Source: an uncultured Pirellulaceae bacterium
GTDB lineage: Bacteria > Planctomycetota > Planctomycetia > Pirellulales > Pirellulaceae
Length of the DNA stretch: 64,000 nt
Assembly: GCA_938083195.1 (NCBI GenBank)
Contig: CALKCK010000020.1
Location: forward strand, 124,001 to 188,000
Direction of reading: 5' to 3'
The notes beneath the pieces were generated by a model that saw only the letters and a list, made by a program, of their open reading frames with translations, had not been told where the DNA came from and ran no database searches. This document shows, in pieces, positions 1 to 64,000 of the stretch (the stretch's first letter is position 1; each line of letters starts with the position of its first letter). The position numbers and the translations under genes are program-made.

Positions 1-270
1 CACCAGTCGCGTGAACACCAGAAGTGATTGTCCAACCGGTCGATGCAAAAAAGCAACGCCCAGGCATAAAACCGTTGTGTTTTAGCAACCCGTTAGCGGC
101 AAACGACCCTATTTAACGGAACTTTACCAATGGCACGGGGCTTGCATTGTCCCTTTGTATGCCGGTCAAGGGAACCCAAATGCTATCCGCTCAAAACTCA
201 GCCTGCCCCACCGAATGACTCGCACCCGTCAAATTTAAATCAACCGAAAACCTACTCACCTGCGACGACC

Positions 271-489
271 ATGCCTAAGCCCAAAACTTTATCCACCGTA
301 AAATACTATCTCCCCGTCCTTCTCAAAGAACAAGAATCAATTCACGCGGCAAACCAGAAAAAGCGACAGATCCTCTTCGCTAACACATTCGCTGCCGTCT
401 TAGTCTTCTTGGTCACTCTCGCCATCATCAACGCCATGGGGCTAACCCAAGGACTGAGTTTAGAAATCCAATCGTTCATCAATCGCTGA
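271..489 (+). CDS. Small single-pass membrane protein, unknown function
   Basis: A 72-residue protein that I do not recognise as a family. It has a basic, lysine-rich N-terminal half with a Glu/Gln/Lys stretch, then one hydrophobic segment at about residues 32-55 (AAVLVFLVTLAIINAMGL), then a short polar tail. The frame stays open upstream to base 130. The ATG at 271 is preferred because the upstream part is compositionally unlike a protein and contains no signal-like segment. It stands alone; the next gene is convergent. The topology suggests a cytoplasmic basic N-terminus and one membrane anchor. Whether it is expressed cannot be judged from sequence alone. Confidence 0.4.
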   Translation: MPKPKTLSTVKYYLPVLLKEQESIHAANQKKRQILFANTFAAVLVFLVTLAIINAMGLTQGLSLEIQSFINR

Positions 490-611
490 AGCACATTTTG
501 ATAGATGGCATTTTCCAAAGAATGACATTTAATCAAACAACCCATTCCTATTCAGTGTCGAATCGAAGTTTAAAAAACTTGATCTAAAACCATCATCCGA
601 TCCGACTCTCG

Positions 612-1520
612 TTAGTAAGCAGCACCCGTTTCAGTGATTTGTTCAATGGGGTGCCATGTTGTCTTTACTTCACAAAAATCTTGAATGAGATAGGGGTTTG
701 CCGTGGCCTCGACGGCCCAATCTTGATGATAAATTTTTACGCGTTTGATATTCTCAGACGCGAACTCTTTTATCTTCGTATTTAATTCTGGTCCCAATCC
801 ATCACAGGCAATCGCATTGACGTCCAAATGTCGACTAAAGTGCTCATACAGTTCTTCAATTCGTCCTGTCAAAATATTGACGACTCCCCCGGGGACATCT
901 GACGTTGCTAAGACTTCAGCAAAAGTAATGGCAGACAATGGACTATTTTCGGATGCGAGGACAACGCAGGTGTTTCCTGACGCAATCACGGGGGCGATTA
1001 ATGAAACCAATCCCAAAAGCGGACACGCTTGCGAGGCAACCGCAAACACAACGCCGACAGGCTCCAGCGTAGAAAAATTAAAATGTGAGGATGCGACTGG
1101 ATTGACGGTGCTAAATACCTGCTGATATTTGTCACACCATCCCGCGTAGTAAATCAAGCGGTCAATACTCTCAGCCACCTGGAATTCCGCCGCTTCAGAC
1201 GCCACTCCTTGCCGGACGAGTTCATCCATAAATTGCTGGGATCGTCCCTCTAGCATTTCTGCAATCCGGTAGAGTATTTGCGCCCGGTTGTATGCGGTAC
1301 GTCTGGCCCAAGCCGCCTGAGCTGAGCGAGCCGCGACGACAGCATTGCGGACATCTTTTCGAGACGCGAGGCAGACATTACCTAACGAGGAATCATTGGC
1401 AACCGGTTGATAGTATCTCGCAGACTCAGTTCTGGGAAACTTACCATCAATATACATTTTGTAAGTTTTTAACACTTCGAGGCGTTCGTTTTCGCTTGAG
1501 CTCTTGTTCGATTCTTCCAC
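612..1520 (-). CDS. Aldehyde dehydrogenase-like protein lacking the catalytic half (pseudoenzyme)
   Basis: A 302-residue homologue of the N-terminal, coenzyme-binding part of the aldehyde dehydrogenase superfamily. It keeps the family's opening (MYIDGKF), the helix ending in YYAGWCDKY, and a segment ASGNTCVVLASENSPLS matching the NAD-site region of its neighbour. The usual VAFTGSTEVG loop is replaced by an unrelated stretch. The catalytic glutamate (LELGGK) and the catalytic cysteine (GxVCxAGxR) are absent because the protein ends about 180 residues early. The TAA stop is clean and no dehydrogenase coding sequence follows it, so this looks like a stable shortened protein rather than a fresh truncation. 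It lies 67 bp downstream of a complete dehydrogenase and close to deoC, so a structural or regulatory subunit role is possible (inference). Confidence 0.8.
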   Translation of the reverse strand: MEESNKSSSENERLEVLKTYKMYIDGKFPRTESARYYQPVANDSSLGNVCLASRKDVRNAVVAARSAQAAWARRTAYNRAQILYRIAEMLEGRSQQFMDELVRQGVASEAAEFQVAESIDRLIYYAGWCDKYQQVFSTVNPVASSHFNFSTLEPVGVVFAVASQACPLLGLVSLIAPVIASGNTCVVLASENSPLSAITFAEVLATSDVPGGVVNILTGRIEELYEHFSRHLDVNAIACDGLGPELNTKIKEFASENIKRVKIYHQDWAVEATANPYLIQDFCEVKTTWHPIEQITETGAAY

Positions 1521-1587
1521 TGTGATTCCACCCGCTTAAACTATTAAATCGTTTATCTAATACCGCCGTTGCCGAGAATTACGACTC

Positions 1588-3036
1588 TCAAATTTCCAGA
1601 TAGGCAGAAAGCCCATGCAGGCCTCCTTCTCGCCCAAAACCGCTCTCTTTAAATCCACCGAAGGGAGATGTTGGATCGAATAGGTTGTAAGTATTCGCCC
1701 AAACCACACCCGCCTTCATCTGCGCGGTCATGTTAAAAATTTTGGATCCCTTATCTGTCCACACACCCGCCGATAATCCATAAGGCGTGTTATTTGCCTT
1801 TTTAATCACTTCTGCAACCGTCCGAAAAGTCTGAACGGCCAAAACAGGCCCAAATATCTCCTCTTGTGCAATCCGATTCGACTGAGCTACGTCGGTAAAT
1901 AGTGTCGGTCGACACCAAAACCCCTCCTTCGGCAACTCACCATCTGTTTGGTAAAACTCCGCCCCCTCTTGCTTACCAACCTCAATATATTGTTCGATCG
2001 TCGCCAACTGCTCGCGGGAATTAATCGCTCCCACGTCCGTGTTCTTATCCATTGGATCACCCACAATCAACGTCCCCATGCGATGTTTGAGCTTCGCAAT
2101 CAGCTCATCATGAATCGACTCCTGGACGAACAACCGGCTTCCAGCACAGCAGACATGTCCCTGATTAAAATAGATACCGTTGACAATCCCCTCGACCGCC
2201 TGATCAATCGCAGCGTCATCGAACACGATATTGGCTGCTTTACCACCTAATTCGAGTGTGCAGCGTTTACTGGTTCCCGCGATCGCCTTTTGAATAAGTT
2301 TGCCAACCTCCGTTGACCCCGTAAACGCAACTTTATCAACCTCATCATGGTTAACAATCGCTGCCCCTACGTCACCGTGTCCAGTCACAACATTTACGAC
2401 CCCCGGCGGAAACCCGGCTTCCTGAATCAGTTCCGCCAATTTCAACGCAGTCAGTGAGGTTGTTTCCGCTGGTTTGAGAACAACGGTGTTACCCGTCGCA
2501 AGGGCTGGCGCAATCTTCCAAGCAGCCATCAACAATGGGAAATTCCAAGGAATAATTTGGCCCGCCACTCCAATGGGCTGAGGTTGGCGATTGGGAAACG
2601 CATAGCTGAACTTGTCAGCCCAACCCGCATAGTAAAACAGATGAGCGGCTGCCAAAGGTACATCGACATCCCGCGATTCTCGAATGGGTTTACCGCCATC
2701 AAGCGATTCAATTACCGCAAACTCACGAGACTTCTCCTGCAACATCCTCGCCAATCGATAAAGATATTTCCCGCGTTCTCTGCCTCCAATCTTGGACCAC
2801 TCACCGGAAAATGCTTTCCGGGCTGCCGCCACCGCTTGATCAACATCGTCCGCGGAAGACTCCGTTATTTCCGCCAACACCTCCCCCGTCGCTGGGTTAA
2901 TGGACTGAAATCGATTCCCATGAGTAGGCGTTCGAAACTGGCCGTCGATAAAAATGCCATAGTGTTCATTCAGGGAAATGTGCCCAGTACTCTCAGGGGC
3001 CGGAGATAAATCCCAATTACTGTTCTTATTAGTCAT
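1588..3036 (-). CDS. NAD(P)-dependent aldehyde dehydrogenase
   Basis: A complete aldehyde dehydrogenase of 482 residues, which oxidises an aldehyde to its acid with NAD(P)+. Visible family signatures are the IIPWNFPLLM coenzyme-site motif, TGNTVVLKPAE, VAFTGSTEVG, LELGGK with the general-base Glu at about residue 262, and NQGHVCCAGSR with the nucleophilic Cys at about 296. The ATG at 3036 (MTNKNSNW) is preferred over an in-frame start 60 bp upstream because it gives the normal family length. It sits 84 bp downstream of deoC on the same strand and upstream of a truncated paralogue. The pairing suggests that the acetaldehyde or glyceraldehyde-type product of the aldolase is the substrate (inference). 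Confidence 0.93.
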   Translation of the reverse strand: MTNKNSNWDLSPAPESTGHISLNEHYGIFIDGQFRTPTHGNRFQSINPATGEVLAEITESSADDVDQAVAAARKAFSGEWSKIGGRERGKYLYRLARMLQEKSREFAVIESLDGGKPIRESRDVDVPLAAAHLFYYAGWADKFSYAFPNRQPQPIGVAGQIIPWNFPLLMAAWKIAPALATGNTVVLKPAETTSLTALKLAELIQEAGFPPGVVNVVTGHGDVGAAIVNHDEVDKVAFTGSTEVGKLIQKAIAGTSKRCTLELGGKAANIVFDDAAIDQAVEGIVNGIYFNQGHVCCAGSRLFVQESIHDELIAKLKHRMGTLIVGDPMDKNTDVGAINSREQLATIEQYIEVGKQEGAEFYQTDGELPKEGFWCRPTLFTDVAQSNRIAQEEIFGPVLAVQTFRTVAEVIKKANNTPYGLSAGVWTDKGSKIFNMTAQMKAGVVWANTYNLFDPTSPFGGFKESGFGREGGLHGLSAYLEI

Positions 3037-3120
3037 GATATTTTCTGTTTCGAAATCAATCGCCGATTCACAAATCAGCAGGTAATTTAATTCCAAACGT
3101 TGAGATTAAAAATGTTTGTA

Positions 3121-4029
3121 TCAATCAATCGCAAAATAGTTAGCCGCTTGATAGGCACCCGTTCGTTGCTTGGCGATCTGCATTAAAACATCATTCGCCA
3201 ATGAACTAGCACCAAAACGAAACCACTCCGAATCAAGCCAATCATTGCCAAGTGTTTCTTTCACCATAATTAAATAGTGGAGTGCAAGCTTGGCCTTCGA
3301 TATCCCTCCCGCTGGCTTCATGCCCACCATCAATCCCGTTTTTTGAAAATGATCCCGAATCGCCTCCAGCATCACCAAGGTTACCGGCATGGTCGCTGCC
3401 GGCTGAATCTTTCCGGTCGATGTCTTTATAAAATCTGCCCCAGCTGCAATCGCGATGTCACTGGCAAGGCGAACTTTATCGAGAGATCCTAACTCACCCG
3501 TTTCAAGAATCGTTTTCAATCGAGCCGTGCCACAGGCAGCCTTAACTGCGGCGATTTCGTCGAATACGAAATTGTATTCACCACGATGAAAACGCCCTCT
3601 TGAGATCACCATATCTATCTCGTCTGCCCCCTCAGAAACAGCCATCGAGACATCGGCCAACTTAATCTCCAACGATGAGTTCCCGCTTGGAAACGCAGTC
3701 GCGACAGATGCCACTTTAATACCTGACCCCGAGAGTGCACGTTTGGCCAAACCAACGAAATTCGGATAAACACAGATTGCAGCAACATTAGGCAGTCCGT
3801 CGATCGAATCATGCAAGTGCTGCGCCTTGTAACACAATTGCTTGACTTTCCCCTCGGTATCCATTCCCTCGAGCGTCGTGAGATCTATCATACTCAGGAC
3901 CATTTCTAGGCCCCTCATTTTTGCCTCGCTCTTTATACTTCTAGCCGTAAATCGCTTTGCCCGCTCCACCACGCCAACCTGATCGATTGCGGGTGAATTA
4001 AATACCATTGCTGTTTGGCGTTGATTCAT
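3121..4029 (-). CDS. deoC: Deoxyribose-phosphate aldolase
   Basis: DeoC cleaves 2-deoxy-D-ribose 5-phosphate to glyceraldehyde 3-phosphate and acetaldehyde in deoxynucleoside catabolism. The class I aldolase features are visible: the Schiff-base lysine in DFIKTSTGK (about K202), the proton-relay lysine in GMKPAGGI (about K238) and the aspartate in GADEIDMVI (about D139). At 302 residues it is longer than the short E. coli-type enzyme, mainly through an N-terminal extension that precedes the domain core at SMIDLTTLEG. It is the first gene of a leftward group with two aldehyde dehydrogenase homologues, which could remove the toxic acetaldehyde. The ATG at 4029 is the only sensible start. Confidence 0.95.
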   Translation of the reverse strand: MNQRQTAMVFNSPAIDQVGVVERAKRFTARSIKSEAKMRGLEMVLSMIDLTTLEGMDTEGKVKQLCYKAQHLHDSIDGLPNVAAICVYPNFVGLAKRALSGSGIKVASVATAFPSGNSSLEIKLADVSMAVSEGADEIDMVISRGRFHRGEYNFVFDEIAAVKAACGTARLKTILETGELGSLDKVRLASDIAIAAGADFIKTSTGKIQPAATMPVTLVMLEAIRDHFQKTGLMVGMKPAGGISKAKLALHYLIMVKETLGNDWLDSEWFRFGASSLANDVLMQIAKQRTGAYQAANYFAID

Positions 4030-4234
4030 TTTCGTGCTTCTAAAAAGATAAAACTAAAGCCGCGAAAGCGCCTTAGATGGTGAGACCTGATTCGCTCTGA
4101 CGACCCCCTCGCATTGATCAATCTAAGCGATACACACCACACTTCACCAGCCCCTTTATTCTAACGCATAAACGATCTGGTCAGACCGCTAAAGACAGGG
4201 CGGAATCTGGGACATTCAGGCCTCTGCAGTTCGC

Positions 4235-6580
4235 TCAATCGTCTATTTTGGCTTTATAGGAAACAGTGGCGTTATATTCAGTCCGGTCCGGCTCGAAGGA
4301 CCAAGTCAATTTCTTTCGCGACTCGGCCAACAACCTTTTTACGAACAGCAACATGCCGATGACGAAAACAAAACCGCCCAAACCCGCCATCGCACCAAGT
4401 TTTGCCAATTTTGACGCGAGCTGATCGACAACCGTCAACTCGTTTTCGTAATTCAAAACAGCCCACACTTCAATTCCCTGAACCGTATCTGGCAGCTCGC
4501 TCTTACGTGTTCCAACTAACAGCTCGCCTAATGGAATCCTCTCGATGATCGCTTTAAACTGAAACTCTCCCTGGCTTCCCGCAAACGGGACTTCCGCTCT
4601 GATCGCGGCGTCCCCATAACGCAAGCTGTTGAATAGGAGGGGATCCCGACTCTTCGGCAGCGACACTTTTGCTAACCCAATATCTAACTCCTTCCCATCT
4701 GAGTTTTGCCAGACTTGCTCCATCGCGGGGTGTTCAAGAATCAATGCCTCCTGAACGTCCTGTTCGGTCTCACTCGACCCCCGAGTATCAACCAACATCA
4801 TGTAGTGGGACTCAATGTCACCGTTGGTTACAGCAGCACTCTCAACGTCAGTCTCTTTTAAATCGAATTCTGCAATATCTCCAAGATTAATGGTCAGCGC
4901 CACGACACCCATTACATTCCCGTCAATTTCGAGAGGAACTGAAAAAGCAACCTTCAGTCCATCGGTTTGCGTACTTAAGAAACCTGACGAAAGGTGCTCA
5001 CGCGAAATTATCTTTCGATCATTTAGCGAGGCACGCATTGCCGTACTCAGGCCTGCGTTGCTTGAGAGCGACGGGTCGGTTTTTTTGAGATCGTCGTAAT
5101 TCCCGGTAAAATAACTTCGATAGCTAAAGTTCTTCCCCCGAGTCGTGTTTTCTTTCCGCCCTGCAAAAACAGACGCTACCTGATTGCCCCATCGATCACA
5201 GACAAACCAGCTGTCGACATTGGACGGGTACTGGTCATCTTGGTCGGTCAACCGGGATCGCAAGATAGCCTCTATCTTGCGGACATCATCATTTTCCGCC
5301 AACCGAATTCGAATGGAGTCTAGTGAATCGCTTGCATTTTCGAGCCGTCCGTCATTTAAATCCGGATACGCGATTTGACTTCGCAGATCAGTCATTTCGG
5401 TATCGTTGATCAGGTTTGAAAAATCTTTTCGAAATTCTACATCCTCGGACAGTTGTCGAACCGCTCTAAAATATTCGTTTAAATTGGACGCCGCGCCACG
5501 GGCCGCAAAATTTCCGGCAAACTTGTTTTCAAGTGCGGCTTTCCGCAGAACCGCAGTCTGAGCATCTTGGTAAGAATTTTGAAATGCAACGGCTCCCACA
5601 GCCGCCATAAAAGTCATCAATATGAACGGAGCAATTAGGCCAAGAATGATTACCGGACGACGAGCCTTAATCATCTCCCGCTGCCGTAATGCCAACAGAA
5701 CACTTTGAATATTTTTGAATCTATGTTTTGAATCTGACGCAATACACTTATCTATCAACTCACCTAATTGGCGGTCGACACCGCTAATCTTCCGATGCTC
5801 AGACGGCACCGATGCCCCGTGAAACAGATCCTGGTAAGCCCGCAAACGATCCGGCACATTCTTCCCGGATTCAATCGTTCGAATCGAAGAATCGGAATAA
5901 CGAGGAGGATGCCCCACTAACATGCTATAGAGCAATGCGCCCAATCCATACACATCCCAACTGGCATCTGGGATCGCCGCTGTATCTGCTTGCTCGGGCG
6001 CCATATAAAAAAGCGTTCCAAGCGATGAGTTTTGTTCACTACTTAAACGAGATTGACCAAAATCACAAACCCGCGGTTTGCCATTCTGATCGAGCAGTAC
6101 ATTGCCAGGTTTTAAATCACAATGCAAAATCCCTTTATCATGAAGGGACGCCATCCCAATTGCGATTTCCTGAAATAATTGAACCGATTCGTTCACCGAA
6201 AGTGTCCCGCCGCCTTTTAGACGATCTTCGAGCGAACCACTCTCAATGAAGTCCATAATGTAGTACGGTGGATCAGCCTCCCAACCAACATCCAACAAGC
6301 CAATCACGTAACTGTCATTCGATAAAACGGCAAGCTTCTCAACCTCCTGAGCCAACATCTTGACGCCCGACTTAGAGCCTCGCGTGTAAAATTTTATCGC
6401 GACACTCCGACCAGTCTTTTCATTGATCGCCGACCAGACTTCGCCATAGGCGCCACTACCGATAAATCCAATGAATCGATAACCCGCCACTTCTGCAGGT
6501 GGACGGCCTTTCATGAGACTCAGTTTTCGGGCGCTCTGCTGATCGTCTGACGATTGATTCTGGGTTTCATCAGAAAGCAT
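4235..6580 (-). CDS. Membrane Ser/Thr protein kinase with extracytoplasmic sensor region
   Basis: A 781-residue receptor-like kinase. The kinase domain comes first: glycine loop GSGAYGEVW at 41-49, ATP-anchoring Lys63 in AIKF, catalytic loop HCDLKPGN at 153-160, DFG at 173-175 and APE at 194-196. The loop has Cys where most kinases have Arg (HCD, a non-RD kinase), so activation-loop control may differ. A transmembrane segment at about 309-333 follows. Then comes a large extracytoplasmic region, about 334-735, that resembles a Cache-type sensor (SWFVCDRWGNQVAS, YRSYFTGNYD, VAFSVPLEIDGNVMGVVALTIN). A second transmembrane segment (about 736-756) and a short basic tail end the protein. It is monocistronic, facing the thioesterase gene's 3' end. 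The ligand is unknown. Confidence 0.9.
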   Translation of the reverse strand: MLSDETQNQSSDDQQSARKLSLMKGRPPAEVAGYRFIGFIGSGAYGEVWSAINEKTGRSVAIKFYTRGSKSGVKMLAQEVEKLAVLSNDSYVIGLLDVGWEADPPYYIMDFIESGSLEDRLKGGGTLSVNESVQLFQEIAIGMASLHDKGILHCDLKPGNVLLDQNGKPRVCDFGQSRLSSEQNSSLGTLFYMAPEQADTAAIPDASWDVYGLGALLYSMLVGHPPRYSDSSIRTIESGKNVPDRLRAYQDLFHGASVPSEHRKISGVDRQLGELIDKCIASDSKHRFKNIQSVLLALRQREMIKARRPVIILGLIAPFILMTFMAAVGAVAFQNSYQDAQTAVLRKAALENKFAGNFAARGAASNLNEYFRAVRQLSEDVEFRKDFSNLINDTEMTDLRSQIAYPDLNDGRLENASDSLDSIRIRLAENDDVRKIEAILRSRLTDQDDQYPSNVDSWFVCDRWGNQVASVFAGRKENTTRGKNFSYRSYFTGNYDDLKKTDPSLSSNAGLSTAMRASLNDRKIISREHLSSGFLSTQTDGLKVAFSVPLEIDGNVMGVVALTINLGDIAEFDLKETDVESAAVTNGDIESHYMMLVDTRGSSETEQDVQEALILEHPAMEQVWQNSDGKELDIGLAKVSLPKSRDPLLFNSLRYGDAAIRAEVPFAGSQGEFQFKAIIERIPLGELLVGTRKSELPDTVQGIEVWAVLNYENELTVVDQLASKLAKLGAMAGLGGFVFVIGMLLFVKRLLAESRKKLTWSFEPDRTEYNATVSYKAKIDD

Positions 6581-6676
6581 TAAGCGTCCTAAAATGTTAA
6601 AAGAAGATTTCGAGAATCACTAATCGTCCAAGTGATTATAGTGAACTCAAACGCTGGCGAAAGCAATCCACCCATT

Positions 6677-7117
6677 CTAACGTCCGATCCCAAAGGCGGA
6701 ACTGACTTGTTCGGGAATTTCAGCTAACTCGCCAGATTTAAAATCGACAAAAACCCAGTTAGTTTCTGCCTCCGCAAGTCGCCGGCCATCCCGTTGACGG
6801 ATTACGTGGTAACGTCGCTTCGATGAAAAACGCTCCATTCCAGCTACCCATGTCTTCACCACTATTTCATCCCCGAGAAGCGCTGGGATTTTATATTTAA
6901 TTTTGTGAGAGCGTACGATGAACCCAAAGCCCAACTCACGATAGCGCGTCGACGACCATCCAACACGCTTCGAATGTAAGCCCGCTGATTTTAAACACCA
7001 CTGCAAGAACACTAAATTATTGACATGGTTCATCTCGTCGAGCGCTTCTTCTTCAACGGTCAACTTGTGTAGATATTCTAACCTTACATCCGTTTGATTA
7101 TTGTCCGTTTGATTCAT
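6677..7117 (-). CDS. Acyl-CoA thioesterase, hot-dog fold (4HBT/YbgC-like)
   Basis: A 146-residue single hot-dog domain protein that would hydrolyse acyl-CoA thioesters. The diagnostic segment is LDEMNHVNNLVFLQW at about 26-40, with the catalytic-type Asp27 and the HVNN helix start. The following strands (GFGFIVRSHKIKYKIPALLGDEIVVKTWV, split across the core) fit the 4-hydroxybenzoyl-CoA thioesterase family in order and spacing. No signal peptide is present, so it is cytoplasmic. The substrate chain cannot be predicted. It is separated from the kinase gene by about 95 bp on the same strand and probably has its own promoter in the divergent region to the right. Confidence 0.85.
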   Translation of the reverse strand: MNQTDNNQTDVRLEYLHKLTVEEEALDEMNHVNNLVFLQWCLKSAGLHSKRVGWSSTRYRELGFGFIVRSHKIKYKIPALLGDEIVVKTWVAGMERFSSKRRYHVIRQRDGRRLAEAETNWVFVDFKSGELAEIPEQVSSAFGIGR

Positions 7118-7588
7118 TAACCTGTCTTCTTCGTGATATCAGTTCCCAAAATTACCGTTCCCGACTACGCCCCCAATTGGAATGAAATTATAAGATTCAA
7201 CAACCCGCCAAAGACTTCATTGCCGGTGGTATCTATCGCTACCCGGTTTGTGAAACTTGGCACAATCACCCACCTCTTTAAATTAAGGGGTTCCACATGG
7301 CTTCTCCCTCGAAACGGGCAAACCGGGCTACAAACGTTTAAAATTCTGGGACACTAGCTATCGAACCTACTGTTTCAACCCAAAGAGCCTTTGGACGACT
7401 CCAACGGGTTATATCGACCGCGCGAGCGATTCCTTGACTTTATTGAGAATTCAAACGAAACTCGATGCTTAGGATTTGCAACGTGGCAAACACCGAGCCA
7501 GATTACGGTTGGCCACCCATCGCCGCACGATTTGAAATCCCTCTATTTACCAATACCCCTACCGTTCACCCCTTCAAGCATTGCACCT
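7118..7588. other. Gene-free divergent intergenic region
   Basis: About 470 bp between the divergent thioesterase gene and the BNR-repeat protein gene. Open frames here have no recognisable protein features. The reading frame of the downstream gene stays open back to base 7391, but the extension lacks domain-like character. Promoters for both genes should lie here. I could not identify a convincing -35/-10 pair. Confidence 0.5.
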
Positions 7589-10500
7589 ATGTTCCATCAT
7601 AACCAATTCATGCTCAAGGCATTTGTCTCATCGGTCTTTCTGTGTCTCATCACGGCGACATTCGCGATCGCTCAGGAAGAGCCAACCCCGACTGTTGATT
7701 CCAAAATCAACTCAGGTTTTATCTCGGCGTTACCATTAAGAAGTATCGGGCCTGCATTAATGTCCGGACGAATTGCGGACATCGCGGTGGACCCAACCAA
7801 TCCCAACGTCTGGTATGTGGGTGTCGGCTCGGGAGGGATTTGGAAAACGACCAACTCAGGCACGACCTTTCAATCTATATTCGATGGCCAGAAGTCATAC
7901 TCGATTGGCTGCATCACGATTGATCCCAACAACAATAATACAATCTGGGTTGGTAGCGGAGAGAATGTTGGTGGGCGACACGTTGGATATGGAGATGGAA
8001 TTTACGTCAGCCACAACGGCGGAAAAACGTTTACCAACAAAGGATTAGCCGATTCTGAGCATCTTTCTAAGATCATCGTTCATCCCAAAAACCCAGACAT
8101 CATATTTGCGGCATCACAGGGCCCGCTTTGGTCATCGGGCGGGCAGCGCGGACTATTCAAATCCATTGATGGTGGAGCTAATTGGAAGAACGTACTAAAT
8201 TGCGACGGAAAACCGGGTGGAGAATATACTGGCGTTACCGACGTAACTATGGATCCGAATGATCCCAACACACTCTATGCCGCTACGCATCAGCGACATC
8301 GCACGGTCTGGTCACTATTAAATACCGGCCCGCAATCGGGAATTCATAAATCCACTGACGGAGGCGAGTCTTGGATCGAATTAAAGACCGGACTGCCCGG
8401 CGGAGACAAAGGGAAAATTGCCCTTCAAGTATCCCCTCAAAAGTCAAACGTCGTTTACGCCGCCATTGAACTACAAAATCGAGCCGGTGGTTTTTATCGA
8501 AGCGAAGATTTTGGTGGCAGTTGGTCGAAGATGTCCGATTACGTCGGCGGTGGCACTGGTCCACATTACTACCAGGAAATTTATTGCGACCCTCACCGGT
8601 TTGACGTTATTTATCATGCGAATGTCCGAATGGGACGAACCGAAGATGGCGGCAAGACTTGGGGGTCGGTTTCTAAATCGACCAAACATGTCGACAACCA
8701 CGCGGTAGCCTTTAGCCCTACTGACCCCAACTTTTTAATTGTTGGCTGCGACGGTGGTCTCTATCGCTCTTATGACTACGCCCAAAGTTATTCGTTCTGT
8801 GCCAACCTACCTCTTACGCAATTTTATAAAGTCGATGTCGATTACGATTTCCCTTTTTATAATGTCGTAGGCGGGACCCAAGACAACAACACACAATACG
8901 GCCCATCGAGAACTGGGAATGTACAGGGAGTTCGAAACGCCGACTGGCGAATCACCATCGGAGGTGATGGACACGATAACGCAATTGACCCTACCGACCC
9001 CAACATCATGTACTGTGAATCTCAGGAAGGGTACATCCGACGATTTGACAGAAGAACAGGTCAATCAGTCGATATCCGTCCGCGTCCAGGCGCTGGAGAG
9101 GACAATCTTCGATTTAATTGGGATTCTCCAATTCTAATCAGCCCTCACGATCATAAGCGGATTTACTTTGCCTCTAAATTTCTTCATCGAAGTGACGACC
9201 GCGGCGATTCGTGGAACACTGTCAGTCCGGACCTTTCCAGAAACCAAAACCGGTACAAACTCAAAATGATGGATCGGGTTTGGAGCGTGGACGCTGGATA
9301 TGACCTCCTTGCAATGTCACAGTACGGAAACATTACTTCCATCAGTGAATCTCCTTTGGTCGAAGGCTTGCTCTACGTAGGAACCGACGATGGCTTGATT
9401 CATGTCTCCGAGGATGGCGGGGACAACTGGACCGCTACCGATAAAATCTTTGGAGTTCCAGAATACTTTTTCGTCAACGACATCAAGGCCGACCGGCATG
9501 ATTCCAATGTCGCCTACGCTTGTCTCGACAACCATAAAACTGGCGACTACAAACCCTATCTTGTCAAAAGCACCGATCGCGGAAAAACGTGGACTCTTAT
9601 TAGCGGTGACCTCCCTGAACGGCATCTTATCTGGCGAATCGAACAAGACCATGAAAATAAAAACTTGTTCTTCCTTGGTACGGAATACGGCTTATTCTGC
9701 TCACTCAACGGATGCAAAACATGGATCAAAATGACTTCGGGAGCTCCCAACATTCCATTCCGTGACCTCGCAATTCAGCGTCGTGAAAACGACCTCGTCG
9801 CCGCAACTTTTGGACGAGGGTTCTACGTCTTGGACGATTACTCCCCACTTCGTGAATTAACGGATGATTTACTCGACAAAAGCGATTTGCATATTTTTCC
9901 AATCCGGAAAGCACTTTGGTATATCCCACAAGATTTACTAGGCGGTAGAAAAGGATCCCAAGGCGATAGCTATTTTGAGACCCCCAACCCCGCGTTCGGA
10001 GCAACTCTCACCTATTACCTCAAAGCAGATTTAAAAACGAAAGCAGCAATTCGCAAGGAAACCGAGGCAAAAATCTCCGGTAAAGGAGAGGATGTGCCAA
10101 TTCCTTCATGGGATCAGTTACGCGAAGAATCTCTGGAACAGGCACCAAGAGTTTACTTCGAGTTCTACAACCAATCCAAAGAAGTCGTGGCTCGCGTAAA
10201 CGGCAGCACCAACCAAGGTTTGCACCGCATGTCCTGGAATCTTCGATACACCCAATACAACGGAAGCCCAATGGTTGCGCCAGGCAACTATTCCGTCCAA
10301 GGATTTCAATTAGTTGATGGAAGCGTAACCAAGCTAGGTAATGCACAGAGTTTTGAAATTGTCTCGATTGAGGAACCCAGTCTGAAACCCAAAAATTTAA
10401 ACGAGACAATCGCTTACCAACTTAACCTTGCTAAATTTAACGATGCCATCGGCGCGACCTCTCAGTCGCTCGCGACGAGGATTGAAAGAATCACGAAAAT

Positions 10501-10867
10501 ACAACAAGTCATTCAAAAAAGCCCCAACGCCGATCCCAATTTACTGAAACAAGCACGTGACTTAGAACTAAAATTACGAACGGCAGCTCGCCAACTCAAT
10601 GGTGACAGCATCAAGAGTGACAAATTTGTGGAGGACGTCCCCTCTATCGGAAGTCGAGTTGGTTCGGTTCTTTATGGATCCTCACGCAATACCTACGGAA
10701 TAACTCAGACCCAAAAAGATCAAGTAGAAATTGCAAAAACCGAATTCAAGTCGGTTTCTAAAACCATCAAGAAGTTAATGAATGCCGATTTCAAGAACTT
10801 TGAAAAGAAACTGAATGAGGCTGGCATCCCTTGGACCGAGGGGCGCGACATCCCTAGCTTTAAGTAA
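7589..10867 (+). CDS. Secreted sortilin/VPS10-like BNR-repeat (beta-propeller) protein
   Basis: A large exported protein of about 1,092 residues. An N-terminal signal peptide (LKAFVSSVFLCLITATFAIAQ) is followed by many bacterial-neuraminidase/Asp-box repeats of the form S-x-D-x-G-x-x-W: DGGANWKNV, DGGESWIEL, DFGGSWSKM, DGGKTWGSV, DRGDSWNTV, DGGDNWTAT and DRGKTWTLI. These build one or two beta-propellers of the sortilin/VPS10-like type. The C-terminal quarter is helical and charged, with a beta-sandwich-like stretch before it (FEFYNQSKEVVARVN, GLHRMSWNLRY). The family is often annotated as glycosyl hydrolase, but no catalytic residues can be assigned. The start may instead be the ATG at 7610, which gives a more compact signal peptide. 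It is monocistronic. Confidence 0.88.
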   Translation: MFHHNQFMLKAFVSSVFLCLITATFAIAQEEPTPTVDSKINSGFISALPLRSIGPALMSGRIADIAVDPTNPNVWYVGVGSGGIWKTTNSGTTFQSIFDGQKSYSIGCITIDPNNNNTIWVGSGENVGGRHVGYGDGIYVSHNGGKTFTNKGLADSEHLSKIIVHPKNPDIIFAASQGPLWSSGGQRGLFKSIDGGANWKNVLNCDGKPGGEYTGVTDVTMDPNDPNTLYAATHQRHRTVWSLLNTGPQSGIHKSTDGGESWIELKTGLPGGDKGKIALQVSPQKSNVVYAAIELQNRAGGFYRSEDFGGSWSKMSDYVGGGTGPHYYQEIYCDPHRFDVIYHANVRMGRTEDGGKTWGSVSKSTKHVDNHAVAFSPTDPNFLIVGCDGGLYRSYDYAQSYSFCANLPLTQFYKVDVDYDFPFYNVVGGTQDNNTQYGPSRTGNVQGVRNADWRITIGGDGHDNAIDPTDPNIMYCESQEGYIRRFDRRTGQSVDIRPRPGAGEDNLRFNWDSPILISPHDHKRIYFASKFLHRSDDRGDSWNTVSPDLSRNQNRYKLKMMDRVWSVDAGYDLLAMSQYGNITSISESPLVEGLLYVGTDDGLIHVSEDGGDNWTATDKIFGVPEYFFVNDIKADRHDSNVAYACLDNHKTGDYKPYLVKSTDRGKTWTLISGDLPERHLIWRIEQDHENKNLFFLGTEYGLFCSLNGCKTWIKMTSGAPNIPFRDLAIQRRENDLVAATFGRGFYVLDDYSPLRELTDDLLDKSDLHIFPIRKALWYIPQDLLGGRKGSQGDSYFETPNPAFGATLTYYLKADLKTKAAIRKETEAKISGKGEDVPIPSWDQLREESLEQAPRVYFEFYNQSKEVVARVNGSTNQGLHRMSWNLRYTQYNGSPMVAPGNYSVQGFQLVDGSVTKLGNAQSFEIVSIEEPSLKPKNLNETIAYQLNLAKFNDAIGATSQSLATRIERITKIQQVIQKSPNADPNLLKQARDLELKLRTAARQLNGDSIKSDKFVEDVPSIGSRVGSVLYGSSRNTYGITQTQKDQVEIAKTEFKSVSKTIKKLMNADFKNFEKKLNEAGIPWTEGRDIPSFK

Positions 10868-11043
10868 GCAACGGTAAAAGTCCACCGCCTCCGCCCAAGA
10901 TTGACCGCCCGTGCGAAAGCTCCGTAGAAATGGGCGGTTCGATCTGGTCAAACTGAAGGGCTGCCCCTGAATTTGTTGTCCAATCATGTCGATCCGAGGC
11001 AATTACGGTTGACGATTTTGAACCGATGGCACAAATTGTTGAG

Positions 11044-12102
11044 ATGCCTATCGAATTTAAATGCACGACCTGCCAGAGCCTTCTTCGGGTTGATGAGTCC
11101 GGAAGCGGCAAGCGGGCGAGGTGCCCCCATTGTAAATCTCTAAACTTAATACCCAAGACGAAGCCAGCGGAACCCGCTAAATCACCCGCTTCGCAACAAT
11201 TCTTCATCGATTCAGTTTCCGGTTCGGTCTACGGACCAATTACGAAACTAGAACTTGATCAATGGGTACAGGAAGGACGAATTTCTGGCGATTGTGTTAT
11301 CCGAGCGAGTGGCGAGAAGGTTGGGCAACTGGCCGGTCTTTATTACCCTGACCTTCACCCCTCTGAGATGGCGAAACAACAGGCCACCCGAGAAAAACGG
11401 CCTGAGCTGAAAACAGAGACACCCGATGCGGCTGCAAACCTTCGTTCAAAAACAACCAAACTGGTAAAACCTACTGGCTATTCAATCATCCCGACCGCAG
11501 TCGATTTTGAATTAATATTTTACGGTGCTGTACAACTCTTCCAAAAAAACGCGTGGGTACTTTCGGCAACCGCCTTAATTTGCATGCTACCGGCTATCGC
11601 AGACTCGATTTTCCGCTTGGCTGGAATCGAACTCGACGCAATTCCGCAGATCCTATTTAACCTTGTTCAAATCTATCTTAGTATTGGTCAAGCAAGATTA
11701 GCCATCCAAATTAGCCGAGGTCAACGGGCGACCTTTTCTACTATTTACTCCGGAGGCGACAAATTTCTACCTGTCATCCTCTTTACATTTTTGGCATACA
11801 TTGCCCTGACTCTTGGCTTCCTCTTGTTACTTTTACCGGGAATCCTGCTTCTGCTCTATCTGTGGCCTAGTTATTTTTTAATCGTAGATAACCATGCCGA
11901 TGTTCTAGACAGTCTTGCGATGGCGAAAGACATCTGCACACCTAATGTTTTAACAACATTCCTTTTAGGTTTAACATCGATCGGAATCTTAATCGCAGGG
12001 CTCTTGATTTGTGGAGTTGGAATCATACCGGCTTCCGGATTCGTTTCGGTTCTTTGGGCCGTTTCCTATCTTGCCATGTCTGGCCAAGTTTCATTGAAAT
12101 AA
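11044..12102 (+). CDS. Zinc-ribbon / GYF-like domain multi-pass membrane protein
   Basis: A 352-residue protein with three parts. First is an N-terminal zinc ribbon with two cysteine pairs (CTTC and CPHC). Second is a GYF_2-like module at about residues 55-110 (FFIDSVSGSVYGPITKLEL followed by DQWVQEGRISGDCVI). Third is a membrane domain with about five hydrophobic segments between residues 165 and 350. The start at 11044 (MPIEFKCTTC) is chosen over 11026 because the paralogue near 62.5 kb also begins a few residues before its first CxxC. The architecture is common in planctomycetes. A role in membrane-associated protein interaction is likely but unproven. The gene is followed 33 bp later by the HAD hydrolase and may share its transcript. 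Confidence 0.8.
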   Translation: MPIEFKCTTCQSLLRVDESGSGKRARCPHCKSLNLIPKTKPAEPAKSPASQQFFIDSVSGSVYGPITKLELDQWVQEGRISGDCVIRASGEKVGQLAGLYYPDLHPSEMAKQQATREKRPELKTETPDAAANLRSKTTKLVKPTGYSIIPTAVDFELIFYGAVQLFQKNAWVLSATALICMLPAIADSIFRLAGIELDAIPQILFNLVQIYLSIGQARLAIQISRGQRATFSTIYSGGDKFLPVILFTFLAYIALTLGFLLLLLPGILLLLYLWPSYFLIVDNHADVLDSLAMAKDICTPNVLTTFLLGLTSIGILIAGLLICGVGIIPASGFVSVLWAVSYLAMSGQVSLK

Positions 12103-12135
12103 TTCTGCTAAACGCGAAAGCAAAAGCAAAACTGA

Positions 12136-12795
12136 ATGAAAAACAAACCTTTGATTGCCGCGGTAGCTTTTGATATGGACGGGCTGATCTTCAATACCGA
12201 GGATCTGTACGATCAAGTAGGTGAAATATTACTCTCACGACGCGGGTTAAAATTCACGCGGAAATTGAAAATGGAGATGATGGGCCTTCCAGCCCCGACA
12301 GCCTACGAAATCATGCGGGAAAGATGTGCGATCACTGATTCCGTCGGTCAACTTCAAACGGAAACCGATGAAATTTTTGACGAACTGCTGCCCAAACAAC
12401 TTCGCACCATGCCGGGATTGGAAACCCTATTGGAAAAGCTCGAATCCAAAAGGATCCCGAAAATAGTAGCCACCAGCAGTCATCGAAGATTTGCCAATCG
12501 GAACCTCGCTCAGTTTGAACTCACCCATCGTTTTGAATTTATTCTAACGGCCGAGGACGTAACTCAAGGAAAACCCCACCCCGAAATTTACCTGACTGCC
12601 TCAGAGAAATTAGCTGTGCCCCCCATAAATTTGCTCGTACTCGAAGACAGTAAAACGGGCAGCACGGCCGCCGCGGCCTCGGGGGCTTTTACGATTGCCG
12701 TGCCGACTGATCACAGCGTTGGACTAGACTTCTCGCACGTCAACCACGTTGCTTCACGGCTTGACGATGAATTTATTTTGAGTCTGTTTGATTAG
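12136..12795 (+). CDS. HAD-superfamily hydrolase, beta-phosphoglucomutase-like
   Basis: A 219-residue HAD subfamily IA phosphatase or phosphomutase. Motif I is FDMDGLIFNTED with nucleophile Asp13 and acid/base Asp15. Motif II is the ATSSH segment, motif III the lysine in QGKPHPEIYL, and motif IV is LEDSKTGSTAAAASG. A helical cap lies between motif I and motif II. This is the size and layout of beta-phosphoglucomutase and sugar-phosphate phosphatases. The exact substrate is not predictable. It is cytoplasmic and lies directly after the membrane protein gene. Confidence 0.88.
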   Translation: MKNKPLIAAVAFDMDGLIFNTEDLYDQVGEILLSRRGLKFTRKLKMEMMGLPAPTAYEIMRERCAITDSVGQLQTETDEIFDELLPKQLRTMPGLETLLEKLESKRIPKIVATSSHRRFANRNLAQFELTHRFEFILTAEDVTQGKPHPEIYLTASEKLAVPPINLLVLEDSKTGSTAAAASGAFTIAVPTDHSVGLDFSHVNHVASRLDDEFILSLFD

Positions 12796-13228
12796 CCCAT
12801 ATTCGGATTTCATCGCTCTAGCTGCCCTCAGAGGGTCTCTTATTGTCCCGCTTACCTCCAAGCACCGCCAGATACGTGATACTGGGTGCGATACTTTTAG
12901 CAGGTTCCACCATAAGTGAATCAAGCTCCCACAGGTAGCTTAGAAAATAATTAGAGCTTCGGTCCTTGCGTTGCTGCTGAGGCCATCGAGGTTAGGGGAG
13001 GCCTAAAGTTGCGGGTTAGCTTTCGATGGACGGGGCTACTAATTAAAAACAGCAGCCCCTGCGCAAGTGAGAAAAAAGAGAAGGAAAACGCACAATCCCG
13101 AAACAATTATTACGCCGCAACAACCCAGAGTGTTATGGGCGGAGTTATTTTGAGCGTGCTTTATCTCTGCTGGCTGAGAGGCCTGAGATGCCTCGTATGG
13201 ATTTTCAGTTTCTTTCATGATTGCAAAC
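12796..13228. other. Intergenic stretch with an unidentified minus-strand open segment
   Basis: About 430 bp without a convincing gene. On the minus strand, between about 12988 and 12818, one frame is open for roughly 55 codons and reads like protein (PQQQRKDRSSNYFLSYLWEL, then SLMVEPAKSIAPSITYLAVL and GGKRDNKRPSEGS). It has no start codon near its beginning and a TAA stop lies just upstream. It could be the tail of a decayed gene. A plus-strand frame from 13009 begins at a TTG and looks non-coding. Confidence 0.3.
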
Positions 13229-13408
13229 CTAAATGAAACCGAGAACTAACAAAATAAAGCTCAGAAGGAAGCTGACAACCAACACCAAAACTACAAATGT
13301 TGGAACGTACACGAAAATTAAACGGGCGTAAAACAAAAGCCAATCAACCTCAACTCTTTCCGAATTGATATCTGCTGGGGACTGATAGGGGTTTTTTGGT
13401 CCTTCCAT
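13229..13408 (-). CDS. Small NPYxSP-motif membrane protein
   Basis: A 59-residue protein starting MEGPKNPYQSPADI, followed by a 37-residue hydrophobic region (about 22-58) that would form one long or two short membrane segments. Many planctomycetal mini-membrane proteins begin with a similar NPYxxP element. A second example occurs about 400 bp away on the other strand. The ATG at 13408 is preferred over one three codons upstream because it places the motif as in that second protein. Function unknown. Confidence 0.5.
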   Translation of the reverse strand: MEGPKNPYQSPADINSERVEVDWLLFYARLIFVYVPTFVVLVLVVSFLLSFILLVLGFI

Positions 13409-13444
13409 TCTTCGCAATCATAGCAGAGAAAAAGGGGGTATTAA

Positions 13445-13626
13445 AGAGTACAACTCACCGTTACCAAGAGGGGAGCCTTTGACGGAGTTTCAATCGAAAT
13501 TGTCTTCTATGACAACTCAGGCGCTTTGATAGCCACGACGACTGCCGTTACCCGAGGCAAAGAGGCTGGCAAGTCCTGGGAGTTCGAAACGCTGGCATCC
13601 CCTATTACCTCAACCGCTGCACATTG
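13445..13626 (+). pseudogene. Remnant of an FxLYD-like domain protein
   Basis: An open segment of about 59 codons bounded by a TAA just upstream and a TGA at its end, with no start codon. The reading is protein-like: VQLTVTKRGAFDGVSIEIVF, then YDNSGALIATTTAVTRGKEA, then GKSWEFETL. The order of an aromatic-aliphatic strand, YD-x-SG, an Ala-rich turn and EAGKSWEFE matches the FxLYD small beta-sandwich. The N-terminal part of a complete gene is missing and no other frame supplies it, so this is most likely a decayed fragment. Confidence 0.35.
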
Positions 13627-13821
13627 ACCTGCGAGCGCAGGCTTTGAGTGCTTTAATTCGCTGTCCTCTTTTTCGCATTTCTAGTTTGGGTTTGGTACGC
13701 GCTCGAAAATCGCTAAACAAAACCGCCAGGGAAAACCAAGCCCTGCCGCGAACGAAGCCTCTGGGTGTGATTTGAGCCCCTGAACTTTCTCCACTTTTTT
13801 CGCGTGGTCAACTTTCAAGCC

Positions 13822-14094
13822 ATGAAAGAGCCACCGAATCCCTACGAAGATCCATCGAATTCCTATGGGCAGGTTTCACCCAAAGATCGACCGGCTCTCA
13901 TTCATAAAAGTAAAATCACTCGCCTTGGTGTGGCTATTTTCGTTATTATTATTTTCATCCTCGGTAATCAAGTTTCATGGAAGCTATCCCTGAAGAGTCC
14001 GCAGAAAGATTGGCGAGCAAAGAGCTATAATCGACAGCAAAAGAGGCGAGACCAGTTGAGGCAGCAGCAAAGGATACTAAAACCTTCTCAATAG
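13822..14094 (+). CDS. Small NPYxxP membrane protein with basic coiled-coil tail, probably frameshifted
   Basis: A 90-residue protein starting MKEPPNPYEDPSNSYG, with one transmembrane segment (LGVAIFVIIIFILGNQVSW, about residues 36-54) and a Lys/Arg/Gln-rich tail (QQKRRDQLRQQQR). The frame ends in TAG at 14092. In the +1 frame the same character continues without a stop from 14081 to a TAA at 14192 (QKFKQKKNLEHQQKKLEQG). This suggests that one base was lost or gained near 14080-14094 and that the original protein was about 30 residues longer. The start is set by the NPYxxP motif shared with the opposing small protein nearby. Function unknown. Confidence 0.45.
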   Translation: MKEPPNPYEDPSNSYGQVSPKDRPALIHKSKITRLGVAIFVIIIFILGNQVSWKLSLKSPQKDWRAKSYNRQQKRRDQLRQQQRILKPSQ

Positions 14095-14207
14095 GCAAAA
14101 ATTTAAGCAGAAGAAGAATCTAGAGCATCAGCAAAAAAAGCTAGAGCAGGGCCGAAAGCAGCAGGAAGCCAACCACGGATCTAGCCATTCCTAACCTACT
14201 GATGCCG

Positions 14208-14241
14208 AGCGAAAGGAAGCAGCGAAAGGAAGCAGCGAAAG
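14208..14241. repeat. 13-bp direct tandem repeat, 2.6 copies
   Basis: The unit AGCGAAAGGAAGC occurs twice exactly, followed by a partial third copy AGCGAAAG. In the frame that continues the preceding coiled-coil gene, after the intervening stop, it reads as a Glu/Lys/Ala-rich peptide (AERKEAAKGSSESEAG). It may therefore be repeat expansion within a decayed coding tail. Confidence 0.7.
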
Positions 14242-14256
14242 TGAGGCCGGATTAAG

Positions 14257-14406
14257 TTAGGCCACACTCAAACTCTCAGTTTCGAGCGTGCCGTCTTGAA
14301 ATGGCCTCTGCGAGGCACCAATCGTCGAAAGGAAACTAAGTTGCACGTTGTTTGTACGGATGCCGTAAGCGACGGGAACATGAATTTCGTCCATCAGATT
14401 CACGAT
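14257..14406 (-). pseudogene. Possible coding remnant, unidentified
   Basis: A minus-strand open segment with an internal ATG at 14394, giving a 45-residue reading that looks protein-like (MDEIHVPVAYGIRTNNVQLS, then FLSTIGASQRPF). It ends in TAA at 14257 and is closed upstream by TAG at 14407. It weakly recalls the C-terminal part of a regulator ligand domain, but I cannot name a family. It is probably part of the same decayed island as its neighbours. Confidence 0.2.
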
Positions 14407-14678
14407 CTAATTTCAAAAGAGGTTGAAATCAAACCGTGGTCAATTTGAAAATGCGTTCCCCTTGCGCAAGTGGCCAGCAGTGCCTCCATTAAATTATCGG
14501 AGCGCGCGAATCGAATGACATATCTAATTTTCTTTTTGCGACTCGCTCTTAAACCGTATTTCTTTCTTCTCGTTACGATACTTATTTCCAAGGTTCCCCC
14601 ACATCTCCCTTGGTTTTGGTACAATCTTGGAATCAAATTCGCTGACAAGCCGAATCACCTCTTAAAACTGGACTGCCA

Positions 14679-16055
14679 ATGATTGACTTTACTGGAAAAG
14701 GAAAAAGTCATAATTGCAACGGAACTACCCGACGCGACTTCCTCAAAGTTGGTGCATTGGGTGGGTTTGGCATGACACTCGCTGATTATCTGTGGGCCCA
14801 GCAGCATGGAGCCGTCAAACAAGACCAGGACAAAAAATCTTGCATCATGATTTTTAACCTCGGCGCTCCAAGTCAAATCGACACATTTGATATGAAACCA
14901 AACGCACCCGCCGAGGTGCGGGGGCCATTCAAACCGATCTCCACTAATTCAGATAATTTTCAGGTATCGGAAATCCTTCCGATGCACGCGAAAATCGCAG
15001 ACAAATTTTCAATCGTTCGAAGCTGTTACCACACATCTGCCGCCGTTCACGATGCGGGCTGGCAAATGATGCAGACCGGTCGACAATTTTCCGGAGGGGT
15101 TGAAACACCACACGCCGGTTCAGTTGTCGCTTTCCTCAAAGGTCGAAAAACGGACTTGCCGCCGCATGTTGTTTTACCGCAGCTTATGGGGCGGGGCGGC
15201 GGAGGGCTCCCCAACGGTCAAGCAGGTGGTTTTTTGGGCAAGTCCTACGATCCCTTCGCATTGATGGCAGATCCATCAAAACCAAACTTTAAGGTCCCCG
15301 ACCTTCTTCCACCGTCCGAAATCGGTACGGTTCGCCTAGATCGACGAAAGAAAATGCGAGAAATCGTCGACAGCCAGATCAAACAATTTGAAAAGAGTGA
15401 TGACGCAAAACTCTTAAACGAAAATTTCCATACTGCTTATCGCATGATGACTAGCAAACAGGCGAGAGCAGCATTCGATCTTAGTCAAGAAAAACCAGCC
15501 ACTCGCGAACGCTACGGAATGAATCGCTTTGGCCAGTGTTGCTTACTTGCCAGGCGCTTAATCGAAGCCGGCGTCCGATTCGTAACGATCAATACGTTCC
15601 TGACCGTCTTTGATGAAGTCACCTGGGACATTCACGGATCAAAACCATTTACTTCTATTGAGGGAATGAAAAATATCGTTGCCCCGACTTATGACCGCGC
15701 CTACAGTGCGCTGATCGAGGACTTGTCGCAACGCGGAATGCTCGATGACACCTTGGTTACCAACCTTGCTGAATTTGGGCGAACCCCCAAAGTCAATCCA
15801 GCGGGTGGCCGTGACCATTGGCCCCAGTGTTTTACCGTCGGTTTTGCGGGGGGTGGTATTCAAGGCGGCCGAGCCATTGGCGCCAGTGATCCAGTTGGCG
15901 CCGTTCCCGCGGATCGCCCCACACCTCCGGGCGATGTGATTGCCACAATTTTCCATTCCCTTGGTTTGGACCTCCATGCAGAATTACCTGGACCAGGTGG
16001 GCGTCCGTTCCCGCTGGTTGATTTTGGTTCGCGGGAAATAAAAGAACTGTTTTAA
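14679..16055 (+). CDS. DUF1501 family protein with Tat-like signal
   Basis: A 458-residue DUF1501 protein, a family in the alkaline phosphatase/sulfatase-like superfamily that is greatly expanded in planctomycetes. The N-terminus carries a twin-arginine signal (TTRRDFLKVGALGGFGMTLA). The usual landmarks follow: SCIMIFNLGAPSQIDTFDMK, HTSAAVHDAGWQMMQTGR, LLARRLIEAGVRFVTI and NLAEFGRTPKVNPAGGRDHW. Biochemical function is not established for the family. It is the first gene of a rightward group with the DUF1549/DUF1553 protein (23 bp gap) and the cytochrome-WD40 protein (1 bp gap). DUF1501 and DUF1553 genes are commonly neighbours in planctomycetes, which implies a shared envelope role. Confidence 0.93.
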   Translation: MIDFTGKGKSHNCNGTTRRDFLKVGALGGFGMTLADYLWAQQHGAVKQDQDKKSCIMIFNLGAPSQIDTFDMKPNAPAEVRGPFKPISTNSDNFQVSEILPMHAKIADKFSIVRSCYHTSAAVHDAGWQMMQTGRQFSGGVETPHAGSVVAFLKGRKTDLPPHVVLPQLMGRGGGGLPNGQAGGFLGKSYDPFALMADPSKPNFKVPDLLPPSEIGTVRLDRRKKMREIVDSQIKQFEKSDDAKLLNENFHTAYRMMTSKQARAAFDLSQEKPATRERYGMNRFGQCCLLARRLIEAGVRFVTINTFLTVFDEVTWDIHGSKPFTSIEGMKNIVAPTYDRAYSALIEDLSQRGMLDDTLVTNLAEFGRTPKVNPAGGRDHWPQCFTVGFAGGGIQGGRAIGASDPVGAVPADRPTPPGDVIATIFHSLGLDLHAELPGPGGRPFPLVDFGSREIKELF

Positions 16056-16078
16056 GCCATCCATCTAAGTCGGTATCC

Positions 16079-18406
16079 ATGAACCAACATCTGCAAAAGC
16101 ACCTACGCTTTGGAATAAGAGAATTCCAACAAAGCCTGATGGCCTTATGCATTATTACGTTCTGTCTGAACTTGGCATTTGCTGACACCGCGAGTGGGCA
16201 AACAGGCCCGGATAGAAACAGCCCGGTCGACTTAAAATTTTCACCACCTGAATCGCCCGAATTCGCCCGTCATGTTCTCCCCATTCTTTCCAAGCTTGGC
16301 TGCAATTCGGGAGCTTGCCATGGCGCTCTTGCTGGAAAAGGGGGATTCCGGCTGTCACTCAATGGCTACAATCCCAAGGGAGACCATTTCACGATCACTC
16401 AACAATCGTTGGGACGTCGTGTTGAGATATCGGACCCCGGCCGTAGTTTAATTTTGACAAAACCCACGGGGACTTTACCGCACAAAGGCGGCTTAAAACT
16501 TGAAACCGATTCCGTCGAATACCAGATCCTCTCGAATTGGATCGCGGAAGGAGCAGTGGGACCGGCTTCCACCGATGCCCAGTTAGTAAAGCTGGAAGTA
16601 AAACCGAAAAAAATTGTGTTGAGTCCAGGTGAATCAGCCAAAGTTAACGTGTTTGCCCACTACAGCGACGGAAAAAAAGAAAACGTGACCCGCTGGGCAA
16701 AATTCAATTCATCTAACACCCCCGTGGTTGATGTCGACAAGAGCGGAACGTTAAGTGTGGTAAGCCGAGGGGAAGCTTCCATTGTTGTCTGGTTTTCAAG
16801 CCTCCTAAATGTCTCCCAAGTTCAACTCCAATTTGCCAATGAGATTGAGCCTGAGATATTTAAAAACGCTCCAAGACGAAATTTCATTGACGATCTAGTT
16901 CTCAACAAACTGGAGCAGCTAAGACTTGCGCCGTCTCCAAGATGCAATGACTCGACGTTCATCCGCCGCGCCTATCTAGACACCATTGGCATGCTTCCAT
17001 CGCCGAAAGAAGTGCTGGATTTTAAAGCAGATGAATCAGAAAACAAACGCGACCGATTGATCGACGATCTGCTACAACGTGAGGAGTACAATGATTACTG
17101 GAGTTATCGCTGGTCAGATGTCTTTTTGATCAGCGGCAAACGTTTGCGACCGCCAGCAGTGAAAGCCTACTATCAATGGCTCCGAAAAAAGATTGAAACC
17201 AACACCCCGTGGAATGAAATCGTTCGCGAAGTCGTCACCGCTCAAGGCAGCAGCTACACCAATGGCGCCACGAATTTTTTCGCATTGCATCAGACGCCTG
17301 AAGACATGGCAGAAAATGTCTCTCAAGCATTCCTTGGCCTCTCTATTGGATGTGCCAAGTGCCACAACCACCCATTAGAAAAATGGACCAACGATCAATA
17401 TTATGCCATGGCTAATTTATTTTCACGGGTTCGCGCCAAGGGATGGGGAGGTGACGCGAGGAATGGAGATGGATTACGAACATTATTCCTTGCAACCAGC
17501 GGTGAGCTCGTCCAACCATTGACCGGAATCGCCCAACCGCCAACGCCCCTCGATGGGATCCCTTTGGAATTTGATGACCCAACGGATCGCCGCGAACATC
17601 TCGCTGACTGGCTCACCAGCCCGGAAAACCCTTATTTCAGTCGCTCCGTTGCCAATCGAGTTTGGGCAAATTTTATGGGCCGAGGCTTAGTAGAAAACGT
17701 GGATGACATGCGGACGTCTAATCCCGCAACCAACGAACCACTTCTTAATGAGCTAGCTTCCTATTTGAGCCAAAATCAATTTGACCTAAAGGCCTTGATG
17801 CGCGAAATCCTGCGATCTGAAACCTATCAGCGAAGTAGCGAGGTACTGCCGGAAAATGAACAAGACGACCGATTTTATTCTCGGTTCTATCCTCGCCGAC
17901 TGATGGCAGAAGTCCTCCTCGATGCAATTTCTCAAGTCTCTGAAGTACCCACGGCGTTTCAAAAAATTGAACACAAGGGCGCCGACATCCGTGCAACCAA
18001 GGAATACCCTCTGGGAACACGCGCAACTGAATTATACGATTCGGCGGTTCTCTCATCATTCCTTTCTAAGTTTGGTAGAAACAACCGAGATATCGTATGC
18101 GAGTGTGAACGAACCAATAAACCTAGCTTGGTCCAAGTGCTCCACATCGCTAATGGCGCAACGATTAACGAAAAACTGAAATCAAACAAGAGCTGCGTCG
18201 AAATCGCAATTGCAAAACCAGCAACAGCGAATGAGGCGATCATCCGCGAGGCATTTTTAAAAACTGTAGCGCGTGAACCGACGGAACATGAAAGTGAATC
18301 ACTCCTCCAAATAATCGAGCAAACCGGCCAAGATGACCGGCGAAATGCAATCGAGGACCTTTACTGGAGTCTGATGAGTAGCCGCGAATTCCTATTTCAG
18401 CATTGA
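16079..18406 (+). CDS. DUF1549/DUF1553 protein with cytochrome c-like motifs and Ig-like domain
   Basis: A 775-residue exported protein. A signal segment (about 19-36) is followed by a planctomycete cytochrome-like motif with wide cysteine spacing, GCNSGACHG (C75, C80, H81: C-x4-CH, not C-x2-CH). Then come a bacterial Ig-like BIG2-type module at about 165-250 (VKPKKIVLSPGESAKVNVFA), the DUF1549 domain (FIDDLVLNKLEQLRLAPSP) and a canonical CAKCHNHP heme motif at about 425-429. The DUF1553 domain (RREHLADWLTSPENPYFSRS, WANFMGRGLVENVDDMR) completes the protein. It is probably periplasmic. Whether heme is bound at the first site is uncertain because of the spacing. Its stop lies one base before the next start codon, so translational coupling is likely. 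Confidence 0.93.
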   Translation: MNQHLQKHLRFGIREFQQSLMALCIITFCLNLAFADTASGQTGPDRNSPVDLKFSPPESPEFARHVLPILSKLGCNSGACHGALAGKGGFRLSLNGYNPKGDHFTITQQSLGRRVEISDPGRSLILTKPTGTLPHKGGLKLETDSVEYQILSNWIAEGAVGPASTDAQLVKLEVKPKKIVLSPGESAKVNVFAHYSDGKKENVTRWAKFNSSNTPVVDVDKSGTLSVVSRGEASIVVWFSSLLNVSQVQLQFANEIEPEIFKNAPRRNFIDDLVLNKLEQLRLAPSPRCNDSTFIRRAYLDTIGMLPSPKEVLDFKADESENKRDRLIDDLLQREEYNDYWSYRWSDVFLISGKRLRPPAVKAYYQWLRKKIETNTPWNEIVREVVTAQGSSYTNGATNFFALHQTPEDMAENVSQAFLGLSIGCAKCHNHPLEKWTNDQYYAMANLFSRVRAKGWGGDARNGDGLRTLFLATSGELVQPLTGIAQPPTPLDGIPLEFDDPTDRREHLADWLTSPENPYFSRSVANRVWANFMGRGLVENVDDMRTSNPATNEPLLNELASYLSQNQFDLKALMREILRSETYQRSSEVLPENEQDDRFYSRFYPRRLMAEVLLDAISQVSEVPTAFQKIEHKGADIRATKEYPLGTRATELYDSAVLSSFLSKFGRNNRDIVCECERTNKPSLVQVLHIANGATINEKLKSNKSCVEIAIAKPATANEAIIREAFLKTVAREPTEHESESLLQIIEQTGQDDRRNAIEDLYWSLMSSREFLFQH

Positions 18407-18407
18407 G

Positions 18408-21245
18408 ATGACATTGATCAAACAAATGCACGCCAAGAACTCAATCATCCCAATCGTCACGCTCTGCATCGCAGTTCTCCTACCCCTCGGTTCTGCGTTG
18501 GGCGACCAACCTACCTATGCCCAAATCCAGCCAATCCTGACCAAGTATTGCGCTGGATGCCATAACGCCGATGAGACGAATGGGGAATTTTCTTTGGATA
18601 GTTACGACGCCCTTTTTCGAGGTGGCGAGCATGGAACCGCTTTAACCCCCGGCACTGCTGCTTCGAGTCGAATAATCCAATATATGCGTGGAACATTGCT
18701 ACCTTCTATGCCACCCGAAGGAGAACCCCAGCCCTCTTTGGCTGAAATTGACCTAATTGCTAAATGGATCGATTTGGGCGCTCCGGGGCCCAAGGGCCGG
18801 AATGCCCCGACCACCCTCAGCGTTCCAAAGATCTCTCCGCGCACCCATCAGCGACCCATTACCGCGTTATCGATCTTCGAGGCCAAGCTTGCAATTGGAC
18901 GATATGGTTCCATTCAAATACAAACACTCAACTCCAAAACACCCTCCCAAAAAATCGAGGGGATTGCAGGCAAAGTCACCAGCCTTGCTTTTCTTAAAGA
19001 AGGCAAGTTTCTAATCGCAGGCACGGGAGTCACCGGCCTCTATGGCGAAGCGGTATTGATCGATCTGACAACGCTCCAAATTTCCAAACGGTTTCGAGGA
19101 CATCGCGACCTTGTTTATTCAGTCGCTATCTCAGGAGATGAAACTCAATTAGCTACATCCGGATACGATAGAAAATCTGTGCTGTGGAATCTAGATTCAC
19201 CTGACCCAATCACCCACTTCATTGGGCACAACGATGCAGTTTTCCAAAACACGTTTGACCCTTCAGGAAAACGACTGCTCACTGCCAGTGGCGACGCTAC
19301 AGTAAAAATCTGGCAGACTTCCAACGGTGTTCGATTGGACACTCGAAATGAGCCCCTCAAATCCCAACATACGGTCGTTGTCAGTCCCGATGGTGAATCC
19401 TTTTTTTCGGCTGGCGAAGACAATCGAATTCGCAAATGGAAACTGGAGTCATCCGCTCCGGATCAAATCAATCATCTCTCTGTTTCTCGTTTTGCCCATG
19501 AGTCCAGTATCCAATCGCTTCAATTCAGCCCCAGTGGTTCGTTCCTATTTTCATCGGCCGCCAACGGTTCCATCAAAATATGGAATCCACAAACACTGAC
19601 TGAAATATACGAATTCAATGACTTACCCGCACAGGTTCAGGCATTCGCGCTAACCGACGAGCAAATCATCATCGGAACCTCCCAGGGCCAAACCCAAAAA
19701 ATCAACTGGAGCAACAGAATTGAGCCCGCGAAGGTCGCCACGTCGACGCCGAGCAAAGCAGTTGCTCAACCCTCAGAACTTTTCACAAAGACTAAACCAC
19801 TGCCAGATTCGACCAATGAAAAAGAGCCGAACAACACATTGGCTGAAGCAAATGCCATGACCGCTCCATTTAATGCAGGAGGAGCAATTAGTGATTCCGA
19901 CAACCTCGATCAGGATCTGTTTCGATTTCACGCGAACCAAGGAAGTCGCTGGATTATCGAAGCAAGGGCTACTAAAGGCAGCCAAGTTGACACCCATATC
20001 GCGGTTCTTGCTGACGATGGGAAACCAGTGCCTCGAGTCGTTTTGCGTTCAGTAAGGGATTCTTATTTTACGTTTCGAGGTAAAAACTCCACTCAGACTT
20101 CGGATTTCCGCATTCATAACTGGGAAGAAATGAAGCTCAATGAATTGCTTTACTGTAATGGTGAAGTCGTCAGGCTTTATCACTACCCGCGCGGACCGGA
20201 TTCGGGATACAACGTCTTTCCAAATTTTGGCAAACGTCACGCGATGTTCGATACCACTCCCATCGCACATGCGCTACACGAACCATGTTTTACTGTCGAA
20301 GCCCACCCTCCAGGCTCCACCTTCCCCGAGATCGGACTGCCCGTTTTCGAGCTTAATTATGAAAACGACGATGCCGCGAAGCAGGAAATTGGTACCGACT
20401 CTCGCCTTACCTTTACCGCTCCCCATGATGGTGATTACTTCGTCCGCGTGCGAGACTCGCGAGACTTTGGTGGTGATAAATTCGGTTACTCGCTCTCAGT
20501 TCGAAACGAACTGCCCGATTTCAAAATTAGAAACGTGATTGGAAAAAATCCAAAGTTAGCGCCGGGCGGCTACCAGAGGCTAGAAATCGAGGTGGATCGC
20601 ATCGATAATTTTGCCGGAGCGGTTCAAATCGAAATCAAAGACTTGCCACCGGGAATCCGCTCCATCGGACCCGTTGAAATCGAACCGGGAGGTTTGAAAG
20701 CTTGGATGACACTGCATGCATCCCTAGGTGCCAAACTAGAGAAAGACACCGCCAACGCACCTATTCTCACCGCCACTGCCGTGCTTCACGGCAAACCCAT
20801 CCTGCGAGAATCAAAGATCGGTGCAATCGAGCTGGTACCGCCTTTAAAACTGGCGGTCGCTTTACAAGCCTCTACTAACGCTGGCTCCACTCCTAAACCG
20901 AGTAAAGCCCCTATTTCAACGGACGTCACTCCTATACCGGAGATCCACATTCGCCCAGGCGAAACCACCACGGCAGAAATCTTAATTACGCGCGCTGGCC
21001 ACATGGGACGCGTCAATTTTGGATCAGAAGACGCTGCCTTGAACCTACCTTTTGGTGTTTACGTAGATAACACCGGGCTCAATGGAGTTTTGATTCCCCC
21101 GGAACAGAATTCTCGGAAGATATTTTTAACAGCCGAACGTTGGGTGGAGCCATGTTCTCGCCTAATTTTCGTGAGAGCAGGGGTGGCTGGTAATCCATGT
21201 TCCAACCCGATTCGGTTGACGGTGCTTCCCAAGATCTCGGAATGA
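18408..21245 (+). CDS. Planctomycete cytochrome c-like domain / WD40 repeat exported protein
   Basis: A 945-residue exported protein. A signal peptide (about 9-32) is followed by a planctomycetal cytochrome module with KYCAGCHNAD (CxxCH) and SMPPEGEP (axial Met candidate). A WD40 propeller spans about residues 145-450, with repeats such as VYSVAISGDETQLATSGYDR and LWNL, KIWQ, KIWN ends. The C-terminal half resembles pre-peptidase C-terminal/beta-sandwich domains (NEKEPNNTLAEANAM, LTFTAPHDGDYFVRVRDS). The ATG at 18408 almost touches the stop of the upstream gene. An internal ATG at 18426 would also give a good signal peptide. It is the third gene of the DUF1501 group, and its propeller could scaffold partner proteins at the cell surface (inference). 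Confidence 0.92.
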   Translation: MTLIKQMHAKNSIIPIVTLCIAVLLPLGSALGDQPTYAQIQPILTKYCAGCHNADETNGEFSLDSYDALFRGGEHGTALTPGTAASSRIIQYMRGTLLPSMPPEGEPQPSLAEIDLIAKWIDLGAPGPKGRNAPTTLSVPKISPRTHQRPITALSIFEAKLAIGRYGSIQIQTLNSKTPSQKIEGIAGKVTSLAFLKEGKFLIAGTGVTGLYGEAVLIDLTTLQISKRFRGHRDLVYSVAISGDETQLATSGYDRKSVLWNLDSPDPITHFIGHNDAVFQNTFDPSGKRLLTASGDATVKIWQTSNGVRLDTRNEPLKSQHTVVVSPDGESFFSAGEDNRIRKWKLESSAPDQINHLSVSRFAHESSIQSLQFSPSGSFLFSSAANGSIKIWNPQTLTEIYEFNDLPAQVQAFALTDEQIIIGTSQGQTQKINWSNRIEPAKVATSTPSKAVAQPSELFTKTKPLPDSTNEKEPNNTLAEANAMTAPFNAGGAISDSDNLDQDLFRFHANQGSRWIIEARATKGSQVDTHIAVLADDGKPVPRVVLRSVRDSYFTFRGKNSTQTSDFRIHNWEEMKLNELLYCNGEVVRLYHYPRGPDSGYNVFPNFGKRHAMFDTTPIAHALHEPCFTVEAHPPGSTFPEIGLPVFELNYENDDAAKQEIGTDSRLTFTAPHDGDYFVRVRDSRDFGGDKFGYSLSVRNELPDFKIRNVIGKNPKLAPGGYQRLEIEVDRIDNFAGAVQIEIKDLPPGIRSIGPVEIEPGGLKAWMTLHASLGAKLEKDTANAPILTATAVLHGKPILRESKIGAIELVPPLKLAVALQASTNAGSTPKPSKAPISTDVTPIPEIHIRPGETTTAEILITRAGHMGRVNFGSEDAALNLPFGVYVDNTGLNGVLIPPEQNSRKIFLTAERWVEPCSRLIFVRAGVAGNPCSNPIRLTVLPKISE

Positions 21246-21376
21246 AAATACTGATTGCATCGACTGCATCGCCAGCGTGGGCGCATTGCTCTGGGGAGAG
21301 CAAATGAAAACTCACTTTGGGGACTAGAAAATTATCAATTTTTGAAGTTTGATAGACGTTCATCACTTCTATCGTC

Positions 21377-22141
21377 ATGGCAGAAAGCTACAAAATGAAC
21401 TCTCCGATTGCAATTGTAATGGCCGCGGGGCAAGGCACCCGCATGAAATCAGAACTTCCCAAAGTACTCTGCCAAGCCAACGGACGACCTTTAGTTCGTT
21501 ACGTACTTGATGCACTTAACCAGGCGGGCGTCAAAGGGATGGTTGTCGTTGTTGGCTACGAAGCTGAAAAAGTGGAAACGGAGCTCGCTGACGAGAATAA
21601 CATTCAATTTGCCTACCAAACTAAACAACTTGGGACTGGCCACGCCGTCATGATGTGCCGCGATCAAATCAAGGATCACGACGGTCCAGTTGTCGTGGTC
21701 GCAGGTGATTCCCCCATGATGCAAGCTTCTTCGATCAAATCACTTCTCGACGAATTCGCAGACTCCAAGCCAGCCTGCCTCTTGGGAACCCTTATCCACT
21801 CGGATCCAACGGGACTTGGCCGGATTGTTCGCGACTCAGAGGGCCAGTTCGTCGGAATCGTCGAGCAAAAAGATGCAGACGAAGACCAGCGTAAGATCGC
21901 CGAAGTCAATATGAGTACTTACGTGTTCGACTGCCAAAAAATGTTGAGGGCTTTAGACTGCTTGACCGATGACAACAACCAAAAAGAGTATTACATTACA
22001 GATCTACCAGGAATCATGCTCGAAGACGGGGAGGATGTCCGTGCCCTTCCGGTTCTCAAGCCCATCGAATCCTTAAGTGTCAACACGCAGGAGCAACTTG
22101 CGGAGGTCGAACAGGTAATGAAAAACCTCTCGACGGAATAA
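21377..22141 (+). CDS. GlmU-like sugar-phosphate nucleotidyltransferase (pyrophosphorylase domain only)
   Basis: A 254-residue nucleotidyltransferase with the pyrophosphorylase signature AAGQGTRMKSELPKVL and later family motifs (QLGTGHAVMMC, VVAGDSPMM, NMSTYVFD, KEYYITDLPGIML). These fit UDP-N-acetylglucosamine pyrophosphorylase, the step feeding peptidoglycan and lipopolysaccharide precursors. Bifunctional GlmU is about 450 residues with a left-handed beta-helix acetyltransferase. That half is absent here and nothing between this stop and prs encodes it, so the acetyl transfer must be done elsewhere. The ATG at 21395 is a possible alternative start. It precedes prs, the classical glmU-prs order. 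Confidence 0.88.
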   Translation: MAESYKMNSPIAIVMAAGQGTRMKSELPKVLCQANGRPLVRYVLDALNQAGVKGMVVVVGYEAEKVETELADENNIQFAYQTKQLGTGHAVMMCRDQIKDHDGPVVVVAGDSPMMQASSIKSLLDEFADSKPACLLGTLIHSDPTGLGRIVRDSEGQFVGIVEQKDADEDQRKIAEVNMSTYVFDCQKMLRALDCLTDDNNQKEYYITDLPGIMLEDGEDVRALPVLKPIESLSVNTQEQLAEVEQVMKNLSTE

Positions 22142-22241
22142 GCAAAAGAATCGCGGAAGGATGGCCGAACCAACAATCATCGGCACGATTGAGTCCCGTT
22201 TGTAATTACCATAAATCACCCGTTTATTCGAAGTACCAACG

Positions 22242-23204
22242 ATGCGAGAACTGAAAATTTTTAGCGGTCGCGCCCATCCAGAGCTGTCTGAAAAGATTGC
22301 TGAGTTTCTTCATCTGGAATTGGGGAAAGTAAAGTTCTCCACCTTCCCCGATGGTGAAGTTCACTGCAAAATCGAAGACGTCCGTGGAAGAGACGTATTT
22401 CTAGTGCAGCCAACCTGCCCACCCGTCAACGACACGTTGATGGAATTGTTGATTCTTATTGACACGTGCCTTCGCGCCAGTGCTGAACGCATCACCGCGG
22501 TCATTCCTTACTTTGGCTATGCCCGCCAAGATCGAAAAGACGAAGGACGTGTGCCCATCACGGCTAAGTTGGTTGCCAATATGGTCACCCGAGCAGGTGC
22601 TGATCGCGTTTTGACGATGGATTTGCATGCAGCACAAATTCAAGGGTTTTTCGATGTTCCTGTTGATCACATGTACGCTGCTGGCGTTCTCAATGATCAC
22701 TTTCGGGCGATGAATATCCCGAAAGAAGATATCGTAATCGTCAGCCCCGACGAAGGCAGCATCAAACGCGCCGTCGGACACGCCAAGCGACTCGGAGGCG
22801 ACATCGCCATTATTGATAAAAGACGATTGTCGGCAGACAATGTCACTCAGGAAAACATCATCGGCGGCCCGCTGGAAGGCAAAGTCGCGCTAATGTTTGA
22901 CGATATGATCAGCACCGCTGGCTCGATAGTTGGTGCTGCCGATCTGGTTCGAAAGAAAGGTGCACGGGAGATTCACGTGGCTGCATCCCACGGCGTTTTC
23001 GCCGGCCCAGCGATCGAACGGCTCAGAAATGCTCCAATTGACAGCATCGTCGTCACCGACAGCATTCCAATTCCGCCTGAAAAACGACTACCCAACATGA
23101 AGGTTCTAAGCGTCGCTCCAATTCTGGCCGAGGCAATCAAAAGAATCCATCAACACAAATCGATCTCAGCGATTTTCAGCGACGCGGGCGGCGAAGACGC
23201 CTAA
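22242..23204 (+). CDS. prs: Ribose-phosphate pyrophosphokinase (PRPP synthetase)
   Basis: A 320-residue class I PRPP synthetase that makes 5-phosphoribosyl 1-diphosphate from ribose 5-phosphate and ATP for nucleotide, His and Trp synthesis. The sequence opens MRELKIFSGRAHPELSEKIA. It contains the ATP flexible loop region (YFGYARQDRK), the DLHAAQIQGFFDVPVDHMYA segment, VSPDEGSIKRA and the PRPP-binding loop FDDMISTAGSI. Length and motif order are normal. It follows the glmU-like gene by 100 bp and is closed by a strong hairpin terminator. Confidence 0.97.
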   Translation: MRELKIFSGRAHPELSEKIAEFLHLELGKVKFSTFPDGEVHCKIEDVRGRDVFLVQPTCPPVNDTLMELLILIDTCLRASAERITAVIPYFGYARQDRKDEGRVPITAKLVANMVTRAGADRVLTMDLHAAQIQGFFDVPVDHMYAAGVLNDHFRAMNIPKEDIVIVSPDEGSIKRAVGHAKRLGGDIAIIDKRRLSADNVTQENIIGGPLEGKVALMFDDMISTAGSIVGAADLVRKKGAREIHVAASHGVFAGPAIERLRNAPIDSIVVTDSIPIPPEKRLPNMKVLSVAPILAEAIKRIHQHKSISAIFSDAGGEDA

Positions 23205-23252
23205 GTCATTGGCGACTCGACATTCCGCAAGCCAATTGAGTTTCGTTTCATG

Positions 23253-23284
23253 AACAGGAACTAGCATCTATGCTGGTTCCTGTT
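23253..23284 (+). terminator. Intrinsic terminator after prs
   Basis: The arms CAGGAACTAGCA and TGCTGGTTCCTG pair over 12 bp with one G-T wobble and a 4-nt loop, extended by flanking AA/TT, and are followed by a short T-rich run. It sits between the convergent prs and groES-like genes and may serve both. Confidence 0.75.
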
Positions 23285-23327
23285 TCTATTGAGACCACTG
23301 TTGATCGCAATTGACCAATACACACGA

Positions 23328-23672
23328 TTAAGTGCGGTCAGGATCTTCGCGTCGAAACACAGCGACGACGTCCTCTGCTGGAACAACGAAAAGCTGGTTG
23401 TCAGACTCGAAATCAACAGGAATTGCATTCCCGGGGTGAAACAGCACCTTGTCGTACTGACGGAGAGGCAAATCCTCATCGTGCTCAATCGCAGCTGAAA
23501 TAGTCACGATTCGTCCCGTTATTGTTGGGATTTCAGCAGAATCGGGTAACGCAATCCCACCCTTCGTTTTCTTTTTCGGCTCATCTTTACGCACGAGAAC
23601 TCGGAGTCCGATTGGTTCTACGTACTCAAATTTGGGTGCTCGAGCTTGTTTCTTACCAGGCTCTTTCGCCAT
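23328..23672 (-). CDS. GroES-like co-chaperonin
   Basis: A 114-residue protein of the GroES (Cpn10) fold. It shows EPIGLRVLVRKDEPKKKTKG, the mobile loop with GGIALPDSAEIPT, GRIVTIS, the YDKVLFHPGNAIPVDF segment and VVPAEDVVAVF near the C-terminus. It would cap a GroEL ring in protein folding. It is more divergent than a housekeeping GroES, carries a basic N-terminal extension (AKEPGKKQARAPKFE) and has no groEL next to it, so it may be an extra copy with its own partner. The ATG at 23672 is chosen over an in-frame start seven codons upstream. It is convergent with prs. Confidence 0.85.
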   Translation of the reverse strand: MAKEPGKKQARAPKFEYVEPIGLRVLVRKDEPKKKTKGGIALPDSAEIPTITGRIVTISAAIEHDEDLPLRQYDKVLFHPGNAIPVDFESDNQLFVVPAEDVVAVFRREDPDRT

Positions 23673-23699
23673 TCCTAAATTCCTTGCAATCAATGATGA

Positions 23700-24428
23700 G
23701 CTTTAAAGATACTCATTATTGCGACTTTTCAAAAAACGTCGAGTCATTCCAAGCGGCGAAGTAGAATTTGAGGACTGATTTTCTTATCCCGAGGGCTAAA
23801 AACCAACTTTTTCAGTCCAAATTACGAAACGCATTTCGAGCTTTTCGGATCCAAACCACTCGATTGGCACTAAATTACCAAACGGCTTGGCTTTAAATAC
23901 CAAAAGCGTCGGGCTTAATTACCAAGAGCGAAACGCCCCAACATTTCCCAAACCGTCCTAATTCACGGCTTGGCGCACGATTTATAAGATTTTCTCTGAT
24001 CTTAAACTCTTTTCCCGAAAGCCTGCATTTGACAAGCCGATGGTACGATAGTGAGACACAAAACCACAGTTTAGAATCTTGGGTTAATCACGTGACACCT
24101 AGGAAAACCAACGATTAACCGCGATAAATTTGCCAGACTTTAGCTGTCGAAACCATCGCTTCAGCACCCGAAGAGCCATCGGTGGCGACTCGGTAACGTT
24201 TGAAGCGGTAAAAAGGCGGTTAAAACTGAAACTTGGGCTTGTAACAAGTCGGGATTCTGCCAAAATGTGCGGTTTCACTGATAAAGAAATGGTGGACGGT
24301 TTGCGCCATCATATTGGCTGAGTTCCGCCGGATTGCAGCCCGCTTGCAAGGCTTTCCCCTTTTATGTGGGTTTGTGTTGCACGAACATATTTTGCTTTGA
24401 ATCCAAATTTGTATGACAGGTTATTAAA
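23700..24428. other. Long gene-free region upstream of rplY
   Basis: About 730 bp without a supportable protein gene. A frame from a TTG at 24130 has basic, low-complexity character and no family resemblance. The stretch contains a degenerate repeat (listed separately) and must contain the promoter of the rplY-pth-rpsF-ssb-rplI run. No tRNA or named RNA gene could be recognised. An unannotated leader or small RNA is possible because the region is unusually long for this window. Confidence 0.4.
23818..23938. repeat. Degenerate 23-24-bp direct repeats
   Basis: Three adjacent units share the pattern TTAAATTACCAAA followed by GCG/CGG and GGCTT: one at about 23871-23893, one at 23893-23916, and one from 23915 (TTAATTACCAAGAGCG). 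A related copy lies near 23818-23842 (AAATTACGAAACG ... GAGCTT). The units are imperfect and do not form a hairpin. They could be protein-binding sites or chance A/T-rich similarity. Confidence 0.4.
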
Positions 24429-25007
24429 GTGGCAGACACACTTAACGTAGAAAAACGAGAAGAGACCGGATCGCTTAGAATGAAGCGTCTGCGTCAAACG
24501 GGAAAGATCCCTGCCGTTTTATACGGACACGGCAAAAGCACTGAGATGCTTTGCGTTCTCGAAAAAGAGCTAACAAAGGCAATTGACCACGGAAGCCACG
24601 TCGTTGAACTCCAAGGAGCAGCGAGCGAGAGTGCACTCATCAAAGCAGTCCAGTGGGACGCTTTTGGGATTAAAATTGTGCACTTGGATCTGACCCGAGT
24701 CGACGCGAAAGAAGCTGTCGAAGTTACGCTTCCGATTGAGCTTCGCGGAGACGCTACCGGGACTCACCACGGTGGAACGGTTAACTTTCTACAGCACCAA
24801 GTCACGATCATGTGTCCTGCGAACGTAGTACCCGAAAAAATTGAACTTAGAATCGCTGACCTGGACGTCGATCAAGTGATCGACGCGAGCCAACTGGTTC
24901 TGCCAGAGGGCGCCAGTCTTGCCGAAGCCGGAACAACTCCGATTGTTTCATGCACCCGTGTTGCCGAAGAAGATGGAGACGCGGCTGGTGAAACGAATGA
25001 ATCCTAG
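24429..25007 (+). CDS. rplY: 50S ribosomal protein L25 (CTC family)
   Basis: A 192-residue long-form L25/CTC protein that binds 5S rRNA in the large subunit. The N-terminal domain shows TGSLRMKRLRQTGKIPAVLY followed by GHGKS, the family's RNA-binding opening. The second beta domain carries VEVTLPIELRGDATGTHHGG and DLDVDQVIDASQLVLPEG. An acidic C-terminal tail ends the protein. It starts at GTG. In many bacteria this gene follows prs and precedes pth; here that order holds apart from the inserted groES-like gene and a long spacer. Confidence 0.95.
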   Translation: MADTLNVEKREETGSLRMKRLRQTGKIPAVLYGHGKSTEMLCVLEKELTKAIDHGSHVVELQGAASESALIKAVQWDAFGIKIVHLDLTRVDAKEAVEVTLPIELRGDATGTHHGGTVNFLQHQVTIMCPANVVPEKIELRIADLDVDQVIDASQLVLPEGASLAEAGTTPIVSCTRVAEEDGDAAGETNES

Positions 25008-25025
25008 GAATTGAAGGCAGTTACG

Positions 25026-25664
25026 ATGAAAATCGTCGTTGGACTGGGAAACCCCGGTAGAGAATACGACGGAACGCGGCACAATGTCGGGTTTGAAGTG
25101 TTGGCGTTGATCGCACAGCGATTTAATGCCGGGCGACCCAGGGCCAAATTTAAGGCAGAAGTCGCCGAAGTAAGTATAAAAAACCAGAAAACGGTACTGC
25201 TCAGTCCGCTCACTTTTATGAATCTAAGTGGGCAAAGCGTCAGGGCGGCACTCGATTTCTACAAGTTACCGCTGAATGATGTGTTAGTAGTTTGTGATGA
25301 CATCAATTTGGATGTTGCGAGGCTGAGATTTCGGCCAAGTGGATCCGCCGGAGGTCAAAACGGATTAAAAAACATTATCCAGCAGTTGGGAAGCCAAGAT
25401 TTTGGAAGACTGCGGGTGGGAGTTGGAAAGACGCCACCTCATTGGAATGCATCGGATTTTGTTTTAGGCAAATTCGGAGCCGAAGAGCGGTCGGAAATGG
25501 ATCTCGGGATTTCTCGGGCTGCCAATGCTGTTGAGGCTTGGATAGAGCACGGGATTGAAATGGCAATGAATCAGTTCAACGCCAACCCAACGCAACAGAA
25601 GAAGAAAAAGAAGTCGGAAACGAACAAGCGGGTGGTCGACCTGCCTGATCAAATCCGAGAATGA
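25026..25664 (+). CDS. pth: Peptidyl-tRNA hydrolase
   Basis: A 212-residue Pth that releases tRNA from peptidyl-tRNA dropped by ribosomes. Catalytic and substrate motifs are visible: VVGLGNPGREYDGTRHNVGF with the conserved Asn and the catalytic His, FMNLSGQSV, VCDDINLDVARLRFRPSGSA and GGQNGLKNIIQQLGSQDFGRL (split here to keep motifs short). A lysine-rich C-terminal tail (QQKKKKKSE) is an addition to the core. The ATG at 25026 (MKIVVGLG) is the canonical start. The gene lies 18 bp after rplY and is probably cotranscribed. Confidence 0.96.
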   Translation: MKIVVGLGNPGREYDGTRHNVGFEVLALIAQRFNAGRPRAKFKAEVAEVSIKNQKTVLLSPLTFMNLSGQSVRAALDFYKLPLNDVLVVCDDINLDVARLRFRPSGSAGGQNGLKNIIQQLGSQDFGRLRVGVGKTPPHWNASDFVLGKFGAEERSEMDLGISRAANAVEAWIEHGIEMAMNQFNANPTQQKKKKKSETNKRVVDLPDQIRE

Positions 25665-25716
25665 CACAACAGACCCAATAAACCATTAAAAACGAGACTT
25701 ATAAGGAAATTCGAAC

Positions 25717-26115
25717 GTGGCTGAGAATGTTTACGAATGCATGTTCATCTTTAATGCCAACGCATATGCGAGAAACCCTGCGGGAACGGCGACAGCGGTT
25801 GACGAATTAGTCACCTCAAACGGTGGCGAAATCCTTGCGAGTCGCCTTTGGAATGAACAGAAATTGGCCTATCCAATCAAAGGGCACCGCAAAGGTGCTT
25901 ACTGGCTGAGCTATTTCCGAATTGACAGCTCACAACTAGTCAAATTTAACCGGGCCTGCCAGTTGAATGACTCGATTTTGCGGCACCTCGCTATCAAGCT
26001 TGATCCAAGATTGGTCGAGCCGATGGTGGCAGTAGCAAAAGGTGAGACACCCGCCGCAGAAGCACCGGCGGAAACTAGCACCGACGCAAAAGCTGAAACT
26101 GTTGCTGCGGAATAA
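25717..26115 (+). CDS. rpsF: 30S ribosomal protein S6
   Basis: A 132-residue S6 with the conserved opening YECMFIFN, the central LWNEQKLAYPIKGHRKGAYW region and LNDSILRHLAIKLDP. These are landmarks of the small-subunit protein that normally pairs with S18. The C-terminus has a 25-residue Ala/Glu-rich extension (ETPAAEAPAETSTDAKAE). The start is GTG, with AAGGAA placed about ten bases upstream as its ribosome-binding site. It begins the rpsF-ssb-rplI run. Confidence 0.95.
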   Translation: MAENVYECMFIFNANAYARNPAGTATAVDELVTSNGGEILASRLWNEQKLAYPIKGHRKGAYWLSYFRIDSSQLVKFNRACQLNDSILRHLAIKLDPRLVEPMVAVAKGETPAAEAPAETSTDAKAETVAAE

Positions 26116-26282
26116 AACTGAAAACCGATTGATTTTCACGCCAGTTTGACCAACCGTGTCATTACCGGCTTCGAAGATACAACTAATGATTTTTGTTTAG
26201 CGGATTCAACGGACTGTAAAACCGCCAAAAAAATGAAGCTGACGACCGTCAGTGGATGGCTCTCAAAATTTTGGAGATTACC

Positions 26283-26726
26283 ATGGCTAGTTACAATCGC
26301 GTTGTAATCGTTGGAAACTTAACTCGAGACGTTGAACTGAGGTACACGCCTTCAGGAACTGCAGTGACCGACATCGCTCTGGCAGTGAATGACCGGGTCA
26401 AGAAAAATGACCAATGGGTGGATGAAGTAAATTTTTTCGATGTGACTTTATGGGGGCGTACCGCCGAAGTGGCGGGGGAATACCTTTCTAAAGGATCCTC
26501 AGTTTTAATCGAAGGAAAGCTGAAACAAGATCGCTGGGAGCAAGAAGGCAAAACTCGATCAAAAGTAAAAATCGTAGGCGAAAAAATGCAGATGTTGAGC
26601 AGTCGCAACAGCGGAGGATCAGGTGGCCAACCTTCAGGCCCACACACCTCTAACGAAGCGACGCCTCAACCTGCACAAAATGCACCTCAACCAAGTGCAC
26701 CGCCAAACGACGAAGTACCATTTTAA
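26283..26726 (+). CDS. ssb: Single-stranded DNA-binding protein
   Basis: A 147-residue SSB with one OB fold: [57 protein letters not shown] and [21 protein letters not shown] Gly/Gln/Pro-rich linker ends in the acidic-hydrophobic tip PPNDEVPF that recruits partner proteins in replication and repair. The ATG at 26283 starts exactly at the family N-terminus; the in-frame ATG nine codons upstream would add an atypical leader. Placed between rpsF and rplI as in most bacteria, but without rpsR. Confidence 0.96.
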
Positions 26727-26823
26727 TTTTTAAAACGACAATTCAATTCCAAAGATCAGTCGTTAAGACTTTGCAAACGGATTTAGAAACAAATAAACCG
26801 AGACAGTAATAAGAGACACTTCG

Positions 26824-27360
26824 ATGCCATCATCTAAAACAAAAAAAATCAAACGCAACAATCCACAGTACTCACGACTCCCACGCGGAGAAAGTGGTGG
26901 AATTGAGCTCCTCTTGATTCAGTCGGTTGATCACCTTGGGAAACAGGGAGAAGTGGTTGAAGTCAAAGCTGGCTTTGCCAACAACTACCTTCTTCCACAG
27001 GGTCTTGCGACCGTCGCGAGCGACCACCACAAGCGAATGGTCGACAAACACAAAGTCAAGCTACAAGAAATTGAAGCATCTCGCCTCAAGGATCTTAAAG
27101 ATCTCGCAAAGCACATTGGCAAGCAAAGCGTCACCATCGAAGCGAATGCAAACGAAGAAGGCCATCTCTATGGTAGCGTTGGTGCCGCCGAGATCGTTGC
27201 CGCATTGAAGCAGAACGAAATCGCCCTGACGATGGATCAGATTCGCCTAGAAGGCGTTCTCAAGGAACTTGGCCTGTACACCGTCAAAGTGCATCTTCAT
27301 CAGGAAATCGAAACCGAGCTCAAAGTTTGGGTCGTCCCTACAGTCGACGAAGTAGCCTAA
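26824..27360 (+). CDS. rplI: 50S ribosomal protein L9 with basic N-terminal extension
   Basis: A 178-residue L9. The typical N-terminal domain begins at about residue 28 (IELLLIQSVDHLGKQGEVVE, VKAGFANNYLLPQGLA). It is followed by the long connecting helix and the C-terminal domain (LYGSVGAAEIVAALK, HLHQEIETELKVWVVP). Canonical L9 starts directly at the first strand; here about 27 extra residues rich in Lys and Arg precede it (KTKKIKRNNPQYSRLPRGE). The ATG at 26824 is the natural start of the frame and no ATG lies at the canonical position, so the extension is probably real. The gene is followed by a strong terminator. Confidence 0.94.
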   Translation: MPSSKTKKIKRNNPQYSRLPRGESGGIELLLIQSVDHLGKQGEVVEVKAGFANNYLLPQGLATVASDHHKRMVDKHKVKLQEIEASRLKDLKDLAKHIGKQSVTIEANANEEGHLYGSVGAAEIVAALKQNEIALTMDQIRLEGVLKELGLYTVKVHLHQEIETELKVWVVPTVDEVA

Positions 27361-27415
27361 TTTGAGCAGCTTGCTGGAACCTTAGGTTACCGACAAGTTT
27401 TCCAAAATATATCTA

Positions 27416-27457
27416 AGCCTCGGCAGGTGTTTTTTACCCGCCGAGGCTTTTTTATTT
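27416..27457 (+). terminator. Strong intrinsic terminator after rplI
   Basis: The arms AGCCTCGGCAGGT and ACCCGCCGAGGCT pair over 13 positions with one mismatch around a T-rich loop and run directly into TTTTTTATTT. It closes the rplY to rplI transcription run and separates it from dnaB. Confidence 0.9.
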
Positions 27458-27617
27458 GCTCCAAAATATCTCTTAACTCATCCGTGAGCTGATACTTTTG
27501 GCTTCAATTTTTTCAGACGTCATTCTCCGGCCGCAAAAATCTCGAGAAGTGGTTGTTATCGACTGAGACGCACTTAAGATGGAGATTGGTCACCGGTCGA
27601 TCACAAGGAACAATGGA

Positions 27618-29054
27618 ATGGCAGAAAAATTCGACACCTCACCTGGCAACAAACGCCGAAAATTTGTGAAACACGAGCCGAGTGCGGAACTTCTGACCCG
27701 GCAACCACCTTACAACCTCGAAGCTGAAGTCGGCGTACTCGGAAGCATCATGCTGATGCCCGAGACCTGTGACGAAATTGTTAATATCCTTCGTGAGGTA
27801 GACTTTTACGATGAAGCCCATCGAATCCTGTTTTCACACATCATGGAGATGCATAATGGTGGGAAAAAGATCGATCCGCTGCTGCTTCGCGAACGCCTCG
27901 TCGCTGGCGGCGAAATAGAATCCATCGGCGGCGCTGGACGATTAGCCGAAATTTTCACGTCGGTTCCCAATGCAGCTCACGTCACCTATTACGCGAATAT
28001 CGTCCGGAGCAAAGCGACTTCGAGACAGCTGATAAACACTTGCTCTGAGTTGCTAAACGAAGCTTACCTCCCTGAGGGTGATCCAGACATTCTTCTCAAC
28101 GACGCCGAACAAAAAGTGTTCGCGATCCGCGAGAGTCGGCAATCCAACAACCTTGCCTCGATCGATGAAATCCTTTCTGACGCCATGGATCGAATGGAAG
28201 CGAGAATGGCAGGAAAAGGGCAGGAGGGTACGGTAGAAACGGGCTTCACGGACCTGGATCAAATGACAGGTGGTTTACACGCATCGGAATTGGTGATTTT
28301 GGCTGCTCGTCCGAGTATGGGTAAAACCGCTTTCGCCATGAACATTGCTGAAAATGTGGTGATGAAATCGAGAAAGCCTGTTTTGTTTATCAGTTTGGAA
28401 ATGGCTTCTATCGAATTAATTGAACGGATGCTTTGCTCTGTTGCAAAAGTGAATGGTCACCAACTACGCGGTGGCACACTCAGTTCCGACAACCGAAAAA
28501 AGGTTGTCAAAGCAGTCGGCGAACTAAATCAAGTGCCACTTTTCATCGATGACTCGCCAACGCGGAATGTGTCGGAAATCGCCGGTGCAGCACGAAGAAT
28601 CAAACGCAAGGAAAACGAACTTGGCCTCGTTGTGATCGATTATCTGCAATTGATTCAGCCAGACAATCCGAATGATGCGAGACAGGAGCAAGTTGCAAAA
28701 ATCGCGAGACGTCTTAAAGGCCTTGCCCGTGAATTAAAGACGCCGATTCTGTGCTTGTCCCAGCTAAACCGGCAAGCCGAAGATTCTCGCGATCATCGCC
28801 CTAAGCTTAGCCACCTGCGTGAATCAGGAGCGATTGAGCAGGATGCTGACGTGGTCATGTTTGTTCACCGCGAGAGCTACTTCCAAAAAGGGCAACCGGA
28901 AGAAGAAGTTAATCAAAACGACGCGTTGATCATTATTGAAAAACAACGAAATGGTCCAACCGGTGATGTCGAGCTTCACTGGGAGCGAGACTTCACTCGG
29001 TTCTCGAATCGAGCCCCGGAGCGTTACAGCGAATTTGACGACTTCCCCGGATAG
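27618..29054 (+). CDS. dnaB: Replicative DNA helicase DnaB
   Basis: A 478-residue hexameric replication-fork helicase. The N-terminal domain starts at PPYNLEAEVGVLGSIML. The RecA-like ATPase domain has Walker A ARPSMGKTAFAMN, VLFISLEMASIELIERM, Walker B LGLVVIDYLQLIQ, SQLNRQAEDSRDHRPKLSHL and the arginine-finger region EKQRNGPTGDVELHW. No intein interrupts the gene. The ATG at 27618 has AAGGA eight bases upstream and is preferred over an ATG 13 codons earlier. It follows the rplI terminator, so it likely has its own promoter, although the rplI-dnaB adjacency is widely conserved. Confidence 0.97.
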   Translation: MAEKFDTSPGNKRRKFVKHEPSAELLTRQPPYNLEAEVGVLGSIMLMPETCDEIVNILREVDFYDEAHRILFSHIMEMHNGGKKIDPLLLRERLVAGGEIESIGGAGRLAEIFTSVPNAAHVTYYANIVRSKATSRQLINTCSELLNEAYLPEGDPDILLNDAEQKVFAIRESRQSNNLASIDEILSDAMDRMEARMAGKGQEGTVETGFTDLDQMTGGLHASELVILAARPSMGKTAFAMNIAENVVMKSRKPVLFISLEMASIELIERMLCSVAKVNGHQLRGGTLSSDNRKKVVKAVGELNQVPLFIDDSPTRNVSEIAGAARRIKRKENELGLVVIDYLQLIQPDNPNDARQEQVAKIARRLKGLARELKTPILCLSQLNRQAEDSRDHRPKLSHLRESGAIEQDADVVMFVHRESYFQKGQPEEEVNQNDALIIIEKQRNGPTGDVELHWERDFTRFSNRAPERYSEFDDFPG

Positions 29055-29100
29055 AATTAGGCGTAAAGAAATCAAGCTCTTTGGTTTTCACCGCACCAGT

Positions 29101-30474
29101 CTAACGCCGGCGGCGACGGACAAGCATGGCGAATGCACCAAGTCCAAGAAGAACGGCACTTGAGGGTTCCGGGACACTGTGGATGTGCCAAGAAAAACCA
29201 AAGTCAGTCGCAGAATTACCAGAAATCCGGAAAGTATAATCTCCTCCGTCGAGTCCCTCAAAAAAGATATGCTCGTTGTTGTAAGCAGTTCCATTACTGG
29301 CGTCGAGGAGCGAACCTAAGAACGAACCGGAGGAATCAAATAATTCAAGATTCAGATCCGCGAGATTCCTTTCCGCTTCAAACGCTGCACTTGAATCCAC
29401 ATCAACGATGTCAATATTCCAACTCAAGACTGCTGATAAACTTGCGTTACCACCTGACGAAATTGAAAAGTCGTAGAAGAGATCTTTGCTTCCATCAAAA
29501 TCTCCATAGTCCCAACCGCGGTCATTTATATTTGTGGTGGGGTCTGTGGTCGATCCTTCGAACTGACCGCCTTCAAAAATGTGATAACTGTTGAGGATAT
29601 TTAACTCACCAAAACCAAACACTTCGTCCATCGGCCGTGTCGAGGTTCGATCCCATGAAGCGAATTCATCTTTGGTCGCTCCCGCAAAAAGTGTCGATCG
29701 GATTACCTCGTTTTGGACAAAGTCGGTTCCTGCACCGGCCTGTTTTAACAAAGCCGCAGCGCTGCCCACCACTGGCGTTGAGAAGCTAGTCGCGCCAGCC
29801 GACGGCACGACGATTGAGGTTGCGAACCGCGGCGCACCATAAACAGAAGTTAAGCTTTGGGAATGACCACCGTCTGAACGCCCCACAGCGATGGCGTTAT
29901 AGCTAGGGGTTAACACTTGTGGGGTTGCAGTCGTCGAACCGTTGTTCGCGCCAACTACCATTAAAGTATTGTCGCGATTGATGACAAAATCGAATCGCTC
30001 GAGAATATCCTCAGCTTGGGCCGTCGTCAGACCGTTGCCAACGTAGCTGTGATTACCGATGTCGAACGCAGGCGTCGAGTTCAGATCGTTTCCGCTAAAC
30101 GCGTTTAGCCAATTAAAGATGTAATCGTTCGCATCGTATCCCGTAATGTTACTAATGCCACCGGTCATGCTTGACGAATTACCGTAATAATTATTTGCGA
30201 CCAGAGTCCCATGGTTGTTGGCACCGAACGCCCCCGATCCCTCGGTGAACGTCTTCCCGGAAAATTCTGCAGCGGTGACATCCGGCATGTAATTTCCGGC
30301 GGTATCAGGAGCTTCAGCCTGCATTACATTGAGTCCCGATCCATCTTCAAGGCTCCCGCCTTTTTCAGAAACCAAGTCGTTGAAACCAATCTTAGATTTC
30401 CAAGTCTGGCCAAAAGTCAGCGTGGAGGGCAACCAAAGCATTGCGAAAATAATAACAACTGATCGACAATTCAT
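29101..30474 (-). CDS. Subtilase-like exported protein with PEP-CTERM sorting signal
   Basis: A 457-residue exported protein. A signal peptide (VVIIFAMLWLPSTLTFGQ) precedes a divergent S8 serine peptidase-like domain. The His motif is NNHGTLVANN (H88), an oxyanion Asn candidate lies in VVGANNGS (about 177), and the Ser motif is GATSFSTPVVGSAAALL (S230). The Asp of the triad is not obvious; D44 in LEDGSGLNV is the best candidate. A beta-sandwich region with Asp-rich loops (NIDIVDVDSSAAF, DGGDYTFRISG) follows. The C-terminus is a textbook PEP-CTERM tail: VPEPSSAVLLGLGAFAMLV plus an Arg cluster. It is convergent with dnaB and divergent from the transferase gene. Confidence 0.8.
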   Translation of the reverse strand: MNCRSVVIIFAMLWLPSTLTFGQTWKSKIGFNDLVSEKGGSLEDGSGLNVMQAEAPDTAGNYMPDVTAAEFSGKTFTEGSGAFGANNHGTLVANNYYGNSSSMTGGISNITGYDANDYIFNWLNAFSGNDLNSTPAFDIGNHSYVGNGLTTAQAEDILERFDFVINRDNTLMVVGANNGSTTATPQVLTPSYNAIAVGRSDGGHSQSLTSVYGAPRFATSIVVPSAGATSFSTPVVGSAAALLKQAGAGTDFVQNEVIRSTLFAGATKDEFASWDRTSTRPMDEVFGFGELNILNSYHIFEGGQFEGSTTDPTTNINDRGWDYGDFDGSKDLFYDFSISSGGNASLSAVLSWNIDIVDVDSSAAFEAERNLADLNLELFDSSGSFLGSLLDASNGTAYNNEHIFFEGLDGGDYTFRISGNSATDFGFSWHIHSVPEPSSAVLLGLGAFAMLVRRRRR

Positions 30475-30716
30475 GTTTCCTGACTCCGCAATTCTTATTC
30501 GCTTATTAAAGCTCTCATCGAAGGGCTACACCTAAGTATAATTACTGGACGCATCGAATTATAGAATATGGATCATTTACTGATATTTTAACCATAAATT
30601 ACTCTTCCCCCTTATCAAATCGTCGCGTCTAACGGCGGTCGTTGGTAAGCAATCAACTCAACCCGTGGTTTGCTACAATTGCACTCGGGTTTCCCTTGCT
30701 CAATAATGCCTAAGCT

Positions 30717-31505
30717 GTGGAAACAAGACAAATTAAATCCAGCACCCCTGACTCCCCCACTCGATTACGTTTTGATGACTGTGACCTTAATTCGATGAAA
30801 GATACTGGTATTGTTATTCTTGACGAGGTTGAAGACTGTCCTTACCTCGACGGTGAATCAGCTCGCATGCCCCTGCGTATGCCGTTTACAAAATTGAGCC
30901 CTGAGGAAATTGACAAACTTCTTTACGACGGCAATCGACGCACCGGGGAATTTATCTACCAAACTCAATGCGCGAGTTGCCAAGCATGTGAACCGATCCG
31001 AATCGAATCCCATGAATACAAATTCAGTAAAAATCAACGGCGTCAATTAAATCGAGGAGACAAAAAATTCACTCAACAGTTTGGTCCGCTTAGCTGCGAC
31101 GATTCAAGACTCAATCTTTTTAATAAGCATCGCAAATTGCGAGGGCTGGCCAAGAACGATTTGGACATCGACGCCGAAGAGTATATTTGGGGATTCGTGC
31201 GGAGTTGTTTTGAGTCATTTGAAATCACTTATTGGCTTGAAGATCGATTGGTTTGTCTCGCAGTCTGCGACCTTGGCAAAACTTCTCTATCAGCCGTTTA
31301 CACATTCTTTGACACGGACTTTCAAGCGGATGGATTAGGGACCTACTCAATTCTCAAACAAATTGAACTTTGCCAACGTCGCTCGATCGATCATCTTTAT
31401 CTTGGCTATTACATCGCCGACTCACCTCATATGAATTACAAATCGCGATTCCTACCCAATCAACGGCTGATCGACGGTCGCTGGACGTCCTTTCGCTCGA
31501 AATAA
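30717..31505 (+). CDS. bpt: Aminoacyl-tRNA-protein transferase (ATE/Bpt family)
   Basis: A 262-residue member of the arginyl/leucyl-tRNA-protein transferase family, which adds Arg or Leu to N-terminal acidic residues and marks proteins for degradation. Family marks are CPYLDGESARMPLRM, the cysteine cluster QCASCQACEPIRI, RRQLNRGDK, the GNAT-like core (LEDRLVCLAVCDLGKTSLSA), YTFFDTDFQADGLGTYSI and YLGYYIADSPHMNYKSRFLP. Residue specificity (Arg versus Leu) cannot be read from sequence. The start is uncertain: GTG at 30717, or the ATG at 30795, which lies nearer the conserved CPYL. It is monocistronic. Confidence 0.85.
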   Translation: METRQIKSSTPDSPTRLRFDDCDLNSMKDTGIVILDEVEDCPYLDGESARMPLRMPFTKLSPEEIDKLLYDGNRRTGEFIYQTQCASCQACEPIRIESHEYKFSKNQRRQLNRGDKKFTQQFGPLSCDDSRLNLFNKHRKLRGLAKNDLDIDAEEYIWGFVRSCFESFEITYWLEDRLVCLAVCDLGKTSLSAVYTFFDTDFQADGLGTYSILKQIELCQRRSIDHLYLGYYIADSPHMNYKSRFLPNQRLIDGRWTSFRSK

Positions 31506-31589
31506 AGGCGATGCGGAATTTCCAGTATTCCACGATAATTGTTAGACTCAACCTATAGATATTCCCTCCTTTCTCTGCGGAACAATTTA

Positions 31590-32945
31590 ATGGATCGAAG
31601 AAAATTTATTCAGGCAGGATCAGCCGCAGTTGCCCTTTCAGGTGCACAGGCCTTTCCTCAATCTCAGGCCGACCCCAAACAGAAACGGCGAGTTTGCCTT
31701 ATCGGTTGCGGGTGGTACGGTAAAATTGATCTCTTCCGGTTGCTTCAAGTAGAAGACGTTGAAGTCGTTTCTTTATGTGACGTCGATTCCAAAATGCTCG
31801 AAGAAGCAGCCGACAGAGTCGCCGCTCGGCAAGCCTCAGGAAAACGACCTCAAACCTACGAAGATTTTCGTAAAATGTTGTCGGAAGTGGACGTCGATAT
31901 CGCGCTAATTGCGACCCCGGATCATTGGCACGCGCTTCCTATGATTGCTGCCTGCCAAAAAGGAATCGACGTTTACGTGCAAAAACCAATCGGCATCGAT
32001 GTCAGCGAATGCGAATCGATGCTTGCCGCTGCCAGGAAATACGACCGAGTGGTCCAGGTTGGAATGCAAAGACGGAGTACGCCCCACCTGATAGAAGCCA
32101 AGAGACAAATCGTAGATACGGGGCTTCTGGGCGATGTTGGACTGGCAGAGGTCTATTGTTATTACCACATGAGAGCTAAAACCAACCCGCCTGACCTCCC
32201 AGCACCTCCTCACTTAAACTATGATTTTTGGACGGGACCGGCGCCGATGCGACCTTACAATGATCTAGTCCACCCACGCCGATGGAGAGCTTTCATGGAA
32301 TACAGCAACGGGATTGTTGGCGATATGTGCGTGCATATGCTTGATACCGTTCGCTGGATGCTGGAACTTGGCTGGCCCACTCGAGTCGCCTCAACCGGTG
32401 GCATCTTCGTAGAAACTGACAGCAAGGCCAACACGACAGATACACAATCGGCAGCGTTTGACTTTGATGACCTTCGCGTACAATGGCAACACCGAAGTTA
32501 TGGGCACCCCGCCGACCCTGAATACCCATGGGGCGCAACGCTGTACGGCTCAAAAGGAACGCTCAGACTAAGCGTTCATAAATGGGAATTTAAGCCAATA
32601 AAAAAACGAGAGAAAACTATTTCCCAAGATGCGGTGTACGAACTAGAGCAATATCCTGAAGATAAAATTGAGAAAGATCTTGAAAGACATGTTGCTCCTG
32701 CAGTTCGCGGCCATATGAAAAATTTCCTTCATTGCGTAGACACCCGAGAACGTCCCGTGTCCGACATTGAAGAAGGGCATATCTCCGCAACCAGTTGCAT
32801 CCTTGCGAATATTGCAATGAAGCTAGGCCGAACGCTTCACTGGGATCCCGATACGAATCGGGTACTAAATGACGATGAGGCAAATCAATTACTGACGCGA
32901 GACTACCGAAAGCCTTGGATCCACCCAGATCCATCAAAGGTTTAG
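31590..32945 (+). CDS. Tat-exported Gfo/Idh/MocA family oxidoreductase
   Basis: A 451-residue oxidoreductase of the glucose-fructose oxidoreductase / inositol dehydrogenase family. The N-terminus is a twin-arginine signal (MDRRKFIQAGSAAVALSG), so it is exported folded with its nucleotide. The Rossmann motif is CLIGCGWYGKIDLF. The family's EKP-type motif appears as VQKPIGIDVSECESM, with Gln in place of Glu. The substrate domain contains GDMCVHMLDTVRWMLELGWP. Exported members are numerous in planctomycetes and are thought to act on sugars or cyclitols; the substrate is unknown. The ATG at 31590 places the Tat motif at the N-terminus. The next gene, also with a Tat-like leader, starts 31 bp after its stop. 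Confidence 0.92.
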   Translation: MDRRKFIQAGSAAVALSGAQAFPQSQADPKQKRRVCLIGCGWYGKIDLFRLLQVEDVEVVSLCDVDSKMLEEAADRVAARQASGKRPQTYEDFRKMLSEVDVDIALIATPDHWHALPMIAACQKGIDVYVQKPIGIDVSECESMLAAARKYDRVVQVGMQRRSTPHLIEAKRQIVDTGLLGDVGLAEVYCYYHMRAKTNPPDLPAPPHLNYDFWTGPAPMRPYNDLVHPRRWRAFMEYSNGIVGDMCVHMLDTVRWMLELGWPTRVASTGGIFVETDSKANTTDTQSAAFDFDDLRVQWQHRSYGHPADPEYPWGATLYGSKGTLRLSVHKWEFKPIKKREKTISQDAVYELEQYPEDKIEKDLERHVAPAVRGHMKNFLHCVDTRERPVSDIEEGHISATSCILANIAMKLGRTLHWDPDTNRVLNDDEANQLLTRDYRKPWIHPDPSKV

Positions 32946-32976
32946 GCAAAATTTAAATTGGAATTACAGGAATTCG

Positions 32977-33594
32977 ATGTCCCAAACAAATATCAGTCGA
33001 CGAAAATTCGCAGCTGCAACTTCCCTTGGTTTAGTCACCGCGTGTACGCAGCGGTCGTTCGCTAATCAGCATGCCCCATCACAAACAGCTGACAAAGATG
33101 GTCCGCGTGAGGCGATTTTCGAACGCGATTATGACGCGCCCAGTTTCAAACCAAGCTGGAAGAAGCCGCAAGTAAATCGCACGATGGCACAGGATTTCGT
33201 GATTTACGCCCATTCGGATCTGCCGATGGTTAAAAAGTTACTGTCCCGAGAACCGGGCCTGTTAAACGCGACTCTTGACTGGGGTGGAGGCGACTGGGAA
33301 ACCGCACTTGGCGGTGCGTCACACATGGGACGGCGCGACATAGTCGCATATTTATTGGAGCAAGGTGGACGCCCAGATATATTTTGTTTCACCATGCTCG
33401 GAATGCTTGCGCCAGTTCAGTCGATGCTGAAATTTCAACCTTCCCTCATTGACGCCAAAGGCCCCCATGGGTTCAGCCTTCACTTTCACGCCCAAGTCGG
33501 ACAGGAAAACTCCAAAGACGTTCTTGACTATCTACAGTCAGTGAAAGAAGTCGAATTGCGACCGGTTCCATTTTTAAGGAAAAAGAAAAAGTAG
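32977..33594 (+). CDS. Tat-signal ankyrin repeat protein
   Basis: A 205-residue protein with a twin-arginine-like leader (SRRKFAAATSLGLVTACTQR), whose Cys could also act as a lipobox cysteine. After a spacer of about 60 residues there are two or three divergent ankyrin repeats (DLPMVKKLLSREPGLLNATL, ALGGASHMGRRDIVAYLLEQ, KDVLDYLQS). Its position directly after the exported oxidoreductase suggests that they are cotranscribed and act together. Proteins of this type follow sugar oxidoreductases in other planctomycetes (recollection, not checked). The tail is lysine-rich. Confidence 0.75.
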   Translation: MSQTNISRRKFAAATSLGLVTACTQRSFANQHAPSQTADKDGPREAIFERDYDAPSFKPSWKKPQVNRTMAQDFVIYAHSDLPMVKKLLSREPGLLNATLDWGGGDWETALGGASHMGRRDIVAYLLEQGGRPDIFCFTMLGMLAPVQSMLKFQPSLIDAKGPHGFSLHFHAQVGQENSKDVLDYLQSVKEVELRPVPFLRKKKK

Positions 33595-33736
33595 ATAGAC
33601 TGGCAATCTGCAACCACAGGCTGTTAGATTCCCGGCAAGCTGTCTGACATTTTGCCAAATCTTTAGCGGAACCAATGCCGCTTCGGTTCACGATCACTTT
33701 TTTTAAAAACGGGCTCGTGATTTGCTCACGGTCAAC

Positions 33737-36370
33737 TCACTTGATTTGAGCAGCACCCGATTCAGTTAATTCAACTCGGCTTCCACTTAGGATGTCATTA
33801 TGTTGCGTCCGTTTTCCACTGGGCCAAATTACCTCGACTTGATCGATTTTCTTGCAAGTCCCCATGCCAATGTGAATTCGTTTAGAATTTTGAGTCGAAA
33901 CACCCTCGCCGCAATTTAACTGAAACATTCGTTTCTCATCACCGCAGGTGACTAATAGTCGAGCGCCAAATGGCTCTCGAGAGCTCCACTCTAACGAAGG
34001 ACTTGCGCTCTCCTGCCCCCCGACCAACGTTACCTCAACAAACGAATTCTCTCGACTTGCTTGAACACCCATTTTATTTTTGGCGATTCGGAATCGTGGG
34101 TAATTAGGACTGGTAATACCCAAATCTAACCAACCATCGCGGTCGTAATCCAACAGAGCAAATCCGCGACCATCCTCCCGAAAGTCGATACCAGAAACCA
34201 ATGAGAGATCCTTGTAATTTCCGTCTTCCCTCATGAACAGGCGATTTCGCTCGCCGCCACTTAACGCATTGCTTCGAAAAACTGCTCCTGGCTTGGGATC
34301 GTCGGCCAGTGGAAAAGTCATCATTTCCATTCCTTCTTCTGGCCCCCACTGTTCGAGGTTGGAAAATTCATCGTCAACATCTGGAGCGAAACGCACGGCC
34401 GTGCGCCACAGGCAACTTCACAAATCTTTATCGTTAGCAACTTCTTTGGGTGGCGTATAAAATCCGCTCGCTACATAAATATCTAATTCACCGTCGTTGT
34501 TAAAATCAGCGAACTGCCCACCGTACGACCAACCAACACTCGAAACATGCTGTTGATCTTTTCCAGAGCCTGCAACCTGACTTAATTTCCCATTGTCGTT
34601 GACGTACAAAAAGTTTCCGTGTGCAGAAACGCGCAACCGCTCATTCACATCATCCAGTTGATTGACGATTCGCAATCCAGCCTTGGAATACATATTTGAA
34701 ACATAAAGGTCGAGATCGCCATCGTTATCGAAATCACCCCAGGAAGCGCCCATTGCAAACCCCATTACTGAATTGCCTGCAACTTCCTTAGTCACGTCGG
34801 TAAATTTAGGCTTAAAGGACCCTCGTTCTGTCTCGTTGCGGAGAAAAACATCTGGAGAAAAATCATTACAAACATATACGTCAAGATCCCCATCCTGATC
34901 GAGATCGGTCCAAACCGATTGATAGGAATCGCGATACTGTTTCAATGAGTCCCCGATTTTCGCCCATTCAAACGAATTGCCCCGGTTCATCAAAAGAATA
35001 TTGGGGGGACCACCTCGATCGACGTAAGTGTGCGCTCGCTCAATCTTTAGTCTAGTCTTCAAGCGTTCATCGACCCGAGTCGTTTGCTCAAACCAATCCT
35101 TCAACTCACCTTGCCCATAGGCATAGGTGCTTAAATAGAGGTCAAGTAATCCATCGCGATTGACATCAACAACAGAGGCTGCCAGCACAAAACGAGTCTC
35201 CGCAAGTACTTCGTTGATTTTTGCATGTGGCTGGAAGGTTCCGTCTTGGTTTACAAAAAACAGACTCGGCCCCATGGAGCGGCCAACGAACGCATCGGAA
35301 TCACCGTCATTATCAAAGTCAAAGAAACAGGTGCAATTGGCCAACTCATTCACCAAAAGCCCACTCTCCTGAGTCACATCTTCAAAAGTTCCGTCCCCTT
35401 TGTTTTGCAACAATTGGGCTGGAGACCAACGATCTGTGACAAACAAATCATCAAATCCATCGTTATTAAGATCGAGAACACTGACCGAAGGGTACTGAAA
35501 CGCCGACTCCCAATCATCAAAACTTTTATACTCATTTCGAGCATGTTTAAAAGAATTAGTTACGCTGACTTCACCAGTGAACTTCAAAATCATTTCCTGA
35601 TGCGAAGACTTTTGAACTTGTGTTCGCGTCACCTCATCTGGAATCGCAATTTTGGTTACGTTTTCGAAAAGCGGCTGCGATACTTCAACTAACTTCAACT
35701 GAGTCTGACGCCAACCGACCAATTCCCAACTATCATCATCGCGGGATTGCCAAGTCAAGGTTTGATAGCCCTTTACTCCGACCAAGTACCCATCGGGCTC
35801 TCGCATTTTTCCTTCGAGCTTCGTCTCCATTTCGAACCGGTCTCTTCCTCCGACGAAAGCTCCTTTAAGGACACCAATTTGCCCATCTTCGAATTGGCCG
35901 TTGGAAAGTAGCGGTATCAGTAACTCACTCCAACCAATTGACTTTTCTGAATCGTCGATTGGCCATTCTGAAATAACCGCCGCCTTCTGGCTCGTTTGTG
36001 TCCTTTTCGTTCGACTATTTTTGTCAAAGTCAAAAACTCCAAGCCCGACATGCGTAATTTGATCTCGAATAAATCCAGAAACATCAATTTCTGAATCACT
36101 TAAAGATCTCGCAATGGTTTTCATTTGCGGGGAAAGTGCCTGCAAGAGATTTTCAGAATCGGCGATCCCTTTAATCTTTACCTGCTGTGGTGAGAGAGCA
36201 TCGTCCGCAGAGTCCGATATTGTTGGTGAACTCTTCGGGATTTCCACCACTTCGTCTTTTTTGCATCCACCGATGACAGCTACTAAAAAGCCGAGCGTCA
36301 TTAAGATTGCCCCCGTTCGCTTCGGGGTAAAACACGAGGCTCGACGGGTGTTAAGTTGGTTCATAACCAT
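33737..36370 (-). CDS. Candidate selenoprotein A: FG-GAP/ASPIC-UnbV (CRTAC1-like) lipoprotein with in-frame TGA
   Basis: Read through one in-frame TGA (34420-34418), this is a protein of about 877 residues. A lipoprotein signal ends in VIGGC. A middle region carries FG-GAP/VCBS repeats with Asp-rich Ca-binding loops (DLNNDGFDDLF, DFDNDGDSDAF, DVNRDGLLDLY, DLDQDGDLDVY, DFDNDGDLDLY, DFNNDGELDIY). Then come the TGA and a C-terminal ASPIC/UnbV domain (FGARLLVTCGDEKRMFQL, VEVIWPSGKRTQ). The TGA lies between NDKDL and SCLWRTAVR, inside continuous homology to its tandem paralogue. Conventional calling splits it into 34418-36370 and a GTG-started 33737-34396. A Sec residue at about position 651 would form a Sec-Ser-Cys motif. 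It follows paralogue B by 45 bp, probably in one transcript. Confidence 0.75.
34391..34420 (-). promoter_or_regulatory. In-frame TGA with downstream hairpin (candidate SECIS element, copy A)
   Basis: The TGA codon is followed by 11 nt (AGTTGCCTGTG) and then by GCGCACGGCCGTGCGT, which folds into a 6-bp stem (one terminal G-T pair) with loop GGCC. Bacterial selenocysteine insertion elements are short hairpins about a dozen bases after the UGA with a G at the start of the apical loop. Position and shape fit, but no folding program or SelB-binding test was available. Confidence 0.6.
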
Positions 36371-36415
36371 GATCTGTTTACCTGCACTGCAAAAAGCTAA
36401 TCAAGACAAAGTCGG

Positions 36416-38977
36416 TCACTCAGTTCGCTCCAAAATCTTAATCTGGCTCCCCGTTGGGATATCTAAACGTACCGACTTTTTTCCGCTAGGCCAATTAACT
36501 TCGATGCGGTCAATAGAATCAATCGACCCCATGCCAACATGGATCTGATTCGAATTCTGACTGGAGAGTCCTTCTCCGCAGGATAGTTCAAATTTCCTAG
36601 TTCGTGTTCCTGTCGTTACCAAAACAGACGCTCCAAAGGCGTCCCGGGAGCTCCATTCTGAGGTCGGCTTAGAGGAATCGTGCCCTCCCACCAGCTGAAT
36701 ATCTACAAACCCATTCTTATTCTCTTGTCGATCACCAATTTGGTTTCGAGCAACCCGAAACCGTGGATTATTTGGACTTACGACTACCACATCAAGAAAT
36801 CCATCTCGATCGTAATCGAATAATGCAAAACCGCGACCATCCTCACGGAAATCAATGCCCGACACCAAGGTCATGTCATCGAAATTTCCGTCTCGTTGCA
36901 TGAAAAGGCGATTTCGTTCACCGCCACTAAAAGGAGCACTTCGAAACGGCGGCCCCCCGCCATCCACAGCTTCTTCGCGTTCAAACAATCTAATATCGAA
37001 ATGGTTTAATCCGCCTCCCCACTCTTCAGAAAACACAAAATCTTTATCTCGACTTGGATCCGTGCGCACGACCGAGCGCCAGAGGCAACTTCACCAATCT
37101 CCTTCTTTTCGAACCTCCGGAGGAGGCGTATAGAACCCACTAGGCACATACAGATCAAGATTTCCATCATTATCAAAATCACAAAATTGCCCGCCAAACG
37201 ACCAACCTACTTGAGCGACTTTTTGAAAGCCCTTTGCATTACCGGCAACCTGCTTAAATTTCCCATCACCAATGTTTTGATATAAAAAATTCCCACGTGC
37301 CGAGACTTTCACTCGCTCATCAACATTGTCAAATTGTTCGACGATCCGGTTCCCCGCTTTTGAGTACATATTTGAAACGTACAAGTCCTGCAGGCCATCG
37401 TTGTTATAATCACCCCAACTTGCTCCCATCCCAAAGCCCATCGTCCCTCCCGGAACCAATTCCTCGGAAACATCCGTAAACTGGAGCTTGAAGGATCCGC
37501 GTTGGGTATCGTTACGAAGAAAACGGTCCGGTGAAAAATCATTGCATAGATAAATATCTTGATCACCATCCGAATCAAAGTCTGACCAAACAGTTTGATA
37601 GGAGTTACGCCATTGAGCCAGTTCGTCGCCTACTTCGGCGCGAGTCAGTTTTCCATTTTGATTCAAAAGTACAATATTTGGCGCTCCCGCTCGATCTAGG
37701 AAAAAATGAGAACGCTCAACCTTCATTCGCATTTTGACCTGGTCTTTGACCCGTACGGAATCACCAATCCACTGAGCGGCATCCCCCGTCCCCAAACCGT
37801 AGGTGCTCAGATAAACATCCAGGCATCCGTCTCCATTAATGTCGACAACAGAACCGGAAACTACAAATTTCACAAACGCGTACTCTTCCGTCAGTGATTC
37901 GTCTAGCTTGAATTTGCCTTGATCATTCTCGAAGTACTGGCTTGGTTCGAGCGTTCCACCAACAAACACATCTGAATCGCCATCATTATCGAAATCAGCA
38001 AACAACGAACAACAAGCCAATTTCTTAACATCGAGACCAGCACTAGCCGTCACATCCTCGAAAGTTCCATCTCCTAGATTTCTCAACAATTGTCCCGACT
38101 GCCAACGGTCTGTCACGAACAAATCATCAAGACCGTCTTGATCGATGTCGACTACACTTACCCCTGGATACTGGTAGGCCGACTCCCAATCATTGAAATG
38201 TTTGTACTTGTACTGGGTGTCCTTAAATTGACGACTGTCGATTTGAGAGTTGGCCAGAATCAGATCGACGTGCGATGAACTTTGGACTTTCCTGAGTGCT
38301 TCGGGGTCGGGAATAAGACGCGTCGTCACTTCTTCAAACAAGACGTCTCGAGATCCGATCAGTTTTAGTTTGGTCTGATTCCATTGGCTAATTTTCCACT
38401 CTCCGCGGTCATCCTTACTCCAGCGAAACGTTTGGTAACCAGTCACCCCCACAACCAGATCATTGCCCATTAAAAAACGACCCTCGATTTTAGTATCCGT
38501 TTCGTAGTCGTCTCCAACAAACCGAGTCGAGAGTGTGCCAATCTGGCAATCTTTGAGTGTAGCTTTGGCCCTCAGTGGTTGCCAAATTTCTGCTGCGGCA
38601 ACCATTTTTGATTTCGACTTTGCGGTCAAAGGCCAATTGCAATACTTTCCCAAATCGGCATCTTCAATCGCAAGTGCCGCTCGAAAATCAAAACGATCAA
38701 TTCCTGAATATTCCACGGCCTCGGTAAAGAGGGTTGGGCTGGGCAAGTCAGGATCGGATAACCACTTTGGAATCAGGCTCATTGATCCCGCAAGCGATTG
38801 GAGAAGTTCCTCTGACTCATTGATCGATTCAATTTTCTTGTCGACCTCAGAAAGGGATTCTTCGACTAGATCGCCGTTGTTTTCGACATTATCTATCTCG
38901 CTTGGACTTTCAGGTTGGCCGCAACCCAACACGATGAGGAACAAACCTAAATAAAATAATCTCGCCGAAAGTCGCAT
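36416..38977 (-). CDS. Candidate selenoprotein B: FG-GAP/ASPIC-UnbV (CRTAC1-like) lipoprotein with in-frame TGA
   Basis: Paralogue of the downstream gene, about 853 residues when read through the in-frame TGA at 37093-37091. The start at 38977 gives a clear lipoprotein signal (MRLSARLFYLGLFLIVLGC). VCBS/FG-GAP repeats follow (DIDQDGLDDLF, DFDNDGDSDVF, DINGDGCLDVY, DFDSDGDQDIY, DYNNDGLQDLY, DFDNDGNLDLY), then YTPPPEVRKEGDW, the TGA, SCLWRSVVR, and an ASPIC/UnbV domain (FGASVLVTTGTRTRKFEL, IEVNWPSGKKS). A Sec residue would be at about position 629, again in a Sec-Ser-Cys motif. Without recoding the gene is split into 37091-39007 and a GTG-started 36416-37069. Residues after the TGA are as well conserved between the paralogues as those before it. 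It is the first gene of the pair. Confidence 0.75.
37064..37093 (-). promoter_or_regulatory. In-frame TGA with downstream hairpin (candidate SECIS element, copy B)
   Basis: The TGA is followed by 11 nt (AGTTGCCTCTG) and then by GCGCTCGGTCGTGCGC, which folds into a GCGC/GCGC stem with an 8-nt loop TCGGTCGT (or a tighter GGTC loop closed by an inner C-G pair). The GGU in the loop resembles the loop of the known E. coli formate dehydrogenase element. The spacing from TGA is identical to copy A although the bases differ. Confidence 0.6.
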
Positions 38978-39185
38978 GTCTTTAAAAACCTTTTGAGTAC
39001 AGAGCAAGCTTATTGTACTCTGTTTTTAATAGAACGGTCAGATACTTTTACTTAGCTTCGTGCCGAGCTTATACAAATTTAAAAATGCCCTCCCAAATGC
39101 ATAAAAATCAACGCCCGATAAAGCCTAGGGGTATACCTTTTCTATACGTTTAAATCCGAAGACGGGTCGTTAAGATTCGGTTTGA

Positions 39186-39230
39186 TGTTTAAACTTTTGT
39201 TGTTTAGACCTTTGGTGTTTAAACTGAATC
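39186..39230. promoter_or_regulatory. Three tandem 15-bp operator-like repeats
   Basis: TGTTTAAACTTTTGT, TGTTTAGACCTTTGG and TGTTTAAACTGAATC follow one another without gaps. The first and third contain the 8-bp palindrome GTTTAAAC, so the palindrome centres lie 30 bp apart, close to three helical turns. An inverted repeat GTATA-n7-TATAC lies about 50 bp upstream. The array is about 70-110 bp before the epimerase start and is in the divergent region shared with the lipoprotein pair. Confidence 0.55.
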
Positions 39231-39301
39231 GATGACGTTCAGAAAAATGCCCTTTAATCACGGGCCTTGTTTTTTGTAAATTTAACCACAGAGTCGTTCT
39301 C

Positions 39302-40300
39302 GTGAAGGCATTAGTAACCGGAGCCAACGGATTCTTGGGGTTTTGCCTAGTCCAGCAATTGCTCGAGCACGGGTACGAAGTTACCGCGATGATTCGGAAA
39401 CCACACGCGCCGTTCGCGTCAATGAAAGTCTCCACCGTGATCGGCGACATCCGAAGTTTTGATCGCGTTTTTGAAGCATGCACTGACCAAGATCTCGTCT
39501 TCCATACCGCCGCCATCTCCGGAATCTGGGGGCCGTGGAAACAATTCCACGGCACCAACACCATTGGGACTCGCAATGTTGTCGAGGCTTGCCTCCAACA
39601 TCAAATCAAGAGGCTTATCTATACCAGTTCCCCCAGTGTGACATTCGATGGTCACCACCAGAATAACACGGACGAATCCGCACCCTATGCCAAAGATTGG
39701 CTATGTCATTACCCCCATTCCAAAGCGTTAGCTGAAAAGTATGTTCTCGATGCCAACGACGAGCTGGAGTTAATGACTTGCGCCCTTCGCCCCCATTTGA
39801 TCTGGGGGCCCGGTGACCACCATCTGATTCCTCGTTTAATCCAGCGTGCAAAATCAAATCAACTTCGACGCGTCGGGGATGGCACCAATCGGATCGACAC
39901 AATCTTTGTCGAGAATGCGGCCACTGCACACATTCAAGCCGCAGAGGCATTGGTGGCAGGGTCTCCCGTCTGCGGTAGTGCTTATTTTCTTTCTCAGGAC
40001 GAGCCCGTCAATTGCTGGGACTGGATCAATGAAATTTTAGCTTTAGTTGATCTCCCTCGCGTTCGCCGCTCGATATCCTACCCGTGGGCTAAACGGCTTG
40101 GACACACCCTTGAGACGATTCATCATCTTTTCAATATCGAAGCAGAGCCGCGAATGACTCGGTTCCTCGCCGCCCAGCTTGCCAAGAACCATTATTTCGA
40201 CATCAGTCGTGCCAAGCAGGATTTTAATTACAAGCCACTTGTTTCTAATGACGAAGGAATGAGACGACTTCAAGAGGCGCTCCAATCTGAGAGCCATTAA
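39302..40300 (+). CDS. NAD(P)-dependent epimerase/dehydratase or sterol dehydrogenase-like protein
   Basis: A 332-residue extended short-chain dehydrogenase. The coenzyme motif is VTGANGFLGF (residues 5-14). The catalytic residues are Ser109/Ser110 in IYTSSPSV and the pair Tyr137-x3-Lys141 in HYPHSKALAEK. The overall pattern (HTAAISGIWGPW, LRPHLIWGPGDHHLIPRLI) resembles the 3-beta-hydroxysteroid dehydrogenase / NSDHL-like branch rather than sugar epimerases. The start is GTG. It precedes a ketosynthase, acyl carrier protein and CrtI-like oxidase on the same strand, so it may reduce or oxidise a lipid-type intermediate (inference). The repeat array upstream suggests specific control. Confidence 0.85.
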   Translation: MKALVTGANGFLGFCLVQQLLEHGYEVTAMIRKPHAPFASMKVSTVIGDIRSFDRVFEACTDQDLVFHTAAISGIWGPWKQFHGTNTIGTRNVVEACLQHQIKRLIYTSSPSVTFDGHHQNNTDESAPYAKDWLCHYPHSKALAEKYVLDANDELELMTCALRPHLIWGPGDHHLIPRLIQRAKSNQLRRVGDGTNRIDTIFVENAATAHIQAAEALVAGSPVCGSAYFLSQDEPVNCWDWINEILALVDLPRVRRSISYPWAKRLGHTLETIHHLFNIEAEPRMTRFLAAQLAKNHYFDISRAKQDFNYKPLVSNDEGMRRLQEALQSESH

Positions 40301-40324
40301 TCCAGATCGTTACTGTCCACTAAG

Positions 40325-40348
40325 CGCCTAAATCACCAGTTTTAGGCG
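40325..40348 (+). terminator. Hairpin downstream of the epimerase gene
   Basis: A perfect 8-bp inverted repeat, CGCCTAAA and TTTAGGCG, with an 8-nt loop, 24 bp after the stop codon. No T-run follows, so it is either a weak terminator or an RNA-stabilising structure. Confidence 0.35.
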
Positions 40349-40578
40349 ATCTCGAGAGCGGAAATCGTTCGTTTTCAAATCTGAGATCAATTGTGACTAA
40401 ATTTTTCTCAATTCGGTCATGATGCATGCATTGAAAAAATCAGTCCTCAATTTCCGTCGAGTGTCAGCGTAACGTAATTTTCCGGTTAATCTGCCCTCCA
40501 AATGCGATCCAACCCTTTGTAATTATCTGGCGAAATCGTAAATTGTTATCTGAACAAACTAAGAAACTAAGGACACAC

Positions 40579-41838
40579 ATGATTTCGTTTCCCAAACCCG
40601 ACGATCTCCCCGATTCCCAGCGAATCGTGATAACCGGAATTGGCTTGACGTCCCCCAACGGTAACACCTTGGGTGATTTTCGCGAATCACTGCTCACTGG
40701 CAAAAGTGGCGTGCAGGATTATGAGATTCGCTATTTTGGGAAAACGATTGCTGGAATTTGTGACTTTGACGTTCGGCGACACCAGACGCGGAAAGATGCT
40801 CGTCGGGGCACCAGAGCCGGTAGCGTCGGCTGCTATTGTGCCAATGAGGCAATTCTTGACTCTGGCATCGATTGGGAGAATACGGACTCATCTCGTGTTG
40901 GAATCTACATCGGTGTTACTGAGCATGGAAACGTTGAGACGGAAAGCGAAATCCACGAAATTCGCGGATTCGACTACGACACCAAAGTTTGGTCACACCA
41001 TCACAACCCAAGAACCGTTGCCAATAACCCAGCAGGTGAAATCGCTCTGAACTTGTCGATCACCGGCCCCCATTACACCATCGGCGCTGCCTGTGCTGCC
41101 GGTAATGCCGGACTGATTCAAGGCCTCCAGATGCTACGGCTCAAAGAGTGCGATCTCGCACTCGCCGGAGGCGTTTCGGAAAGCATACACACGTTCGGAA
41201 TCTTTGCTGGATTTGCCAGCCAAGGCGCACTCGCTTCCCACCAGGACCCTACCAAAGCATCTCGGCCTTTCGACAAAAACCGAAATGGAATCGTCGTCTC
41301 CGAGGGAGGATGTATTTACACCCTCGAGAGGCTCGAGGACGCAAAGGCGCGAAGTGCGAGAATTTACGGTGAGATTGTCGGATACGCAATTAACACGGAC
41401 GCAACCGATTTCGTTCTTCCTAATCCCGAGCGACAAGCCCAGTGCATCAACATGGCACTTAACCGAGCTTGCCTCAATGCAGAAGACATTGATATCGTCA
41501 GTACCCACGCGACGGGTACCGGAATGGGGGACGCTCTGGAATGTGACGCAATTCGTCGCGTTTTTGGGAAATCGACCAAAACCCATATAAATAATGCAAA
41601 AAGCTTTATCGGGCATACGATGGGAGCAGCCGGCGCGTTAGAATTAGCGGGCAACCTTGTGGCGTTCGAAGACAAAGTAGTTCACCCGACGATCAATCTT
41701 GATGATTTAGATCCCGAGTGTGAACTTCCTGGTCTTGTCAAAAACGAGCCTCGCGAAATCGAGACAATTGATTATATTTTGAACAACTCGTTTGGCATGC
41801 TGGGAATCAACTCGGCAACCGTCATTCGAAAAATGTAA
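40579..41838 (+). CDS. Beta-ketoacyl-ACP synthase (KAS II/FabF-like)
   Basis: A 419-residue condensing enzyme that joins malonyl-ACP to an acyl primer. The thiolase-fold triad is present: Cys172 in IGAACAAGNAG, His310 in STHATGTGMGD and His346 in NAKSFIGHTMGAAG, with Lys341 nearby. The sequence is divergent from housekeeping FabF (MISFPKPDDLPDSQRIVITG opening; HHHNPRTVANNPAGEIAL). The ATG at 40579 with AAGGA shortly upstream is chosen over an in-frame start 12 codons earlier. It is followed by a dedicated acyl carrier protein, which points to a specialised fatty-acid or polyketide product. Confidence 0.9.
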   Translation: MISFPKPDDLPDSQRIVITGIGLTSPNGNTLGDFRESLLTGKSGVQDYEIRYFGKTIAGICDFDVRRHQTRKDARRGTRAGSVGCYCANEAILDSGIDWENTDSSRVGIYIGVTEHGNVETESEIHEIRGFDYDTKVWSHHHNPRTVANNPAGEIALNLSITGPHYTIGAACAAGNAGLIQGLQMLRLKECDLALAGGVSESIHTFGIFAGFASQGALASHQDPTKASRPFDKNRNGIVVSEGGCIYTLERLEDAKARSARIYGEIVGYAINTDATDFVLPNPERQAQCINMALNRACLNAEDIDIVSTHATGTGMGDALECDAIRRVFGKSTKTHINNAKSFIGHTMGAAGALELAGNLVAFEDKVVHPTINLDDLDPECELPGLVKNEPREIETIDYILNNSFGMLGINSATVIRKM

Positions 41839-41946
41839 CAAATCTAATTCCTGTAATTCTTAGCTGGATTAGAATTTGAATCAGACTGAGTAGATCACGA
41901 CTCATGACGCTTTTAAACAAAGCTGTCAAGAAAATGGAGAATACGA

Positions 41947-42207
41947 GTGGCACCTGAAGAAATTAGAAACGTAATTATCGATATTCTGACTGATATTGCT
42001 CCCGATGAGGATCTCACGTCACTCAAAGATGACATTGATTTTCGAGAGCAACTAGAACTCGACAGCATGGATTTCCTTGATATCGTGATGGAATTACGAA
42101 AAAGATATAGTGTAAACGTGCCGGAAGAAGATTATCCACAACTCGCGTCGATGGCCAGCACGGTGTCTTACCTGACCCCCAAAATGGTCGACTGCGTCGC
42201 TTCCTAA
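41947..42207 (+). CDS. Acyl carrier protein
   Basis: An 86-residue carrier protein with the phosphopantetheine attachment site LELDSMDFLDIVMELRKRY (Ser40) and the helical frame of the family. The start is GTG. It differs from housekeeping ACP in the DSMDFLD motif (usually DSLDxVE). Its placement between a ketosynthase and a CrtI-like flavoprotein suggests that it holds the growing chain for those enzymes. A strong terminator follows. Confidence 0.9.
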   Translation: MAPEEIRNVIIDILTDIAPDEDLTSLKDDIDFREQLELDSMDFLDIVMELRKRYSVNVPEEDYPQLASMASTVSYLTPKMVDCVAS

Positions 42208-42252
42208 GACGTTTGGATAATCGGTTTCTCAAACAAAATTTGATTTTCGGTG

Positions 42253-42287
42253 GGCTCCGCGCAAAACGACGGAGCCTCATTTTTTTG
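42253..42287 (+). terminator. Intrinsic terminator between acyl carrier protein and flavoprotein genes
   Basis: The arms GGCTCCG and CGGAGCC form a perfect 7-bp stem with a 10-nt loop, followed by TCATTTTTTT. It lies only 12 bp upstream of the next ATG, so it could work as an attenuator for the flavoprotein gene. Confidence 0.85.
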
Positions 42288-42298
42288 GACGATCGTCG

Positions 42299-43687
42299 AT
42301 GTACGACACCATAATTATCGGCGCAGGAATGTCGGGGCTAGCCGCCGGAATTCGCCTTGCGCATTACGACCAGAAGGTCTGTATTCTTGAACGCCACTAC
42401 ACTATTGGCGGGCTTAATTCATTCTACCGAATGAATGGCCGGGACTACGACGTCGGCCTCCACGCTGTGACGAACTTTACGGCCAAGGGCGCCCGCAAAG
42501 GACCACTTGCCAGAATCCTCCGCCAATTGCGGTTCAAATGGGACGACTTCGCCCTTGCTCCACAAAAGGGATCTCGTATTGCTTTTCCAGATACGGAACT
42601 GCGATTCGACAACGACATCAATCTGCTCCGTTCAGAGATAAAACAGACGTTCCCCAGCCAGGTTGATAACTTCGAAGCACTCCTTGAAAAGATTTCTGAT
42701 TACGACGATTTGGATCAAGCCGCATTTGAGTTATCGGGACGCAAGGTCTTGGAAGATACCATTTCTGATCCCCTACTGATTGAAATGATTCTTTGTCCAC
42801 TAATGTGGTACGGAAATGCCGCCGAGCATGACATGGCCTGGGGCCAGTTTTGCATCATGTTTCGGAGTATATTCATCGAGGGCTTCGCCCGTCCCTACAA
42901 AGGCGTGCGGTTGATTCTTAAGAACCTAGTTAAACGTTTTCGCGGGCTTGGCGGCGAACTGAAACTGAGGTCGGGCGTTAAAACCATTCATGTCGATGGA
43001 GACCAAGCTGTCTGTGTTGAACTCGATAGTGGAGAACAAATTCAAGGGAAACGGATTCTATCCTCTGCTGGAAATTTAGAAACCTTGCGACTTTGCTCAG
43101 ATACCAGCGAACCCGATCCACGGAAGGCGGGACAACTGACATTCATTGAGTCGATTTCGATTCTCGATCGCGAACCTGAATCCATCGGCAATTCTGACAC
43201 AATTGTGTTCTATAACGATTCAGATAAATTCCACTGGGAACGGCCAACCAACGGATTGTGCGACACGCGCACTGGAGTCATTTGCTCTCCCAATAACTAC
43301 GAGTATTCGGAAGAGGATGGCAAACTAACCGACGGTGTGATCCGTATTACCACGATTGCAGATTTCGATCGATGGAACGCACTTTCTCCAGAAGATTATC
43401 AACGAGAAAAATTGCGGTGGTACGACCGCAGCGTCGCCGAAAGCATCAAATACACCCCTGACTTTCGAGCTTTTGTCATCGACACCGATCTGTTTACGCC
43501 GACAACCATCAGTCGTTTTACGTGGCATGATAATGGAGCAGTCTATGGGGCGCCGGCCAAAATTCTTGATGGGACGACCCATTTGAAGAACGTCTTCCTT
43601 TGTGGAACGGATCAAGGCTTTGTTGGAATCATCGGGGCAATGATGAGTGGTATTTCGATGGCTAACCTCCACTGTTTGCGACCGTGA
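42299..43687 (+). CDS. FAD-dependent phytoene desaturase/retinol saturase-like oxidoreductase
   Basis: A 462-residue flavoprotein of the CrtI/amine-oxidase-like superfamily. The dinucleotide-binding motif is IIIGAGMSGLAAGIRLAHYD with ILERHYTIGGLNSFY. The C-terminal FAD motif is VFLCGTDQGFVGIIGAMMSG. The middle part is divergent and includes many aromatic residues. Members desaturate or saturate isoprenoid and lipid chains. Here the neighbours (ketosynthase and carrier protein) suggest an acyl chain as substrate. The start directly follows a strong terminator, so expression could be uncoupled from the upstream genes or regulated by antitermination. No signal peptide is present. Confidence 0.85.
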   Translation: MYDTIIIGAGMSGLAAGIRLAHYDQKVCILERHYTIGGLNSFYRMNGRDYDVGLHAVTNFTAKGARKGPLARILRQLRFKWDDFALAPQKGSRIAFPDTELRFDNDINLLRSEIKQTFPSQVDNFEALLEKISDYDDLDQAAFELSGRKVLEDTISDPLLIEMILCPLMWYGNAAEHDMAWGQFCIMFRSIFIEGFARPYKGVRLILKNLVKRFRGLGGELKLRSGVKTIHVDGDQAVCVELDSGEQIQGKRILSSAGNLETLRLCSDTSEPDPRKAGQLTFIESISILDREPESIGNSDTIVFYNDSDKFHWERPTNGLCDTRTGVICSPNNYEYSEEDGKLTDGVIRITTIADFDRWNALSPEDYQREKLRWYDRSVAESIKYTPDFRAFVIDTDLFTPTTISRFTWHDNGAVYGAPAKILDGTTHLKNVFLCGTDQGFVGIIGAMMSGISMANLHCLRP

Positions 43688-43855
43688 ATTCGCAATCTCT
43701 CCGACGCTAATTTGATTGCATGGGAACTACCCGTTTCCATTAGCTCAAATTCTTGCCTAAATGCTCGAGCCCAGACCAGGATAATTTGCTCTCACTGGGA
43801 GGTTACGTTTATATTACTAACCTCTGTGCGTTTCTTTATCCACTGGACTATCACG

Positions 43856-45823
43856 ATGAATCTAAAACGAGTGTTGATTGGTTACTTGCCAATCGTATTA
43901 TTGTTTGTTCTCTCCAATGCTGCCAATAGTGAAGAATTTCGAGTTGCCAATATTTTCACTGACAACATGGTCTTGCAGCGGAATCAAGCATTTTCGATTT
44001 GGGGATGGGGAAATCCAGGCTCTCCAGTTTCCGTCCAACTACAGAAACAATCAGCTACAGTCTCACCAGATGAACAAGGTAGGTGGGAAGCAAATTTTAA
44101 AGCCATTGATCTGGGAGATCCATTTTCAATCTCCATTTCATCCGCTCAGAACTCAATCGTATTAAAAAATGTTCTCGCTGGAGACGTTTGGATTTGCAGT
44201 GGACAATCAAATATGGAATGGGTTGTCCGACAGGCGGGCAACCCTCAACAGGAAATTGCCAAGGGAGACTGGCCACTCATTCGTCACGTTCGTGTCGACC
44301 ATGTTACAAGCCCTTCTAAACTAGACGACGTCAATAACTCTGGATGGCAAGTCTGCAGCCCGGACACTGTCGGTAATTTCTCAGCCGTTGGTTACTATTT
44401 TGCAAGAGAACTGCAACGTGAATTAAACGTGCCGATCGGACTGCTGCACACGTCGTGGGGTGGAACTATCATTGAAACTTGGATCAGCCCAGAGTCACTT
44501 AAGAACCACCCTGATTTCAAAGATGCCATCACAAAAATAGAAGCAATCACCCAAAACCCAGAACAACAACAAACGCGGGCTAAAAAATTAGACCAATGGA
44601 ATCAAGACTTTCGAAAAGCACTTGAAGATAAATCGACGCAATGGAAAGCTCCCGAGATGGATGATTCTGACTGGACTTCCATCAAAGCCCCAGGTAGCTG
44701 GGAATCCCAGGGTTACCAACAATTAGATGGAATTGCCTGGTATCGCCGTACGATTACCTTACCCGATTCTTGGGAATCTCAACCGGCATCGATATCACTT
44801 GGAAAAATCGATGACATCGATATTACTTTTGTAAACGGGGTCAAAATCGGTTCACTTTCCGATTGGACAAAGGTCAGGAAGTACGAAATCCCGTCCAAGC
44901 TACTGAGAGCCGGTGAAAATTCAATCGCAATTCGGGTCACCGACCAGGCAGGTGGTGGTGGAATTATTGGTGACCCCAATGATATGCAAATCGAAAGAGC
45001 CGGAGAGCCCGCAATATCCCTTGCAGGGAATTGGAAATTTAAGAAATCGGATCTAACTAAGAAACTCGGCGAACGCCCAGAACAACCATTCAGAGGCCCC
45101 AATCATCCAACTTTGCTCAGCAACGCAATGGTGAATCCATTTTTACTTGTAAAAGCCAAAGGGGTAATTTGGTATCAAGGGGAATCCAATGCAGGCAGAG
45201 CGTACCAATATCGTTCGTTGATGCCTTTGTTAATCCAGGACTGGCGGAGACGATTTGGTCAGGATTTTTCTTTCTACTGGGTTCAATTGGCGAACTTTAC
45301 AATGCCCCGTGACACTCCAGGGGACAGCCAATGGGCTGAGTTACGAGAAGCACAAACGATGGCTCTGACGGTTCCTAAGACGGGTCAAGCCGTGATTATC
45401 GACATCGGTGAAGCGAGAGACATTCACCCAAAGAACAAACAGGATGTTGGCAAGCGGCTCGCGCTTAATGCTCTCGCAAAAGACTATGGAAGATCGGTTG
45501 TCTATTCAGGGCCAATGTTTCAATCTGTTGAATTCTCAGGAGACCAGGCAACCATTCACTTCGATCACGCCGATGGCCTGAATTCCAAGAATGGGCCTCT
45601 TAAGCATTTTCAAATCGCCGGGGATGACAAAATCTTTGTTTGGGCGGAGGCCAAATTGGATGGAAACAAAGTCATCGTTTCAAGTGCTTCGATCAAGAAC
45701 CCCGTTGCCGTCCGATATGCGTGGGCAGATAACCCAGAAGGATGCAATCTTTATAACGGAGCTGGTTTACCAGCATGCCCGTTCCGAACCGACACGTGGA
45801 AGGGGGTTACCCAAAATAATTGA
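43856..45823 (+). CDS. Secreted sialate O-acetylesterase-like SGNH hydrolase
   Basis: A 655-residue exported esterase. The signal peptide is about residues 1-24 (VLIGYLPIVLLFVLSNA). The family opening FRVANIFTDNMVLQRNQ and a small beta domain precede the catalytic block with nucleophile Ser118 in ICSGQSNMEW. A jelly-roll module is inserted at about residues 270-400 (WKAPEMDDSDWTSIKAPGSW, GIAWYRRTITLP). Then comes VIWYQGESNAGRAYQYRSLM, and the Asp-His pair in DIGEARDIHPKNKQ. Such enzymes remove O-acetyl groups from sialic acids or other polysaccharides and suit a marine polysaccharide degrader. The ATG at 43856 is chosen for the signal peptide. Confidence 0.9.
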   Translation: MNLKRVLIGYLPIVLLFVLSNAANSEEFRVANIFTDNMVLQRNQAFSIWGWGNPGSPVSVQLQKQSATVSPDEQGRWEANFKAIDLGDPFSISISSAQNSIVLKNVLAGDVWICSGQSNMEWVVRQAGNPQQEIAKGDWPLIRHVRVDHVTSPSKLDDVNNSGWQVCSPDTVGNFSAVGYYFARELQRELNVPIGLLHTSWGGTIIETWISPESLKNHPDFKDAITKIEAITQNPEQQQTRAKKLDQWNQDFRKALEDKSTQWKAPEMDDSDWTSIKAPGSWESQGYQQLDGIAWYRRTITLPDSWESQPASISLGKIDDIDITFVNGVKIGSLSDWTKVRKYEIPSKLLRAGENSIAIRVTDQAGGGGIIGDPNDMQIERAGEPAISLAGNWKFKKSDLTKKLGERPEQPFRGPNHPTLLSNAMVNPFLLVKAKGVIWYQGESNAGRAYQYRSLMPLLIQDWRRRFGQDFSFYWVQLANFTMPRDTPGDSQWAELREAQTMALTVPKTGQAVIIDIGEARDIHPKNKQDVGKRLALNALAKDYGRSVVYSGPMFQSVEFSGDQATIHFDHADGLNSKNGPLKHFQIAGDDKIFVWAEAKLDGNKVIVSSASIKNPVAVRYAWADNPEGCNLYNGAGLPACPFRTDTWKGVTQNN

Positions 45824-45903
45824 GTTTATAAATGGCGCAAACAGCAATGAAAAAACTCAACCGGTACGCCCTGAAATACCACGGAATACGGGGCTCAAAT
45901 AAA

Positions 45904-45933
45904 AAAGACGGCTGAGGAAAATCAGCCGTCTTT
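45904..45933. terminator. Bidirectional intrinsic terminator
   Basis: A perfect 12-bp stem, AAAGACGGCTGA and TCAGCCGTCTTT, with a 6-nt loop. A and T runs on both sides let it end transcription of the esterase gene and of the convergent Fe-S protein gene. Confidence 0.9.
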
Positions 45934-45960
45934 AAATATTTCTTATCGTCGCAGCTACGA

Positions 45961-46293
45961 TTAAGTACTAAACGAATTTCCACAACCGCAAGTCTTTTTT
46001 GCATTTGGATTATGGAATTGGAATCCTCGTTGCTCGATTCCTTCGTAGTAATCGACAACAGTGCCATCTAGAAATAGATCGCTCTTTTTATCAACAACGA
46101 CGGCAACGCCATGTTGCTCAGTCATGTTGTCTTTGGTTTCGTCAAAATCAGATGCAATGTTCAGGCCATAATTGAATCCTGAGCACCCACCTCCAGAGAC
46201 CGAAATACGAAGAACTGCATTTTCGTCGTACTCACCCTCTTGAATGAACCGCTGAATTTCTTTGGCGGCTGTTTCAGTTACCGTAACACTCAT
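45961..46293 (-). CDS. erpA: Iron-sulfur cluster insertion/carrier protein (ErpA/HesB/IscA family)
   Basis: A 110-residue A-type Fe-S carrier. The three ligand cysteines are present: Cys37 in [11 protein letters not shown], and Cys102 and Cys104 in [11 protein letters not shown]. The conserved [12 protein letters not shown] and [11 protein letters not shown] strands are also visible. It would hand clusters to apo-enzymes in the cytoplasm. Length is normal. No other isc or suf gene is nearby. The exact subtype (ErpA versus IscA versus SufA) is a best guess. Confidence 0.9.
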
Positions 46294-46580
46294 TCGAACT
46301 ATCTCTCCAAGGCTAATTGAATTACATCTCGCGGACGCATTATGACTCTATTCGTCATTTTTTGTAATCGGGGTTTATTTGTCCAGCGGTTTTATCTTAA
46401 ACCGTTTCAGCTTCCCCCAAACAGTCATATTTCTAGTTATAACCGTGTTTTTCCGCAAATAAACTCCCAATTCCCGATTCACGACACTTTCGGGGGACCA
46501 ATTTCAAAACTGGACAAATCAAAACAGCTAGTAAATCTGGGGCAGCTATGAACGTTTTACGCAGCGTATTCACTGTTAGT

Positions 46581-47192
46581 TCACCCGAACAGGCTCTCTA
46601 AACAGATCTTTGACCACGTTTCATAGGAATCGAGGTCTGCCATCAATTCAGACACTGGCAAGAAACCTGCATCGGAAATCTCAGCTTCATTTGCCGAAAT
46701 CTGAGGCTGTTGAACATCAAATAAATGGACGATTCCCAGATGAACCTTCCCAACTTCATTCTCATCGTCGTTAATCAAACCGACAAGTGCTTGCGTAAAC
46801 TCAGTGTCGATTACAATTTCTTCCTCTAACTCGCGTTGCATGCCGAGTTCATAAGGCGATGCGTCATGTGCATCGAGCGTGGAAATGTGCCCACCAATGC
46901 CTACACTTTTCTTGGCTCTCAGGCGGGTCTCTCCACCGCCCTTACCACGCGTGTATTGAAACACCTGAGTCTCGCCGGCGTCATCAACAAATTTAAAAAT
47001 GCAGTATGGAATCAGCTGCTTAAAACTGGGGTCCTCTTCCATCTCCCCACGAGGCAGATACTGCGTGTTTGCTGAGTCGAGCAGGGTATCTAAGTAATTA
47101 CCGGTCTCAGAGCAGAAACCTTGAAAATACCCGCAATCGTGAAAGAGTTGCGTTTTAACAACCATCACTTGTTCTGTACTTACCGCCGACAT
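46581..47192 (-). CDS. Nudix superfamily hydrolase/phosphoesterase-like protein
   Basis: A 203-residue protein with a Nudix box whose first half is stretched: VGIGGHISTLDAHD, then ELGMQRELEEEIVID, keeping the REx2EE core. The rest of the fold is visible in IPYCIFKF, VFQYTRGKGGGETRL and GLINDDENEVGKVHLGIVHL. It would cleave a nucleoside diphosphate linked to another group; substrate unknown. An alternative start is the ATG at 47165. The insertion in the Nudix box is typical of a planctomycete-type subgroup (recollection), and catalysis should be retained because both glutamates are present. Confidence 0.75.
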   Translation of the reverse strand: MSAVSTEQVMVVKTQLFHDCGYFQGFCSETGNYLDTLLDSANTQYLPRGEMEEDPSFKQLIPYCIFKFVDDAGETQVFQYTRGKGGGETRLRAKKSVGIGGHISTLDAHDASPYELGMQRELEEEIVIDTEFTQALVGLINDDENEVGKVHLGIVHLFDVQQPQISANEAEISDAGFLPVSELMADLDSYETWSKICLESLFG

Positions 47193-47403
47193 TTCCTTCT
47201 CCTTGGACTAAATCCGAATAGGCTCTCTTCGGTATCAACTACTCTTTTCGACAACTCCTAGTTTAATGCAACCCATCCTCATTGAACAGCATCGTGCCTA
47301 CCAACAATCAAGTTGGCTTAATCTTGGGTTGCAAATCAACCAAACTACAACTCAATCGAGAAGTACATTTATCCCACAGCAAACGATATCGTGGGTCGCA
47401 CGT

Positions 47404-48330
47404 CTAAATCGATAATTTACGATTGGCTAAACTCTCAACTGCAATCTTTACGGTTTGGAAATGGATATCCACAATATCATCGATTTCCGGAGCATACCCA
47501 CCTGCCATCGCAAACGCCATGGGAAGCCCTTTTTCATGGCAAAAGTTCATCACCAATCGATCACGTGCTGCAAGGCCCGCTTTCGACAAATCGAGTAACC
47601 CTAAGCGATCTTTGGTGTAAGGATCGGCACCAGCCAGATAGAAAACGAAATCGGGCAAAAACGAATCAAGAACGACACTCAATCCGGCCTCCAATTCTTC
47701 CAGATACCGCGCGTCCGTTGTTCCGGCAGGCAAAGCAATATCGCAGTCTCCATTCGTTTTTTGAAACGGGAAATTTTTTTCACAATGCATTGAAAACGAA
47801 AATAGACTTGCATCACCTCGGGCAATCGAAGAAGTACCATTCCCCTGGTGGACATCACAATCAACCACCAAAACATTTCCGATTCGACCTTCGCTCTGCA
47901 ACACTCTCGCGGCCACACACACGTCATTAAATACACAAAAGCCTTGGCCGTTCCCTTCAAACGCATGGTGTGTCCCACCTGCCAAATTGCCGGCAAGGCC
48001 ATCATCCAACGCAGCAAATCCAGCCTCTATGGTCGCGCCTGTGGAGCGTCGGGAACGTTCTACCATCGCTAAAGACCATGGAAACCCAATTCGGCGAATT
48101 TGAACCTCAGTTAAATTGCCCGTACAAACCGCCTCTAGATACTCCGGAGTATGCACTTTGCTCAATTGGTGATCGGTGGCCGCAGCGGGCAAACTCAATT
48201 CGCAGTGGGTCGCGATCGGATCCTGCAGAACTCGCTCCCGCAGCAATCCGTACTTGGACATCGGAAAACGATGGCGATCCGGTAATGGAAGTTCGAAAGT
48301 GTCAGAATAAAACAGTTTCAAAGTGAGCAC
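47404..48330 (-). CDS. Histone deacetylase family protein (class II-like amidohydrolase)
   Basis: A 308-residue zinc-dependent deacetylase of the HDAC/acetoin utilisation/polyamine amidohydrolase superfamily. Visible are HHAFEGNGQGFCVFNDVCVA (tandem active-site His region), the zinc site VVDCDVHQGNGTSSIA and YLAGADPYTKDRLGLLDLSK. The length equals a single catalytic domain, and it lacks histone-tail targeting regions. Start GTG at 48330, 11 bp after the QueD stop, so the genes are probably cotranscribed. In bacteria, acetylated lysines or polyamines are likely substrates. Confidence 0.9.
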   Translation of the reverse strand: MLTLKLFYSDTFELPLPDRHRFPMSKYGLLRERVLQDPIATHCELSLPAAATDHQLSKVHTPEYLEAVCTGNLTEVQIRRIGFPWSLAMVERSRRSTGATIEAGFAALDDGLAGNLAGGTHHAFEGNGQGFCVFNDVCVAARVLQSEGRIGNVLVVDCDVHQGNGTSSIARGDASLFSFSMHCEKNFPFQKTNGDCDIALPAGTTDARYLEELEAGLSVVLDSFLPDFVFYLAGADPYTKDRLGLLDLSKAGLAARDRLVMNFCHEKGLPMAFAMAGGYAPEIDDIVDIHFQTVKIAVESLANRKLSI

Positions 48331-48340
48331 CGCAAAACAA

Positions 48341-48835
48341 TCAATTCAAATTGGCTCGCTGGACCTGGCGAAGCATCGCATCAGCTTGATTACGACTGGA
48401 GTCAATCGTTACTTCCGCGAATGCGTTCTCCGTCTCCCAAACGACGACCTTCGTAAGCCTTAGATCATAGCCTTTGATTGTCTCGATCAAGGTAGGTCCT
48501 ACCTCGTCAAGCAAATACCTAGCCATGTTTTCAGCGGTTGGATTATAAGGCAATCGATAGATCTTATTTGGCCGGACTTGCTCCAATGCGGTTAGAGCAT
48601 TTTCGTCGGCATCCCAAACGATAAAGCCATGGTCCCAATGATCGTCGATCCACCCCTTAAACAACCGATTGATCACGCCAAAATCGACGACTCGCCCTAG
48701 CTCATCAATCTCATTTCCAGTGACATGAAATTGAATCAAATAATTGTGCCCATGCAAGTTCGCGCATTTGCCCTCGTGACCGAGTAATCGGTGACCAGCA
48801 CAAAATTTAACCTGACGCATAACCGTGATGCTCAT
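48341..48835 (-). CDS. 6-pyruvoyl-tetrahydropterin synthase / QueD family protein
   Basis: A 164-residue T-fold enzyme. The zinc ligands sit in FCAGHRLLGHEGKCANLHGHNY (key residues His of AGHRL and the HGH pair), with the catalytic Cys in GKCANLHGH. GRVVDFGVINRLFKGWIDDHWDHGF and PTAENMARYLLDEV complete the family pattern. It would convert dihydroneopterin triphosphate to 6-carboxy- or 6-pyruvoyl-tetrahydropterin in queuosine or pterin synthesis. No other queuosine gene is present, so the pathway is not settled. The ATG at 48835 with a purine-rich stretch before it is preferred to a start 20 codons upstream. Confidence 0.9.
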   Translation of the reverse strand: MSITVMRQVKFCAGHRLLGHEGKCANLHGHNYLIQFHVTGNEIDELGRVVDFGVINRLFKGWIDDHWDHGFIVWDADENALTALEQVRPNKIYRLPYNPTAENMARYLLDEVGPTLIETIKGYDLRLTKVVVWETENAFAEVTIDSSRNQADAMLRQVQRANLN

Positions 48836-48894
48836 TCTTCTCTTCTTCAGTTGGATCAAGTGCCGTCCGTCACCGACGGACCGCTCGGTTGCCA

Positions 48895-49272
48895 CTATCT
48901 CAGCTTGGGATTATCGCGATGTCGATCGCGGTCACGCTGAGTTTTCTTCCGTAAATTGTCGTCAAAAGCTGCCGTTAAGTCGACACCTGTTTGATTCGCC
49001 AGACAAATTAGCACAAATAAAATATCGGCCATTTCGTCCTTTAACGAGGAATCCTTATCCGTATCTTTAAAACTCTGCTCCCCATAAGTTCGCGAGATAA
49101 TTCTTGCCAATTCACCCACTTCTTCGACCAATTGGGCCAAATTGGTTAATTCGGAAAAATACCGTACGCCTACCGTTTTTATCCAGTCGTCTACCGTTGT
49201 TTGTGCTTCACGAAGAGTTAGTTCAGATCCCTCACCTTGACTTTGATCCCGCACCTCTAGATCTCCCTCCAT
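48895..49272 (-). CDS. MazG-like nucleotide pyrophosphohydrolase
   Basis: A 125-residue all-alpha NTP pyrophosphatase. The metal-binding motif EExxE is seen in LAQLVEEVGELARII, with the partner helix LKDEMADILFVLICLAN. A basic tail (LRKKTQRDRDRHRDNPKLR) follows. It hydrolyses non-canonical or excess nucleoside triphosphates. The ATG at 49272 has AAAGGAGAG just upstream and is chosen over an in-frame start 12 codons earlier. It is first in a leftward trio with the QueD-like and deacetylase genes. Confidence 0.88.
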   Translation of the reverse strand: MEGDLEVRDQSQGEGSELTLREAQTTVDDWIKTVGVRYFSELTNLAQLVEEVGELARIISRTYGEQSFKDTDKDSSLKDEMADILFVLICLANQTGVDLTAAFDDNLRKKTQRDRDRHRDNPKLR

Positions 49273-49508
49273 AGCTCTCTCCTTTAAGTAGACCGTTATT
49301 TTTATCAATTGAAATCAGGTGACTCAAGAAGGTCAAGCCTCCACACCATTTGACGTGGATCATATTTTGCTCGATGAACCACTTCGCCGGGAAACTTTAT
49401 CTTAGTCGATAGCTGCTACAATAGAATCCACTTCGATCATCAAACGTTTCCTCAAACCCTCCAATTTGACAACTCTCAATTTGGAAATTGAGTCAAGGGA
49501 GTTTTTAT

Positions 49509-51398
49509 ATGCAAAAATTTAATCCACTCATGTTTCTTTTGCCTGGCCTTTTTCTCCTCGGCACTCCAGCTACAAAAGCAACACTACTCGGATCACCAAT
49601 CCAATCTCCAAATATTATCTGGATCTCTTGCGAAGACATCAGTCCGCATTTGGGATGTTACGGTGACAAAAATGCAATCACTCCCAATATCGACCAACTC
49701 GCAAACTCTTCGATTCGATACACAAACGCTTTCACTACCGCTGGCGTTTGCGCTCCCTGCCGATCAGCAATTATTACTGGAGTCTACCAGTCCACACTTG
49801 GCACCCACCACATGCGGTGCAACGCACAACTTCCCAAGGGTGTAAAACCCTTTCCTGTTTACCTACGAAAAGCGGGTTATTATTGCACAAATAATTCAAA
49901 ACAAGATTACCAATTTAAAACCCCATCCGGGGTTTGGGACGATTCGAGCAAGAAGGCCCATTGGAAGAATCGTCAAGATCCTAAACAACCCTTTTTCTCT
50001 GTTTTCAATTTTACAGGATGTCACGAAAGCGGAATTGCAAGCGAATCCAAATATAAACAAGTCACCCAAGACCTTACGCCGCAGCAGCGCCAGGATGCCG
50101 CCCAGTTAACGCTGCCACCATACTACCCCGATACGCCAATCGTACGTGAAGATTGGAAACGAAACTATGAACTCATTACTGCGATGGATGCTTGGGCTGG
50201 AAAGCTGATTCAAGAATTAAAAGATGCTGGAGAATATGAAAACACCATCATCATGTATTGGTCGGATCATGGAGTCGGACTACCTCGCGCCAAACGATGG
50301 CTCTACGATTCCGGTACACACATTCCGCTAATCGTTAAGCTCCCCGATGGATTGAACCTAGAAAATAGAATCGGCATCGCCGACGACGAACTAATTAGCT
50401 CACTCGATTTTGCCCCGACTGTTTTAAAGCTCGCTGGCCTGAAACCACCATCGCACATGCAGGGGCGTGCGTTTTTGGGAACTGATCTCCAGCCACCCCG
50501 TAATTATGTCTATGGCGCCCGAGACAGAATGGACGAACGCTACGACATTATTCGTTCCGTGAGAGACCAAAAATATCGGTACATCCGAAACTACGAACCT
50601 CACAAGGCATATTATCAATACATGAATACTCCAGAAAAAGGTGCAACCATGAAGGAGTTACGACGGGTTCACGCTCTCGGCAAACTTTCAACGGAAGCCA
50701 AATTGTTCATGCAGAAATCCAAACCCGCAGAAGAGCTCTATGACCTCCAAAGCGATCCGCACGAAATTAATAATCTAATCGGAGATTCGAAATACTCGAC
50801 GGTTCTTGAGCGTTTACGAAACGCTCATTTGGAATGGGTTGTCGATACCCGCGATATCGGGCTGATACCAGAATCTGAAATTCAGATTCGCGAACTTAAT
50901 TCCGGAGCTAGATATAACATTTTGAAAAACGCCAAGCCCGATCTCATCGAGCAAATTCGCAACACCGCGAATTTGGCTGTTAATAACGACTCCGATTTCG
51001 GAGATCTAAAAGATGCCGCCAACCATTCCGACTCGATTGTTCGGTACTGGGCGTTAATTGGTATTGGAAATCGGCCAGACGAGGCAACCAGCTGTAAATC
51101 TCTGTTGGTTGAGGCGCTTACCGACTCCTCTCCATGCGTCAGGATCGCGGCATCGAGAGCGCTCCTGAAAATCAATGAACCTCGCCAAGCCTTATTGGCA
51201 CTCAAAAATGAACTTACCGGAGAACATCAATGGGCTAGGTTGCGTGCAGCAATCGTTCTCGATGAATCTGGTGAAGCAGCACGCCCACTTATTCCTGAAC
51301 TCAAACGCTGCCTTAAGGATCAACCCAACAAATACATCACTCGAGTAGCCAACCGTACGCTTAATGTTCTTCTCGACACGAACAATGCTGTAAAATAA
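49509..51398 (+). CDS. Exported sulfatase with C-terminal HEAT-like repeats
   Basis: A 629-residue sulfatase of the alkaline phosphatase superfamily. A signal peptide (LMFLLPGLFLLGTPATKA) is followed by SPNIIWISCEDISPHLGCYG (metal ligands) and TAGVCAPCRSAIITGVYQ. There the CxPxR motif (Cys81, Pro83, Arg85) marks the Cys matured to formylglycine. The second half of the active site is MYWSDHGVGLPRAKRWLYD. After the sulfatase fold, from about residue 495, the protein carries HEAT-like alpha repeats (DSIVRYWALIGIGNRP, DSSPCVRIAASRALLKINEP, GEHQWARLRAAIVLDE). These may bind substrate or partners. The ATG at 49509 follows AGGGAG and is preferred to the TTG seven codons earlier. Substrates are probably sulfated polysaccharides. 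Confidence 0.92.
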   Translation: MQKFNPLMFLLPGLFLLGTPATKATLLGSPIQSPNIIWISCEDISPHLGCYGDKNAITPNIDQLANSSIRYTNAFTTAGVCAPCRSAIITGVYQSTLGTHHMRCNAQLPKGVKPFPVYLRKAGYYCTNNSKQDYQFKTPSGVWDDSSKKAHWKNRQDPKQPFFSVFNFTGCHESGIASESKYKQVTQDLTPQQRQDAAQLTLPPYYPDTPIVREDWKRNYELITAMDAWAGKLIQELKDAGEYENTIIMYWSDHGVGLPRAKRWLYDSGTHIPLIVKLPDGLNLENRIGIADDELISSLDFAPTVLKLAGLKPPSHMQGRAFLGTDLQPPRNYVYGARDRMDERYDIIRSVRDQKYRYIRNYEPHKAYYQYMNTPEKGATMKELRRVHALGKLSTEAKLFMQKSKPAEELYDLQSDPHEINNLIGDSKYSTVLERLRNAHLEWVVDTRDIGLIPESEIQIRELNSGARYNILKNAKPDLIEQIRNTANLAVNNDSDFGDLKDAANHSDSIVRYWALIGIGNRPDEATSCKSLLVEALTDSSPCVRIAASRALLKINEPRQALLALKNELTGEHQWARLRAAIVLDESGEAARPLIPELKRCLKDQPNKYITRVANRTLNVLLDTNNAVK

Positions 51399-51477
51399 TC
51401 GCGACAGATCGGCAGTTTGTTTGAGGCCGCCAACTGTCAGACCATCCGTTGCTTTAACTAGCAGAGTGAATAAGGCA

Positions 51478-51861
51478 CTACCATGGCCGCCAAAAGACAC
51501 CATTGCCTCGCAAGCCAATGTCGCCTGTCGGAATCCCAAGATCCTGAAAGTACGTGTAGTGGAAACCACCAATGTACCTTGAGTTATTTTCCTCTACATT
51601 CAAAGGATCAGGCCGTCCCCATCGATCACTGATTCGATTCGTCGAATGCATCCATGGTTTGGCGTTCGAAGTTGGTTTCCAACTTGATCGATTCGGAAGT
51701 TTCTCCGCTGTAACAACGTCTTGTTCGACGGGTTTCATGCGTTGCCAACGACCACGAATCAACTGTGCATCGCATGGATTGACGGACAACACAAACAAGC
51801 CAACCAGCGTCAAGCCAAAAGCCCGCACTGAAACTAATCGGTACTTTTTAAGAAGATTCAA
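51478..51861 (-). CDS. Exported hypothetical protein
   Basis: A 127-residue protein with a clear signal peptide (VSVRAFGLTLVGLFVLSVNP, cleavage near CDAQ). The mature part is short, basic, and rich in Trp, Arg and Asn, with a C-terminal aromatic-glycine region (YIGGFHYTYFQDLGIPTGD, GNGVFWRPW). I do not recognise the family. It is convergent with the sulfatase gene, 79 bp apart, and likely acts in the periplasm or on the cell surface. Confidence 0.6.
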   Translation of the reverse strand: MNLLKKYRLVSVRAFGLTLVGLFVLSVNPCDAQLIRGRWQRMKPVEQDVVTAEKLPNRSSWKPTSNAKPWMHSTNRISDRWGRPDPLNVEENNSRYIGGFHYTYFQDLGIPTGDIGLRGNGVFWRPW

Positions 51862-52407
51862 AGAGGTTCCTTCCGATCGAAATTCATGCTAACCAACCTT
51901 ACCAAACTCGCCTCCTTAACAAGATCGGGATCTAAAGCCAAGAAAATGAGCTATCCTCATTGGCTTGGTTTAACGGCAATTATCCGACGAACTAGCACAA
52001 ACGGCCTCCATCTCGCCACGCGAACTCAGTCTGCCTTGCTGTTCTAACTCGCTGTTCTGCTTTGATGTTCGGCCTTGATGATCGGCCGAACGAAAACCTA
52101 GATACCAACAAACAACCAACCCAATGTGCTTGGTCTTCGCGGGTTCTTCAATAATTTTAAATGCCCGTTGGATTCTTTTACGAACTGTTCTTCGGGGACA
52201 ATCTTCGTTTGTTCTTGGTTTCCATCACGTAATTTCATTCGCTACTACCACGACTCCGAATCTGGAGGAAACTGGTCTTTGAAAAGCAGTCAGAAATGTC
52301 AAAAGGCTCGTGATTATCTGCATCCATACTCGACAATTCAGCTTTATTTCCCTAGCATACCTAATTGATTTTCCGTCCCGGACTCCCACCAGCCTCCACG
52401 CTAAAAC
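51862..52407. other. Gene-free divergent region with two hairpins
   Basis: About 545 bp with no convincing gene. Two structures are visible. One (51936-51967) has outer arms around AGCCA/TGGCT and inner arms ATGAG/CTCAT. The other is a perfect 8-bp inverted repeat GTTCGGCC/GGCCGAAC with a 9-nt loop at 52067-52091. Neither is followed by a T-run. They may be operators or parts of an RNA leader. Confidence 0.4.
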
Positions 52408-53925
52408 ATGTTAAAGACACTGTATCAATTGGCTTTTCGGTACATCAAAGTCAAAGAAATCTACCAAGAGGTCGTAATCGAAGAACGTCTGACCAACATC
52501 AGACCAAAAATTCGAAAAGATATCGAAGCGTTGCTGTTTCACTCGGATAAGAATTGCGAGTACTTCCGAGGTAAGTTCACTGAATTCTTAACACAGTCGT
52601 CCGAACTCTCCGATGATGAGTTCTTTGAATCTTACGCTAAGCTACCAGCGCTCTCGAAACAGGATTATGCTGAGGCAGGGCAATCGGTAATGACGGATCG
52701 CTGGGCCTCCGTCGACCCAGCCGAAAATACTTTTTCGGTTGAAGGGAAACCATTGGAGTCCCTTCGGCGGCTTCGCAATGACGACTATTTGATGCCCATG
52801 GCAACCGGCGGATCTACGTCGTCGCCACTCTCAATCATGATGACCAAGCAGCATATGTTCTCTATGCTGTTCACATTTTTCAAATGCTGGTATCGCATGG
52901 GTTGGCGACCAGGTGAACGGATGCTGATCTTTTACCCAAAGAACACTTACAACATCGATGACATGGTCAAATTCAACCGCCTCAGTAAATGGCTTGGATT
53001 TAAATACCATCTCTTCGACAAGATCGATGAAAAAACAGTACGAGGGTTGATCGACGACATCAATCAGTACAAACCAAAGTTGTTATTGGTGTTCCCTTCG
53101 CCAATGAACATGATTGCGAACACAGTCAAACGCTTCAACTTGGACATTAAACATCATCCTGAATTAATCAACGTCAGCGGCGAGACATTTTTCGACTGTC
53201 AGCGAAAACATATTCAATCGATTTTTTACAAATCTAAAATTGAAGATTCTTACGGATCTGTGGAACTAGGAGAATTGGCCCATGAAACCCCAGATGGTCT
53301 TGAGATTTTTGCCAACGTTGCGTACGTAGAAACGGAACCCAACGACGCTGGACAACCAGAAATGATCATTACCCGTTTGAACACTTCTGATTTCCCATTC
53401 ATCCGATATAAAATGCGAGACATCGCGGACGTTGAATTCCGCACCTATCCCGATGGAACCGAAAAATATTTGATTACGAAAATTGAGGGCAAAGACTCGA
53501 ACTTTATAATGAACGACCGTGGTGAGCGATTTTACCCCTCGTTTTTTAATAAATTCGTTAATGATCTCAACGCGATCGTTTCCGACAGCGTTATTGAAAT
53601 TAAGGTATTTGAAAAGGGCCAGCGGGAATTGGAGGTTCAGTTCATTCTCTCTGACAACCAATTCGCGGACCAAGTCCGTTTAGAGAGTACACGACTCCTG
53701 TCCGAACGCTTAAGTAACGAAATGGATTTCGTCATTCGTTTCGTTGACTTCATTGACCACGACTACCGACGTAAGTATCGAGTCATTCAGCGTATCGGTG
53801 ACATTGAATTTGCCGGCGGAATGGTTGGGGATGAGAGTAAAACCGGCGCTATCAATGAAGTTGTCTCGGACGCTTCGGAGAAATCTGACAGAGACTTGAA
53901 TACGCCAAGCAATTCGATCGCCTGA
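52408..53925 (+). CDS. Phenylacetate-CoA ligase-like adenylate-forming enzyme (PaaK/CapK-type)
   Basis: A 505-residue AMP-forming ligase-like protein. The phosphate-binding loop is MATGGSTSSPLSIMMT. Further family segments are the NVSGETFFDCQRKHIQ stretch, the acyl-adenylate motif DSYGSVELGELAHE, and FPFIRYKMRDIADVEF. The order is that of phenylacetate-CoA ligase and capsule-type CapK enzymes. It would activate a carboxylate as acyl-AMP, then pass it to CoA or an acceptor; the substrate is unknown. Cytoplasmic. It ends 27 bp from an opposing probable oxygenase gene. The region upstream is long and lacks other genes. Confidence 0.85.
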   Translation: MLKTLYQLAFRYIKVKEIYQEVVIEERLTNIRPKIRKDIEALLFHSDKNCEYFRGKFTEFLTQSSELSDDEFFESYAKLPALSKQDYAEAGQSVMTDRWASVDPAENTFSVEGKPLESLRRLRNDDYLMPMATGGSTSSPLSIMMTKQHMFSMLFTFFKCWYRMGWRPGERMLIFYPKNTYNIDDMVKFNRLSKWLGFKYHLFDKIDEKTVRGLIDDINQYKPKLLLVFPSPMNMIANTVKRFNLDIKHHPELINVSGETFFDCQRKHIQSIFYKSKIEDSYGSVELGELAHETPDGLEIFANVAYVETEPNDAGQPEMIITRLNTSDFPFIRYKMRDIADVEFRTYPDGTEKYLITKIEGKDSNFIMNDRGERFYPSFFNKFVNDLNAIVSDSVIEIKVFEKGQRELEVQFILSDNQFADQVRLESTRLLSERLSNEMDFVIRFVDFIDHDYRRKYRVIQRIGDIEFAGGMVGDESKTGAINEVVSDASEKSDRDLNTPSNSIA

Positions 53926-53951
53926 TGCGGGTAAAATTTATCCTCGCTGGT

Positions 53952-54740
53952 CTATAGCTCTTCGGCTGTCCAACGTTTAACCAAACTCCCATTGGCTTCG
54001 GTCGAGGTCTTGGGCGTTCGGTAAGACCTTCGATGTTGCATGGTCTCATCTAAATTTTTGTGGTTATTACAAATCAAACGAGATTCCCCCATTTCCCAGG
54101 GTTCCACGTAGGCGTTCGCCTGCTCGTCCACTCGTCGAAAATAAGCACGGCAGGACTCTGCATCTAACTCTCGCCGCACTAGTCGCGTTATTCGCCCTTG
54201 AATTCGATCCCAGTTTTCGACTGGCGGATGTTCCGCAGCCGAACGAGAAAACTGATCCAGTGTCGGCTGGAGTTCGCCGTGAACCAAGATCTCCTTTGGT
54301 AAGGTACGCAACATCGCTACCAATACCGAACGAAACGGAGCGATCGCCGTTGCGATATTTCTTGTCACTAGCTGATGAGGCATTCGAATTTCAACAACCC
54401 TGGGCTTCACTGGGCAACTACACCCATCATGATGATAATACTCAGCCTGGCTCAACTTACCATAACTCGACTTCCCCCGAACTTTACGATAAGTAGGCTC
54501 TGCAGATCGAACATGTTTGCATACTACCAAGCCCTCCTCGTCCACAATATCTAGGAACTGATTGCGAACATCTTTTCGCAACAACACCTGATGAAGATAA
54601 TCGTCATCGCAAGAATGCAGTTCGGCAGCACGGTTAATCACTATCCCAAAATCATGCGGACGCGTGATTTGAAAATTTTCGCCACCTAGCTCAACAGTCT
54701 CGATCTCGCAATTCAACGCGTCAGTTCGTTCAGTTTTCAA
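53952..54740 (-). CDS. Putative Fe(II)/2-oxoglutarate-dependent oxygenase
   Basis: A 262-residue protein without a family name I can assign with certainty. Two features resemble the clavaminate synthase/TauD-type non-heme iron oxygenases. The first is an HxD pair at His103-Asp105 in AEYYHHDGCSCPVKPRVVEI. The second is a C-terminal block GESRLICNNHKNLDETMQHR followed by RSYRT, matching the usual arrangement of distal iron His (His236) and 2-oxoglutarate Arg (Arg238 or Arg241). No signal peptide is seen. It is convergent with the adenylate-forming ligase gene, so a joint small-molecule role is possible but speculative. Confidence 0.5.
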   Translation of the reverse strand: MKTERTDALNCEIETVELGGENFQITRPHDFGIVINRAAELHSCDDDYLHQVLLRKDVRNQFLDIVDEEGLVVCKHVRSAEPTYRKVRGKSSYGKLSQAEYYHHDGCSCPVKPRVVEIRMPHQLVTRNIATAIAPFRSVLVAMLRTLPKEILVHGELQPTLDQFSRSAAEHPPVENWDRIQGRITRLVRRELDAESCRAYFRRVDEQANAYVEPWEMGESRLICNNHKNLDETMQHRRSYRTPKTSTEANGSLVKRWTAEEL

Positions 54741-54975
54741 TCAGGACACCTCGATAAAATCAGTAAATCAAGCCGAACAGTTTACTCTAAATCGTTACGA
54801 TCAGCCTACCGTGAATCATAGTTTTCGAACAACGATTCTTGCTAAAGCAACCTTTGATAGACCTCAAAATCAGCTCGAGGGCATTCAATTCGAACAAAGG
54901 CTACCTACAGGATTCGGTCTACTGAGTGATCGATAAATTGAGTTCAACAGCTCTCTCACGCATACAAAATCACGC

Positions 54976-56592
54976 CTATCGCCGCTTAACTTTCAGCTCC
55001 ATCTCCTCCGCCCAGTCAAACCAGTAGCTAGACATACGTTCAACCCGCTGGGGGTCTTGAGCTGCCAAGTCATTGATCTCGCACCGATCAACAGATAGAT
55101 CATAAAGCTGCCAACTTTTTTTAGAATTGAGTTTATCCCAAACTAACTTCCAATTCCCCTCCCTGACTGCCCGATTCCCTGCCCATTGCCAACAAAGTTG
55201 AGAATGCCCTTCACGAGAATCTCCTTTCAATAAATTGACCATACTCTTGCCCTCCACAGGAAGGAGTTCAATCCCCTTAAACTGTTTTGGGTAATCTCCA
55301 CCGCCCAGCTCGACCAAGGTTGGTAGGAAGTCAATTATATGAGCCACGTCACGATTAATGGTTCCTTGTGGAATAACTTTTGGCCACCACGCAATCATCG
55401 GTGTTGTGATTCCACCTTCATTAAGCCAGCTTTTATATCGACGGAACGGAGCATTTTGCGCCCAACCCCAGGCAGGCCCAACGGCCACATAATCATCCCC
55501 GGGTCCGGGAATCCGTTTTTCTGGATCGCGTCCGCCAGGTTCTTCGGCGCAACCTCCGTTATCGGATAAAAATAGGATGAGCGTGTCTTCATCATGTCCC
55601 GTCTGGGACAACGTTTTTAAGAGCCGGCCAATGTTCTGGTCGACACTGTCAATCATCGCTGCGTAAACCGCCATTCGATGATCTTCAAAATCTTGATTCG
55701 CATTCGCCCATGAGTAAGCCCGACTCTCACCTTCACTCAATTTCCAAGACTCCGCGGCCAATCCCATTTCTTGCTGGCGTCGGAATCGATTTTCTCGCAT
55801 TTCATCCCATCCCCCCCGAAACTTTCCGCGATACTTGGCAACGTCTGCCGGCTTGGCTTGAATGGGATAGTGCGGGGCAGTGTAGGTCAGATGAATAAAA
55901 AATGGTTTTTTTGACCGATCGGCGGCATGAATTGCCTCGATTGCCGAGTCGGTGAATGCATCCGTCGTATAAAAATCTGCAGGAAAATCGGTGATTAGTT
56001 TATCGTTTTTACCGAACACTCGCGTCCGGCCTCCCTTGTATTTTGGATCCGGCTGAACTGGATTAAAAAAGTTACAACACCCGTCAAGCAGTCCATAAAA
56101 CGAATCAAACCCGCGGTAAAATGGATGATTTATTTTTTCACGTCCGAGATGCCATTTTCCACACAGTGCGGTCCGGTATCCACACTGCTGCATGACCTCG
56201 CCGAGTGTCACCATGTTGGTTCGTAAATGACGGTTGCCGTTGGTACCCCGCGGATAGAGTCCCGTAAGAATCGAGGCGCGAGTCGTGGTGCACTTCGCAT
56301 TATTATAAAACTGCGTAAAACGCATGCCACCTCGAGCGAGACGATCCAAATTCTCCGTTTCTACTTCTCCTCCGTAACAACCAATATCAGAAAACCCCAT
56401 ATCATCAACCATAATCAGAATTACATTTGGCTTGGCACCCTCTTTCTCACTACCTTCTGAAGTAGCGACAAAAAGGTTTGAATCAAACTGATCACTGACG
56501 AAAGCAAATACTTGTTTCGCCGAAGCAAAAAGATTGAGAGTTGCAAAAATGCAAATTGCAACAAATAGGAACCGCCTCAAGTAAACATTCAT
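54976..56592 (-). CDS. Exported arylsulfatase with atypical CTTTR active-site motif
   Basis: A 538-residue sulfatase. A signal/anchor segment (FLFVAICIFATLNLFASA) precedes PNVILIMVDDMGFSDIGCYG (metal-binding aspartates), GGMRFTQFYNNAKCTTTRAS, WHLGREKINHPFYRGFDSFY, the LILFLSDNGGC metal site, and the arylsulfatase tail region. The residue to be converted to formylglycine is Cys101. In its motif Thr103 replaces the usual Pro of CxPxR, so recognition by formylglycine-generating enzyme may be altered. The ATG at 56592, just after GGCGGA, is chosen over a GTG four codons upstream. It would remove sulfate esters from extracellular polysaccharides. Confidence 0.9.
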   Translation of the reverse strand: MNVYLRRFLFVAICIFATLNLFASAKQVFAFVSDQFDSNLFVATSEGSEKEGAKPNVILIMVDDMGFSDIGCYGGEVETENLDRLARGGMRFTQFYNNAKCTTTRASILTGLYPRGTNGNRHLRTNMVTLGEVMQQCGYRTALCGKWHLGREKINHPFYRGFDSFYGLLDGCCNFFNPVQPDPKYKGGRTRVFGKNDKLITDFPADFYTTDAFTDSAIEAIHAADRSKKPFFIHLTYTAPHYPIQAKPADVAKYRGKFRGGWDEMRENRFRRQQEMGLAAESWKLSEGESRAYSWANANQDFEDHRMAVYAAMIDSVDQNIGRLLKTLSQTGHDEDTLILFLSDNGGCAEEPGGRDPEKRIPGPGDDYVAVGPAWGWAQNAPFRRYKSWLNEGGITTPMIAWWPKVIPQGTINRDVAHIIDFLPTLVELGGGDYPKQFKGIELLPVEGKSMVNLLKGDSREGHSQLCWQWAGNRAVREGNWKLVWDKLNSKKSWQLYDLSVDRCEINDLAAQDPQRVERMSSYWFDWAEEMELKVKRR

Positions 56593-56988
56593 TCCGCCTG
56601 ACACTCACTTTCTGAACATCTTAAAATCAAAGAAACTTGTCTTGAAACCTCGCTTAACACACTCTACCGCATTCGAGCGAATCACTTCCCTTAGAACATT
56701 ACTCACCTGCAAAACTGCAAAACTGCATGTCAGATCGTCTCTGAAAATTGAAGAACCTCGAAACGACTTACGATCACGCTGCATGATAACGGTATTTGGG
56801 ATAGATTCCAAAGAAATACAAATGCTCGCGAAGTTATTGTGAGGAAACAAGACGGTTCGATGAATTTCCAATTGAGGCTAATGTGGACTCGGCAACACCA
56901 CCAAACAAGATTAAAATTTTGTGTCTAAACCCAATACTTTCACCAAACTTTGCAACGACTATCAATTCACTTTAATCGAACCCTCGCT
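56593..56988. other. Intergenic region between divergent genes
   Basis: About 395 bp. Opposing open frames here look non-coding. A short tandem repeat of CTGCAAAA (two exact copies and CTGCA, 56707-56727) is the only structure noted. Promoters for the sulfatase and hydroxyacid dehydrogenase genes should lie here. Confidence 0.4.
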
Positions 56989-57996
56989 ATGCCATCCGAT
57001 ACTATCGTCACCTGTTTTCCACTATCCGAATCCGACGCCGACATCATTCGCGCCGCGGCCGCGGATGATTTTGATGTGATTGTTGCAAACCAAGAGACCA
57101 TTTCCAAAGAAATTTTTAAAGCTGACATTTTTTGTGGTCATGCCAAGGTTCCAGTTGACTGGCAACACGTTGTCACCAACGGCAAACTAAAATGGATTCA
57201 ATCGTCAGCAGCCGGCTTGGACCACTGCTTGGTTCCACCGGTTATTGAATCAAAGATCTTGGTTAGCGGTTGTTCGGGACTATTCGCTCCGCAGGTCGGC
57301 GAGCAAATGATGTCGCTCCTGATGGGCTTGATTCGACGAAGTCCAGTATTTTTCAAAGCACAACAAGCAAAACAGTTTATCCGCCGCCCGACAGATAATC
57401 TGTTCGGTAAAACCATCGGAATTGCGGGACTAGGCGGGAATGGACAACGGATAGCTCAAATTCTTCGGCCAATGGTGAACCGAATCATTGCTACCGATTG
57501 TTTTGTCGATTCAGGACAAGAACTGCTGGCCAACGGCGTAATCGATCAACTCTTGCCAGCGACAAGCTTGGAAGAAATGCTCCCGGAAATTGACATTTTC
57601 ATCATCACTCTGCCTCTTTCCTCCACGAATGAAAATAGAATTGGGAAAGAGCAATTTGATCTCCTAAAACCTGGTGCGTATGTCATCAACGTTGGAAGGG
57701 GATCGGTTGTAGAAACTCAAAGTATGGTCGACGCACTCTCAAGCGGCCGACTCGGAGGTGCCGGCATTGATGTCGTTGACCCAGAACCCTTGCCCGCATC
57801 CTCGCCTTTATGGGAGATGGACAATGTAATTATCTCTCCTCATGTCGGCGCTCAATCTCCATTAAGAATACCCGTCACAATTGATATTTTCTGCAAGAAC
57901 ATCAGTCGATTCTTAGCGGGCCAGTCACTGCTCAATCAAGTCGACAAAACTCTAGGTTTCCCACTCCCAGAACATCGAATTCCGTTTAAGTGGTAA
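56989..57996 (+). CDS. D-isomer-specific 2-hydroxyacid dehydrogenase
   Basis: A 335-residue dehydrogenase. The catalytic elements are visible: coenzyme motif IGIAGLGGNGQRIAQIL, catalytic Arg in INVGRGSVVETQSM, Glu in VDPEPLPASSPLW, and His in VIISPHVGAQSP. The N-terminal substrate domain (FKADIFCGHAKVPVDW, KLKWIQSSAAGLDHCL) is typical of the glyoxylate/hydroxypyruvate and phosphoglycerate dehydrogenase branch. The ATG at 56989 is chosen; an upstream in-frame start adds an unrelated 13 residues. Substrate unknown; cytoplasmic; monocistronic. Confidence 0.92.
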   Translation: MPSDTIVTCFPLSESDADIIRAAAADDFDVIVANQETISKEIFKADIFCGHAKVPVDWQHVVTNGKLKWIQSSAAGLDHCLVPPVIESKILVSGCSGLFAPQVGEQMMSLLMGLIRRSPVFFKAQQAKQFIRRPTDNLFGKTIGIAGLGGNGQRIAQILRPMVNRIIATDCFVDSGQELLANGVIDQLLPATSLEEMLPEIDIFIITLPLSSTNENRIGKEQFDLLKPGAYVINVGRGSVVETQSMVDALSSGRLGGAGIDVVDPEPLPASSPLWEMDNVIISPHVGAQSPLRIPVTIDIFCKNISRFLAGQSLLNQVDKTLGFPLPEHRIPFKW

Positions 57997-58149
57997 AGTT
58001 TCTAAAAGAATAGGCTAACTAAAAGAATTCAAGGTAGCCCAATACAGAGAGGTTTGTCACAATATACAGCAGGGTTAGCACCCTTCATGATGGCGAATCT
58101 CAGCGAGATTGTTCACTGATATAAATTTGCATTACCAAGGAACTATTCA

Positions 58150-59313
58150 TTGGATTTGGACGGCGAAAATCTGAACATCACTTCGGAAGAAGACTTATCC
58201 CCCACGGTAACGCAGGAGGGGGAATTCGTAATCAATCAGTGCTCAGAGCTTTACAATCTTTATGAAGAAATCCTGCGTGAAAAAAGACATAGCTGGACAA
58301 CCCATCTTCGACTGCTGACAAAATTAGGATCTGGTGGTCAGGGGGTTGTATATTTGACGGAAAGACGCGGCTCGGACGGATTTACGCTGCCTGTTGCCTT
58401 GAAAATCTTTTCTCCTGAACGCTATTCATCCCCGAACCATTACGACTCTGACATGTCACGCATGGGACGGGTGGCAGCGAAAGTTGCTCGAATCCAGCAT
58501 GAAAATCTTTTAGTTGTTGAAAATTTTCTAGACCGTGATCGAATTCGGATGATGGTCATGGAGTGGGTAGAGGGCTTCGATCTTAGACGGCTGCTGACGC
58601 CTAAAATGTTTGGGACGGTAAAAGAACGATTCAGTGAAAAACGCTGGGAATATATCAACGACGTACTCGTTACCGTCGGTCCTGAGCAACCTCGATTCAA
58701 GCCGGGAGTCGCTATCGCCATCGTTCGCGATTGCCTTGAAGCACTCGCCGCAATGCACCGCCATGGAATTGTTCATGGCGATGTAAAACCGGGCAATATC
58801 ATGCTCAAACGAAGCGGACATGCAAAGATCATCGACATTGGTTCAGCCTTCGACATCGCCGATCCTCCGCAACGGAGAGCTTGCACGCCGTCTTACGCAG
58901 CGCTCGAAGTCCTAAAAGGTACTGATAATACTCCGCGAAGTGACTTGGCCAGCCTTGGCTACGTGACCGTAGAACTTCTTGCGGGCAAACCAGTTTTTGG
59001 GGGCATCAATGATTTCGCCAAATTAATTGAGGCGAAACAAACACTTCCACAGCGTTTGCATGAAATCTTACCAGCTGAAGTATCAACCAACGAATTGCTA
59101 ATGTCATTTTGCCAAGGACTGATTGACCCTGATCCGGAAAAACGTTTTCAATCTGCCGAAGCAGCCGACCTTGTTGAAATCGGGGCAGCAGCTTTCCATC
59201 GGCAATTGGTCAAAGACGATCTCGCATCCGAATATGAAAATGACATTCGAATTTGGATTGACGAGTTATTGGAAATTGAAGCTGCCAGTCCCGGTTTTCT
59301 AACAGACAATTAG
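58150..59313 (+). CDS. Non-RD Ser/Thr protein kinase with DIG motif
   Basis: A 387-residue cytoplasmic kinase. An N-terminal extension of about 55 residues precedes LGSGGQGVVYL (59-69), Lys85 in VALKIF, an acidic-basic insert, HGDVKPGN (209-216), and DIGSAF (229-234) where most kinases have DFG. There is no transmembrane segment. HGD instead of HRD makes it non-RD, and Ile for Phe in DFG is unusual, though Asp229 and the catalytic Asp211 remain, so activity is plausible. The TTG start is supported by AAGGAA eight bases before it. Its stop codon overlaps the stop of the opposing 75-residue gene. Confidence 0.85.
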   Translation: MDLDGENLNITSEEDLSPTVTQEGEFVINQCSELYNLYEEILREKRHSWTTHLRLLTKLGSGGQGVVYLTERRGSDGFTLPVALKIFSPERYSSPNHYDSDMSRMGRVAAKVARIQHENLLVVENFLDRDRIRMMVMEWVEGFDLRRLLTPKMFGTVKERFSEKRWEYINDVLVTVGPEQPRFKPGVAIAIVRDCLEALAAMHRHGIVHGDVKPGNIMLKRSGHAKIIDIGSAFDIADPPQRRACTPSYAALEVLKGTDNTPRSDLASLGYVTVELLAGKPVFGGINDFAKLIEAKQTLPQRLHEILPAEVSTNELLMSFCQGLIDPDPEKRFQSAEAADLVEIGAAAFHRQLVKDDLASEYENDIRIWIDELLEIEAASPGFLTDN

Positions 59314-59537
59314 GCCCAATCGAGGCCAGTCGTTTTTTTAATTCGATCCTCGAAGTCGCCTAGCAAACCTCCGATGACGCCCCACTTATTAGGCCGGCGG
59401 ACTTCGATATCTCCTTGCTGATTGATCCTCACAATTGATGAGATCACAACCCCCGCCGCAGACAAGTCTTGAGAATGCAACTCTCCATCGTTAATGATCT
59501 CATCTAATGTTTCACCGGTCATCTCAATAAATTTCAT
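59310..59537 (-). CDS. Small conserved-looking protein antisense to kinase end
   Basis: A 75-residue protein, not recognised. It starts MKFIEMTGETLDEIINDGEL, has a central hydrophobic-polar beta-like stretch (GVVISSIVRINQQGDIEVRR) and ends WGVIGGLLGDFEDRIKKTTG. No membrane segment or signal peptide. Regular alternation and a sensible composition favour a real gene. Its TAA shares bases TTAG with the TAG of the kinase on the other strand. A functional link to the kinase is only suggested by position. Confidence 0.6.
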   Translation of the reverse strand: MKFIEMTGETLDEIINDGELHSQDLSAAGVVISSIVRINQQGDIEVRRPNKWGVIGGLLGDFEDRIKKTTGLDWA

Positions 59538-59900
59538 AACCAATCCATATTAATTTTGTTGGCGGCAAGTGGCCCTAGCCAGCGAATCTATTCATTGCAA
59601 AAACTCCTCCAATCAATGAAGAACTTCGCAAACCTCGAAAAAGCAAATGTTGAAAATCAAGCTTGCCCATGCGAACGCCACAGGTTCATACCTTTATGAT
59701 AGGCAGATTTATCGAAAAACTCCAATTTTCAATTCTTTTCCCGGCACCGAGAACCTTCGACTCAAATATAGCTGCACCGGCATTCCATTTAGGACAAGTT
59801 TTAGCAGGGCCGATTGAGCACTCCTGTCTCTCCACCGAGGGGCTTCAATTATCACAGTAATTGGTATGATGCTTAATGAGTAACTCGACATAGGTAAACA
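59538..59900. other. Gene-free stretch upstream of the pseudouridine synthase gene
   Basis: About 360 bp with no gene, repeat or hairpin that I can support. It should contain the promoters of the small leftward gene and of the rightward pseudouridine synthase gene. Confidence 0.4.
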
Positions 59901-60935
59901 ATGATCAACGACGAATCTGGTTCAGCCAGCGAAAACCCCAACTCGCAAGATACCGAACAATCAGCCGATTGGCAGACGCTGACAGTCACTGAAGAAGAAC
60001 ATCTTGAGCGGCTCGACGCCTTCTTGGTTCGCCACTTTCCAAAATTCAGTCGCGTAAAATTACAACGAGCCATTGCTGCCAAACAAGTCCGAGTTGCTGG
60101 TAATCAAGCGAAATCTTCTACTCGACTTAAACGGGAGCAAAAGGTCGAATTCCGTCCACCTCAACCGGAACCGGAAAATACGATTCCAGAAGACATACCG
60201 CTGGACATTCTTTTTGAGGATGACCACCTCGTGGCAATCAATAAACCTCCCTCGATGGTGGTTCATCCTGCAAAAGGTCATTGGTCCGGCACCCTCACCG
60301 CCGCGCTTGCATTTCATTTCCAACAGCTCAGCTCGATCGGGGGCGCGACTCGACCCGGCATTGTCCATCGACTCGATCGCGACACCAGCGGTGTCATTCT
60401 AGTTGCGAAATCTGACACAGCTCACATCAACCTAGCGAGCCAATTCGAAAAACGCCTCGTGGAAAAAGAGTACTTCGCAATCGTCTCTCCTTCTCCCAAC
60501 CACGATCGCGACATCATTGATAAACCGATCGGAGCACATCCTTACCAAAGAGAGAAAAAGGCAATTCGGATTGGACACTCGACTAGTCGAAACGCAAGTT
60601 CCTTCTTCGAAGTGATCGAAAGATTCCAAGGCTTTGCCAGCGTAAGGGTGAAACCCAAAACAGGCAGAACCCATCAGATCCGAGTGCACATGGCACACAT
60701 CGGTTGCTCAGTGCTTTGTGATCGTCTCTACAGTGGTCGTGCAAAATTACACCTGCACGATTTAACACGAAAGAATCAAGATCAAACAATCTTGCTTGAG
60801 AGACAAGCGTTACATGCTCGTCATATAAAATTTAAGCATCCAATCGAGGGACGCGAAATGTCGATCTCAGCGCCGATTCCCGACGACATCGAAAAAACAG
60901 AGCAGGCCATCCGAGAACTTCGGCCGTTAACCTAG
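59901..60935 (+). CDS. RluA-family 23S rRNA pseudouridine synthase (RluD-like)
   Basis: A 344-residue enzyme that isomerises uridine to pseudouridine in rRNA. An S4 RNA-binding domain (ERLDAFLVRHFPKFSRVKLQ, IAAKQVRVAGNQ) precedes the catalytic domain. That domain has IVHRLDRDTSGVILVAKSD (catalytic Asp in RLDRDTSG), VKPKTGRTHQIRVHMAHIGC and LHARHIKFKHPI. The arrangement is that of RluD, which modifies helix 69 of 23S rRNA, but RluC-type specificity cannot be excluded. The ATG at 59901 gives a short acidic N-terminus before the S4 domain. Confidence 0.93.
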   Translation: MINDESGSASENPNSQDTEQSADWQTLTVTEEEHLERLDAFLVRHFPKFSRVKLQRAIAAKQVRVAGNQAKSSTRLKREQKVEFRPPQPEPENTIPEDIPLDILFEDDHLVAINKPPSMVVHPAKGHWSGTLTAALAFHFQQLSSIGGATRPGIVHRLDRDTSGVILVAKSDTAHINLASQFEKRLVEKEYFAIVSPSPNHDRDIIDKPIGAHPYQREKKAIRIGHSTSRNASSFFEVIERFQGFASVRVKPKTGRTHQIRVHMAHIGCSVLCDRLYSGRAKLHLHDLTRKNQDQTILLERQALHARHIKFKHPIEGREMSISAPIPDDIEKTEQAIRELRPLT

Positions 60936-61029
60936 TCATTTGTTTCGAAATCGCCGGGCAACCAACAGGCTTAGTACCGTCGCGTTAATTCAACCACGAC
61001 GATTGGGAGCAAATTTTTCCCGGCACGAA

Positions 61030-61671
61030 TTAGTCAGAAACCTTCAAACTCTCTAACATCTTCTTGAAATACTTCTCATTTTTATCAATGGTCGACTTTG
61101 GCCCGTAGAGCTTAACAAAGTAGTTTCCATTGGCTTCGGTTTGTATAATCGCTGCGAGCATACGATAATTTTTACGTTCGACTTTGGGTTTGCCACTAAA
61201 AGGTCCACCAACGGCATCCATAAACGTACCAGTAATGTCGACGAAGTTAACTTTTTGCCCGTCAATTTCCATCGTCTTTTGCTTGGTCTTGTCCGCCGTG
61301 TCACCGCCATCTGGCTGAGTGAATTGCCCTTGCCAGCGGACGATATTTGCTTCAATTGATCCACCAGCACCCATGATCGTCAACCGACCATCAACTTCAT
61401 CCCCTTCGACTTTCGGGATCTTCAATTCAGCATCCAACATCCTGCTTCTGGGCGGAACTGATTTCCAATTACCAGTCGTAGTAAATTTGATGCTATCTTC
61501 AGCGACCAAAACTGTAAGTGGCTTCTTCGGGGTACCGTCCTGTGCGGTCTTAGATTCCTTCAAAGCCGGTTTCTTTTCTGTTGCCGATTCTTGGCAAACA
61601 CCATTTTCAACCACCAAGGCTACGAAAACAAAACCAACTATCCAAGCTATTCTCTGAGCACTAAATCTCAT
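61030..61671 (-). CDS. Exported protein, planctomycete-type, unknown function
   Basis: A 213-residue secreted protein. Signal peptide IAWIVGFVFVALVVENGVCQ is followed by a low-complexity Lys/Ser/Thr spacer. A beta-rich domain follows (SIKFTTTGNWKSVPPRSRML, GRLTIMGAGGSIEANIVRWQ, GQKVNFVDITGTFMDAVGGP, YRMLAAIIQTEANGNYFVKL). Such a domain of about 150 residues appears repeatedly as a hypothetical protein in planctomycetes (from recollection). The ATG at 61671 is chosen to give a compact signal peptide. Function unknown. It lies 358 bp from a zinc-ribbon/GYF protein start and 78 bp from its stop, same strand. Confidence 0.7.
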   Translation of the reverse strand: MRFSAQRIAWIVGFVFVALVVENGVCQESATEKKPALKESKTAQDGTPKKPLTVLVAEDSIKFTTTGNWKSVPPRSRMLDAELKIPKVEGDEVDGRLTIMGAGGSIEANIVRWQGQFTQPDGGDTADKTKQKTMEIDGQKVNFVDITGTFMDAVGGPFSGKPKVERKNYRMLAAIIQTEANGNYFVKLYGPKSTIDKNEKYFKKMLESLKVSD

Positions 61672-61749
61672 CAACACTTACCTTAATTTAAATTCAACCA
61701 AAAAAACTAACTCGCGTTACACAATTGGCAAACGCAAAAGAACTGCTAG

Positions 61750-62550
61750 TCATGGATTATCAATTACAATTTTCATCGCGACAACCAGTAATGTTAAAAT
61801 TGCGACCAAACCGAGAATCACAAACATAGCGAAAAACCAATTTTTCCTTTGATTCTTCTCAGTTGGAGTCAATTTCTTTTTCGATCGAGGAGTCGGCCTT
61901 CGCAATTCAATTGGCAACTCCTTAAAGGCCCTCGACCGCTTATGTTGCAACCGGAGGCCCTCTGCCTCAGCAACAAGACTTGGGAACACTTTTTCAGCCG
62001 GGATCCAGCCACCCCAATCACCGCGCCAAACAAGTGACCCGATTTTAATGTCACCAGCATCCAGACGCTTTTGCATCAACTTGCCCTTCAAAGGACCAAC
62101 CTCTCCAAGTTCTCTATTTCGCAGGTACCAAATCTGCTTTGGCGCCTGAAGAATTGGATCAACCTTCCCCATGGTTGGTGGCAATTGGGGCTTATCCAGC
62201 ATGAAGGTTTCGACTGACTGATCGAATTCTTCGGGAGCAATATCTGGGGGGCGGTGCTTAGTAAGTTGATCTTTGGGGCGCTTCAATCGCTGACGGACTA
62301 GATTAGGAAACGTTTCCTGGACCGCCACCTTAGACCCCTTATCTTTTTCCACACCACCGATCAAGACATTCCGTTTCTTTGGAATGATCATTGGGCGGGG
62401 CACCGCCTCAACGTGTGCGACGGACGATGAAGCCGCAGCGGGCACGATAATTTCTACCGAACAATGCGGGCATTTCCGCTTACAACCGGCCTGCGACACT
62501 TTGACGTTCAGACGATTCAGACAGTTTTTACAAGTAAACCGAATACCCAT
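61750..62550 (-). CDS. Zinc-ribbon / GYF-like domain protein with C-terminal membrane anchor
   Basis: A 266-residue paralogue in architecture of the protein near 11 kb. The zinc ribbon is at the N-terminus (CKNC and CPHC). A linker follows, then a GYF_2-like module around residues 140-195 (IWYLRNRELGEVGPLKGKLM, RLDAGDIKIGSLVWRGDWGG). A basic stretch (PTPRSKKKLTPTEKNQRKNW) leads to one C-terminal transmembrane segment (FFAMFVILGLVAILTLLVVA). A tail-anchored cytoplasmic adaptor is the likely form. Partner unknown. Gene pairs with the exported protein gene downstream. Confidence 0.8.
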   Translation of the reverse strand: MGIRFTCKNCLNRLNVKVSQAGCKRKCPHCSVEIIVPAAASSSVAHVEAVPRPMIIPKKRNVLIGGVEKDKGSKVAVQETFPNLVRQRLKRPKDQLTKHRPPDIAPEEFDQSVETFMLDKPQLPPTMGKVDPILQAPKQIWYLRNRELGEVGPLKGKLMQKRLDAGDIKIGSLVWRGDWGGWIPAEKVFPSLVAEAEGLRLQHKRSRAFKELPIELRRPTPRSKKKLTPTEKNQRKNWFFAMFVILGLVAILTLLVVAMKIVIDNP

Positions 62551-62653
62551 GCTTGCTTTTGAATCGGAATGTGTGCGATTAATTACTAACGACTTAACGC
62601 CATTGTAACCAGAAAAAAACCCGAATCCACACTCCTAATGGGTGATTCCAAAA

Positions 62654-63460
62654 TCAGTCCAACTTCATCGCATCCGCTACTATTTCTCGATCGAAATAGT
62701 TGATTGACATCGCCGCATCAATCACCACCGCTTGTGCATTAACTCCGGAGGAACGCGGACTTAATAGGAAGCAAGCGGCATTTGCGACTTCTTGCGTTGA
62801 AACCGCCCGTTTTCTAGGAATAACCTTTTCAGCAAACATATAGCTATCTACAAAACCCGGTATTCCCGCTGATGCGGATGTCTTCAGTAACCCCGCCGCC
62901 ACAGCATTGAATCGCACTTCAGAGAATTTACTAAAACTCTTCGACAAAAATACAAGCGAACTATCGAGCGCCGCTTTGACGGGCGCCATAAATCCATAAT
63001 TTTCAGACGCCATCCTGGTCGTTGAAATGGAGATCGTGATTACCGATGCATCGTTGGCGAGCAGGTCTTTAAATTCATTCGCTAGAGAAATGAAGGAAAA
63101 ACATGAAATGTCAATCGTACGCAAAAATTGCGATTTCGTCGTCTCATGAAACGGCTTGATCCCTGTTTCGTCATATGCAGCAAATCCAATCGAGTGGACT
63201 AAGCCATGGACGACAGGATACTCGGCTTCAATTTCCGTCCTCAAACGCTTAATTTGATCCTCAAATTCAACGTCACAAATAAAGCATGGACGATCCCCCA
63301 TCAGCTTAGCAACCGTTTCCCTCCGCTCTGGACTACGAACGATATAAACCACGACAGCACCGACTTCTTCGAGCGTCTTACCAATATGCCAAGCGACACT
63401 TTTTTTATTAGCGACCCCAAATACGAGAATCGTTTTTCCAGCCAACTTTAGAAAGTCCAT
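62654..63460 (-). CDS. fabI: Enoyl-ACP reductase-like short-chain dehydrogenase (FabI-type)
   Basis: A 268-residue FabI-like enzyme that would reduce enoyl-ACP in the last step of fatty-acid elongation. Coenzyme segment [20 protein letters not shown] is the FabI pattern (VxGVANxxSxAxxIA). The catalytic residues appear in [18 protein letters not shown], with Tyr and Lys in the FabI Y-x6-K spacing. The C-terminus ([20 protein letters not shown]) is typical. The HSIGF motif ([13 protein letters not shown]) matches the FabI/FabL group. The ATG at 63460 is preferred over the upstream in-frame ATGs. It follows the FabZ-like gene by about 110 bp. Confidence 0.88.
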
Positions 63461-63568
63461 ACCCATCACCCGCTATTAAATAAATCCCGCTAATACAACT
63501 CTCTCGCCTCGACCAACTCAAATGGCTCAATTGTGGGGTTCCAACATGACATCCTGCCATCTTCCGTT

Positions 63569-64000
63569 TCAACTATCGGACGGAGCGATCGTACAGGTGA
63601 ACGACAGCCGAGCTACCATCTTACCGTTACACTTAATCTGTGCGGTCATGTAATAGGCCGTAGAAACGACTTCATCCAGTTTGACATGATTCTCGATTGT
63701 ATCTCCCGGATGTACCATTCGCTTGAATTTGACGTCACTCATGCGAGTTAAAACGGGGACTCCGCCGACCACGTCAACGATTCCAGATAACAATACCGCT
63801 CCCGATTGAACCGCCGACTCGCACAGGATGACTCCCGGTGTTAACGGATGCTCAGGATAGTGTCCCTGAAAAAAATATTCATCGGAATGGAACGTCTTTT
63901 TACAGACAATCGCATCTTGGTCCTGAGAAACAATTTCATCCACCAACAACATGGGCGCTCGATGAGGAATTGCAGCGTGGATTTTCTCTAAACTTGGATG
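63569..64000 (-). CDS. 3-hydroxyacyl-ACP dehydratase (FabZ-like), partial at window edge
   Basis: The last 143 residues of a hot-dog dehydratase. Upstream of an internal ATG at 63952 the frame continues to the window edge as IHAAIPHRAPMLLVDEIVSQ. This is the conserved IPHRxPxLLVD opening of FabZ, so the true start lies outside the window. The catalytic His region is YFFQGHYPEHPLTPGVILCE, with Glu in the PGVxxxE helix. MSDVKFKRMVHPGDTIENHV and the basic NGKMVARLSFT segment follow. It would dehydrate beta-hydroxyacyl-ACP. Together with the FabI-like gene it forms a leftward pair for fatty-acid type elongation. Confidence 0.9.
   Translation of the reverse strand, partial: HPSLEKIHAAIPHRAPMLLVDEIVSQDQDAIVCKKTFHSDEYFFQGHYPEHPLTPGVILCESAVQSGAVLLSGIVDVVGGVPVLTRMSDVKFKRMVHPGDTIENHVKLDEVVSTAYYMTAQIKCNGKMVARLSFTCTIAPSDS

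Follow-up and report, generated by a model that had tools for sequence, protein, structure and literature searches.

A 2026 survey of prokaryotic selenoproteins (PMC13188914) lists 119 families in its Table 1 and gives the majority of characterized bacterial selenoproteins a thioredoxin-like fold. In the bSECIS model of its section 5, an apical loop with G in the first two positions lies 16–37 nt from the UGA. The genes described here share with the catalogued bacterial selenoproteins an in-frame UGA, a downstream hairpin with a G in the loop, the Sec machinery, and Cys homologues, but no family listed in that survey is an FG-GAP/ASPIC propeller. The terms FG-GAP, ASPIC, VCBS, Planctomycet, Verrucomicrob, and propeller are absent from its main text. 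The closest protein of known structure is CRTAC1 (PDB 9etn), which heads the PDB matches both by sequence (E 1.5e-34) and by fold (Foldseek E 1.4e-24, TM 0.73 for the target and 0.48 for the query). An FG-GAP-type propeller and an ASPIC-like C-terminus are common to both; however, CRTAC1 is an animal protein, 15% identical, and the Sec helix is not covered by its profile alignment. Many long members of the family have a C-terminal domain that resembles the AhpC-TSA/redoxin proteins, CxxC included; in contrast to those proteins, it is fused here to the Sec-bearing propeller.

According to the original prediction, a Sec in an FG-GAP/ASPIC-UnbV lipoprotein is not known from a described family. 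This still holds for the sources covered: neither protein matches any NCBIfam 20.0 family at E ≤ 0.1, and no counterpart stands in the PMC13188914 list. Nor was the family met in the passages covered of PMC2398784 and of PMC4807772, which treats selenoproteins in two planctomycetes and lists its candidates in a supplementary table. No published description was found in the open literature that was searched, and an earlier mention in subscription papers or preprints is possible. The family is apparently a large, uncatalogued selenoprotein family.

The window, which is the whole stretch of 64,000 nt that was analysed, contains two neighboring members (Table 1). In the first gene, the TGA is the single internal one, in the context KEGDW-TGA-SCLWRSVVR, and 224 codons separate it from the terminal TGA of the frame. 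The product, read through, is over the Pfam cut-offs for PF13517/PF01839 and PF07593 (116.4, 73.1, and 51.8 bits). The best FG-GAP stretches, residues 277–339 and 515–540, are N-terminal of the TGA, and UnbV_ASPIC, residues 780–845 (E 7.5e-14), is C-terminal of it. The frame does run uninterrupted through the ASPIC/UnbV domain, as had been claimed. Four homologues with 81–84% identity to this product have TGA at the identical codon. Since both Sec genes of the window terminate in TGA, this codon is also an ordinary stop here, in agreement with the original prediction. The N-termini of both proteins are hydrophobic and end in LGC or GGC, which by eye has the look of a lipoprotein signal; a crude lipobox pattern is present near the frame start in only 24 of 117 members.

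Table 1. Positions in the window of the two predicted selenoprotein genes, their in-frame TGA codons, and the adjoining hairpins.
Feature	Position	Strand	Details
FG-GAP / ASPIC-UnbV selenoprotein (predicted)	36416..38977	-	853 residues, Sec at residue 629
In-frame TGA, predicted to be read as Sec, D-W-U-S-C-L-W-R	37091..37093	-	codon 629
bSECIS-type hairpin GCGCUC-GGUC-GUGCGC = GCGCTCGGTCGTGCGC	37064..37079	-	11 nt after TGA
Tandem paralogue, next gene downstream (predicted)	33737..36370	-	877 residues, Sec at residue 651, D-L-U-S-C-L-W-R
In-frame TGA of paralogue, predicted to be read as Sec	34418..34420	-	codon 651
bSECIS-type hairpin of paralogue GCGCAC-GGCC-GUGCGU	34391..34406	-	11 nt after TGA

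The tandem paralogue is additional to the original prediction, and its product is 50% identical to that of the first gene. The genome contains seven copies, as follows: the window pair, a further tandem pair on contig C30, and a run of three on C32. The C30 and C32 copies all have TGA, and all have D-x-U-S-C-L-W-R. A TAA that was counted in one C32 match is the gene's own end, 227 codons past its TGA. Contig C51 has two weaker family matches without TGA (G000:C51:8084-9778; E 2.7e-53 and 4.8e-24), the second holding an in-frame TAG, and the two are possibly one gene. Elsewhere, too, Sec members often occur in tandem pairs or a triplet (L165, L173, L178, L179, and L243, besides the window).

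The first set of homologues was drawn from genomes of 84,980 species and consisted of the top 80 loci among 536 confirmed stretches. Within this set, a D-aromatic/aliphatic-x-xxx-W-R motif is found at 24 sites, of which 22 have TGA at the Sec position and two, both from Acidobacteria, have Ser. Three loci (L028, L040, and L035) have D-L-TGA without the W-R. Among 294 Planctomycetota genomes, 113 have a family match at E ≤ 1e-40. Mostly four candidates were scored per genome, and among the 150 matches listed, 135 have at least one in-frame TGA, 14 have none, and one has a TAA only; a single TGA is not always at the Sec column (e.g., G281, L241). The listed TGA-bearing matches come from 65 of the 294 genomes. 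Since the query was Sec-bearing and the lists were ranked, best-row lists, the codon proportions at the aligned column, 127 TGA and 28 sense codons in 155 members, are not population estimates, and some genomes are counted twice under two labels (e.g., G019 and G113). The sense codons specify Cys (8), Glu (4), Arg (4), Ser (3), Ala (2), Gln (2), and Asn, Trp, Asp, Gly, and Thr (1 each), with five doubtful rows among the non-TGA rows, as relatives or as alignments (L092, L059, L146, L038, and L144). TAA and TAG are found at this column in none of the 155 members. When one row is kept per 120-nt context, there are 124 distinct TGA rows and 20 others. The surroundings of the codon are conserved, with Asp at −2 in 124/124, Trp at +4 in 111/124, and Arg at +5 in 100/124.

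In a FastTree tree of 149 of the 155 rows, from which L092, L059, L146, and short-flank rows were left out, a single branch separates all eight Cys rows from the rest; for these rows and L212, a long-branch warning applies. When just one Cys row was known, the possibility of a family lacking Cys forms was entertained, and it was dropped once more Cys loci appeared. In paralogues, the Sec column is occupied by Glu, Ala, Gln, Arg, or Asn. Several genomes with the paralogues L134–L143 and L145 (Glu, Ala, Gln, or Arg) also have TGA members, and the long ones among these paralogues lack the CxxC described below. In the verrucomicrobial phylum to which G006 belongs, 240 genomes, with at most five candidates scored in each, gave six matches at E ≤ 1e-60; the sole TGA match is that of G006, which suggests that Sec forms are much less common in this phylum. 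Family matches in G110:C36 (L151, L218), G213:C393 (L150, L216), G062:C17 (L149), and G164:C276 (L152) have, besides the TGA, one or two in-frame TAG codons, which may reflect a gene end, decay, an assembly error, or another recoding.

A hairpin with GGU in the loop, 11 nt after the TGA of the first gene, had been predicted, and GCGCTCGGTCGTGCGC does begin at exactly that distance and presents a GGUC loop. Its stem consists of four G-C/C-G pairs, a U.U mismatch, and a C-G pair closing the loop, in place of which RNAfold draws an 8-nt loop. The hairpin of the paralogue is cleaner. The loop, GGUC in the first gene and GGCC in the paralogue, begins in each case 17 nt past the TGA, and both hairpins lie within the loop and distance specifications of the PMC13188914 model. 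The 45-nt folds have energies of −12.8 and −10.8 kcal/mol, respectively. The idea of a fold stable on its own was not upheld, as RNAfold finds both folds no stronger than shuffles (z 0.08 for the first gene and 0.73 for the second), and a fold at shuffle level is no proof of a hairpin in a single sequence.

Instead, at the level of sequence, the hairpin is established by comparison of homologues. The loop closed by the best stem in the TGA rows is short and starts 14–21 nt after the TGA, nearly always 16–21, and letters 18–21 after the TGA are GGTC in 60/124. The hairpin score at 123 TGA sites has a mean of 16.81, versus 9.92 for synonymous recodings, in which the same amino acids were recoded with each gene's own codon usage. 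The score exceeds its own null mean at 123/123 sites and, taken singly, reaches p < 0.05 at 60/123 and p < 0.01 at 16. The Wilcoxon p of 3e-22 overstates the evidence since the rows are related. The 20 non-TGA rows score at the level of their null (8.62 versus 8.78), with five of them at 12.5 to 19.5, and the means at six control positions in the same genes range from 4.81 to 9.13. The stems include GCGACA/UGUCGC, GCGCCAC/GUGGCGU, CUCGGUC/GACCGAG, GAACGUC/GACGUUC, and AAAGUUUC/GAGACUUU; their letters differ among members while remaining complementary, so it is the pairing that is conserved. Energy alone is no discriminator, since two of 27 TGA sites fall short of the published model's −7.5 kcal/mol and both Ser sites reach it.

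Judged from its gene content, the genome can make and insert selenocysteine. All four genes that the original prediction had singled out for a search are present over their cut-offs, as follows: selA (590.6 bits, cut-off 267.9), selB (366.2, cut-off 242.25), selD (258.6, cut-off 125), and selC, the tRNA-Sec, with anticodon TCA (67.4, cut-off 47). The selD sequence is the C-terminal part of a frame of about 740 residues (L100, G000:C40, 1151-3403, minus strand), whose N-terminal half has, by eye, the look of an NADH dehydrogenase-type flavoprotein; the SelD half has Cys (CLGCGGK), not Sec.

Across the 294 planctomycetes, selA is present in 59/65 genomes with a listed TGA match versus 133/229 others (Fisher p 2.7e-7). 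In a smaller sample, 49 genomes representing 50 of the first 80 loci, selA over cut-off does not discriminate (17/21 TGA genomes and 18/28 others); of the four TGA genomes without selA in that sample, three, all but G013, have a tRNA-Sec over cut-off. Twenty-five genomes with a family match and without selA at E ≤ 1e-60 were searched again, and among the 45 matches listed, with the codon at the column read in the retrieved loci, Cys (TGC) is found at seven loci in five genomes, Thr at one, and TGA in seven genomes. The motif of the Cys form is D-Y-C-[TS]-x-[FY]-W. In these 13 genomes, selB is over cut-off in 6/7 with TGA versus 0/6 with Cys or Thr (Fisher p 0.0047). The TGA genome with neither selA nor selB over cut-off is G110, and all seven TGA genomes are 67–91% complete. 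Altogether, the eight Cys rows come from six genomes, five of them without selA (E ≤ 1e-60) and without selB over cut-off; the eighth row, L147, is in a selA-positive genome (G125). The tRNA-Sec scores, whose cut-off is also exceeded in 5/14 control genomes, give a less clear picture: among the seven TGA genomes they are unambiguous in G313 (69.7 bits), marginal in G110, G199, and G329 (49–51), and below 47 in the other three; of the six Cys or Thr genomes, only G215 (Thr) is over cut-off, again marginally, at 49.8 bits. As for the Ser forms, the genome of L025 has selA and tRNA-Sec, and that of L030 has neither over cut-off.

The machinery, the TGA column, the hairpin, and the Cys homologues in selA-less genomes all support the predicted Sec reading of the TGA, and we put the probability that UGA is decoded as Sec across the family, both window genes included, at roughly 0.93. 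SelB and tRNA-Sec would decode the UGA of both tandem genes under the direction of the hairpin just 3′ of the codon. The Sec would be carried on a CRTAC1-like scaffold, an FG-GAP β-propeller with an ASPIC/UnbV domain, where it would open a short helix (D-x-U-S-x-x-W-R) situated C-terminal of an FG-GAP repeat. An AF2 model based on 29 sequences (pLDDT 81.6, pTM 0.86) has a helix at residues 628–638 (block pLDDT 82–84), which places Sec 629 near the helix N-terminus. Such a position is a common site of reactive Cys and Sec. Most likely, the selenol would react with an oxidized substrate outside the cytoplasm and be reset by a nearby thiol.

For long members, defined as having more than 340 residues from the Sec site onward, the resetting thiol would be the CxxC of the fused thioredoxin-like domain. 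Many of them have a C-terminal AhpC-TSA/redoxin domain, which we take to be of the TlpA type, some with TPRs; PF00578/PF08534 are over cut-off in 2/5 proteins and 6/10 segments of long members. The CxxC is present in 81/89 long Sec forms, leaving eight without it, versus 0/10 long non-Sec forms, these ten including the doubtful L092 and seven that are cut by the retrieved stretch yet extend past the place of the CxxC. The two Ser forms, L025 and L030, have a redoxin domain over cut-off and have lost the CxxC. In short members, including the window genes, the thiol would be the Cys two residues past the Sec (U-S-C), which is found in 12/31 short Sec forms versus 0/85 long ones, mostly in close relatives of the window genes. 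The window proteins continue for 224 and 226 residues past the Sec and lack the redoxin domain with its CxxC. Given that the tree yields only two to three independent contrasts for Sec with CxxC and that both a CxxC and a Cys at +1 to +8 are missing from 18 complete short Sec forms, we regard a redox step with the CxxC or the +2 Cys as partner thiol as probable, though with some reserve.

Those 18 forms would suit a genuine Sec that acts as a metal ligand or as a structural or sensing residue instead of a thiol-linked redox center. FG-GAP-type repeats are calcium-binding, many conserved Asp residues of the family lie in them, and Glu, Gln, or Arg occupies the site in paralogues, as such a role would allow. 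Against it, Cys homologues exist, and the CxxC is missing in 10/10 long forms without Sec; we think this role unlikely, if less so than any reading without selenium. That the TGA is a plain stop, giving a shortened protein or a second half restarted at a downstream GTG, is what table-11 ORF calling yields for the first gene (37091-39007 and 36416-37069). This is very improbable in view of the TGA at one column in 127/155 members, where TAA or TAG never stands, the long sense frames on both sides, the motif conserved across the codon, and the hairpin after it. Readthrough as another amino acid, such as Trp, with no selenium, can point to other residues in the non-TGA rows, including one Trp in the divergent L146, and is scarcely credible where TGA terminates genes normally, the genome has the complete Sec set, TGA goes together with selA and selB, and Cys takes the column in genomes without the machinery. 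The stop, reinitiation, and Trp readings were rejected on these grounds.

Decoding as Sec adds to the 119 families catalogued in PMC13188914 a candidate selenoprotein family on a scaffold absent from its list. Standard gene calling splits the genes of this family at the TGA, as it does in the ORF list of the window. That Sec and the thioredoxin-like CxxC are missing together turns a redox relay into a specific, testable proposal and offers a handle on the function of FG-GAP/ASPIC proteins. More tentatively, this may be among the largest bacterial selenoprotein families, missed as gene callers cut at UGA, and may consist of exported propeller enzymes of which the long forms have their own thioredoxin-like reductant; use of multiple copies could then help account for the retention of the Sec machinery across much of the Planctomycetota.

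No common function emerged from the gene neighbors of members. One Sec member (L035, 181-10630, plus strand; D-L-U-A-E-F) is in a same-strand run that resembles a small biosynthetic cluster, with a GH3-family protein, two fatty acid desaturases, an AurF-type oxygenase, and a PAP2 protein. In the window itself, 29104-30474 on the minus strand encodes a 457-residue protein whose only Pfam match is a PEP-CTERM sorting motif.
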